NCBI GenBank assembly: GCA_947448375.1
Contig: CANFMY010000007.1
Location: forward strand, 1-35,782
Direction of reading: 5' to 3'
Origin: Comamonadaceae bacterium
GTDB taxonomy: Bacteria; Pseudomonadota; Gammaproteobacteria; Burkholderiales; Burkholderiaceae_C
Length of the DNA stretch: 35,782 bases
Position numbers and translations under genes: made by a program. Shown here in pieces: positions 1 through 35,782 of this stretch (positions are counted from its first letter, which is position 1; every line of letters starts with the position of its first letter). The notes beneath the pieces were generated by a model that saw only the letters and a program-made list of their open reading frames with translations, was not told the DNA's origin and did no database searches.

Positions 1-20
1 AAACGGGCTTCATCAAGCCC
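1..20 (-). terminator. Probable Rho-independent terminator after rsmD
   Basis: Read on the minus strand, a 6-bp stem GGGCTT/AAGCCC with a GATG loop is followed by CGTTT, where the window ends. It lies about 50 bases beyond the rsmD stop and would end the M16-M16-rsmD transcript. The T-run cannot be measured because the window cuts it. The 50 bases between hairpin and gene show no coding sequence. Confidence 0.55.
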
Positions 21-70
21 TGGTCAGTTCAGCACGCCACGGGAGCAGCGAGGCATCGCCAGCCCTGGCC

Positions 71-628
71 TCAAGACAAGGGCTGCAGCAGGTGGGCGTG
101 GACGGCCCCGGCTTTCAGATGACGATGCAGGCCATAGCCCAGGGGCGCCAGGGTGGCCTCACCCCAGGCCGCGGGGGCTTCGAGGTAGAGCCAACCGGTT
201 GCGCGCAAACAGGGGCGTGCCGCTGTCAAGGCGGTCTCAAACAGGTTCGCTTCAAACGGCGGGTCCAGCAGCACCAGGTCCACGCTGGCGACGGGCAGGC
301 TGCGCAGCCCGGCCACGCCGTCCCCGCGTTGGACGGTGACCTGTGCCGTCGCTTTCAGCCGTTGCACCGTGGCGTGCAAGGCTTTGACCAGTTCGGCGTC
401 TTGCTCCAGCAGTTGCACGGAGGCGGCACCGCGTGACGCAGCTTCCAGTCCCAGGGCTCCCGTGCCGGCAAAGGCATCCACACACGTCCAACCCTGCAGC
501 GACTGGCCAAGCCAGTTGAACAAGGTCTCACGCACCCGATCCGGCGTGGGCCGCAGGCCTGGCTTGTCGGGCACCGCCAGCCGGGTCCGCTTCCACTGTC
601 CGCCGATGATGCGGATCTCGCCCCCCAT
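71..628 (-). CDS. rsmD: 16S rRNA (guanine(966)-N2)-methyltransferase RsmD
   Basis: The 185-residue protein matches the RsmD family, which transfers methyl from SAM to N2 of G966 of 16S rRNA during 30S assembly in the cytoplasm. Visible are the family N-terminus RIIGGQWKRTRL (6-17), the SAM-binding motif I DAFAGTGALGLE (51-62) and the catalytic N-methylation motif DPPF (122-125). Length is normal for the family. The ATG start shares one base with the stop of the upstream peptidase gene (TGATG), so translation is probably coupled and the three minus-strand genes form one operon. An M16 peptidase pair upstream of rsmD is a familiar arrangement in proteobacteria. Confidence 0.95.
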   Translation of the reverse strand: MGGEIRIIGGQWKRTRLAVPDKPGLRPTPDRVRETLFNWLGQSLQGWTCVDAFAGTGALGLEAASRGAASVQLLEQDAELVKALHATVQRLKATAQVTVQRGDGVAGLRSLPVASVDLVLLDPPFEANLFETALTAARPCLRATGWLYLEAPAAWGEATLAPLGYGLHRHLKAGAVHAHLLQPLS

Positions 629-1962
629 CAGGGCTGTCCCCCCACGATCACGGTCACCATGCGCTCGGGTTGCAGCACGCGCTGGAAAGCAGCCCGGATG
701 TCGGCCACGGTGACACGGCGGATTTCATCGGTCCAGGTGTCCAGGTAGTTCAAGGGCAAACGGTTCCAGCCAATGTTGGCCAGCTGATCCAGCAGCTTGC
801 GGTTGCTGTCGAGTCGCAAGGCAAAGCCCCCGATCAGGTTGTCTTTGGCGGCTTGCAGTTCACGCTCGGTGGGACCCTCTTGAATAAATTGCTTGAGCAC
901 CTCGGTGGCGACGTCCACGGCCTGTGCCGCCTGATCGGGCCGCGTCTGCAAGCCCACGGTGAAAGCGCCCGCATGCAAGCCGGGCGAGAAATAGCTGTAC
1001 ACGCTGTAGCTGAGCCCACGCTTTTCACGCACCTGCTCTGTCAGGCGTGACACAAAGCCGCCACCGCCCAGAATGTAGTTGCCCACCGTGATCGGAAAAA
1101 ATGCCGGGTCCACGCGCCGGATGCCCGGTTGGCCGATCAGCACATGGGCTTGCGCGGAGGCCATTGGCACGCGTTGCTGCTCAGGCGCGGCCAGGGCTTG
1201 CACCTCGGGTATGGTGGGCAATGCCTCGCAGGCGCCGCCCGACGGCAGCCTGGACAACAGCTGTTCCACGGCCGCCTCGGCCTGTGCGCGGTTGAGCGCG
1301 CCCACGATGCTCACCCGCGCCCGACAGGCCTGCACATGACGCTCATGAAACTGGCGCAAATGGGCCACGTCAATGGCTTGCAGGCTGGCCTCCTGGGGTT
1401 CCTGGCCATAGGGGTGCGAGCCATACACTGCGCGCCCATAGGTGCGTTGCGCCACCGTGCCGGGTTGGCTGTTGGCCTCCTGGATGGAGGCGATGAAACG
1501 GGCGCGTTCGGTGGCCCACACCTCCGGGGCAAAAGCCGGCTCGGCCAGTTGCCGTGCAGCGAGTTGCAAGGCGCCTTGCAACACGTCTGGCACGGTGAGG
1601 GTGCGCAGCGTGACGCTGAAGCGATCGCCCCCTGCCGACGCGCCCAGCAGGGCACCCAGATCGGCCCAGGCTTCGCCCAGGGCGTTTTCATCCAGGGCGG
1701 GTGCGCCGTCCCGTGCGCGCACGCCTTTGGACATCAGGGCGGCCACGGCACTGGCCAGCCCGGCCTGCGCCGCCGGGTCGCGGCGCGAGCCGGCATCGAA
1801 GTCGATTTGGATATCCACCATGGGCAAGGCAGGACTTTCAATCAGCAGAACCTCGGCCTGGTTGGTGGCCGTCCAGCGCTGTATCGGGAGACCTGCCAGC
1901 GCCGAGAGGCTGGCCAGCGCGAGCAAGCTTCCCCCCAGCAGGCGTGAACAAATGGTGTGCAT
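628..1962 (-). CDS. M16 family peptidase-like protein, non-catalytic partner
   Basis: 444-residue exported protein of the insulinase/pitrilysin-like M16 family. An N-terminal signal peptide ends near residue 24 (ALA-G). The position of the zinc motif HXXEH is occupied by S71...A74-A75 (AGLASAVAALMSKG), so it cannot bind zinc the usual way. The C-terminal substrate-binding REKRGLSYSVYS segment is kept. In M16 heterodimers one subunit carries the zinc site and the other the R/Y pair, so this is read as the partner of the upstream gene. ATG at 1962 is chosen over an in-frame TTG at 1968 because AAGGA lies 7 bases before the ATG. The stop overlaps the rsmD start. Confidence 0.88.
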   Translation of the reverse strand: MHTICSRLLGGSLLALASLSALAGLPIQRWTATNQAEVLLIESPALPMVDIQIDFDAGSRRDPAAQAGLASAVAALMSKGVRARDGAPALDENALGEAWADLGALLGASAGGDRFSVTLRTLTVPDVLQGALQLAARQLAEPAFAPEVWATERARFIASIQEANSQPGTVAQRTYGRAVYGSHPYGQEPQEASLQAIDVAHLRQFHERHVQACRARVSIVGALNRAQAEAAVEQLLSRLPSGGACEALPTIPEVQALAAPEQQRVPMASAQAHVLIGQPGIRRVDPAFFPITVGNYILGGGGFVSRLTEQVREKRGLSYSVYSYFSPGLHAGAFTVGLQTRPDQAAQAVDVATEVLKQFIQEGPTERELQAAKDNLIGGFALRLDSNRKLLDQLANIGWNRLPLNYLDTWTDEIRRVTVADIRAAFQRVLQPERMVTVIVGGQP

Positions 1963-1977
1963 GGTCAATCCTTCGCG

Positions 1978-3384
1978 TCAGTGCCGGCTAGGCGTGGCGG
2001 GCTTGCGTGCCGTCGCCGGGTCGCGCGGTTGGGGCAGCAAGGTGCCCACGGTGAGCGTGTCGTTGCCGAAGTAACGCTGGGCCACCGATTGCACCTGCTC
2101 GGCCGTGACGGCACGCAAGCGGTCGATCAACCGATCGCTCGTGTCCAGGGGCAGGCCCTCAATCCAGTAGGTACCGATCTCGCGCGCCTGGTTGAACACC
2201 GAGTCGCGCTTGTACACCGCCTGGGCCACCCACTGGGCCTTGACCCGACGCAGCTCGTCCTCGCTCACGCCCTCGCGCGCAATGCGATCGACCTGGGCAC
2301 GCAAGGCGGCTTCCAGCGCTTGCGTGGTCTTGCCCGCTGCGGGCACGCCATCGAGCACAAACACCGACGGTCCGCGCCCGCTGAAGTCGTGATAGGCACC
2401 CGCGCCATCGGCCAGACGATCGGCGCCCTGTGTCAGGTGGCGGTCCAGGCGCGCACCACCATAACCATCAAGCACCGCAGACAGCACCGTCAGGGCCAGC
2501 GCATCACGGCTCTCGGCGCTGTCGTTGAACCCCTGAAAACCTGGCACTTTCCAGCTCATCATCAGGTACGCCTGCTCGGCCGGGGCCTTGACCTCCAGAC
2601 GACGCTGGCCCAACTGCAACGGCTCGGCGTTGGATTTGCGCGCGGGCACGGCTCGGGCCGGAATGGAGCCATAGGCCTGGTCGGCCAGACGCCGCACCGC
2701 CTGGGGCTCGACGTCACCCACCACCACCACCACGGCGTTCTTGGGGCTGTACCAGCGTTGGTAGAACTCACGTGCATCGTCGGGCGTCATCGCGTCCAGG
2801 TCGCTCATCCAGCCCACGATGGGGCGACGGTAGGGCGAGGCGGTGAACTGCACCGCGCCCAGTTGCTCCATCAACAGGGCGCGCGGCGCGTCCTCGGTGC
2901 GCAGGCGGCGCTCTTCCTTCACCACCTCCAATTCCTTGCGAAACTCGGCGTCGGGCCAACGGTTGTGGGCAAACCGATCTGCCTCCAGTTGCATCACATC
3001 GGCCAGGCGGTTGGCGGGGATCATCTGGAAGTAGCCGGTGTAGTCGCGGCTGGTGAACGCGTTTTCGCGCCCCCCCATGGCCGCCACGCGGCGCGAGAAC
3101 TCACCGGCAGGGACGCTGGGGGTGCCTTTGAACAGCATGTGCTCGAGCACATGGGCCAGACCGGAATGGCCGTCCACTTCGTCCATGGAGCCCACCCGCA
3201 CCCACAGCATGTGCACCGCGGTGGGCGCGCGTCGATCGGGCTTGACCACCAGAGTGAGTCCGTTGGCCAGTGTGGACACCTGAATGCCCGGGTCGGTCGG
3301 TGCCGTGCCGGTGGCAGCGGCGGTGGACATCAGCCCCCACCCCATCGCGCAGGCCGTCAGGCCCGCCAGTAAGAGACGTTTCAT
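1978..3384 (-). CDS. M16 family zinc metallopeptidase, catalytic subunit
   Basis: 468-residue periplasmic peptidase with a signal peptide (MKRLLLAGL to about residue 24). The inverted zinc motif HVLEH is at 78-82, with the third ligand expected at E157/E158, about 75 residues on. The family degrades peptides in a clam-shell chamber formed by two M16 halves. The next gene, 15 bases downstream, supplies the non-catalytic half. The start follows the signal peptide; longer in-frame extension to 4560 is antisense to ftsY and is not real. No good Shine-Dalgarno is seen before this ATG. The gene diverges from ftsY across an 84-base spacer. Confidence 0.9.
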   Translation of the reverse strand: MKRLLLAGLTACAMGWGLMSTAAATGTAPTDPGIQVSTLANGLTLVVKPDRRAPTAVHMLWVRVGSMDEVDGHSGLAHVLEHMLFKGTPSVPAGEFSRRVAAMGGRENAFTSRDYTGYFQMIPANRLADVMQLEADRFAHNRWPDAEFRKELEVVKEERRLRTEDAPRALLMEQLGAVQFTASPYRRPIVGWMSDLDAMTPDDAREFYQRWYSPKNAVVVVVGDVEPQAVRRLADQAYGSIPARAVPARKSNAEPLQLGQRRLEVKAPAEQAYLMMSWKVPGFQGFNDSAESRDALALTVLSAVLDGYGGARLDRHLTQGADRLADGAGAYHDFSGRGPSVFVLDGVPAAGKTTQALEAALRAQVDRIAREGVSEDELRRVKAQWVAQAVYKRDSVFNQAREIGTYWIEGLPLDTSDRLIDRLRAVTAEQVQSVAQRYFGNDTLTVGTLLPQPRDPATARKPATPSRH

Positions 3385-3468
3385 ACAATGAAGGATCGCG
3401 GTTCTGACTTGAGTTGGACTTGCAGCCCAGATGCTGCAAGGTTCCGCGATTCTAGGAACCTCCCGAGC
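3385..3468. promoter_or_regulatory. Divergent spacer and ftsY leader with two overlapping hairpins
   Basis: This 84-base spacer separates divergent M16 and ftsY starts. On plus, CTTGCAG (3419-3425) pairs with CTGCAAG (3434-3440), and the stem can extend to GGTTCC at 3440-3445. The same GGTTCC can instead pair with GGAACC (3455-3460), which contains the ftsY ribosome binding site AGGAA. The two foldings exclude each other. A TACAAT (3384-3389) resembles a plus-strand -10 but lacks a good -35. On minus, TAGAAT (3449-3454) resembles a -10 for the peptidase gene. Promoter calls are weak; the inverted repeats are directly seen. Confidence 0.4.
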
Positions 3469-4620
<1,152 letters not shown>

Positions 4621-4644
4621 TCGCCGCCTGCTTGCACCAGGGGG

Positions 4645-5631
4645 ATGAAGGTGATCACATCACGACGCACCGTGTTGAAGGCCATGGCCAGTTCTGGCCT
4701 GGTGGCCGGACTGTCTGTGTCAGCGCAGGCCGCCTATCCCAACAAGCCGATTCGGTACATCGTGCCCGTGGCCGCCGGGGGTGGGAGCGACATGGTGGGA
4801 CGCACGGTGTGCGAACGCTGGGCCAAACAGCTGGGTCAATCCATCGTGGTGGACAACCAGGGCGGTGGCGGTGGTGTCATCGCCTGCCAGAACACGGCAC
4901 GCGCCGCCCCCGATGGCTATGTGCTGATGCAAGGCTATGTGGCCACCCTCGGCACCAGCCCGGCCACACGACGCAACCTGCCCTACGACGCGGTGAAGGA
5001 CTTCACCCCCGTGGGCATGATTGGCAGCACGCCCAATGTGCTGGTGGTCAACCCGCAAGTGCCCGCGCAATCGGTGGCCGAGTTGCTCACCTACCTGCGA
5101 CACAACCCCAGCGCCAGCTACGGCTCGTCGGGTCAAGGGTCACTCACGCATTTGACGATGGAGCTCTTCAAGCTCCAGACCCAGATCGACGTCACGCACG
5201 TGCCCTATCGCGGCATCGCTCCAGCCTTCACCGATTTGATCGCGGGCCAGACGCAGGCGATGTTTCCCGGTCTGGCAGCTGCCCTGCCCCACATCCGCTC
5301 CGGTCGTGCGCGCCCCCTGGCCGTGACCGGGCCGCAGCGCCATCCGCAATTGAAGGACACCCCCACCCTGGAAGAACTGGGCCTCAAGGGCTTTGACGCT
5401 GTGCAGTGGTACGGCGTGGTGGGCCCGGCCGGCCTGCCTGCCCCGGTGGTCAAGCTGCTCAACGACACGCTCAAAACCGTGCTGAGTGCCCCCGACCTGC
5501 GTGACAAGCTCGCGGTGGAGGCCATCGAACCGCAGCCCATGAGCCCGGAGGCCTTCGCGCAGTACATTCGCGCCGACCTGGAACGCTGGTCGCGTCTGGC
5601 CAAGGCGCGCCATATCCAACTCGACAACTGA
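4645..5631 (+). CDS. Bug/TctC-family tripartite tricarboxylate transporter substrate-binding protein
   Basis: About 328 residues. The N-terminus has a Tat-type signal SRRTVLK followed by a hydrophobic stretch and an SAQA cleavage site. The mature part begins with the family pattern YPNKPIRYIVP and has the VVDNQGGGGG and THVPYRG segments of Bug proteins, which bind carboxylates or other small acids in the periplasm. No TctA/TctB membrane genes are nearby, the common 'orphan Bug' situation in Burkholderiales. ATG 4645 sits directly against AGGGGG; the in-frame GTG at 4651 has better spacing from that site and may be the true start. It begins 24 bases after ftsY and precedes an MmgE/PrpD gene, with which it may work. 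Confidence 0.9.
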   Translation: MKVITSRRTVLKAMASSGLVAGLSVSAQAAYPNKPIRYIVPVAAGGGSDMVGRTVCERWAKQLGQSIVVDNQGGGGGVIACQNTARAAPDGYVLMQGYVATLGTSPATRRNLPYDAVKDFTPVGMIGSTPNVLVVNPQVPAQSVAELLTYLRHNPSASYGSSGQGSLTHLTMELFKLQTQIDVTHVPYRGIAPAFTDLIAGQTQAMFPGLAAALPHIRSGRARPLAVTGPQRHPQLKDTPTLEELGLKGFDAVQWYGVVGPAGLPAPVVKLLNDTLKTVLSAPDLRDKLAVEAIEPQPMSPEAFAQYIRADLERWSRLAKARHIQLDN

Positions 5632-5769
5632 TGGATCCAAGCCCGGCGACAATCCGCGCTGTCCTATCTTGCCCCGCCTAGCGAGCCCAATAACCCACCC
5701 CTTCACGTTGCGTCGCTTCGCTTCACGCCGAGCTACCGCACCCTTTGACCCCTCGACTCAGGAACATTC

Positions 5770-7146
5770 ATGGCCCGCAACACCCAGGTCAACGCCGACC
5801 ACAACGCCCCGCCCATCACCCAGACCCTGGCCCGCTTTGTCGCCACCCACCCCTCGCGCGGCTGGAGTGATGCGGTGGACCATGAGGCGCACCGCACTTT
5901 CCTGAACTGGCTGGGCTGTGCCGTGGGTGCAGCGCACCACGAGGCGGCTGAAGCGGCCCTGGCCGCCGTGCAGGTGCTGGAGCCCGCCCCGCAGGCCACA
6001 CTGGCCGGTCGCACCGAGCGCGTCGATATCGCCAGCGCAGCCTTGATCAACGGCATCAGCTCGCACACCTTCGACTTTGACGACACCCACCTCAAGACCA
6101 TCATCCACCCGGCCGGCCCGGTGGCATCCGCCTTGATGGCCCTGGCCGAAAAAACCGGCGCGTCCGGGCGTCAGGTGATCGACGCCCTGGTGCTGGGCAT
6201 CGATGTCGCCTGCCGCGTGGGCAACTGCATCTACCCCGACCACTACGACCGCGGCTGGCACATCACCGGCACCACCGGCATGCTGGGCTCGGCCGCCGCC
6301 TGCTCGCGACTGCTCGGACTGGACACCGAGAAGACCGCCATGGCCCTGGGCATTGCCGCCTCGCAACCGGTGGGCCTGCGTGAGCAGTTCGGCACCATGA
6401 CCAAACCCTTCCACCCCGGCGGTGCGGCCCGTGCCGGCCTGATGGCCGCCCTGATGGCCCAGCAAGGCTTCACCGCCAGCCCGCGTGCCATCGAGGCACC
6501 GCGCGGATTTGCCCAGGTGGTCTCGCCCAAGTGCGACTGGAATGAAATCAATGGCGAGCTGGGCGAGCGCTTCGAGATCAGCTTCAACACCTACAAGCCC
6601 TTTGCCTGCGGCATCGTGATCCACCCCAGCATCGACGCCTGCGCGCAGTTGCGCGAGCGCGGCGTGAAGGCCGAGGACATCGAGCGGCTGGAGCTGCGCG
6701 TGCACTCGCTGGTGCTGGAGCTCACCGGCAAGAAAGAGCCCGTGGACGGCCTGCAAGCCAAGTTCAGCGTGTACCACGGCTGCGCCGCCGGCCTGATTTT
6801 TGGCCGCGCCGGCGAGCCGGAATACGCCGACGACATCGTCAACCGCCCTGATATGGTGGCGCTGCGCCGCAAGATCGTGGCCACCGTTGACGACCGCATT
6901 GATGAAGCTGCGGTAGAAGTCACTGCCGTGCTGACCAACGGCACCAGCATCGCGCTGCGCGTGGACCACGCCATTGGATCGCTCGAGCGTCCGATGACCG
7001 ACGCCATGCTGGCGCGCAAGTTCCACGACCAGGCCGACCCGGTGCTGGGCGCCGCCCAGGTGGAAGCCCTGATCCAGGCTTGCTGGGGACTGGGACAGGC
7101 CGGTTCTGTTCAGGCGCTGGTGGAACTGGCCCGCCTGCGCAGCTGA
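5770..7146 (+). CDS. MmgE/PrpD family protein
   Basis: 458-residue cytoplasmic protein of the MmgE/PrpD fold, which includes 2-methylcitrate dehydratase, cis-aconitate decarboxylase and iminodisuccinate epimerase. Visible family features are the FLNWLGCAVG segment near residue 47, ISSHTFDFDDTH (about 95-106), GMLGSAAACSRLLGLD, KPFHPGGAARAG and the YKPFACGIVIHPSID block. AGGAA lies 5 bases before the ATG. The specific substrate cannot be read from sequence. The Bug-type binding protein 138 bases upstream suggests uptake and dehydration or decarboxylation of a di- or tricarboxylate, which is inference. The 138-base gap holds only a C-rich stretch and no clear promoter. Confidence 0.88.
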   Translation: MARNTQVNADHNAPPITQTLARFVATHPSRGWSDAVDHEAHRTFLNWLGCAVGAAHHEAAEAALAAVQVLEPAPQATLAGRTERVDIASAALINGISSHTFDFDDTHLKTIIHPAGPVASALMALAEKTGASGRQVIDALVLGIDVACRVGNCIYPDHYDRGWHITGTTGMLGSAAACSRLLGLDTEKTAMALGIAASQPVGLREQFGTMTKPFHPGGAARAGLMAALMAQQGFTASPRAIEAPRGFAQVVSPKCDWNEINGELGERFEISFNTYKPFACGIVIHPSIDACAQLRERGVKAEDIERLELRVHSLVLELTGKKEPVDGLQAKFSVYHGCAAGLIFGRAGEPEYADDIVNRPDMVALRRKIVATVDDRIDEAAVEVTAVLTNGTSIALRVDHAIGSLERPMTDAMLARKFHDQADPVLGAAQVEALIQACWGLGQAGSVQALVELARLRS

Positions 7147-7191
7147 ACCCCGGACATTCACGGGTGGGATGGCGCGCACCCTCGGTGACCC

Positions 7192-7231
7192 ACCGGGGCG
7201 TCACCCCGGTCACAACCAAGGGATTACCCTT
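7192..7231 (+). other. Two small inverted repeats between MmgE/PrpD and rpoH
   Basis: ACCGGGG (7192-7198) pairs with CCCCGGT (7204-7210) over a 5-base loop, and AAGGG (7218-7222) pairs with CCCTT (7227-7231) over ATTA. The first could end the MmgE/PrpD transcript, but there is no U-run directly after it. They lie upstream of the rpoH operator and promoter. Confidence 0.35.
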
Positions 7232-7245
7232 AAACCCTTTGGGGA

Positions 7246-7272
7246 TTAGCACTCGGTCTGCCGGAGTGCTAA
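7246..7272 (+). promoter_or_regulatory. CIRCE operator (HrcA binding site) upstream of rpoH
   Basis: The sequence TTAGCACTC-N9-GAGTGCTAA is a perfect match to the CIRCE consensus bound by the heat-shock repressor HrcA. It ends 34 bases before the rpoH ATG. Its left arm overlaps the best -35 candidate and its right arm overlaps the best -10 candidate, so bound HrcA would block RNA polymerase. No hrcA, groES or dnaK gene lies in the window. Confidence 0.95.
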
Positions 7273-7275
7273 TAT
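7246..7275 (+). promoter_or_regulatory. Candidate rpoH promoter overlapping CIRCE
   Basis: TTAGCA (7246-7251, 4 of 6 to TTGACA) is separated by 18 bases from TAATAT (7270-7275, 5 of 6 to TATAAT). The predicted start near 7282 gives a leader of about 25 bases with AAAGGA at 7293-7298, 8 bases before the ATG. Such a short leader leaves little room for the long 5' part of an Escherichia coli-type rpoH RNA thermometer. Confidence 0.6.
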
Positions 7276-7306
7276 TGCGCCATACGTATCCGAAAGGACT
7301 ACAACC

Positions 7307-8242
7307 ATGACCGCTATGACAACCGCCTCCCAAGCCCTGGTGGCCCGCAATCCGTGGGCCCTGGTGCCGCCGTTGGGCCACCTGGACGCCTACATTTCGG
7401 CGGTGAACCGAATGCCTCTTCTGACCCTGGAAGAAGAGCAGCGCTTTGCCCGTGAACTCAAAGAGCAAGGCAACCTCGAAGCCGCCGGAAAACTCATCAT
7501 GTCGCACCTGCGCCTGGTGGTGTCGGTCTCGCGCCAGTACCTGGGCTACGGCCTGCCACATGCCGACCTCATTCAAGAGGGCAATGTGGGCCTCATGAAG
7601 GCCGTCAAGCGTTTCGACCCCGACATGGGCGTTCGCCTGGTGAGCTATGCGCTGCACTGGATCAAGGCCGAAATTCACGAATACATTGTGCGCAACTGGC
7701 GCATGGTGAAGGTGGCCACCACCAAGGCCCAGCGCAAGCTGTTCTTCAACCTGCGCTCGATGAAGCAAGGTCTCAAGGCCGATGCCGCCGAGCAAGGCAT
7801 CACCCACCGTGACACCTTGTCTGAAGAGCAGATTGGTGTGGTCGCACGCGAACTGAACGTCAAGCGCGAGGACGTGATCGAGATGGAAACGCGCATGTCC
7901 GGTGGCGATGTGCTGCTCGACCCGGCGCCGCGCGACGATGGCGAGGAAGCCTTTGGACCCATCGCCTACCTGGCCGACGCCAGCCACGAACCCACCGCCC
8001 GCATTGAAGCGCATCAGCGTGACGTGCTGGCCACTGACGGCATTGCGGCGGCGCTGGACGCGCTGGATGCACGCAGCCGTCGCATCGTGGAAGAGCGTTG
8101 GCTCAAGGTCAATGACAACGGCTCGGGTGGCATGACGCTGCACGAACTCGCGGCCGAATACGGCGTGAGCGCCGAGCGCATCCGCCAGATTGAAGTGGCC
8201 GCCATGAAGAAGATGCGTGCGGCGCTGGCCGACTACGCGTAA
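7307..8242 (+). CDS. rpoH: RNA polymerase heat-shock sigma factor RpoH (sigma-32)
   Basis: 311-residue alternative sigma factor that directs RNA polymerase to chaperone and protease genes after heat shock. It has region 2 (LIQEGNVGLMKAVKRFDP, about 88-105, and the YALHWIKAEIHEYI recognition helix region) and region 4 with the helix-turn-helix YGVSAERIRQIEVAAMKKM near the C-terminus. The diagnostic RpoH box QRKLFFNLR is intact at 142-150, separating it from RpoD, RpoS and FliA. Length is slightly above the usual 284-300. The start has a good ribosome binding site. The CIRCE operator over its promoter implies HrcA repression. Confidence 0.96.
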   Translation: MTAMTTASQALVARNPWALVPPLGHLDAYISAVNRMPLLTLEEEQRFARELKEQGNLEAAGKLIMSHLRLVVSVSRQYLGYGLPHADLIQEGNVGLMKAVKRFDPDMGVRLVSYALHWIKAEIHEYIVRNWRMVKVATTKAQRKLFFNLRSMKQGLKADAAEQGITHRDTLSEEQIGVVARELNVKREDVIEMETRMSGGDVLLDPAPRDDGEEAFGPIAYLADASHEPTARIEAHQRDVLATDGIAAALDALDARSRRIVEERWLKVNDNGSGGMTLHELAAEYGVSAERIRQIEVAAMKKMRAALADYA

Positions 8243-8311
8243 ACCGCGTCAGGCCCCACGCGAGCCTCTTGCGGGTCTCGAGGGGCATCTTCGCTGCCCG
8301 GGCGGGACGCT

Positions 8312-8334
8312 GATCCCCCCTTGCGTTGGGGGTC
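8312..8334 (-). terminator. Hairpin at the convergent end of sco and rpoH
   Basis: A CCCCC/GGGGG stem with flanking GA/TC pairing lies exactly at the sco stop (TGA at 8335-8333) and in the 90-base convergent gap after rpoH. There is no T-run. A second, imperfect GC-rich stem (CCCC...GGGG with inner CGAG/CTCG) lies around 8253-8285. Either could act as a terminator or transcript-end stabiliser; support is structural only. Confidence 0.35.
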
Positions 8335-8953
8335 ACTTCAACAGCAAGCGAATGTCGGCCACCAAGCCCTCCATTTTGCTGCCATAGCGGCTGTACAAGC
8401 GCAAGCGCCCTTGCGGGTCAAACAGGTAGCTGCCGGCTGAATGGTCCATGGTGTAGCTGCCCGGCGTCTTGCCGTCCACCTTCTTGTAGATGATCTTGAA
8501 CTCCTTGGCCACCTGCGCCATGGCCTCGGCGTTCTCGGGAATCAGCGCCAGGAAGGTGGGATCGAAGTTGCCCATGTAGGCCTTGAGCACCTCGGGGGTG
8601 TCACGCGCGGGGTCCACGGTGATGAAGAGGCCTTGCAGGCGATCACCCTCGGCCCCCAGCTGGCGCTTGATCTCCACCCACTCGGTGAGCGTGGTGGGGC
8701 ACACATCGGGACACTGGGTGTAGCCGAAGAAGACCGCCACCACCTTGCCCTTGAAGTCGTCCAGCGTGCGCACTTGACCGTGCTGGTCAGGCAGCCGAAA
8801 CGACCGTGCGTAGTCGGCACCGGTGATGTCGATGGAGACAAACTGCGGCTTGTTCGGGTCACAGGCGGACACGCCTGTCAGCGACGCGATGGCCAGCGAC
8901 GTCAACAAGGCACGACGCCGAAACAGGTTCAGGGGTGGGCGCGGTGCGTTCAC
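8333..8953 (-). CDS. SCO1/SenC family copper chaperone lipoprotein
   Basis: 206-residue thioredoxin-fold protein that delivers copper to, or reduces, the CuA site of cytochrome c oxidase subunit II at the outer face of the inner membrane. After an N-terminal hydrophobic segment comes a lipobox-like VSAC with Cys31. The copper ligands are CPDVC (Cys81, Cys85) and His171 in [11 protein letters not shown]. Start is a GTG at 8953 overlapping the ctaB stop by 4 bases (GTGA), which also keeps the signal sequence at its natural length; the long in-frame upstream extension is antisense-like readthrough of ctaB. It is last in the surf1-ctaA-ctaB unit, fitting a role in oxidase assembly. Confidence 0.92.
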
Positions 8954-9840
8954 AGGTAATGGTCGATCAGCAAGGCGGCAAACAGCAGACTCAGGTGAAT
9001 GAGCGAGAAGCGAAAGGTCTTGCGCGCCAGGGCGTCCGAATACTCGCGCCACAAAGCCCAGGCGTAGACGCAAAACATCACGCTCAGAATCACCGCGCTC
9101 ACCAGATAAAACCAGCCGCTCATGCGATAGATGAAGGGCATCAGGCAGGCAGCCAGCAACACCCAGGTGTAGAGCAGAATTTGCAGGCGAGTGAATTCGT
9201 TGCCATGCGTCACCGGCAGCATGGGCAGGCCGGACTTGCGGTAGTCCTCCACGCGGTACAGCGCCAACGCCCAGAAGTGCGGCGGCGTCCACAGAAAAAT
9301 GATGAGAAAGAGAATGAGTGCTTCCGGGCCCACATCGCCAGTCATGGCCGCCCAACCCAACACCGGCGGCATCGCTCCGGATGCACCCCCGATCACGATG
9401 TTCTGGGGGGTGAGGGGCTTGAGAATGACGGTGTAGATCACCGCGTAACCGACAAAGGTGGCAAAGGTCAGCCACATGGTGAGCGGGTTGACCCACGCGT
9501 ACAGAATGACCGAGCCCGCCAGGCACAGCACAAAGGAGAACAGCAGGGTGTCACGGTCACTCAACTCGCCCTTGGCGGTAGGACGCCAGGCGGTGCGTTT
9601 CATGCGCGCGTCGATCTGCTTTTCCACAATGCAGTTGAACGCCGCCGCCGCGCCGGCCACCAGCCAGATGCCCAGACACGCCAGCGCCGCCAGGCCCACA
9701 TCGGCCCAGCCGGGCACACCGGGCACGGCCAGCACCATGCCAATCAGGGCACAGAACACGATCAGCTGGATCACCCTGGGTTTGGTCAGGGCGTTGAACT
9801 GCCGCCATCGGGACGGGAGGGAAAGCGCGGATGTCGTCAT
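8950..9840 (-). CDS. ctaB: Protoheme IX farnesyltransferase (heme O synthase)
   Basis: 296-residue polytopic membrane prenyltransferase of the UbiA superfamily (also called CyoE). It adds a farnesyl group to heme b to make heme O. Visible are the Asp-rich motif [15 protein letters not shown], the [21 protein letters not shown] block after the fourth helix, and the [14 protein letters not shown] loop. ATG 9840 overlaps the ctaA stop as ATGA, indicating coupled translation; the product is the substrate of ctaA next door. The [23 protein letters not shown] start matches the family length, and the in-frame extension to 10032 is a shadow of ctaA. Confidence 0.95.
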
Positions 9841-11030
9841 GCGAAGGGCCGGGTGAGAGACGGTGAGATTGTGACAGCCGTGGTGGCTCGAGAGGTGAAC
9901 AAGGTCCAGCTCAGACACAGCAGCAAAGCCGCCGAGCCGCCCGTGTGCGCAACGGCCGACAACAATGGCCAGTCCAAGAGCACGTTGGACAAGCCGGTGA
10001 GGAATTGCCACAGCAAGAGCAGGTTGAGCCACCGCCCCGCGGTCTTGAAGCCTTGTCGTTTCCAGCGCCAGGCCAGTGTGCCCAGGAGGATCAGGACCCC
10101 ATACGCCATCAGCCGATGGGCGTAGTGAATGGCGGTGAGCGCTTCAAAATCAATCGGGCGGCCATCGGTGGTCATGCCCAGATGACGCCACAGGCTGAAG
10201 CCCTGCGCGAAATCCATCACGGGCCACCAGCTGCCCTGGCATTGCGGGAACGTGTTGCACGCCAGCACCGCATAGTTGGTGCTGACCCAGCCCCCGAGCA
10301 AAATTTGCAGCAGCACCACCAGCACGGCAACCACGCTGAACCCTCGCAATGCAGCGGTCATGGGCAAGCGCTGCGTATCGCCGCTGGCCAGTCGCTGCTG
10401 TGCCACCTGGCTCGCCAGCAACACCAGCAACACCAACCCACCCAGCAGATGCAGGGTGACAATGGCCGGCAACAATTTGAGCGTGACGGTCCAGGCACCA
10501 AAGGCCCCTTGCAGGCACACCCAGAACAGGGTGGCCCAGGGCCACCCCAGGTGGAGGGGCTCGCGGGAAGCCATTGCGGATGGATGCGAGGAATCCGACC
10601 GCCTGCGACGGGCACTCCACGCCAGCCACGTCACGAACAGGGCCTGCGTGAGGATAAGCACGCCCACGGCTGCAGCCAGGTAGCGGTGGATCATCTCGAT
10701 CCAGGCCTTCTCGTGCGTCACGGGACCGGTGGGCATCTGCGTCTGCGCCTGGCTGATCAAGGCCTGTGCGCCCACGGGGCTTGCGTGCCCATAGCAGCCC
10801 GGCCAGTCCGGACAGCCCAGGCCCGAATCGGTCAGTCGGGTGAAGGCCCCAAACAGCACCAGATCAAAGGTCAGGAACAAGGTCAGGAGGGTCAGTTGCC
10901 GCAGACGTCGGTGGGTCGATGTCTGGCGATGGCGCAGCCAGACCCAGCACAGGGGCCCCAGCGCCAGCAGAAGGCCGGTGAGCATGATGTGCAGGACAGG
11001 GCTCCAGTCGACCAGGCGGGTGGCATCCAT
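9837..11030 (-). CDS. ctaA: COX15/CtaA family heme A synthase
   Basis: 397-residue inner-membrane protein with about eight hydrophobic helices. It oxidises the C8 methyl of heme O to the formyl group of heme A for cytochrome c oxidase. Family marks are the [22 protein letters not shown] region after the first helices, [12 protein letters not shown] with a heme-ligand His, the central [13 protein letters not shown] block and [12 protein letters not shown] with a second His. It overlaps ctaB by four bases at its 3' end and follows a small Sco-like membrane protein by only three bases, so it lies inside the surf1-to-sco operon. Confidence 0.95.
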
Positions 11031-11033
11031 GGC

Positions 11034-11729
11034 TCAGCGTCCCGCCTTGTCCCAACCCGAGGCCGCGCGCAGCAGTCGCTCCAGGTCCTTTTTGACCAGC
11101 ACCGCCTGCTTGGCATCGATGTCAGGGCCGAAGCGCATCATCCACTCGCCTTGCGGGTCCACCAAAAACCAGTGGTCGCTCAGGCTCTGACCTGACTGGG
11201 GAGATAACCATTGCGAGAGCACCTCGCGCGGCACGCGCAACACCACAGCCTCGGTCAGTCCGGGCTGGAGGGTGGCGGGCACCGGGGCATCATCGTCAAT
11301 CAACCAGACCCAATCGGTGCGGTCACGTTCCTTGCCCAGTCCGGTGAGGATTTGCCGCTGCAAATACAGGTGCTGCTGACAACGTTCATCGCAAGCGCCA
11401 GACGACACGCTGATGAGCAGCCATTGGCCCTGGAGTGACGTGAGCTGCCGGGCTTCCCCCTGCAAGGTGCGCGTGGGCACATCGGGCAAGGACCGGGTGG
11501 GCTGGATCAGCTCGCCATGGTTGCGGCGCGCCTCGGGACGGATCACGTAATAGGTGAAGTAGGACGCGATGACCGGTGCAGCACACACCAGCAACACCAA
11601 CAGCATGCGCCAGCGACCCTGCGACGTGCGTTGCTCACTGGCCTGCCCCACGGCCTGTGGATCAGGCAGGTCATAGACCGTCAGCCCCAGGGGATGGTCG
11701 GCGGAAGAATCAGGAAGGTCTTGAGGCAT
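11034..11729 (-). CDS. Membrane-anchored Sco-like protein of the oxidase assembly operon
   Basis: 231 residues, usually left as a hypothetical or transmembrane protein in related genomes. A cytoplasmic N-terminus of about 40 residues precedes one membrane helix (about 42-62). The periplasmic part has a thioredoxin-like pattern: QGQWLLISVSSGACDERC with Cys113 and Cys117 in CXXXC spacing, then SDHWFLVDPQG with His186. This arrangement resembles the copper triad of the Sco protein 2 kb downstream. It sits between surf1 (20-base overlap) and ctaA (3-base gap), so a role in oxidase assembly is very likely. The copper-binding role is inferred, not shown. Confidence 0.8.
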   Translation of the reverse strand: MPQDLPDSSADHPLGLTVYDLPDPQAVGQASEQRTSQGRWRMLLVLLVCAAPVIASYFTYYVIRPEARRNHGELIQPTRSLPDVPTRTLQGEARQLTSLQGQWLLISVSSGACDERCQQHLYLQRQILTGLGKERDRTDWVWLIDDDAPVPATLQPGLTEAVVLRVPREVLSQWLSPQSGQSLSDHWFLVDPQGEWMMRFGPDIDAKQAVLVKKDLERLLRAASGWDKAGR

Positions 11730-12513
11730 GTCGGGCAGGCTGTAGGAATTGGAACCACAAGGTCAGCACAAAGAGGAGCGCACACAGGGCAAACCACTGA
11801 AAGGCATAGCCCAGATTTTTATCAGCCGTTGAGCCCACAGCGGGCCAATCGCGGCGCAGGCCTTCATCATCGTCATCGGTCTGGATCACGTAGGCCAGGA
11901 CGGGAATGCCGCTGTCCTGCCTGAATTGTTCCAGGGTGAGATTTTGCCGAATCCTGGATGACCCCGATGCCGACCCCAGGGTTGTCGCGCTCTCCGTTGA
12001 CTCCTCCCCCAGTGACAGCAAGCGACCGGGTCCGGTGGCCAGCACCCCGTCCACCTCGACCACTTCCAGCGTGGTTTGCACAGTCGGCAACACGCTGCGG
12101 TCTTGCGAAATACGCGGGGCCCAACCCCGTTGCACCAGTACCGCCGTGTCGGCATCGAGTTGCAAGGGGGTGAGCACCCAGTAACCGGCTTGCCCACGGT
12201 GGCTGCGGTTCTCCAGCCAGACGGTGTATTGCGGCCGCCAAAAGCCCTGCAGGCTCACGCGGCGGTGCATCAGTGCATCGGCCAGCGGGTAGTGCAGGTC
12301 TTGCAAGTCGTCGTGGCCCAACTCGGGTTGGTCAGCCCGGGCATCCAGCACGGCTTGCTGCGCCAGCTTTTCGTCGGCACGCGACAACTGCCAGCGCCCC
12401 AGGGACGCCGTGACGCCCATCGCCACCAGCGCGCTGAAGGTCACCACCCACCAACGCAGGCTGCGCCCCGCACGCGGGGTCGACGATGGTGGGGCATTGT
12501 GGGGGGCACTCAC
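11710..12513 (-). CDS. SURF1 family cytochrome oxidase assembly protein
   Basis: 267-residue protein with the SURF1 plan: one helix near the N-terminus (SLRWWVVTFSALVAMGVTASLGRWQLSRA, helix about 20-38), a periplasmic domain, and a second helix near the C-terminus (YAFQWFALCALLFVLTLWFQF). Conserved elements include LGRWQLSRA, the VSLQGFWRP and GYWVLTPLQL segments and VLVQRGWAPR. SURF1 proteins help insert heme A into subunit I. GTG 12513 is chosen because AGGA lies 7 bases upstream and the protein then has normal length; the in-frame stretch to 12819 overlaps the divergent DUF2909 gene. The start is only 15 bases from that gene's ATG. Confidence 0.88.
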   Translation of the reverse strand: MSAPHNAPPSSTPRAGRSLRWWVVTFSALVAMGVTASLGRWQLSRADEKLAQQAVLDARADQPELGHDDLQDLHYPLADALMHRRVSLQGFWRPQYTVWLENRSHRGQAGYWVLTPLQLDADTAVLVQRGWAPRISQDRSVLPTVQTTLEVVEVDGVLATGPGRLLSLGEESTESATTLGSASGSSRIRQNLTLEQFRQDSGIPVLAYVIQTDDDDEGLRRDWPAVGSTADKNLGYAFQWFALCALLFVLTLWFQFLQPARHASRPS

Positions 12514-12528
12514 GCGATAATCCTGTCC

Positions 12529-12750
12529 ATGAAATGGCTTGTTGCACTGGCCTTCGTGGCCATCCTGGGTAGTCTGGCGTCGGCGCTCATCTTCATGATG
12601 CGCGATGGACGCAACGGCGCTGCCAAAACCAACCGCATGGCCCGCGCACTGGGCTTTCGGGTGGGGTTCTCCATTCTGCTCTTCTTGTGCATTCTGCTGG
12701 CCTGGAAATTGGGCTACATCCAGCCCACCGGGATTCCTGTCGGTCAATAG
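12529..12750 (+). CDS. DUF2909 twin-transmembrane small protein
   Basis: 73-residue protein with two predicted helices: about 2-23 (LVALAFVAILGSLASALIF) and about 44-65 (GFRVGFSILLFLCILLAWKLGY), joined by a basic loop RDGRNGAAKTNRMARA. It matches the DUF2909 family of small proteins found beside cytochrome oxidase genes in betaproteobacteria; function unknown. It is the only plus-strand gene in the oxidase locus and splits it into two minus-strand units. No Shine-Dalgarno is visible before the ATG, and the 15-base gap to surf1 means its promoter must lie inside surf1. Longer upstream in-frame extension is a shadow of surf1. Confidence 0.85.
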   Translation: MKWLVALAFVAILGSLASALIFMMRDGRNGAAKTNRMARALGFRVGFSILLFLCILLAWKLGYIQPTGIPVGQ

Positions 12751-12838
12751 CAGGGCCCTGCTCGAGACACGACCGGACAAGGCGCTGACGCGGTCCGGGC
12801 TCTCGCTCACGGCTCTCACGCCATGACCGCCTAAACGA

Positions 12839-12862
12839 CACAGGCCGCATGAGCGGCCTGTG
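12839..12862 (-). terminator. Strong hairpin after coxC
   Basis: A perfect 10-bp GC-rich stem CACAGGCCGC/GCGGCCTGTG with a four-base loop lies 24 bases beyond the coxC stop. On the minus strand it is followed by TGTCGTTTAGG, a weak T-rich tail. It sits between the convergent DUF2909 gene and coxC and probably ends the coxBA-ctaG-coxC transcript; it may act in both directions. Confidence 0.6.
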
Positions 12863-12885
12863 AGCAGTGGGGTCAGCCGCCCCGC

Positions 12886-13767
12886 TTACATCCAGTACAC
12901 CAGGATGTACAGACCCAGCCACACCACGTCCACAAAGTGCCAGTACCAGGCGGCGCCTTCGAAACCGAAGTGCTTGTCAGCCGTGAAGTGGCCTTTTTGC
13001 AAACGCAGGGTGATGACCAGCAGCATCAGCATGCCCAGGAACACGTGGAATCCGTGGAAGCCCGTCAGCATGAAGAAGGTGGAACCATACACGCCCGAGG
13101 TGAGCTTGAGGTTCATGTCCGAGTAGGCGTGCGCATATTCGTAACCCTGCACAAACAGGAACACAATGCCCAGCAGCACAGTCAGCCACATGAACTGGAT
13201 GGTCTTGGCGCGGTGACCTTCACGCAGGGCGTGGTGGGCCACGGTGAGGGTGACACCCGAGGACAACAGCAACGCCGTGTTGATGGTGGGCAGCCAGAAC
13301 GGCGTCATGGTCTGGAACGGCTCAACGATGCCGCCCGGCGACGCGGTGGCGCCGGCGGCCAGGGTAGGCCACACGGCCTTGAAGTCGGGCCACAGCAGCG
13401 CGTTGTTCAGGTTGCCCAACTCCGGCACCGAGTGGGCGCGGGTCCACCACAGGGCGGAAAAGAAGGCACCGAAGAACATCACTTCAGAGAAGATGAACCA
13501 GCTCATGCTCCAGCGGTAGGAGAGATCAATCTTGTGACCGTACTGGCCGCCTTCGCTTTCGGCGATGGCGTCACCAAACCACTGGTACAGCACGAACAGC
13601 CAGAAGGCCAGACCACCAAACAGGGAGTACTTCCCCCAGTCGGCTCCGTTGACCCACTGGCCAGCGCCCAGGATCACGAAGAACAGGCCCAGGGCCGCCA
13701 GGGCCGGGTGCCGCGATTCGTGCGGGACATAGTAGTACGGCGTGCCGCCGTGCGAGGTGCTGCTCAT
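12886..13767 (-). CDS. coxC: Cytochrome c oxidase subunit III
   Basis: 293-residue integral membrane protein with about seven helices, the third core subunit of the aa3-type oxidase (also ctaE). Family marks are the N-terminal PYYYVPHESRHPAL, the EVMFFGAFFSALWW helix, the VTLTVAHHALREGHR region, MLTGFHGFHVFLG and the C-terminal WYWHFVDVVWLGLYILVYW. ATG 13767 has AAGGAG 5 bases upstream; the in-frame ATG at 13794 is rejected. It is the last gene of the coxB-coxA-ctaG-DUF2970-coxC unit, 10 bases after the DUF2970 gene. Confidence 0.96.
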   Translation of the reverse strand: MSSTSHGGTPYYYVPHESRHPALAALGLFFVILGAGQWVNGADWGKYSLFGGLAFWLFVLYQWFGDAIAESEGGQYGHKIDLSYRWSMSWFIFSEVMFFGAFFSALWWTRAHSVPELGNLNNALLWPDFKAVWPTLAAGATASPGGIVEPFQTMTPFWLPTINTALLLSSGVTLTVAHHALREGHRAKTIQFMWLTVLLGIVFLFVQGYEYAHAYSDMNLKLTSGVYGSTFFMLTGFHGFHVFLGMLMLLVITLRLQKGHFTADKHFGFEGAAWYWHFVDVVWLGLYILVYWM

Positions 13768-13777
13768 TTCCACTCCT

Positions 13778-13990
13778 TCATGATTTCGCGACAACCAGGT
13801 TGACGATGAGCATCAACCCGATGACAAACAACAGACCCGCCACCAAACCCACACCCAGAATATGCAGGGGCGTGATCTTTGCGATGTCTTCCTGGAACTC
13901 GCTGCTTTTGCGAATACCCAGAAAAGACCAGCCCACGGCAACAACGGTGCGCCACAGCGACCCCTTGCGGACGGGTTGTGGTTCGGTCAT
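13778..13990 (-). CDS. DUF2970 small membrane protein
   Basis: 70-residue protein with one or two hydrophobic segments: VVAVGWSFLGIR (about 17-28) and a longer helix ILGVGLVAGLLFVIGLMLIVNLV (about 44-66). The pattern GSLWRTVVAVGWSFLGIRKSSEFQEDI is typical of DUF2970, a family of unknown function located between ctaG and coxC in Burkholderiales. Its ATG overlaps the ctaG stop by four bases (ATGA), and coxC follows after 10 bases, so it is translated as part of the oxidase operon. A structural or assembly role in the oxidase is inferred from position only. Confidence 0.9.
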   Translation of the reverse strand: MTEPQPVRKGSLWRTVVAVGWSFLGIRKSSEFQEDIAKITPLHILGVGLVAGLLFVIGLMLIVNLVVAKS

Positions 13991-14592
13991 ACGCCCACCT
14001 GTGAACGAGCGGGCGCACTTTGCGCGGTCGGGGCAGCAGGGGTTTTGCTGCCCACTTCAAAAAACGTGTACGACAAGGTGATGGTGGTGACGTCCTTGGA
14101 CAACTTGGGGTCCACCACGAACACCACCGGCCACTGCTTCTTCTCGCCGGGGGCGAGGGTGTACTGGTTGAAGCAGAAGCACTCGATCTTGTTGAAATGC
14201 GCGCCCGCCTGACGCGGGGCGTAACTGGGAATGGCCTGAGCCGACATGACGCGGTCCTGCACATTCTCGAACTCGTACATCACTGTGACCATTTCACCCG
14301 GGTGGACGTCCACCGAGCGCTGCGCCGGACGGAACTGCCAGGGCCCGCGGGCATTGGCGTCAAACTCGACGGTGATGGTGCGGGTGGTGTCCACCTGGGT
14401 GTTGGCCGGTGCCGCCAGGCGGGCATTGCCCGTGCCGGTGACCGAACGCTCGCCCAGGGCCAGGATGTTGATGCCGGTGAACTCGCAAATGGCCCGGTAC
14501 AGGGGCACCAGCGCGTAACCGAAAGCGAACATGCCTGCGGCCACGACCACGAGCTTGCGCAGCATCAGCAGATTGTTGCGGTTCAGCGCCAT
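13987..14592 (-). CDS. ctaG: Cytochrome c oxidase assembly protein CtaG/Cox11
   Basis: 201-residue copper chaperone that delivers copper to the CuB centre in subunit I. A single N-terminal membrane helix (about 9-31, KLVVVAAGMFAFGYALVPLY) anchors an immunoglobulin-like periplasmic domain. Copper ligands are visible in ECFCF (Cys138, Cys140) and Cys36 in ICEFTGIN. The proline- and alanine-rich C-terminal tail (TPAAPTAQSAPARSQVGV) looks disordered. It sits between the 36-residue assembly protein and the DUF2970 gene, overlapping the latter by four bases. Confidence 0.95.
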   Translation of the reverse strand: MALNRNNLLMLRKLVVVAAGMFAFGYALVPLYRAICEFTGINILALGERSVTGTGNARLAAPANTQVDTTRTITVEFDANARGPWQFRPAQRSVDVHPGEMVTVMYEFENVQDRVMSAQAIPSYAPRQAGAHFNKIECFCFNQYTLAPGEKKQWPVVFVVDPKLSKDVTTITLSYTFFEVGSKTPAAPTAQSAPARSQVGV

Positions 14593-14602
14593 GGCAGCGG
14601 GC

Positions 14603-14713
14603 TCAGCGGTTCAACAGCACGATCTTGGCCAGGAACCCGACGAAGAACACGAGCGCCACCGAGGCCAGGATCAGGCCCAGCCGCAGGTTGCTCTTTTTCT
14701 GTTCGGGTGTCAT
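14603..14713 (-). CDS. Cytochrome oxidase small assembly protein (36 residues)
   Basis: A very small gene between coxA and ctaG, below the usual length cut-off for gene calling. The protein begins MTPEQKKSNLRLGL, continues as one hydrophobic helix (about 12-29) and ends AKIVLLNR. This fits the single-helix small assembly proteins annotated at the same place in other Burkholderiales oxidase loci. The gap to the coxA stop is 16 bases and to ctaG 10 bases, so it is inside the operon and would otherwise leave an unusual 137-base hole. Ribosome binding site is weak, suggesting coupling to coxA. Confidence 0.85.
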   Translation of the reverse strand: MTPEQKKSNLRLGLILASVALVFFVGFLAKIVLLNR

Positions 14714-14729
14714 GCCAGTCAGACAGTGA

Positions 14730-16358
14730 TCAGGCGACGATGCGGGTGGCGTCGGCGTTCAGCTTGGGCGGGTTCTCGAAGGTGTGGAACGGCGCCGGCG
14801 AGGGCACTTCCCACTCGAGGCCTTCTGCTGCCTCCCAGGGACGCTGAGGTGCCTTCTCGCCCTTGCCCTGCATGGCAGGCAGCACGACGAACAGGAAGAA
14901 GTACACCTGTGCAAAACCGAAGGTGAACGCACCGATGGACGCGATCTGGTTGAAGTCGGTGAACTGCATCGGGTAGTCGGCGTAGCGACGGGGCATGCCG
15001 GCCAGACCCAGGAAGTGCATCGGGAAGAAGGTGACGTTGAAAGAGATCAGCGTCCACCAGAAGTGCACTTTACCGCGGGTTTCGTTGACCATCACACCGG
15101 TCCACTTGGGCGCCCAGTAGTAGAAGCCGGCGAACATGGCAAACAGCGAACCCGCCACCAGCACGTAGTGGAAGTGGGCGACGATGTAGTAGGTGTCCTG
15201 GATCTGCGTGTCGATCGGGGCCATGGAGCAAATGAGGCCGGTGAAGCCACCCATGGTGAACACAAAGATGAAGCCCACGGCAAACAGCATCGGGGTTTCA
15301 AAGGTCATGGAGCCGCGCCACATGGTGGCGATCCAGTTGAACACCTTCACGCCGGTGGGCACGGAGATGAGCATGGTGGCGTACATGAAGAACAACTGAC
15401 CCGTCACCGGCATGCCAGTGGAGTACATGTGGTGGGCCCACACGATGAAGGACAGGATGGCGATGGAGGCCGTGGCGTAGACCATGGAGGCGTAGCCGAA
15501 CAGCTTCTTGCGGGCGAACGCCGGGACGATGTGGCTCACGATGCCGAAGGCCGGCAGAATCATGATGTACACCTCGGGGTGGCCGAAGAACCAGAAGATG
15601 TGCTGGTACATGACCGGGTCGCCACCGCCAGCGGGGTTGAAGAAGGTGGTGCCGAAGTGACGATCGGTGAGCGTCATGGTGATGGCGCCAGCCAGCACGG
15701 GCATGACGGCGATCAGCAGGTAAGCGGTGATCAGCCAGGTCCACACGAACATGGGCATCTTCATCAGCGTCATGCCGGGGGCGCGCATGTTGAGGATGGT
15801 CACAATGATGTTGATCGAACCCATGATGGACGAAGCACCCAGGATGTGCATGGCAAAAATGCCGGCGTCCATGGAGGGGCCCATCTGCAGGGTGAGGGGC
15901 GCATACAGCGTCCAGCCGGCCGCAGGAGCACCTCCGGGCATGAAGAACGAACCGGCCAGCATGGCAGCTGCCGGGATCATCAGCCAGAAGCTGAAGTTGT
16001 TCATGCGGGCGAAGGCCATGTCGGAAGCACCGATTTGCAGCGGGATCATCCAGTTGGCGAAGCCCACGAAGGCCGGCATGATCGCACCAAACACCATGAT
16101 CAGGCCGTGCATGGTGGTGAGCTGGTTGAACAGCTCGGGGTTGACGATTTGCAGGCCCGGCTGGAACAGCTCGGCGCGAATCATCAGGGCCAGCACACCG
16201 CCCACCATCAGCATGGCAAAGGCAAACAGCAGGTACAAGGTACCGATGTCTTTGTGGTTGGTGGCAAACACCCAGCGACGCCACCCGTGGGGTGCACCGT
16301 GGTGATCATCGTGTCCGTGGTCAGCGACGTGACCGTGGGGATCGAGAACTGCGCTCAT
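14730..16358 (-). CDS. coxA: Cytochrome c oxidase subunit I
   Basis: 542-residue heme-copper oxidase catalytic subunit (ctaD) with twelve expected helices. It reduces oxygen to water and pumps protons. Visible signatures are the low-spin heme region MHGLIMVFGAIMP, FFGHPEVYI with the CuB His and cross-linked Tyr, WAHHMYSTG with the other CuB His pair, and DTYYIVAHFHYVL with heme ligands. The N-terminus is His-rich (HGHVADHGHDDHHGAPHG, about 8-25). ATG 16358 has AAGGAA upstream. It follows coxB by 25 bases and precedes the small assembly gene. Confidence 0.97.
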   Translation of the reverse strand: MSAVLDPHGHVADHGHDDHHGAPHGWRRWVFATNHKDIGTLYLLFAFAMLMVGGVLALMIRAELFQPGLQIVNPELFNQLTTMHGLIMVFGAIMPAFVGFANWMIPLQIGASDMAFARMNNFSFWLMIPAAAMLAGSFFMPGGAPAAGWTLYAPLTLQMGPSMDAGIFAMHILGASSIMGSINIIVTILNMRAPGMTLMKMPMFVWTWLITAYLLIAVMPVLAGAITMTLTDRHFGTTFFNPAGGGDPVMYQHIFWFFGHPEVYIMILPAFGIVSHIVPAFARKKLFGYASMVYATASIAILSFIVWAHHMYSTGMPVTGQLFFMYATMLISVPTGVKVFNWIATMWRGSMTFETPMLFAVGFIFVFTMGGFTGLICSMAPIDTQIQDTYYIVAHFHYVLVAGSLFAMFAGFYYWAPKWTGVMVNETRGKVHFWWTLISFNVTFFPMHFLGLAGMPRRYADYPMQFTDFNQIASIGAFTFGFAQVYFFLFVVLPAMQGKGEKAPQRPWEAAEGLEWEVPSPAPFHTFENPPKLNADATRIVA

Positions 16359-16383
16359 GGTGGATTCCTTCGAATGGGTTCAG

Positions 16384-17553
16384 TTACTTGCGGGCGGCCT
16401 TGACGTCAGCCGGCTGAACCAGCTGCCCCGTCTTGTTGGACCAGTTGTTCTTGGTGAAGCTGATGACGGCGGCCAGATCGGTGTCGCTGAGCTGTTTCCA
16501 GGCCGGCATCGCACCGTTGGCCTGGCCGTTGAGCAGCACGTTGATCTGCTTGCTCTTGTCGGCGTCGAGCACCACGGCTGCACCATCCAGGGGCTTGATC
16601 GGACCAGCGCCCTTGCCATTGGGCTGGTGGCAGGCGGCACAGTTGGCGGCATACACTTTCTCGCCGCGCTTGGCGATCTCGTCCAGGGTCCAGACCTTGG
16701 AGGGATCATCCTGCTTGGCGGCCAGTTTCTTCTGTTCGCCAGCCACCCAGGCGGAGTAGTCTTCGGCGCTCAGCACCTTGACGTGAATGGGCATGTAGGC
16801 GTGCTCTTTGCCGCACAGTTCCTGACACTGACCGTAGAAGTCGCCCGTGCGCTCAGCACGGAACCAGGTGTCACGCACAAATCCGGGCAGGGCATCCTGC
16901 TTGATGCCCAGTTGGGGCACGGCAAAGGCGTGGATCACGTCGTTGGCCGTGGTGATGATGCGGACCTTCTTGTTGACCGGCACCACCAGCGGGTTGTCCA
17001 CCTTCAACAGGTAGTTGTCGATGGAGACACCCTTGGCGCCGCTGTTGGAGATTTCACGCTGCTCGTTGTCCAGCGTGGAGATGAAGCCCAGGCCTTCGCC
17101 TTCGCCCTTGATGTAGTCGTAACCCCACTTCCACTGGTATCCCGTGGCCTTGATGGTGAGGTCGGCATTGGAGGTGTCCTTCTGGGCCACCACCGTCTTG
17201 GTGGCGGGCAGCGCCATCAGGATCACGATGATGAAGGGCACCACGGTCCAGGCGATTTCGACCTTGACCGACTCGTGGAAGGTGGCGGGCTTGTAGCCCA
17301 GCGACTTGCGGTGCTTGAGGATGGAATAGAACATCACCCCGAAAACGGCCAAGAAAATCACCGTGCAGATGATCAGCATGAACCAGTGCAGCCAGGCCTG
17401 CTCTTCGGCGATCTTGGTGGCGCCTGCCGGCAAATTGAGCTGTCGCACGCCCGGTCCACCGGGCAAATCGTTCACGGCCCAAGCGGCCGTAGACAGCCAG
17501 GTTCCGAGCATGAGCAGGCTTGACGCCAACGTTCTGTTCAACTTGTTCATCAT
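16384..17553 (-). CDS. coxB: Cytochrome c oxidase subunit II with fused cytochrome c domain
   Basis: 389 residues: signal peptide (about 1-26), two membrane helices (about 55-78 and 98-118), a cupredoxin domain with the CuA ligands His208, Cys243, Cys247, His251 and Met254 (CQELCGKEHAYM), and a C-terminal cytochrome c domain with CAACH (305-309) and probable axial Met349 (GAMP). This is the caa3-type layout, in which electrons pass from the fused cytochrome to CuA. Two adjacent ATGs (17553, 17550) are possible starts. The in-frame stretch to 17694 runs across the promoter region and is rejected. Confidence 0.96.
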   Translation of the reverse strand: MMNKLNRTLASSLLMLGTWLSTAAWAVNDLPGGPGVRQLNLPAGATKIAEEQAWLHWFMLIICTVIFLAVFGVMFYSILKHRKSLGYKPATFHESVKVEIAWTVVPFIIVILMALPATKTVVAQKDTSNADLTIKATGYQWKWGYDYIKGEGEGLGFISTLDNEQREISNSGAKGVSIDNYLLKVDNPLVVPVNKKVRIITTANDVIHAFAVPQLGIKQDALPGFVRDTWFRAERTGDFYGQCQELCGKEHAYMPIHVKVLSAEDYSAWVAGEQKKLAAKQDDPSKVWTLDEIAKRGEKVYAANCAACHQPNGKGAGPIKPLDGAAVVLDADKSKQINVLLNGQANGAMPAWKQLSDTDLAAVISFTKNNWSNKTGQLVQPADVKAARK

Positions 17554-17721
17554 CTTCTCTTGAGTGACCTCGTGGGGTGATCCCGACCCGACCCGTTGGC
17601 CAGGCAGAACACGCGATAACCAGCCCAGGGCATCCCCGAGCGAAACAGCGCCGCGCATTGTAGCAAGCCTTCTGGTTAACCCTGCTGACGGCAAGCTTGC
17701 GTCCCCCCTGGCACACCCGGG
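17554..17721 (-). promoter_or_regulatory. Promoter region of the coxBA operon
   Basis: In this 168-base gap the minus strand reads TGCTACAAT (17665-17657), an extended -10 element, with no convincing -35. The predicted start near 17650 gives a leader of about 97 bases. Just upstream are two palindromes, GGTTAACC (17674-17681) and GCAAGCTTGC (17691-17700), which could be regulator sites or the end of the preceding methyltransferase transcript. Confidence 0.5.
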
Positions 17722-18651
17722 TCAGTCACGCGCGGGACGACGGCCCAGCATGGCCTTCAGGTCCTGCAAGGGCACTTCGGTCTGCGACGCCACCCGCGCC
17801 CGCGGGGTGGGTTTGAGCGCATGGCCGTAAATCACCTCGAAGGTCAATTGCAAACGCCCCTCCTGCGCGATCCGAAGCGGCGAGTCCGGCGCGGCCAGGT
17901 CGTGCCCCAGACGCTGCGCCCAGCCGCGGCTGCGACAGGCCGGATGACGCGAGGGACTCAGGTTGCGCCCCAGATCGCGCAGATCGGCCAGCAGGGCCTG
18001 GGCGTCGGGGTAGGTGAGGGTGATGCGTTCCATGTCCATGACCGGTTCGGCAAAACCGGCCAGCACCAGCAGATCGCCCCAGTCATGCATGTCGGTGAAG
18101 TTGTGCGACGGGGACGGCCAGCCCCTGTGGGCATACCAGGCACGCAACTCGCGCAAGGAATCGGGCCCCAGGCAGGAAAACATCACAAAGCCGTCCACCG
18201 CCAGCGCGTCATGCCACTGCCGCAGCAGCGACTCGGGATTCGGGTGCGCGTGCAGCAACATGTTGGACCACAGCATCCGGGCCTGCCCGGGCGGCGCCTG
18301 TGTCACGACCTGGGGGGCGGTTTTCCAGAACTGCCAGCGCGGTGGGGCCAGCGAGGCCAGGGTTGCTTGCTGTCGAGTCTCGGCGGGTTCGACTCGCAGC
18401 ACCCGGGCCTGCGGGTAGCGCTGCGACAACAGGGTGTGGGCCTCCCACCCTCCCAGAGACGGCGACCAGTCGATCCAGTCGGTCGGGGCCTGGCGCATCC
18501 ACTGCAAACGCGATTCCATGCGCCGGGCCACCTCGCCGTGCAGCCAGGCCTGGGCACCCCCTGCCCCCGGCACACGGCCCTCCAGCCAGCGAGTGGCGGC
18601 GGCGGCATCGATGGGGGGACGTGAGGAGGTTACATCGGGCGGGGATGACAT
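17722..18651 (-). CDS. SAM-dependent methyltransferase, BioC-like
   Basis: 309-residue protein resembling the BioC-like class I methyltransferases, sometimes labelled 'biotin synthesis protein' in related genomes. Features are the MESRLQWMRQAP segment, a decayed SAM-binding motif I around WSPSLGGWEAHTLL in place of a clear GxGxG, the LWSNMLLHAHPNPESLLRQWHDALAVDGFVMFSCLGPDSLRELR block equivalent to motif IV and post-IV, and HNFTDMHDWGDLLVLAGFAEPVMDMERITLTY. BioC methylates malonyl-ACP at the start of biotin synthesis, but the atypical motif I makes that role uncertain. ATG 18651 lies head-to-head with comF. The upstream in-frame extension overlaps comF and is rejected. Confidence 0.75.
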   Translation of the reverse strand: MSSPPDVTSSRPPIDAAAATRWLEGRVPGAGGAQAWLHGEVARRMESRLQWMRQAPTDWIDWSPSLGGWEAHTLLSQRYPQARVLRVEPAETRQQATLASLAPPRWQFWKTAPQVVTQAPPGQARMLWSNMLLHAHPNPESLLRQWHDALAVDGFVMFSCLGPDSLRELRAWYAHRGWPSPSHNFTDMHDWGDLLVLAGFAEPVMDMERITLTYPDAQALLADLRDLGRNLSPSRHPACRSRGWAQRLGHDLAAPDSPLRIAQEGRLQLTFEVIYGHALKPTPRARVASQTEVPLQDLKAMLGRRPARD

Positions 18652-18674
18652 GGCTGCGCCAGTATATTGGTCCA

Positions 18675-19547
18675 GTGAAACCTGGCCTGCACGCTCTCGC
18701 CTCATGCCTGCGCCGCGCCACCTCAGCAGGGGCGTCTTGGCGCTGGCCCAGCCGCTGCTGGGTGTGCGGGGCGTGGCCTGGCCCCGCGCTGTGCGAAGCC
18801 TGTGTGACAGCGTTTGCCCAGCCCCGGTCGCGTTGCCTGCGCTGTGCCCTGCCTCTATCCCTTCCCCTTCCCCTGGCCCCACCCCTGCCCTCACCCCAGC
18901 ACCTGACCCAGCATGAGACACCCTCACAACCCAACGCACCGGCGCCTTATGGGTCGAGGCTTTGCCGGTCCTGCCGCGTCACGCCGTCACCCCTTCTGTC
19001 CGCCTTGTCCAGTTGCCATGCGGCTGTGGACTACGACTACCCCTGGAACCGCTGCATCGCACGATTCAAATATGACCGTCAAACCGGGCTGGCGCGAACG
19101 CTGGGCACCTTGATGTGGCACGCACCGGGCATTGCCCCGGCGCTGGAGCAGGCGGACCTGGTGGTGCCCATGCCGCTCTCGAGCCAGCGTCTGAACACAC
19201 GCGGCTTCAACCAGGCCCACGAACTGGCCCGCGAACTCGAGCGACAGTGCGCCCTGAACCACACAGGCTCGAGCACCCACCGGCGCTACCAACCCCACCT
19301 GCTGCACCGTCTGCGCGACACCCAGGCCCAATCCAGCCTTGATGCGACCACTCGCCGCGCCAACCTGGCCCATGCCTGTCACGTGCTGCCCGTTGATCAT
19401 CGATGGGTGCAGGGCCGTCAGGTGGCGGTGATCGATGACATCTTGACCACGGGTGCCTCGTTGAATGAGGCGGCCCGTGCCCTGCTGCAAGCCGGTGCCC
19501 AGAGCGTGGTGGGCGTGGTGCTGGCCCGCACGCCTGAGGTAAGCTAG
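18675..19547 (+). CDS. comF: ComF family phosphoribosyltransferase-like protein
   Basis: About 290 residues. The N-terminal zinc-ribbon-like part has cysteine pairs CWVC, LCEAC, CLRC and CRSC; the C-terminal part is a type I phosphoribosyltransferase fold with VAVIDDILTTGAS and MPLSSQRLNTRGFNQAHELAREL. The family is needed for DNA uptake in naturally competent bacteria, but its biochemical function is unclear. Between CLRC and CRSC lies a Pro/Leu-rich insertion of about 38 residues encoded by a C-rich tract. The start is uncertain: GTG 18675 is used, while an in-frame ATG at 18645 would overlap the divergent methyltransferase start. Neither has a good ribosome binding site. Confidence 0.85.
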   Translation: MKPGLHALASCLRRATSAGASWRWPSRCWVCGAWPGPALCEACVTAFAQPRSRCLRCALPLSLPLPLAPPLPSPQHLTQHETPSQPNAPAPYGSRLCRSCRVTPSPLLSALSSCHAAVDYDYPWNRCIARFKYDRQTGLARTLGTLMWHAPGIAPALEQADLVVPMPLSSQRLNTRGFNQAHELARELERQCALNHTGSSTHRRYQPHLLHRLRDTQAQSSLDATTRRANLAHACHVLPVDHRWVQGRQVAVIDDILTTGASLNEAARALLQAGAQSVVGVVLARTPEVS

Positions 19548-19552
19548 CCCGC

Positions 19553-20026
19553 ATGTTTCACATCGTTCTGGTCCATCCCGAGATTCCGCCCAACACGGGC
19601 AATGTCATCCGGCTGGCTGCCAACACAGGCTGCACCCTGCACCTCATCGAACCCCTGGGCTTTTCCATGGAAGACCGACAGATGCGGCGTGCCGGGCTGG
19701 ACTACCACGAGTACGCCGAGGTGCGACGCCACCCGAGCTGGGCGGCCTTTGTGGAGCAAGAAAGCCCCGACCCCGCACGCTGCTTTGCGCTCACCACACG
19801 CGGGCAGCGCCCGGTGCATGAGGTGGCGTTTCAGCCTGGCGACTGGCTGGTGTTTGGCAGCGAAACCCAGGGCCTGCCTGCCGCGTTGCGCGAGCAGTTT
19901 GCCCCGGCGCAACAACTGCGTCTACCCATGCGGGCCGGGCAGCGCAGCCTGAATTTGTCGAACGCCGTGGCGGTTGTTGCGTTCGAGGCCTGGCGGCAAC
20001 AGGGCTTTACCGGCGCGGGCACCTGA
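19553..20026 (+). CDS. trmL: tRNA (cytidine(34)-2'-O)-methyltransferase TrmL
   Basis: 157-residue SPOUT-class methyltransferase, the size of Escherichia coli TrmL, which 2'-O-methylates the wobble nucleotide of certain leucine tRNAs. It begins with the family signature VLVHPEIPPNTGNVIRLAANTG (5-26), keeps GSETQGLP (102-109) and the C-terminal knot LNLSNAVAVVAFEAW (133-147). It starts 5 bases after comF and is probably co-transcribed with it. Its stop codon lies in the left arm of a hairpin shared with the convergent MaoC gene. Confidence 0.94.
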   Translation: MFHIVLVHPEIPPNTGNVIRLAANTGCTLHLIEPLGFSMEDRQMRRAGLDYHEYAEVRRHPSWAAFVEQESPDPARCFALTTRGQRPVHEVAFQPGDWLVFGSETQGLPAALREQFAPAQQLRLPMRAGQRSLNLSNAVAVVAFEAWRQQGFTGAGT

Positions 20027-20053
20027 GTGTCAGCACCTGGCCTGACACTCAGG
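20022..20053. terminator. Bidirectional hairpin shared by trmL and the MaoC gene
   Basis: A perfect 12-bp stem CCTGAGTGTCAG/CTGACACTCAGG with an 8-base loop spans the whole 22-base gap between two convergent genes. The trmL TGA (20024-20026) is in the left arm and the MaoC-gene TGA (20051-20049) is in the right arm, at mirror positions. There is no T-run on either side, so it may act by slowing polymerase or protecting 3' ends instead of classical termination. Confidence 0.6.
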
Positions 20054-20504
20054 CAAAGCGGCGGGCAATCGACTCAGCCACGCACACCGGCTTGTCGCTG
20101 CCTTCACGCTCCACCTGCACCTGCCAGGTTTGCTGGAACCCTTGAGGCTCGACCGGGTCGCACGCCAGCAGGGTGATGCGGGCCCGCAAGCGACTGTTCA
20201 CCGGCACGGGCGCCATGAAGCGCACTTTGTTGAGTCCGTAATTGATGCTCATGCGCACGTTGTCGATGCGCATGGCCGACTCGAAAAACGTGGGCACCAG
20301 GGACAAGGTGAGGTAACCGTGGGCAATGGTCGTGCCAAACGGGCCCTCGGCTGCACGCTGGGGGTCCACATGGATCCACTGGTGGTCGCCCGTGGCCCGG
20401 GCAAACAGATCGATCTGTTCCTGGGTGATGGTGGTCCACTCGCTGACCGCCACTTCTTGCCCCACACACGAGGCCACGTCCTGCAAAGATGCGAACACTT
20501 TCAT
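20049..20504 (-). CDS. MaoC family (R)-specific enoyl-CoA hydratase-like protein
   Basis: 151-residue single hot-dog domain. The hydratase motif is clear: FARATGDHQWIHVDP with catalytic Asp40 and His45, followed by FGTTIAHGYLTLSLVP. Such proteins hydrate (R)-specific enoyl-CoA esters in fatty acid, polyhydroxyalkanoate or degradative pathways. It is the last gene of a minus-strand set (NTF2-like, Bug, nitroreductase, MaoC) with 38 bases to the nitroreductase gene. GGAG lies 9 bases before the ATG. Its exact substrate cannot be read. Confidence 0.9.
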   Translation of the reverse strand: MKVFASLQDVASCVGQEVAVSEWTTITQEQIDLFARATGDHQWIHVDPQRAAEGPFGTTIAHGYLTLSLVPTFFESAMRIDNVRMSINYGLNKVRFMAPVPVNSRLRARITLLACDPVEPQGFQQTWQVQVEREGSDKPVCVAESIARRFA

Positions 20505-20542
20505 GTCATGTCACTCCGGTTTCAGGCACGGCACACCGCGCT

Positions 20543-21130
20543 TCACAGCACGGTACAGGCTTGCTCAAAGCTCAGCCGCGGGTTGCGCGGGAACAGCTTA
20601 CTGTGGTCTCCATAGCCCAGGTTGAGCACGAAGTTCACCGAACAGCGACCGTCGGGGAAGAACTCGGCATTGACCTGGGCGGCATCGAAACCGCTCATGG
20701 GTCCGCAGTCGAGGCCGAGCGCGCGCGCGGCCATCATGAAATACGCGCCACTCAAGGTGCTGTTGCGCGTGGCCGTGGCAGACGCCAATGCTGCGTTGCC
20801 TTCAAACAAGGCCTGGGCACCGGGGAAATTGGGGAACAGCAGCGGCATGTGTTCGAAGAACTGGTGGTCAGTGGCCACGATGACCACCACCGGCGCCGAT
20901 CGGGTCTTGTCGACGTTGCCAGGGCTCATGGCGGCCACGAGACGTTCCTTGGCCTCCTGGGTGTGCAGGACCACGTAGCGGGCCGGCTGGGCGTTCATCG
21001 AGGTCGCGCCCATCTTGGCGATGTCATACACCTGCTGCACCAGCGACAGGGGCACCGGTTGGTCGGTGAAGCCGTTGGCGGTGCGCGCGTTCAGAAACAG
21101 TTGCTCGAGAGCAGCTTGGGCGATGGTCAT
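20543..21130 (-). CDS. Nitroreductase-family reductase, RutE/malonic semialdehyde reductase-like
   Basis: 195-residue FMN-dependent protein of the nitroreductase fold. Features matching the RutE-type malonic semialdehyde reductases are the N-terminal LFLNARTANGFTDQPV, the MGATSMNAQPARYVV block, and RALGLDCGPMSGFD with NAEFFPDGR. RutE reduces malonic semialdehyde to 3-hydroxypropionate in pyrimidine degradation, but no rut gene is nearby, so here it may act on another aldehyde or enone of the local catabolic cluster. AAGGA sits 6 bases before the ATG. It lies 25 bases after the Bug gene. Confidence 0.85.
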   Translation of the reverse strand: MTIAQAALEQLFLNARTANGFTDQPVPLSLVQQVYDIAKMGATSMNAQPARYVVLHTQEAKERLVAAMSPGNVDKTRSAPVVVIVATDHQFFEHMPLLFPNFPGAQALFEGNAALASATATRNSTLSGAYFMMAARALGLDCGPMSGFDAAQVNAEFFPDGRCSVNFVLNLGYGDHSKLFPRNPRLSFEQACTVL

Positions 21131-21155
21131 GAAAGATCCTTGAAAAATAAACGTC

Positions 21156-22205
21156 TTACTCGGGTTGCAATCCTGCTGCGCGCATCAGCGGCACCCAGCG
21201 CTCCAGGTCGCGACGCAACAAGGCCCGGGCGTCTTCGCCCATGACGGCCATGGGCCGACCGCCGGCTTTCTCGAAACGCTCCATCACGTCCGGCGACTGG
21301 GCCACGCGAGCAAACTCGGCACGCCAGCGCGCCAACTCGGGTGCCGGTGTGCGCGCCGGCGCAAAGAAACCGAACCACGACTCCAACTCCAGCGCCGCAG
21401 CACCGGTTTCGCGCAAGGTCGGCACCGTCGGGTGCATCGGCAAACGGGTTGAGCCCGACACGGCCAGCGCCCGGAGACTGCCCGACTCCACATGCACGCG
21501 AGCCGTGGAGGACAAATCGAAGAACACATCCACCCGGCCCCCCAGCACATCGGCATACGCGGGCTGTGCACCACGGTACGGCACATGGGTGATCTGCACA
21601 CCAGCCAGATGCCACAAGGCCGCGGCCAGCACATGCTGACCCGAACCATTGCCGGCAGACGCGTAGCTCAGTCGGCCCGGATGCGCCTTGGCGTAGGCCA
21701 CCAGTTCACCCAACGTGGCAAACGGCAAGTCCTTGCGTGCCAGCAAGGTGTAGCTGTAGGACACCGCCAGGCCAATGGGGTCAAAGTCCTTGAGCGGGTC
21801 ATAGCTCAGGTTTTTGAACAGTCCCACGTTGAGCACCAGGTTGGACACCGAACCCGTGAGCACCGTGTAACCATCCGCCGGGGCTTTGGCCGCAATGTCG
21901 GTGCCCACCAGGGTTCCGGAGCCCGTGCGGTTTTCCACCACCACGCCGCTCTTGAAACTCTGACCCAGCTTGTCGGCCAGCGTGCGGGCCACAAAGTCAA
22001 AACCGCCGCCGGGCGGTTGCGGCGCGATCACGCGAATGGGGCGATTGGGAAACGCATCCTGTGCCCAGACGGGCGCGGCCACCAGGGCACCGGCCAGCGA
22101 GCCCGTCATGCCCCCCGCCAGCGAGCCGGCGAACCCGCCCAGCACCTGACGGCGATGAACTCGACCGGAGGCATCCACCTGGGCGGAAGTCGTCAATGTC
22201 TTCAT
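21156..22205 (-). CDS. Bug-family substrate-binding protein
   Basis: 349-residue periplasmic binding protein of the TctC/Bug family. The long N-terminus carries an RR pair (VHRRQVLGGFAGSLAGG) and an AQA cleavage site, so Tat export is possible. The mature protein begins with the family pattern FPNRPIRVIAPQPPGGGFD and includes VVVENRTGSG, LSYDPLKDFDPI and THVPYRGAQPA. No TctAB genes accompany it. It starts 3 bases after the NTF2-like gene and is followed by the reductase gene, so it probably binds the substrate, or a relative of it, processed by this cluster. Confidence 0.9.
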   Translation of the reverse strand: MKTLTTSAQVDASGRVHRRQVLGGFAGSLAGGMTGSLAGALVAAPVWAQDAFPNRPIRVIAPQPPGGGFDFVARTLADKLGQSFKSGVVVENRTGSGTLVGTDIAAKAPADGYTVLTGSVSNLVLNVGLFKNLSYDPLKDFDPIGLAVSYSYTLLARKDLPFATLGELVAYAKAHPGRLSYASAGNGSGQHVLAAALWHLAGVQITHVPYRGAQPAYADVLGGRVDVFFDLSSTARVHVESGSLRALAVSGSTRLPMHPTVPTLRETGAAALELESWFGFFAPARTPAPELARWRAEFARVAQSPDVMERFEKAGGRPMAVMGEDARALLRRDLERWVPLMRAAGLQPE

Positions 22206-22208
22206 GGC

Positions 22209-22814
22209 TCAGCGCTCCAGCGGTTTGCCGGCCAACCAGTTGGCACCCCGGCGGTACAAGTCCTGCACAACCTCGCCCTTAAGCATGGGCATGTCCATCT
22301 TGACCTGGTAGCCAATGCGCGTCTGGATGTAGGCCAGGTGGCGATACCCTTCGGGAAAACCGGCCAGGGCTGCCGCATCCAGGTGCAAACGGGCTGCGGG
22401 ATCCACCGGGTCGATGCGATCCTTTTCGTAGATGGGCTGACGGTGCACCAGGCCCCAGCGGCCCTTGCGCTCCTCGAAGAAATCGTAAAAGCGGCCCGTG
22501 CACACCACGTCGCACAGCACGTCCTCGACCATGCCGCGCTGGGAAATCGTCATCTTGGTTTGCGCGATAGCCCGCGTGCCCTGCACATCGATGGAGGATC
22601 CCCCCAGAAAGTGCAGGATGCTCACGCCCTTGTTCCAGCCTTCGATGGTGACGCGGATGAACTCTTCAAATGGCCCCTGGAACCAGGTGGCCATCATCAC
22701 ACCGTCGTCGTGCCACACGGTCTTGAAGCGCTCCCAGTCGCCGGCGTCTCGCCAGACGGCCCAGTTGTCCACCAGTTGTCGAATGCGCAGTTGTTGTTCG
22801 AGTTGAGAGTCCAT
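22209..22814 (-). CDS. NTF2-like/SnoaL-type fold protein
   Basis: 201-residue protein whose first half shows the alpha+beta barrel pattern of the nuclear transport factor 2 superfamily (LRIRQLVDNWAVWRDAGDWERFKTVWHDDGVMMATW), including Trp-rich and Asp/His residues typical of SnoaL-like cyclases, ring-hydroxylating dioxygenase beta subunits and dehydratases. Catalytic function cannot be fixed. It is the first gene of a four-gene minus unit and diverges from a flavin monooxygenase, which suggests a role in breakdown of an aromatic or cyclic compound. ATG 22814 is used; longer in-frame extension crosses the divergent promoter region. Confidence 0.78.
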   Translation of the reverse strand: MDSQLEQQLRIRQLVDNWAVWRDAGDWERFKTVWHDDGVMMATWFQGPFEEFIRVTIEGWNKGVSILHFLGGSSIDVQGTRAIAQTKMTISQRGMVEDVLCDVVCTGRFYDFFEERKGRWGLVHRQPIYEKDRIDPVDPAARLHLDAAALAGFPEGYRHLAYIQTRIGYQVKMDMPMLKGEVVQDLYRRGANWLAGKPLER

Positions 22815-23016
22815 GATGTCCAATCGGTGACGCGGCCAGCCGCGAGTTGTCAGAATTTGATCGACCATACCGCAAAAAATTGCCCAGACGTGGCACCATG
22901 GCGGCAATGCCGGTTGCGGTGTCAACCGGGTCGAGTCCTGGCGGCATTGTCGTCAACCTGAACAACCTTCGCTCTTTCTCGTTTATTTCGCTCGTTTTTT
23001 CTCTTGTTGTTTCGAC
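22815..23016. promoter_or_regulatory. Divergent control region with palindrome CCGGTTG-N6-CAACCGG
   Basis: This 202-base region is flanked by divergent catabolic genes. A perfect inverted repeat, CCGGTTG (22910-22916) and CAACCGG (22923-22929), is of the size bound by dimeric MarR-, TetR- or IclR-type regulators, though no regulator gene is in the window. The last 45 bases before the monooxygenase ATG are almost purely T and C on plus, with no Shine-Dalgarno. No promoter hexamers can be called with confidence. Confidence 0.45.
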
Positions 23017-24693
23017 ATGATCGATATCCCCGTCCTCATCGTGGGTGGTGGCCCCAGCGGCCTCATGCTGGCCAACGAACTGGGTGCCCGCCAGACCCCC
23101 TGCCTGCTGGTGGATGCCAAACCGTCCACCGCCTTCAACCCCCAGGCCAATGCCACCCAGGCGCGCACGATGGAGCATTACCGTCGCCACGGCTTCGCCC
23201 AAGAGATCCGCGCGCTGGGCCTGCCCTCGGACCACCCCACCGACATCGCGTACTTCACCCGTCTGAGCCAGTACGAGCTGGCGCGCCTGTCGCTGCCCAC
23301 CGCAGCCCAGGCCGTGAGCAACATCCGCAACATGAGCGGCTCCTGGAGCGCCGCCGAGTTGCCCCACCGCATCTCCCAAAAATATGTCGAGCCGGTGATG
23401 CGCCGCCACGCAGCCCAGTGGCCAGGGGTGGACATCCGATTTGGCTGGACACTGAAACGCTTTGAAGACCAGGGCACCCACGTGGAGGCCTGGATACATC
23501 CCACCGACGGTTCGCAACCCGAGGTGCAGGTGCGGGCGCGTCACCTGGTGGGCGCCGATGGTCCGCGCAGTGCCGTGCGCCACCAGTTGGGCATTGGCTA
23601 CGAGGGTGCCACGGGCATGAAGCGAGGCTACATGGGCGGGCAGATGTTTGCCGTGTACTTCCGCTCACCCGAGGTGTATGCGCGCATCCCGCACAGCCGA
23701 GCCTGGATGTACGTGGCGGTCAATGCCGAGCGGCGCGCCTTGCTGGCCTCGGTGGACGGGGTGAGCGAGTTCGCTTTTCATGCGGCCATCCATGAGGGAG
23801 AGCCCGCCGATGACTGGACCGCCGAGGATGCACGTCGCATCGTGCACCAGGTGATGGGCTGCGAGATCGCGATGGAGGTGCTGTCGGTTCAAACCTGGAC
23901 GGCGGGTCATGCCCTGGTGGCACAGGCCCTGGCTCGCGGTCGGGTGTCCCTGATCGGCGACGCCGCGCACCTGTTCACCCCCACTGGCGGTCTGGGCTAC
24001 AACACCGGCGTGGAAGATGCGGTCAATCTCGGGTGGAAGCTGGCGGCGGTGCATCACGGCCAGGCGCCCGAGGCGCTGCTTGGCACCTACGCGACCGAGC
24101 GAAAACCCATCGCCCAACGCAACACGGGCTACTCGCGGCAATTTGCCGATTCGGTGGGCCTGTACCCGGCCACCGAGGTGCTGGAAGAAGACGGCCCGGC
24201 TGGTGAGGCTGAGCGCGCCAAGGCCAGCGCGCATCTCAACGCGCATGTCCGGTTGGAGTTCAACATTCCCGGTGTGACCTTTGGCGGCCGCTACGATGGC
24301 TCACCCCTGGTGGTGAGCGATGGCACCCCGCCACCGCCGGATCATCCGAATGTGTATCAACCCACCGCCACGCCCGGGGGGCGTCCGCCGCATGCCTGGC
24401 TGGCGGATGGGGCGTCGCTGTTTGATCGGCTCGGGATGGGCTGGAGCTTGCTGGTGCTGTCACCGCCCCAGGGCCCCACCGAGCCGGTAGACCGCAGTGT
24501 GATGGCACTGCAGGCAGCGGCCATGGCGCGAGGGGTGGAGCTGAAGGTGGTGCGGTTCGACGAGCCGGGTTTGCTGGCGCTGTATGAGGCGCCGCTGACG
24601 CTGATCCGACCCGACCACATCGTGGCCTGGCGGGGACAGCAAGTGCACAACGCCACCCACGTGATCGATCAGGTCCTGGGTTGGCAGCTGTGA
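23017..24693 (+). CDS. FAD-dependent monooxygenase of the phenol hydroxylase-like class
   Basis: 558-residue group A flavoprotein hydroxylase. It has the FAD-binding GGGPSG (10-15), the DG motif GADGPRSA (179-186) and the second FAD motif GDAAH (314-318) followed by FTPTGGLGYNTGVEDAVNLGWKLA. The C-terminal 150 residues fit the thioredoxin-like domain of the MhpA/PcpB/phenol hydroxylase group. Such enzymes add one oxygen atom to an aromatic ring using NAD(P)H. It is transcribed alone on plus, divergent from the NTF2-Bug-reductase-MaoC unit. There is no ribosome binding site before the ATG, but the MIDIPVLIVGGGPSG start is right for the fold. Confidence 0.92.
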   Translation: MIDIPVLIVGGGPSGLMLANELGARQTPCLLVDAKPSTAFNPQANATQARTMEHYRRHGFAQEIRALGLPSDHPTDIAYFTRLSQYELARLSLPTAAQAVSNIRNMSGSWSAAELPHRISQKYVEPVMRRHAAQWPGVDIRFGWTLKRFEDQGTHVEAWIHPTDGSQPEVQVRARHLVGADGPRSAVRHQLGIGYEGATGMKRGYMGGQMFAVYFRSPEVYARIPHSRAWMYVAVNAERRALLASVDGVSEFAFHAAIHEGEPADDWTAEDARRIVHQVMGCEIAMEVLSVQTWTAGHALVAQALARGRVSLIGDAAHLFTPTGGLGYNTGVEDAVNLGWKLAAVHHGQAPEALLGTYATERKPIAQRNTGYSRQFADSVGLYPATEVLEEDGPAGEAERAKASAHLNAHVRLEFNIPGVTFGGRYDGSPLVVSDGTPPPPDHPNVYQPTATPGGRPPHAWLADGASLFDRLGMGWSLLVLSPPQGPTEPVDRSVMALQAAAMARGVELKVVRFDEPGLLALYEAPLTLIRPDHIVAWRGQQVHNATHVIDQVLGWQL

Positions 24694-24712
24694 GCGATCA
24701 GGTCTCGGTCTG

Positions 24713-24728
24713 GCGGCACTGATGCCGC
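24713..24728. terminator. Small hairpin between the monooxygenase and livGF-like genes
   Basis: GCGGCA/TGCCGC with a CTGA loop lies in the 60-base gap between convergent genes. It is short and not followed by a T-run on either strand, so termination is only possible. Confidence 0.3.
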
Positions 24729-24753
24729 GCTCGACAAGACGAAACCCCGCCGC

Positions 24754-26355
24754 TCACACACTCAAAAATTGCCGACGCAAGGCATCATCCGACGCCAGCG
24801 TCTGCATGGGCCCGGTGTAGCGGACCTGTCCCTTTTCCAGCACCACGGCCCGGTCCGCCACCCACGAGGCAAAGGCCAGGTTTTGCTCAGACAGCAGCAG
24901 GCTCACGCCGGCGGCCTTGAGCGCCACAATCATCTCGGCCATTTGCTCGACGATGACCGGGGCCACCCCTTCGGAGGGCTCATCGAGCAACAACACCAGC
25001 GGGTTGCCCATGAGGCTCCTGGCGACCGTGAGCATCTGCTGTTCGCCACCGCTCATGCGCCCACCCGGGCGATGCAGCAACTCGGCCAGCCTCGGGAAAA
25101 GTTCGAACACGCGCTCGAGCGTCCAGTGCGGCGCGCGAGCTCCATCCGGGAACTGTCTGGCCGGCAGTTGCCCCACGCACAAGTTGTCTTGCACGGTGAG
25201 GTCGGTGAAGATGCGACGGTCTTCGGGCACGTAACCCAGACCCGCCTGCGCCGCCTCATGTGGGGCCAGGCGCATCAGGTCATGGTCGAGAAAGGTGGCC
25301 TGTCCTGAGCGCTCGGGTACCAGTCCCATCAAGGCCTTGAGCAGGGTGGACTTGCCAGCGCCGTTGCGCCCCATCAACGCCACCACTTCGCCGCGGTTCA
25401 CCTGCAGATGCACATCGAACAGCACCCGTGCCGCGCCATAGCCGGCAGTCAAACCCTGGACAGCGAGCAAGGGTTCGAGGCGGGCATCCGGCGTTCGAGC
25501 AGACATCGCTGCCCCGGAACCAGCAGCACGGGTCAGCGCGGGGGAGGGAGATGCAGCCCTCTGCCTCGACGACATTGGCATCGGCGCACCCGTTGGCGTG
25601 GTGTGCGTCAGTCGCCCTTGACCCAGGTACACCGCCTGCACCTGTTCATCCGCACGCACCTGCGCGGGAGTGCCCAAGGCAATGGGCCGGCCACGGGCCA
25701 GCACCAGCACGCGGTCCGCATGCTCGAACACCACGTCCATGCTGTGCTCCGTGAACAGCACCGCGAGTTGACGCTGCTGCACCAGGGACTGGGTCAGCGC
25801 CATGAGTTCGTGTCGCTCGGCCGTGGCCATGCCCGCCGTGGGCTCGTCCATCAACAGCAAACGGGGTTGGCTGGCCAGGGCGATGGCCAACTCGAGTCGT
25901 TTCACATCGCCGTAGGCCAATTCATGCGCAGCGCGCTCGGCTTGTGGTTGCAGGCCCACCTGCGCAAGCAATTCGAGTGCGTCTGCTCGGCGGTAGCGGG
26001 TAGCACGCCGCCAGGGCGAGAACACCCGCCCATCGACCGACAGCAACGCCATCTGCACGTTTTCGATCACGGTGAACGAGGCAAAGGTTTCAGCTATCTG
26101 AAAGGTGCGGCCGATGCCGCGTTGCCAGATTTGACGTGGCGAACAGCCCAGCAAGGACTGCCCTTCAAACAGCACGCTGCCCGCATCGGGGTCGAGTTGC
26201 CCGTGAATCAGGTTGAAGGTGGTCGACTTGCCCGCTCCGTTCGGGCCAATCATGGCCAACAACTCGCCAGGGGCGAGTTCGAACGACACATCGTCCACGG
26301 CACGCACATCGCCAAAGGACTTGCGCAGACCCTGAACCTGCAAGGACGGGCTCAT
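24754..26355 (-). CDS. Fused LivG-LivF type ABC transporter ATP-binding protein
   Basis: One open frame of 533 residues encodes two complete ATPase domains of a branched-chain amino acid-type (HAAT) importer. Domain 1 (about 5-248, LivG-like): Walker A GPNGAGKST (37-45), Walker B LLLMDEPTAG, and a degenerate signature LAYGDVK (146-152). A Pro/Ala/Ser linker (about 250-294) follows. Domain 2 (about 296-533, LivF-like): Walker A GRNGAGKST (329-337), intact signature MSGGEQQ (434-440), Walker B LLLDEPSEG. An internal ATG at 25506 (Met284) could restart translation and give free LivF. The start overlaps the permease stop as ATGA. The in-frame extension to 26700 is a shadow of the permease gene. 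Confidence 0.9.
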   Translation of the reverse strand: MSPSLQVQGLRKSFGDVRAVDDVSFELAPGELLAMIGPNGAGKSTTFNLIHGQLDPDAGSVLFEGQSLLGCSPRQIWQRGIGRTFQIAETFASFTVIENVQMALLSVDGRVFSPWRRATRYRRADALELLAQVGLQPQAERAAHELAYGDVKRLELAIALASQPRLLLMDEPTAGMATAERHELMALTQSLVQQRQLAVLFTEHSMDVVFEHADRVLVLARGRPIALGTPAQVRADEQVQAVYLGQGRLTHTTPTGAPMPMSSRQRAASPSPALTRAAGSGAAMSARTPDARLEPLLAVQGLTAGYGAARVLFDVHLQVNRGEVVALMGRNGAGKSTLLKALMGLVPERSGQATFLDHDLMRLAPHEAAQAGLGYVPEDRRIFTDLTVQDNLCVGQLPARQFPDGARAPHWTLERVFELFPRLAELLHRPGGRMSGGEQQMLTVARSLMGNPLVLLLDEPSEGVAPVIVEQMAEMIVALKAAGVSLLLSEQNLAFASWVADRAVVLEKGQVRYTGPMQTLASDDALRRQFLSV

Positions 26356-28268
26356 CCACGCCCCCCGCGCGACAAGTGCCGCCCCGCAAACCAGGCACGA
26401 ACCTGCTGCTGCAGACCCGCCAGGCCTTGTGGCGCCAGCAACACCAGCACCAGCATCACCCCACCCAACCAGGCGCGCCAGAATTCGGTGCTGCGCGCCA
26501 GCGTGTCCTGCAAGGTGGTGAACACCGCAGCCCCCAGCAAGGGGCCGAGCGTGGACTGCACGCCGCCCAGCAGCACCATCACCAGCGCATCGACCGAACG
26601 CGACACACCCAGCACGTCGGGTGCAATGCTGCCCTTGGAAAACGCATACAGCGAACCCGCCAAACCGGCCCACAGCGCGGCCACCACCAAGCCCGTCCAC
26701 TGCAAGCGTTCAACCGGCAAGCCGATGGCACGCGCGCGCAACACGGAGTCCCGAGCCGCGCGCAGGCCATAGCCCAGCGGGGCATGCAACAGGCGTTGCA
26801 TCGCGAGCACGCCCGTGGTCACCAGCGCCAGCGTCAGGCCGAAATACAGGGATCGATCCGACCACCAGGGGCTGGGCCACACGCCCGTCAAACCGTTGCT
26901 GCCGCCCGTGACGGCGTCCCACTGAAAACCGATGGCCCACAGAATCTGGCCAAAGGCCAGGGTGAGCATCGCCAGGTACACCCCGCTCATGCGCACCAGA
27001 AACCAGGCCAGACCCATGGCCACCACGGCGGTGACCAGCGGGGCTGCCAGCAACATGGCCTCCATCGGCAAGCCAGCACGCAACACCCCGAGCGCTGCCA
27101 CGTAGGCCCCCACCCCAAAGTACGCGGCATGGCCAAATGAATGCAGGCCTGCAGGTCCCAGAATGAAGTGCAGGCTGCAAGCGAACAGCATGGCCACCAG
27201 CACATCAATGCCCAGCACTAGCGCATACGGAAAAACCGTGGACCACAGGGGCAAGCTCGCCAGGATCAGCGCCACCCACACGACGCGACGCGTGGTGGCT
27301 GCGGCTGCCCGCAGGGGAGCTTGGGGGGAGGTCTGGCTGCGTTGCTGCTGGGGCGGCTGGCCCATCAACCCCCAGGGTCGCAAGACCAGCACCACCGCCA
27401 TCACCACGAACTCCGCCACCAGGGTGAGCTTGGAAAACGACACGCTCACTCCGCCCCACTCCACGGTGCCGATGGCAATGCACACCGCCTTGATTTCGGC
27501 AATCAGCAAAGCCGCCACGTAGGCGCCGGGAATCGAACCCATGCCGCCCACCACCACCACCACGAAGGCATCGCCCATGGTTTGCAAATCCAGCCCCAGG
27601 CTGGCGGGTTCACGCGGCAACTGCAAAGCGCCGCCCAAACCGGCGAGGGCGCAACCCAGCGCAAACACGCTGGTGAACACCCGGCGGGGAGGCACCCCCA
27701 AAGCACTCACCATCTCGCGGTCTTGTGTGGCGGCCCGTACCAGCAGGCCCCAGCGGGTGCGGTGCAGCAACCACCACACGCCACCGAGCACCAACGGTCC
27801 CACCGCCATCAGCAGCACGTCGTAACTGGGAAAGCGGCGTCCGCCAATGTCCACGGCCCCGGCCAGACCAGGCACCCGCGGACCGAGCAAATCCTCCGGA
27901 CCCCAGGCCCACAGCACACCGTCCTGAATCACCAGCACCAGGGCAAAGGTGGCCAGCAGTTGAAAGAGTTCGGGCGCGCGGTAGATGCGTCGCAGCAGCA
28001 GCACTTCCACCACGGCCCCCAGCGCCCCGGTGATGAGCGCCGCCAGCGGTACCGCCAGGGCATAGCCCCAGGCCTGGCCCAGCGGGCGGCTGATGAACTC
28101 CACCAGGGAGTACGCGAGGTAAATGCCGAGCAGGAAAAACGAGCCGTGCGCGAAGTTGACGATGCGCGTCACGCCAAAGATCAGTGACAGCCCGGCCGCC
28201 ACCAGAAACAGCGAGGAGGCGCCCGCCCAGCCATTGAGCAGTTGGACGGTCCAGCCCCAGGCATCCAT
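26352..28268 (-). CDS. Fused LivH-LivM type ABC transporter permease
   Basis: 638-residue membrane protein joining two permeases that are usually separate. The N-terminal half (1-302) is LivH-like: SLIFGVTRIVNFAHGSFF and the loop ALGVPPRRVFTSVFALGCALAGLGG that contacts an ATPase. A hydrophilic Gln/Pro/Ser/Ala linker (303-328) follows. The C-terminal half (329-638) is LivM-like: GPAGLHSFGHAAYFGVGAY, the loop AIGLPVERLQWTGLVVAALWAGLAG, and RAARDSVLRARAIG. Imported substrates in this family are amino acids, amides, urea and aromatic acids. It follows the binding-protein gene by 25 bases and overlaps the ATPase gene by four. Confidence 0.92.
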   Translation of the reverse strand: MDAWGWTVQLLNGWAGASSLFLVAAGLSLIFGVTRIVNFAHGSFFLLGIYLAYSLVEFISRPLGQAWGYALAVPLAALITGALGAVVEVLLLRRIYRAPELFQLLATFALVLVIQDGVLWAWGPEDLLGPRVPGLAGAVDIGGRRFPSYDVLLMAVGPLVLGGVWWLLHRTRWGLLVRAATQDREMVSALGVPPRRVFTSVFALGCALAGLGGALQLPREPASLGLDLQTMGDAFVVVVVGGMGSIPGAYVAALLIAEIKAVCIAIGTVEWGGVSVSFSKLTLVAEFVVMAVVLVLRPWGLMGQPPQQQRSQTSPQAPLRAAAATTRRVVWVALILASLPLWSTVFPYALVLGIDVLVAMLFACSLHFILGPAGLHSFGHAAYFGVGAYVAALGVLRAGLPMEAMLLAAPLVTAVVAMGLAWFLVRMSGVYLAMLTLAFGQILWAIGFQWDAVTGGSNGLTGVWPSPWWSDRSLYFGLTLALVTTGVLAMQRLLHAPLGYGLRAARDSVLRARAIGLPVERLQWTGLVVAALWAGLAGSLYAFSKGSIAPDVLGVSRSVDALVMVLLGGVQSTLGPLLGAAVFTTLQDTLARSTEFWRAWLGGVMLVLVLLAPQGLAGLQQQVRAWFAGRHLSRGGRG

Positions 28269-28293
28269 CCTTGATCAGTCCAGGGCGATGAAC

Positions 28294-29517
28294 TCAGTCC
28301 GCGGCACGGAGCTTGCGGACTTCGTCGTTGCTGGGCTGAAAAGCAGCGCCATCCTGGTAACGCGCGTCGACCATCACCCCCTTGCCCTGCTCGTTGCGGG
28401 TGCGCCCCACAAAAGCCCCCATGGTGGACTGGTGGTCAATGGCACGAAAGCTCAACTTGCCATAAGGGCTGTCAAACGTCAGGCCGCGAAAGGCGGTGAT
28501 GAGCTTCTCGGTGTCGGTGCTGCCCGCCTTGCGCAGGCCGGCGCCCAGGGCATGGATCATGGTGTAACCCACCACCGAGCCCAGGCGCGGGTAGTCCTTG
28601 TAGCGACCCTGGTAGGCGGCCAGAAAGGCCTTGTGTTCGGGCGTGTTGATGCTGTGCCACGGGTAGCCGGTGACGATCCAGCCGTTGGGGGTTTCGTCCT
28701 TGAGCGGATCGAGGTATTCGGGCTCGCCCGTCAGGAGGCTCACCACCTCACGTCCCTGGAAGAGGCCGCGCGTGTTGCCCTCGCGCACCAACTTGGCCAG
28801 GTCCGCCGCAAACAGCACGTTGAAGATGGCATCGGGTTTGGCGTCGGCCAGGGCTTGCACCACCGATCCGGCGTCCACCTTGCCCAAGGCCGGTGCTTGC
28901 TCGGCCACAAACTCGACGTCGGGTTGCGCCGCTTTCAGCAATTGCTTGAAGGTCGCCGCCGCCGATTGGCCGTACTCGTAATTGGGGTAGACGACGGCCC
29001 AGCGTTTTTTGCGCAGCTTGGCGGCCTCGGGCACCAGCATGGCCACTTGCATGTAGGTGGAGGCACGCAGACGGAAGGTGTAGCGGTTGCCGTTTTGCCA
29101 GACCACCTTGTCGGTCAGCGGTTCACCGGCCAGAAAGAACATCTTGCGCTGGCGAGCCAGATCGGCCACTGCCAGTCCCACATGCGAGAGGAAGGTGCCA
29201 CTCAGCACATCCACCTGCTCCCGCGTGATCAGCTCTTCGGCAGCACGCACCGCGTCTCCGGGGGTGGCGTTGTCGTCACGAATGAACAGTTGCAGCTTGC
29301 GACCGTTCACACCGCCAGCGGCGTTGATTTCCTCCAGCGCGAGTTCCATGCCCTTTTTGTAGGGCTCCAGAAACGCCGGCTGGGCCTTGTAGCTGTTGAT
29401 CTCGCCGATCTTGATCACGCCCTGCGCCCAGACCGGCGCCATCCACACCAGCACGCCCAGGCCCAAGGCCAGTTGGCGCACCAGACGGTTGACCTGCGTT
29501 GCGATGAATGAGGACAT
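28294..29517 (-). CDS. HAAT-family ABC transporter substrate-binding protein
   Basis: 407-residue periplasmic binding protein with a type I fold like LivK and AmiC. A signal peptide ends at AQG near residue 32. The mature protein starts VIKIGEINSY and shows AGGVNGRKLQLFIRDDNATPGDAVRAAEELI, typical of the family, and VVYPNYEYGQSAAATFKQLL near the hinge. It is the first gene of the three-gene importer. AGGAAG sits 5 bases before the ATG. Sequence does not identify the ligand; aromatic acids or amino acids are both possible, and the flanking catabolic genes favour an aromatic or amide compound only weakly. Confidence 0.92.
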   Translation of the reverse strand: MSSFIATQVNRLVRQLALGLGVLVWMAPVWAQGVIKIGEINSYKAQPAFLEPYKKGMELALEEINAAGGVNGRKLQLFIRDDNATPGDAVRAAEELITREQVDVLSGTFLSHVGLAVADLARQRKMFFLAGEPLTDKVVWQNGNRYTFRLRASTYMQVAMLVPEAAKLRKKRWAVVYPNYEYGQSAAATFKQLLKAAQPDVEFVAEQAPALGKVDAGSVVQALADAKPDAIFNVLFAADLAKLVREGNTRGLFQGREVVSLLTGEPEYLDPLKDETPNGWIVTGYPWHSINTPEHKAFLAAYQGRYKDYPRLGSVVGYTMIHALGAGLRKAGSTDTEKLITAFRGLTFDSPYGKLSFRAIDHQSTMGAFVGRTRNEQGKGVMVDARYQDGAAFQPSNDEVRKLRAAD

Positions 29518-29713
29518 GCGTTCTTCCTGGCTTTCAAAGGGAGGTCAGTTTAACGGCTAGCCCTGCTGGCAGCGGTATACACATTGCCCTGCTCGCGGCC
29601 TGGACCACACGGCAGCGCAGTGGATGCACAGGACACGGCATCGACACCCTCGCACCTTATGCAAGGCCCTGTCATGCCTTATGACACCTGGTTAGAAGTC
29701 CTGTTGTACAGTC
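29518..29713. promoter_or_regulatory. Divergent region between the ABC importer and fpr, with CCTTATG direct repeats
   Basis: This 196-base region serves both directions. CCTTATG occurs at 29655-29661 and again at 29677-29683, exactly 22 bases apart, two turns of the helix, on the same face of DNA and just before fpr. Direct repeats with this period are common for activator binding. TATAC (about 29576) and other AT-rich spots are present but no clear promoter pair could be fixed. No regulator gene is in the window. Confidence 0.4.
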
Positions 29714-30511
29714 ATGGATTCAGCCATAAAAACCACCATGAGCGCCTTGCACCAAGAACAAGTCCTGTCCGTTCACCACTGGACCGACCGGCTCTTCAGC
29801 TTCACCACCACCCGCGACATGGGCCTGCGTTTCTCCAACGGCCACTTCACCATGATCGGCCTGACAGTCAACCACAAGCCCTTGTTGCGCGCCTACAGCA
29901 TCGTCAGCCCCAACTACGAGGAGCACCTCGAGTTCCTGAGCATCAAGGTGCCCGATGGTCCGCTGACCTCGCGCCTGCAGCACATCCAGGTGGGCGACAG
30001 CATCATCGTGGGCCGCAAGCCCACCGGCACCTTGCTGATCGACTACCTGCTGCCCGGCAAGAACCTCTACATGCTCTCCACCGGCACCGGCATGGCGCCT
30101 TTCTTGAGTGTGCTGCGCGACCCCGAGACCTACGAACGTTTCGAGAAGGTCATCCTGGTGCACGGTGTGCGTCAGGTCAACGAACTGGCCTACCACGACT
30201 ACCTCACGCAAGAGTTGCCCCAGCACGAGTTGCTGGGCGAGATGGTGGCCTCGCAGTTTCTGTACTACCCCACCGTCACGCGTGAGCCTTATCGGCACAT
30301 GGGGCGCATCCCCGACCTGATGGAAAGCGGCCAGCTGTTTGCCGACCTGGGTCTGCCCGCCATCAATCCCCAACAGGACCGTGTGATGATTTGCGGTAGC
30401 CCGCAAATGCTGAAAGACCTCAAGAGTCTGCTTGAGCAGCGCGGCTTTCAGGAAGGCAACACCACGCGTCCGGGTGACTTCGTGATCGAGCGGGCGTTTG
30501 CCGAGCAATAA
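29714..30511 (+). CDS. fpr: Ferredoxin--NADP(+) reductase
   Basis: 265-residue flavoenzyme of the bacterial FPR class that exchanges electrons between NADPH and ferredoxin or flavodoxin, often in oxidative stress defence. It has the FAD-binding RAYSIVS (59-65), the TSRLQ and VGRKPTGTL segments, STGTGMAPF (122-130) of the nicotinamide site, MICGSPQML and the C-terminal VIERAFAEQ that is typical of this subfamily. An alternative ATG at 29738 (MSALHQEQVLSVHHW) matches the usual start in relatives and may be correct; neither ATG has a ribosome binding site. It stands alone, convergent to the following dehydrogenase gene. Confidence 0.94.
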   Translation: MDSAIKTTMSALHQEQVLSVHHWTDRLFSFTTTRDMGLRFSNGHFTMIGLTVNHKPLLRAYSIVSPNYEEHLEFLSIKVPDGPLTSRLQHIQVGDSIIVGRKPTGTLLIDYLLPGKNLYMLSTGTGMAPFLSVLRDPETYERFEKVILVHGVRQVNELAYHDYLTQELPQHELLGEMVASQFLYYPTVTREPYRHMGRIPDLMESGQLFADLGLPAINPQQDRVMICGSPQMLKDLKSLLEQRGFQEGNTTRPGDFVIERAFAEQ

Positions 30512-30532
30512 GACCGCTCGCGCGTCCCCGGC

Positions 30533-31420
30533 TCAAGCTTGGCCGGAAAGACCGGCCGCGCGTTCCACCACCTTGATGATCGCCGCATAATCGAGTTCGC
30601 CGTCGCCCTGTGCGATGGCCGATTGCATCCACTGCTGGGTCAGGCTGGTCTGCGTCAGCGGCACGTGCAGATCCGCCCCGGCCTGCAGGATGAGACCGAT
30701 GTCCTTGAGCATCTGATGCACCGTGAACGTCGGCGAAAAATCCCGCTCGCCCAGCGCACGGCCCAGCTGTTGCGATTTGGCTTTCATGATGGGCGACGCC
30801 ACCGCGCTGGCCCCCACCACCTGCCACAGGCTTTGCCAGTCGAGTCCGCCCTGACGCCCCAAGGTCATGGCCTCGGCCAGCATGGCCGATGTCTGGGCAA
30901 TCATCAAGTTGATGACCAGTTTCATCAGACGGGCCTGCTCGGCCTCACCCAGATAGAAATGGTGGGCCCCCCAACACCGCAAGGCGGGCAAGAGTTCGTC
31001 GTAATCGGCACGCGTGCCTGAGGCCAGCACGGTGAGTTGTGCCGACTCGGCCATGTGGTTGTTACCTGACACCGTGACGCGCAAATAGCGAATGCCTGAC
31101 GCCTGGCAGCGAAGGGCCGCCTGCGCAGACGCCGCCATCGACACCGTGCTGGTGTCCACCCAGATCGTGCCCGGACGCGCGTGAGCGACCACCTGGTCGG
31201 CCACGACCAGCAAGGCCTGGTCATGCGGCAGCGAGGAAAAGACGCGGTCCACGCGCGCCAACTCGGCGGTGGCATCGTCGGTCACGGTCAGCTTGGCTTC
31301 ACGGGCCAGTTGCAGACGCGCGGCCTCCAGATCGGTGACCCCCACCGCGTGGCCCGCTTGCTGCAGATGTCGGGCCATGGGCAAGCCCATCTTGCCCACG
31401 CCCATGAAAAGACTGCGCAT
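30533..31420 (-). CDS. NAD(P)-dependent beta-hydroxyacid dehydrogenase-like protein (second copy)
   Basis: 295 residues of the 3-hydroxyisobutyrate dehydrogenase superfamily. The Rossmann motif is GVGKMGLPMA (7-16), and the catalytic pair is Lys167 and Asn171 (MKLVINLM). The substrate loop reads VTVSGNN (115-121) in place of the common DAPVSGG. The usual function is NAD(P)-linked oxidation of a 3-hydroxy acid, but the actual substrate is unknown. GGGAG is 5 bases before the ATG; the in-frame extension to 31474 overlaps the intergenic gap. It is the last gene of a four-gene operon, 22 bases after the Bug gene. Confidence 0.88.
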   Translation of the reverse strand: MRSLFMGVGKMGLPMARHLQQAGHAVGVTDLEAARLQLAREAKLTVTDDATAELARVDRVFSSLPHDQALLVVADQVVAHARPGTIWVDTSTVSMAASAQAALRCQASGIRYLRVTVSGNNHMAESAQLTVLASGTRADYDELLPALRCWGAHHFYLGEAEQARLMKLVINLMIAQTSAMLAEAMTLGRQGGLDWQSLWQVVGASAVASPIMKAKSQQLGRALGERDFSPTFTVHQMLKDIGLILQAGADLHVPLTQTSLTQQWMQSAIAQGDGELDYAAIIKVVERAAGLSGQA

Positions 31421-31442
31421 GTTGGCTCCCGGTTCCGCTGGA

Positions 31443-32423
31443 TCAGTTGGCCTTGAGTGAGGCCGCCTGCGCAATGCGTGCGGCCGACTCCATCTCGGAG
31501 CGAATGAACGCGTTGAAGCCCTCGGGGGTCATCGGCATTGGCTCCGCGCCGAGTTTGGTCAACCGCTCTTTCACCTCGGGGTTGTTGAGCGCCTTGATGG
31601 CCTCTTCATTCAGTCGCTTGATCACTGCGGGCGGTGTGGCGCCGGGGGCAATCATGCCCACCCAAAAGATGTAGTCGGAACCGGGCACACCGGCTTCGAC
31701 GGTGGTGGGCACCTGCGGCAGGATGGGGCTGCGCTGGGGCGTGCTGACGGCCAAGGCCGTGAGTTTGCCTTCGCGCACCAACGGCAGCGCCCCCGAAACC
31801 GGCGAGAAGTACCAGTCGCTGCGTCCACCGATCACATCGGAAATCGCCTCCGGGGTGCCCTTGAACGGGACGTGCACCGCATCGAAACCCGCCTGCAGCT
31901 TGAACTTCTCGGCGTTGAGGTGCGTGGCACCGCCCACGCCTGCCGAGGCGTAGTTGAACTTGCCAGGGTTGGCCTTGGCTGCCGTCACCAGATCGTTCAC
32001 GGTCTTCCAGCCCTTGGCGGGCGATACGACCAACACATTGGCCAGCGAGGCCAGCGGCGTCACCCCGGTGAGGTCTTTGAGTGTGTCGTACGACAGGTTG
32101 GGATAGATGGCGGGGTTGAGTGCATGGCCCGACGATGGGATGAGCAAGGTGTGGCCATCCGGTTCGGACCTGGCCACCAGGGCCGCGGCGATGGTCCCGC
32201 CCGCGCCCGGCTTGTTTTCGATCACGATGGGTTGACCGAGCGACTTGGACATCACGTCCGCCACCGAGCGTGCGACGATGTCAGTGCCGCTCCCTGCGGT
32301 GAAAGGCACGATGAAGCGCACCGGCTTGGTCGGAAAACTCTGGGCCCACGAGGGCAAGGCGGTGATCGCCACGGCAGCGGCCAGGCAGGCACGACGCAGG
32401 GTCGAGATAGAACTTGTTTTCAT
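31443..32423 (-). CDS. Bug-family substrate-binding protein
   Basis: 326-residue periplasmic protein with a Sec-type signal peptide ending SWAQ and mature start FPTKPVRFIVPFTAGSGTD. Family motifs VIENKPGAGG, LSYDTLKDLTGV and VHVPFKGTPEAISDVIGG are clear. GGAG lies 7 bases before the ATG. It stands between the amidohydrolase gene (20 bases upstream) and a dehydrogenase gene (22 bases downstream), so its ligand is probably the amide, lactam or carboxylate handled by this operon. The long in-frame extension to 32741 is antisense-like readthrough across the amidohydrolase gene. Confidence 0.93.
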   Translation of the reverse strand: MKTSSISTLRRACLAAAVAITALPSWAQSFPTKPVRFIVPFTAGSGTDIVARSVADVMSKSLGQPIVIENKPGAGGTIAAALVARSEPDGHTLLIPSSGHALNPAIYPNLSYDTLKDLTGVTPLASLANVLVVSPAKGWKTVNDLVTAAKANPGKFNYASAGVGGATHLNAEKFKLQAGFDAVHVPFKGTPEAISDVIGGRSDWYFSPVSGALPLVREGKLTALAVSTPQRSPILPQVPTTVEAGVPGSDYIFWVGMIAPGATPPAVIKRLNEEAIKALNNPEVKERLTKLGAEPMPMTPEGFNAFIRSEMESAARIAQAASLKAN

Positions 32424-32443
32424 GGGTTGTCTCCGGTTGATGG

Positions 32444-33787
32444 TTATTGCAAGCCCAGCGCCTGCGTGATTTTGCGTCCCGATGCGCGCAGCGCCTCGAG
32501 CTTGGGAGCCAGCTCGACACCCAGCAACTGCCCGTGACGCTTCTTCCACTGACCCGCCACCATCACGCTGTCGATGTTGGCCAGACTGGTCTGGAACACC
32601 ACACTGCTGACCGGGTCGTGCACGGGTTGCATGTTGAGGTCGCTGGCGCGAATCAGCACCAGGTCCGCCTGCTTGCCTGCAGCGAGGGTGCCCAGGCGAT
32701 CGAGTTGCCCCAGCATGCGAGCGCCCTCCACCGTCACCCACTGCAGCGCCTCACGCGCGGGAATGGTCGAGGTGGACGGCACCGTGTTGTGCTCGGCGCG
32801 GTAGGCCACGTTGTCCAGGCTGCGCTGAATGCCCAGGGCAATGCGCGCCTGGCTGATCATGTCGCCACTCATCACGCTTTCGAGGTCCACCCCCAGCGAG
32901 GGTGCGCGTCCCAGGGCACGCAAACGCCCGGTCAGCGGATGACCATGGCCTTGCGACATCTCGCTCTCGGCGGCTGCCGAAAAGCTCATGCCCAGGTCAC
33001 AAAAGGTCTTGAGTTGCGCATCAGTCAACGCGTGTCCATGCACGATGTTGACGTGAGGCCCCAGCAGCCCTTCGGCCTGCAGCCGGTCCCAGCCATCGGG
33101 CGTGCGCGCCGGCCCACCGCCCTGGTGCAGCGAGGCGATGACACCCAGATCGCGGGCCATGCGGAAATCATGCAGCGCCACCTCGAGAGTGGAGTAATGC
33201 GGGCCCAGCACGGCTGCCCCGATGCTCAGCAGCGCTCGGCCTTGATGGGCCTTGAGCAGGCGCTCCACTTCAGCACGCGGATGCGGCACTTCCCAGAACG
33301 GCGTCTCGCCCGGCTTGGGGTCCGGCTTGGGCGTGCCATGAAAAAACGCCGCCCGAATGCCCGACTGGAGCAAGCCATCAATGGCCGCATCGTTGTGGGC
33401 CGGGGTTCGGTTGTTGTGGCACCAGTCCACCAGCGTGGTGGTGCCGTTGTTCAACTGGTTGAGCGCGCCCACCAGCGTGGCAATGTGCAGATCCTCGGGC
33501 GCAAACACCGTGGCCAGGCCGGCATGCATCTTCTGGAAATACTCCAGCAGCGTCCAGTTGGCCGCCACGCCGCGCAAGGCGGTTTGCCAGGTGTGCAGGT
33601 GGGCGTTGATGAGACCGGGGATGACGATGCAACCGGCGGCCGACACCACCTCGGCATCGTCCGCCTGGATGCGTGGCGCGATCTCCTGGATGACATCGCC
33701 AGCGACCAGGATGTCGGCCTCGGGCAAGTCACCTTGCCGGTCCAGGGTGATGACGGTCGCGCCACGGATGAGGGTGCGCGCAGCCAT
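32444..33787 (-). CDS. Amidohydrolase family metal-dependent deaminase/hydrolase
   Basis: 447-residue enzyme of the amidohydrolase superfamily, subgroup of chlorohydrolases, cytosine/guanine deaminases and SsnA. Predicted metal and catalytic residues are His63 and His65 (NAHLHTW), His221 (SLHQGGG), His250/His252 (VHGHAL), Glu274 (AAESEM) and Asp301 (LGVDLESVMSGDM). Such enzymes hydrolyse amine, amide or halide groups on ring compounds. GGAG is 8 bases before the ATG, and the gap to the upstream dehydrogenase gene is 2 bases. Its substrate is unknown. Confidence 0.92.
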   Translation of the reverse strand: MAARTLIRGATVITLDRQGDLPEADILVAGDVIQEIAPRIQADDAEVVSAAGCIVIPGLINAHLHTWQTALRGVAANWTLLEYFQKMHAGLATVFAPEDLHIATLVGALNQLNNGTTTLVDWCHNNRTPAHNDAAIDGLLQSGIRAAFFHGTPKPDPKPGETPFWEVPHPRAEVERLLKAHQGRALLSIGAAVLGPHYSTLEVALHDFRMARDLGVIASLHQGGGPARTPDGWDRLQAEGLLGPHVNIVHGHALTDAQLKTFCDLGMSFSAAAESEMSQGHGHPLTGRLRALGRAPSLGVDLESVMSGDMISQARIALGIQRSLDNVAYRAEHNTVPSTSTIPAREALQWVTVEGARMLGQLDRLGTLAAGKQADLVLIRASDLNMQPVHDPVSSVVFQTSLANIDSVMVAGQWKKRHGQLLGVELAPKLEALRASGRKITQALGLQ

Positions 33788-33789
33788 GC

Positions 33790-34713
33790 TCAGGACTCCA
33801 GGCCGTCGCTGATCTTGACCGCCTCGGGCTTGAGTTCGAGGCCGGCGTCCTTGGCCACTTCCACCAGCAGCACCGAGAAATCGACGTCGTCGTAGCCGCG
33901 GCCAATCAGGCGCGAAACCGATTCACGCGTGGCCGCCGCTGCGGGCATCGACACGCCTTGGGCCTTGGCCGCTGCCATGCCCAGATCCAGATCCTTGAGC
34001 AACAGTTTGGGCGTGAAGGTAACCTGTTCAAACGTGAGGTTGGACAGCACCGGCGTCTTGTAGCGGGTGTACATCGAGCCCAGCACCGAGTCGTTGATGC
34101 TCTCGAGAAACACATGGCGCGGAATGCCCGCCTTTTCGGCCAGCACGGTGATTTCGCACAGGTTCTGGATGACCACACCAAACATGGTGTTGTGCGCAAT
34201 CTTCCACACGCGCGCGAGTTCGCCCTCGCCCACCCACATGCACTTGCGCGACATGGCACGCAGGTAGGGTTCGGCGAGGTCATACAAATGCTTGGGGCCC
34301 GAGGCCACCACCAGCAGCTTGCCGGCTTTGGCCACCTTGGCGTTGCCCGACACCGGCGCACACAGGTAGGCCACGCCCAGGGCTTCGAGACGCTCGCGCA
34401 CCTCGGTCGACCCCTCTTGCGAAATCGACGAGCTGTCGACCACCAGACGCGGCAGGGTCTTGCCCGTGACCAATCCACCGGCACCAAACAACACTTCTTT
34501 CAAGTCGTCGGTGGTGGAGACCATGGTGAACACCGTTTCGCAGGCCGCCAGGTCGAGCTTGCTGTCGACCAGCGTGGCACCGTACTCGACCAGCGGCTCA
34601 GCCTTGCTGCGTGTGCGGTTCCAGATGTCGACACCGTGCCCGGCTTTGGTGAGGCGCTTGACCATCGCCTCGCCCATGCGCCCCAACCCGATCCAGCCTA
34701 CTTTGTTTGCCAT
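33790..34713 (-). CDS. NAD(P)-dependent beta-hydroxyacid dehydrogenase-like protein (first copy)
   Basis: 307 residues of the 3-hydroxyisobutyrate dehydrogenase superfamily: Rossmann GLGRMGEAM (9-17), substrate loop APVSGNAKVA (119-128) and catalytic Lys171/Asn175 (WKIAHNTMFG). It heads the four-gene operon dehydrogenase-amidohydrolase-Bug-dehydrogenase. GAGGAG lies 6 bases before the ATG; the in-frame extension to 35034 is a shadow of the thiolase gene. The family usually oxidises 3-hydroxy acids or reduces tartronate semialdehyde-type compounds, but this member has SGN where SGG is usual. Confidence 0.9.
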   Translation of the reverse strand: MANKVGWIGLGRMGEAMVKRLTKAGHGVDIWNRTRSKAEPLVEYGATLVDSKLDLAACETVFTMVSTTDDLKEVLFGAGGLVTGKTLPRLVVDSSSISQEGSTEVRERLEALGVAYLCAPVSGNAKVAKAGKLLVVASGPKHLYDLAEPYLRAMSRKCMWVGEGELARVWKIAHNTMFGVVIQNLCEITVLAEKAGIPRHVFLESINDSVLGSMYTRYKTPVLSNLTFEQVTFTPKLLLKDLDLGMAAAKAQGVSMPAAAATRESVSRLIGRGYDDVDFSVLLVEVAKDAGLELKPEAVKISDGLES

Positions 34714-34738
34714 GTCTGTCTCCTCGTGACAATTGATC

Positions 34739-34757
34739 TGCAAAATGAATATACAAG
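34739..34757 (-). promoter_or_regulatory. Candidate promoter of the dehydrogenase-amidohydrolase operon
   Basis: In the 91-base gap the minus strand has an AT-rich stretch, TTGTATATTCATTTTG, with a TATATT hexamer as a possible -10, after the thiolase hairpin and about 35 bases before the operon's ATG. The rest of the gap is GC-rich. A matching -35 is not clear. Confidence 0.4.
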
Positions 34758-34763
34758 CGCCCG

Positions 34764-34783
34764 GCCCGCGTCGACCCGCGGGC
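34764..34783 (-). terminator. Hairpin after the thiolase gene
   Basis: GCCCGCG/CGCGGGC, a 7-bp GC-only stem with a 6-base loop, lies 21 bases beyond the thiolase stop. On minus it is followed by CGGGCGCTTGTATATTCATTTT, so the T-rich part comes late. It probably separates the thiolase transcript from the next operon. Confidence 0.5.
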
Positions 34784-34804
34784 TCCAGCGCGTTGATGCG
34801 TGCG

Positions 34805-35782
34805 TTACACGCGCTCGAGAATGACGGCGATACCCTGGCCCACGCCAATGCACATGGTGCACAGCGCGTAGCGGCCACCGCTGCGGTGCAGTTGGTTGAC
34901 CGCCGTGGTGGCCAGTCGTGCGCCACTGGCACCCAGCGGGTGACCCAGTGCAATCGCGCCCCCATTGGGATTGACGCGGGGATCATCATCTTGCAAACCC
35001 AGTTGACGCAACACCGCGAGGCCTTGCGCGGCAAAGGCTTCGTTCAACTCGATGACGTCGATCTGCGCCAGGCTCAAGCCGGTGAGGGCCAGGACCTTTT
35101 GCGTGGCCGGCGCCGGGCCGATGCCCATGATGCGCGGCGGCACGCCGGCGGTGGCCATGCCGACCACGCGGGCACGCGGGGTCAGGCCGTGCTTGGCCGC
35201 TTCGGATTCGCTGGCCAGCAGCAACGCGCAAGCGCCGTCGTTCACCCCACTGGCGTTACCCGCTGTCACCGTGCCATCGGGGCGCACCACGCCTTTGAGC
35301 TTGGCCAGCGTTTCCAGGCTGGTTTCGCGCGGGTGCTCGTCCTTGCTCACGACAATGGCGTCCCCTTTCTTCTGGGGAATGGTGACGGGGGTGATCTCGC
35401 TGTCAAAGACGCCAGCCTTTTGGGCGGCCACGGCCTTCATCTGGCTGGCCAGTGCCATGCGGTCTTGCGCTTCACGCTCGATCTTGAAATCGGTGGCGAC
35501 GTTCTCGGCCGTTTCGGGCATGGAGTCCACGCCGTATTTTTCCTTCATCAGCTTGTTGATGAAGCGCCAGCCGATGGTGGTGTCATACACCGCGTTGCTG
35601 CGGCTGAAGGCGCTCTCGGCCTTGGGCATCACAAAGGGGGCGCGGCTCATGCTCTCGACGCCACCGGCAATCATCAGGCCGGCTTCGCCCGCCCGAATGG
35701 CGCGGGCTGCAGTGCCCAGGGCGTCCAGGCCCGACCCGCACAGACGGTTGAGGGTGGCACCCGGCACCTCGATGGGCAGACC
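34805..35782 (-). CDS. 3-oxoadipyl-CoA/acetyl-CoA thiolase, 5' end beyond the window
   Basis: 325 residues of a degradative thiolase are visible; about 75 N-terminal residues lie past the right edge. The catalytic Cys is in RLCGSGLDAL, the His is in GGAIALGHPLGASG, and the second Cys is in CTMCIGVGQG. The segments FSRSNAVYDTTIGWRFIN and CTMCIGVGQGIAVILERV resemble PcaF-type 3-oxoadipyl-CoA thiolases of the beta-ketoadipate and phenylacetate pathways more than PhaA-type acetyl-CoA acetyltransferases. This fits aromatic degradation genes in the window, but without the N-terminus and neighbours the choice is not certain. Confidence 0.9.
   Translation of the reverse strand, partial: GLPIEVPGATLNRLCGSGLDALGTAARAIRAGEAGLMIAGGVESMSRAPFVMPKAESAFSRSNAVYDTTIGWRFINKLMKEKYGVDSMPETAENVATDFKIEREAQDRMALASQMKAVAAQKAGVFDSEITPVTIPQKKGDAIVVSKDEHPRETSLETLAKLKGVVRPDGTVTAGNASGVNDGACALLLASESEAAKHGLTPRARVVGMATAGVPPRIMGIGPAPATQKVLALTGLSLAQIDVIELNEAFAAQGLAVLRQLGLQDDDPRVNPNGGAIALGHPLGASGARLATTAVNQLHRSGGRYALCTMCIGVGQGIAVILERV

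Follow-up and report, generated by a model that had tools for sequence, protein, structure and literature searches.

Accounts of heat-shock control usually treat HrcA repression and sigma-32 activation as alternative systems or as systems that run in parallel. The DNA analyzed here, a 35,782-nucleotide stretch from a Comamonadaceae bacterium (the window), carries an HrcA operator (CIRCE) over the likely promoter of rpoH, the gene for sigma-32, and so raises the question of whether HrcA controls the heat-shock sigma factor itself. The features of the locus are collected in Table 1.

Table 1. Features at the rpoH locus, in window coordinates.
Feature	Position	Strand	Remarks
Place of the relatives' sigma-E promoter, apparently decayed	7235-7261	+	slots set by hand from the Comamonadaceae phase
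CIRCE (predicted HrcA operator)	7246-7272	+	arms 7246-7254 and 7264-7272, loop 7255-7263; 18/18 arm letters
Possible weak -35, TTAGCA	7246-7251	+	4/6 consensus letters; 18 nt before the -10
Predicted extended -10, TG-C-TAATAT	7267-7275	+	right arm plus TAT; predicted start near 7282
Likely ribosome binding site, AAAGGA	7293-7298	+	read from the sequence
rpoH, heat-shock sigma factor sigma-32	7307-8242	+	311 aa; TIGR02392; sigma-70 regions 1.2, 2 and 4

The rpoH reading frame passes the NCBIfam RpoH model TIGR02392 rpoH_proteo with 388.6 bits (cut-off 323.1). The CIRCE before it reads TTAGCACTC-GGTCTGCCG-GAGTGCTAA and matches in full the consensus tested, the inverted repeat TTAGCACTC-N9-GAGTGCTAA. 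It is the sole match in the window at three or fewer mismatches, and CIRCE matches arose in 0 of 100 dinucleotide shuffles of the window. The gap from its end to the rpoH ATG is 34 bases, which places the operator where a heat-shock gene has its promoter. A sequence-only reading of this DNA had claimed a perfect CIRCE over the rpoH promoter, and the arm matches and shuffles bear it out. The site is a predicted HrcA operator, from which we infer binding and regulation by HrcA.

The promoter itself is less canonical than that reading had it. Its TAATAT -10 stands and can be extended: TAATAT (7270-7275) is made of the right-arm TAA followed by TAT, and the TG at 7267-7268 also comes from the right arm. 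Its TTAGCA -35 is weak, and the letters are operator letters anyway, so that their conservation is uninformative. A consensus sigma-70 promoter was rejected, as a consensus scan of 7120-7330 reported none and did not pick up the extended -10, a result that speaks against the preferred reading given below. What is kept beyond the operator is an nAT directly after the right arm that gives TGCTAAnAT. It is present at 186 of 216 rpoH sites versus 2 of 39 groES sites and at all 35 rpoH sites read in the window's genus, and it is weaker in a class-wide sample (55/80 sites). The possibility that nAT extends the operator palindrome was rejected; it lies outside the palindrome, because the mirrored left flank has it at only 5 of the 216 sites. 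Counted from the -10 by convention, the leader is predicted to be about 25 nt long.

HrcA control presupposes an hrcA gene, and the genome of the window (3.0 Mb, 96.11% complete) has one match (PF01628, 148.5 bits, cut-off 22.2), in a gene truncated by a contig end. At three or fewer mismatches the genome holds two CIRCE sites, one at rpoH and one at groESL. On the second contig GroES and GroEL were recognized by eye from the translations, and the CIRCE there is perfect. Directly before it lies a sigma-32-like promoter, CTTGAAA-N12-CCCGTATGA, similar to the CTTGAAA-N11/16-CCCCAT consensus for sigma-32 in PMC545781. Because both a perfect CIRCE and a sigma-32-like promoter lie upstream of groES, groESL seems to be under HrcA as well as sigma-32 control.

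The presence of CIRCE at rpoH and at groESL, the latter also with a sigma-32-like promoter, points to a coherent feed-forward loop in which HrcA represses rpoH through the operator described here and acts on groESL both directly and by way of sigma-32. We put the probability of this reading at roughly 0.85. The order of events that we infer is as follows. An HrcA dimer on CIRCE would cover the stretch from -35 to -10 and block RNA polymerase, so that rpoH is kept low. In other systems it is established that HrcA loses activity when misfolded protein occupies GroEL; here the same loss of activity would derepress rpoH. The new sigma-32 would transcribe the heat-shock genes, and sigma-32 and GroESL would rise together. 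HrcA would in this way repress groESL and also the sigma factor that activates it. The cascade from HrcA to sigma-32 that the sequence-only reading had suggested survives as the best reading, given the hrcA gene, the CIRCE over the likely promoter and the co-occurrence of the two across genomes.

That co-occurrence was followed through successively wider samples. Among the 80 nearest named rpoH loci of the matches listed, mostly from Comamonadaceae and other Burkholderiales, one (L075) is without upstream DNA; all 79 others have CIRCE upstream of rpoH (66 of them perfect, 12 at one mismatch and 1 at two), which answers the earlier suggestion that the rpoH upstream regions of relatives be searched for it. 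The window's genus is represented by 37 genomes, 36 with an rpoH match, and CIRCE is present at 35 of the 35 rpoH sites read (31 perfect, 4 with one mismatch). In the remaining genome (G025) rpoH is in two pieces; it was left out of the motif counts, and by coordinates its CIRCE lies 33 nt before the rpoH match. The loops of the operator differ among the rpoH sites of relatives. In a set of single genomes from 23 further families of the order, CIRCE was found at 0-2 mismatches in 21; of the two exceptions, G045 has it at four mismatches, and G055 lacks both hrcA and the rpoH CIRCE.

The class-wide sample consisted of 115 genomes, one per family, 107 of them with an rpoH match. The class is presumably the Gammaproteobacteria of GTDB, because the named relatives are Burkholderiales, and we take that class to include the beta-proteobacteria. 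The window's own genome was excluded, and the upstream regions of 100 of the other 106 were read (G070, G084, G097, G103, G135 and G143 were left out). CIRCE at three or fewer mismatches precedes rpoH in 75 of the 79 genomes with hrcA versus 5 of the 21 without detected hrcA (Fisher p 5.8e-11), a comparison uncorrected, like the others here, for shared ancestry. Two sets of exceptions count against HrcA control of rpoH: four hrcA-bearing genomes with no such CIRCE before rpoH (G081, G115, G147 and G152) and five that keep CIRCE without detected hrcA (G073, G118, G132, G159 and G165). The CIRCE-rpoH arrangement is thus not special to Burkholderiales. Because CIRCE at rpoH co-occurs with hrcA across genomes, HrcA control of rpoH is the best reading of the operator; this control looks ancestral to the class, with a tendency to vanish along with hrcA.

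Many relatives carry GGAACTT shortly before CIRCE. A GAAC starting 11-17 nt before the rpoH CIRCE, a range fixed after the Burkholderiales and class sequences had been seen, is present at 99 of 129 sites whose genome has RpoE (TIGR02939) and at 1 of 58 whose genome does not. It is present at none of 39 groES CIRCE sites, a control drawn from 41 sites (40 plus the window genome's own, L003), of which 39 could be oriented by the GroES motif and L301 and L311 were dropped. Further upstream, at offsets 18-30, GAAC occurs 8 times in 1677 positions. The motif, the two positions it takes and the letters of the -10 had been written down before the class regions were fetched, and these regions give 58 of 71 sites with RpoE versus 0 of 9 without (p 2.1e-6; RpoE matches were taken except those of G085 and G172). 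The named loci, from the best 80 listed, give 27 of 37 versus 0 of 13 (p 3.2e-6) for 50 of the 79 that were hand-picked for the RpoE search with their upstream sequences already known; 16 of the 29 left out of these counts carry GAAC. A genome of the named set counts as RpoE-positive when its best E is at most 3.1e-65, the next value being 7.5e-23; two genomes counted as positive, G219 and G221, lie just below the family cut-off. The 35 genus sites and 13 named sites that lack RpoE are non-independent and may represent one or a few losses; the class sites are less exposed to this.

The letters at the other end of the putative promoter shift with GAAC. Where GAAC begins 15 nt before CIRCE (the 15-nt phase), the left arm ends in the TC that stands 16 nt after GAACnn, and an A occupies loop letter 3 at 52 of 59 sites versus 0 of 42 in the 11-nt phase (controls: 17/57 rpoH sites lacking RpoE, 3/39 groES sites). 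In the 11-nt phase, in which GAAC begins 11 nt before CIRCE, TC falls on loop letters 3-4 at 38 of 42 sites versus 1 of 59 in the 15-nt phase (4/57 and 3/39 in the same controls), and loop letter 7 is A at 41 of 42, compared with 14/59 in the 15-nt phase, 27/57 RpoE-lacking sites and 8/39 groES sites. Both phase contrasts have a Fisher p of about 1e-21, which ignores shared ancestry. The 11-nt phase comes nearly entirely from the window's family and close kin, with 1 of its 42 sites from the class sample. In most sampled relatives with RpoE, then, a putative sigma-E promoter is interleaved with CIRCE, its -10 inside the operator. Escherichia coli K-12 has GAACTT-N16-TCTGA before rpoH, which we take to be promoter P3, and no CIRCE there (best 8 mismatches); the layout is the same as that of the interleaved promoter of the relatives, whereas the window is without a sigma-E promoter. 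P3 of E. coli rpoH is named in PMC3490749, and according to the available text of that paper SigE of Bordetella bronchiseptica transcribed the promoter of its own rpoH (fam) in vitro, which supports a sigma-E input to rpoH.

Some sites depart from this pattern. An A at loop letter 3 is also commoner at rpoH sites lacking RpoE (17/57) than at groES sites (3/39), which counts against the reading. Of the 92 class and order sites whose genome has RpoE, 20 have no GAAC in the 11-17 nt range, and 10 of the 37 named loci with RpoE (from the best 80 listed) have none on the upstream side. Five of those ten (L122, L124, L132, L139 and L141) have GGAAC 7-8 nt after CIRCE instead, with TC at a spacer of 16 or 17; L138 has GGAAC at +14 past CIRCE with no TC at the expected spacer; and L125, L133, L136 and L137 have neither GAAC before CIRCE nor GGAAC after it. 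With L129, L135 and L142, the downstream arrangement is found at eight loci; in all 8 the spacer to TC is 16 or 17, and all 5 tested for RpoE have it. The putative sigma-E -10 of these loci ends at or almost at the rpoH start codon, because of which any transcript from it would lack a leader or begin within the annotated reading frame. L044, the sole RpoE-lacking genome with GAAC in place, reads CGAACAAC, without TC at spacer 16, and was taken as chance.

At L255 (G067) a second CIRCE-like half, AGAGTGCTAAAAT, partly read, closely precedes the CIRCE of rpoH, as if the operator were doubled. L248 (G120, without detected hrcA) and L231 (G147, with hrcA) have a good GAACTT and left arm upstream of rpoH, with the operator damaged or shifted, and may represent stages on the way to losing CIRCE.

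RpoE is over the cut-off in none of the 37 genomes of the window's genus (best E 6.8e-12; the window's own genome, 3.7e-7); several of these genomes are incomplete, which makes single absences weak but not the overall pattern. The window's genome has three sigma-70 region 2 matches over the cut-off, rpoH among them, and one below. In the window, the slots that hold the sigma-E promoter in relatives read CCCTTT (-35, 7235-7240) and, inside the loop, TCTGC (-10, 7257-7261). That the window has a sigma-E promoter of its own was rejected because of the -35 slot and the lack of RpoE over the cut-off in its genome. A sigma-E promoter has probably decayed here over an operator that is intact, with CIRCE and the extended -10 kept.

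How much HrcA contributes to the level of sigma-32 is a separate matter. The main control of sigma-32 in E. coli is post-transcriptional, and given this precedent repression of rpoH could matter little: HrcA would bind as a minor input and damp the basal level, while translation and proteolysis set most of the sigma-32. The first 249 nt of the rpoH mRNA do fold slightly better than shuffles (z -1.53), and an Rfam search of 6900-8400 gave no match; neither result decides for or against an RNA thermometer. The sequence-only reading had gone the other way and taken the short leader to suggest that transcriptional control replaces the RNA thermometer; this finds no support, because the E. coli thermometer lies largely within the coding sequence and a short leader is therefore compatible with an element of that type. 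We nevertheless regard a minor role as unlikely, as the operator is retained in nearly all of the hrcA-bearing class genomes (75/79) and in a genus without the sigma-E promoter. Less likely still is that the repeat works mainly in RNA, with a start further upstream and a CIRCE hairpin in the 5' leader that acts on the stability of the mRNA or on its translation. In favor are the perfect inverted repeat of CIRCE and the RNA role described for it in Gram-positive bacteria, but the conserved TGCTAAnAT places the likely start past the repeat, and the presence of CIRCE tracks hrcA. A chance or relic sequence without function in this organism is the least credible of all. No point speaks for it directly; in its favor, 5 of the 21 class genomes without detected hrcA keep the site. 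Against it, none is expected by chance (0/100 shuffles), hrcA is present, and all 35 genus sites have CIRCE, 31 perfect, with differing loops.

CIRCE before rpoH has a precedent. In Geobacter sulfurreducens a perfect CIRCE lies upstream of rpoH at position -51 (PMC545781, available text), so that the guess of the sequence-only reading that such a site might already be listed was right for this organism. Like the window's genome, G. sulfurreducens has hrcA and carries CIRCE at groESL and close before rpoH; it differs in that hrcA-grpE-dnaK-dnaJ also has CIRCE, compared with rpoH and groESL only here, and the available text names neither a sigma-E promoter at the rpoH site nor wider conservation of it (PMC545781). 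The operator is also that of the classical HrcA/CIRCE system at groESL, of which the window's genome has a perfect copy. The groES CIRCE differs from the rpoH CIRCE in its surroundings, with nAT after it in 2/39, GAAC absent before it in 39/39, and a different overlap with the likely promoter. A CTATnA-type motif is common directly before CIRCE in the 39 groES controls (L003 and L272-L310 less L301); it resembles the end of a sigma-32 -10 and suggests a layout of operator and promoter different from that at rpoH. CIRCE and HrcA have no occurrences in the main text of the B. bronchiseptica fam promoter paper (PMC3490749), and a literature search of partial coverage returned no paper joining HrcA, rpoH and sigma-E. 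As far as the available text of these sources goes, CIRCE before rpoH was already known, and what appears new is its breadth, its link to hrcA and the phase-locked putative sigma-E promoter inside the operator.

These observations suggest an evolutionary reading that we consider probable, with less confidence than the circuit itself. The ancestral rpoH control of beta- and gamma-proteobacteria would have been a composite element of about 45 bp, an HrcA operator with two promoters sharing its letters: the left-arm TC plus the loop, or the loop alone, would serve as the sigma-E -10, and the right arm as the housekeeping extended -10. HrcA would gate both envelope-stress and basal inputs, and the inputs would then have been shed one by one. 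If this is true, E. coli has no CIRCE or HrcA and kept sigma-E, the window's genus lost RpoE and kept HrcA, and in part of the Burkholderiales the sigma-E promoter was shifted to the far side of CIRCE, downstream of it, maybe freeing the sigma-E input from HrcA. HrcA and sigma-32 look wired in series here, with HrcA upstream; this wiring seems ancestral to a large group, and E. coli would be a derived exception. The interleaving with sigma-E offers a testable case of one short DNA element that integrates stress in the cytoplasm with stress at the envelope, and natural variants lacking one of the inputs are available for comparison.

The neighborhood of rpoH was read as well. Past the gene, on the minus strand (8333-12819), are the cytochrome oxidase assembly genes SCO1/SenC, COX15/CtaA and SURF1, with an ORF without a Pfam match between the last two. 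Before it, on the same strand (3388-7146), are an SRP54-type GTPase resembling FtsY (3388-4620), a TctC-type receptor (4645-5631) and an MmgE/PrpD protein (5770-7146). In E. coli ftsX immediately precedes rpoH, and the gene order is presumably ftsY-E-X-rpoH; the ftsY-like gene and rpoH of the window may represent an old neighborhood broken by the tctC-mmgE pair.
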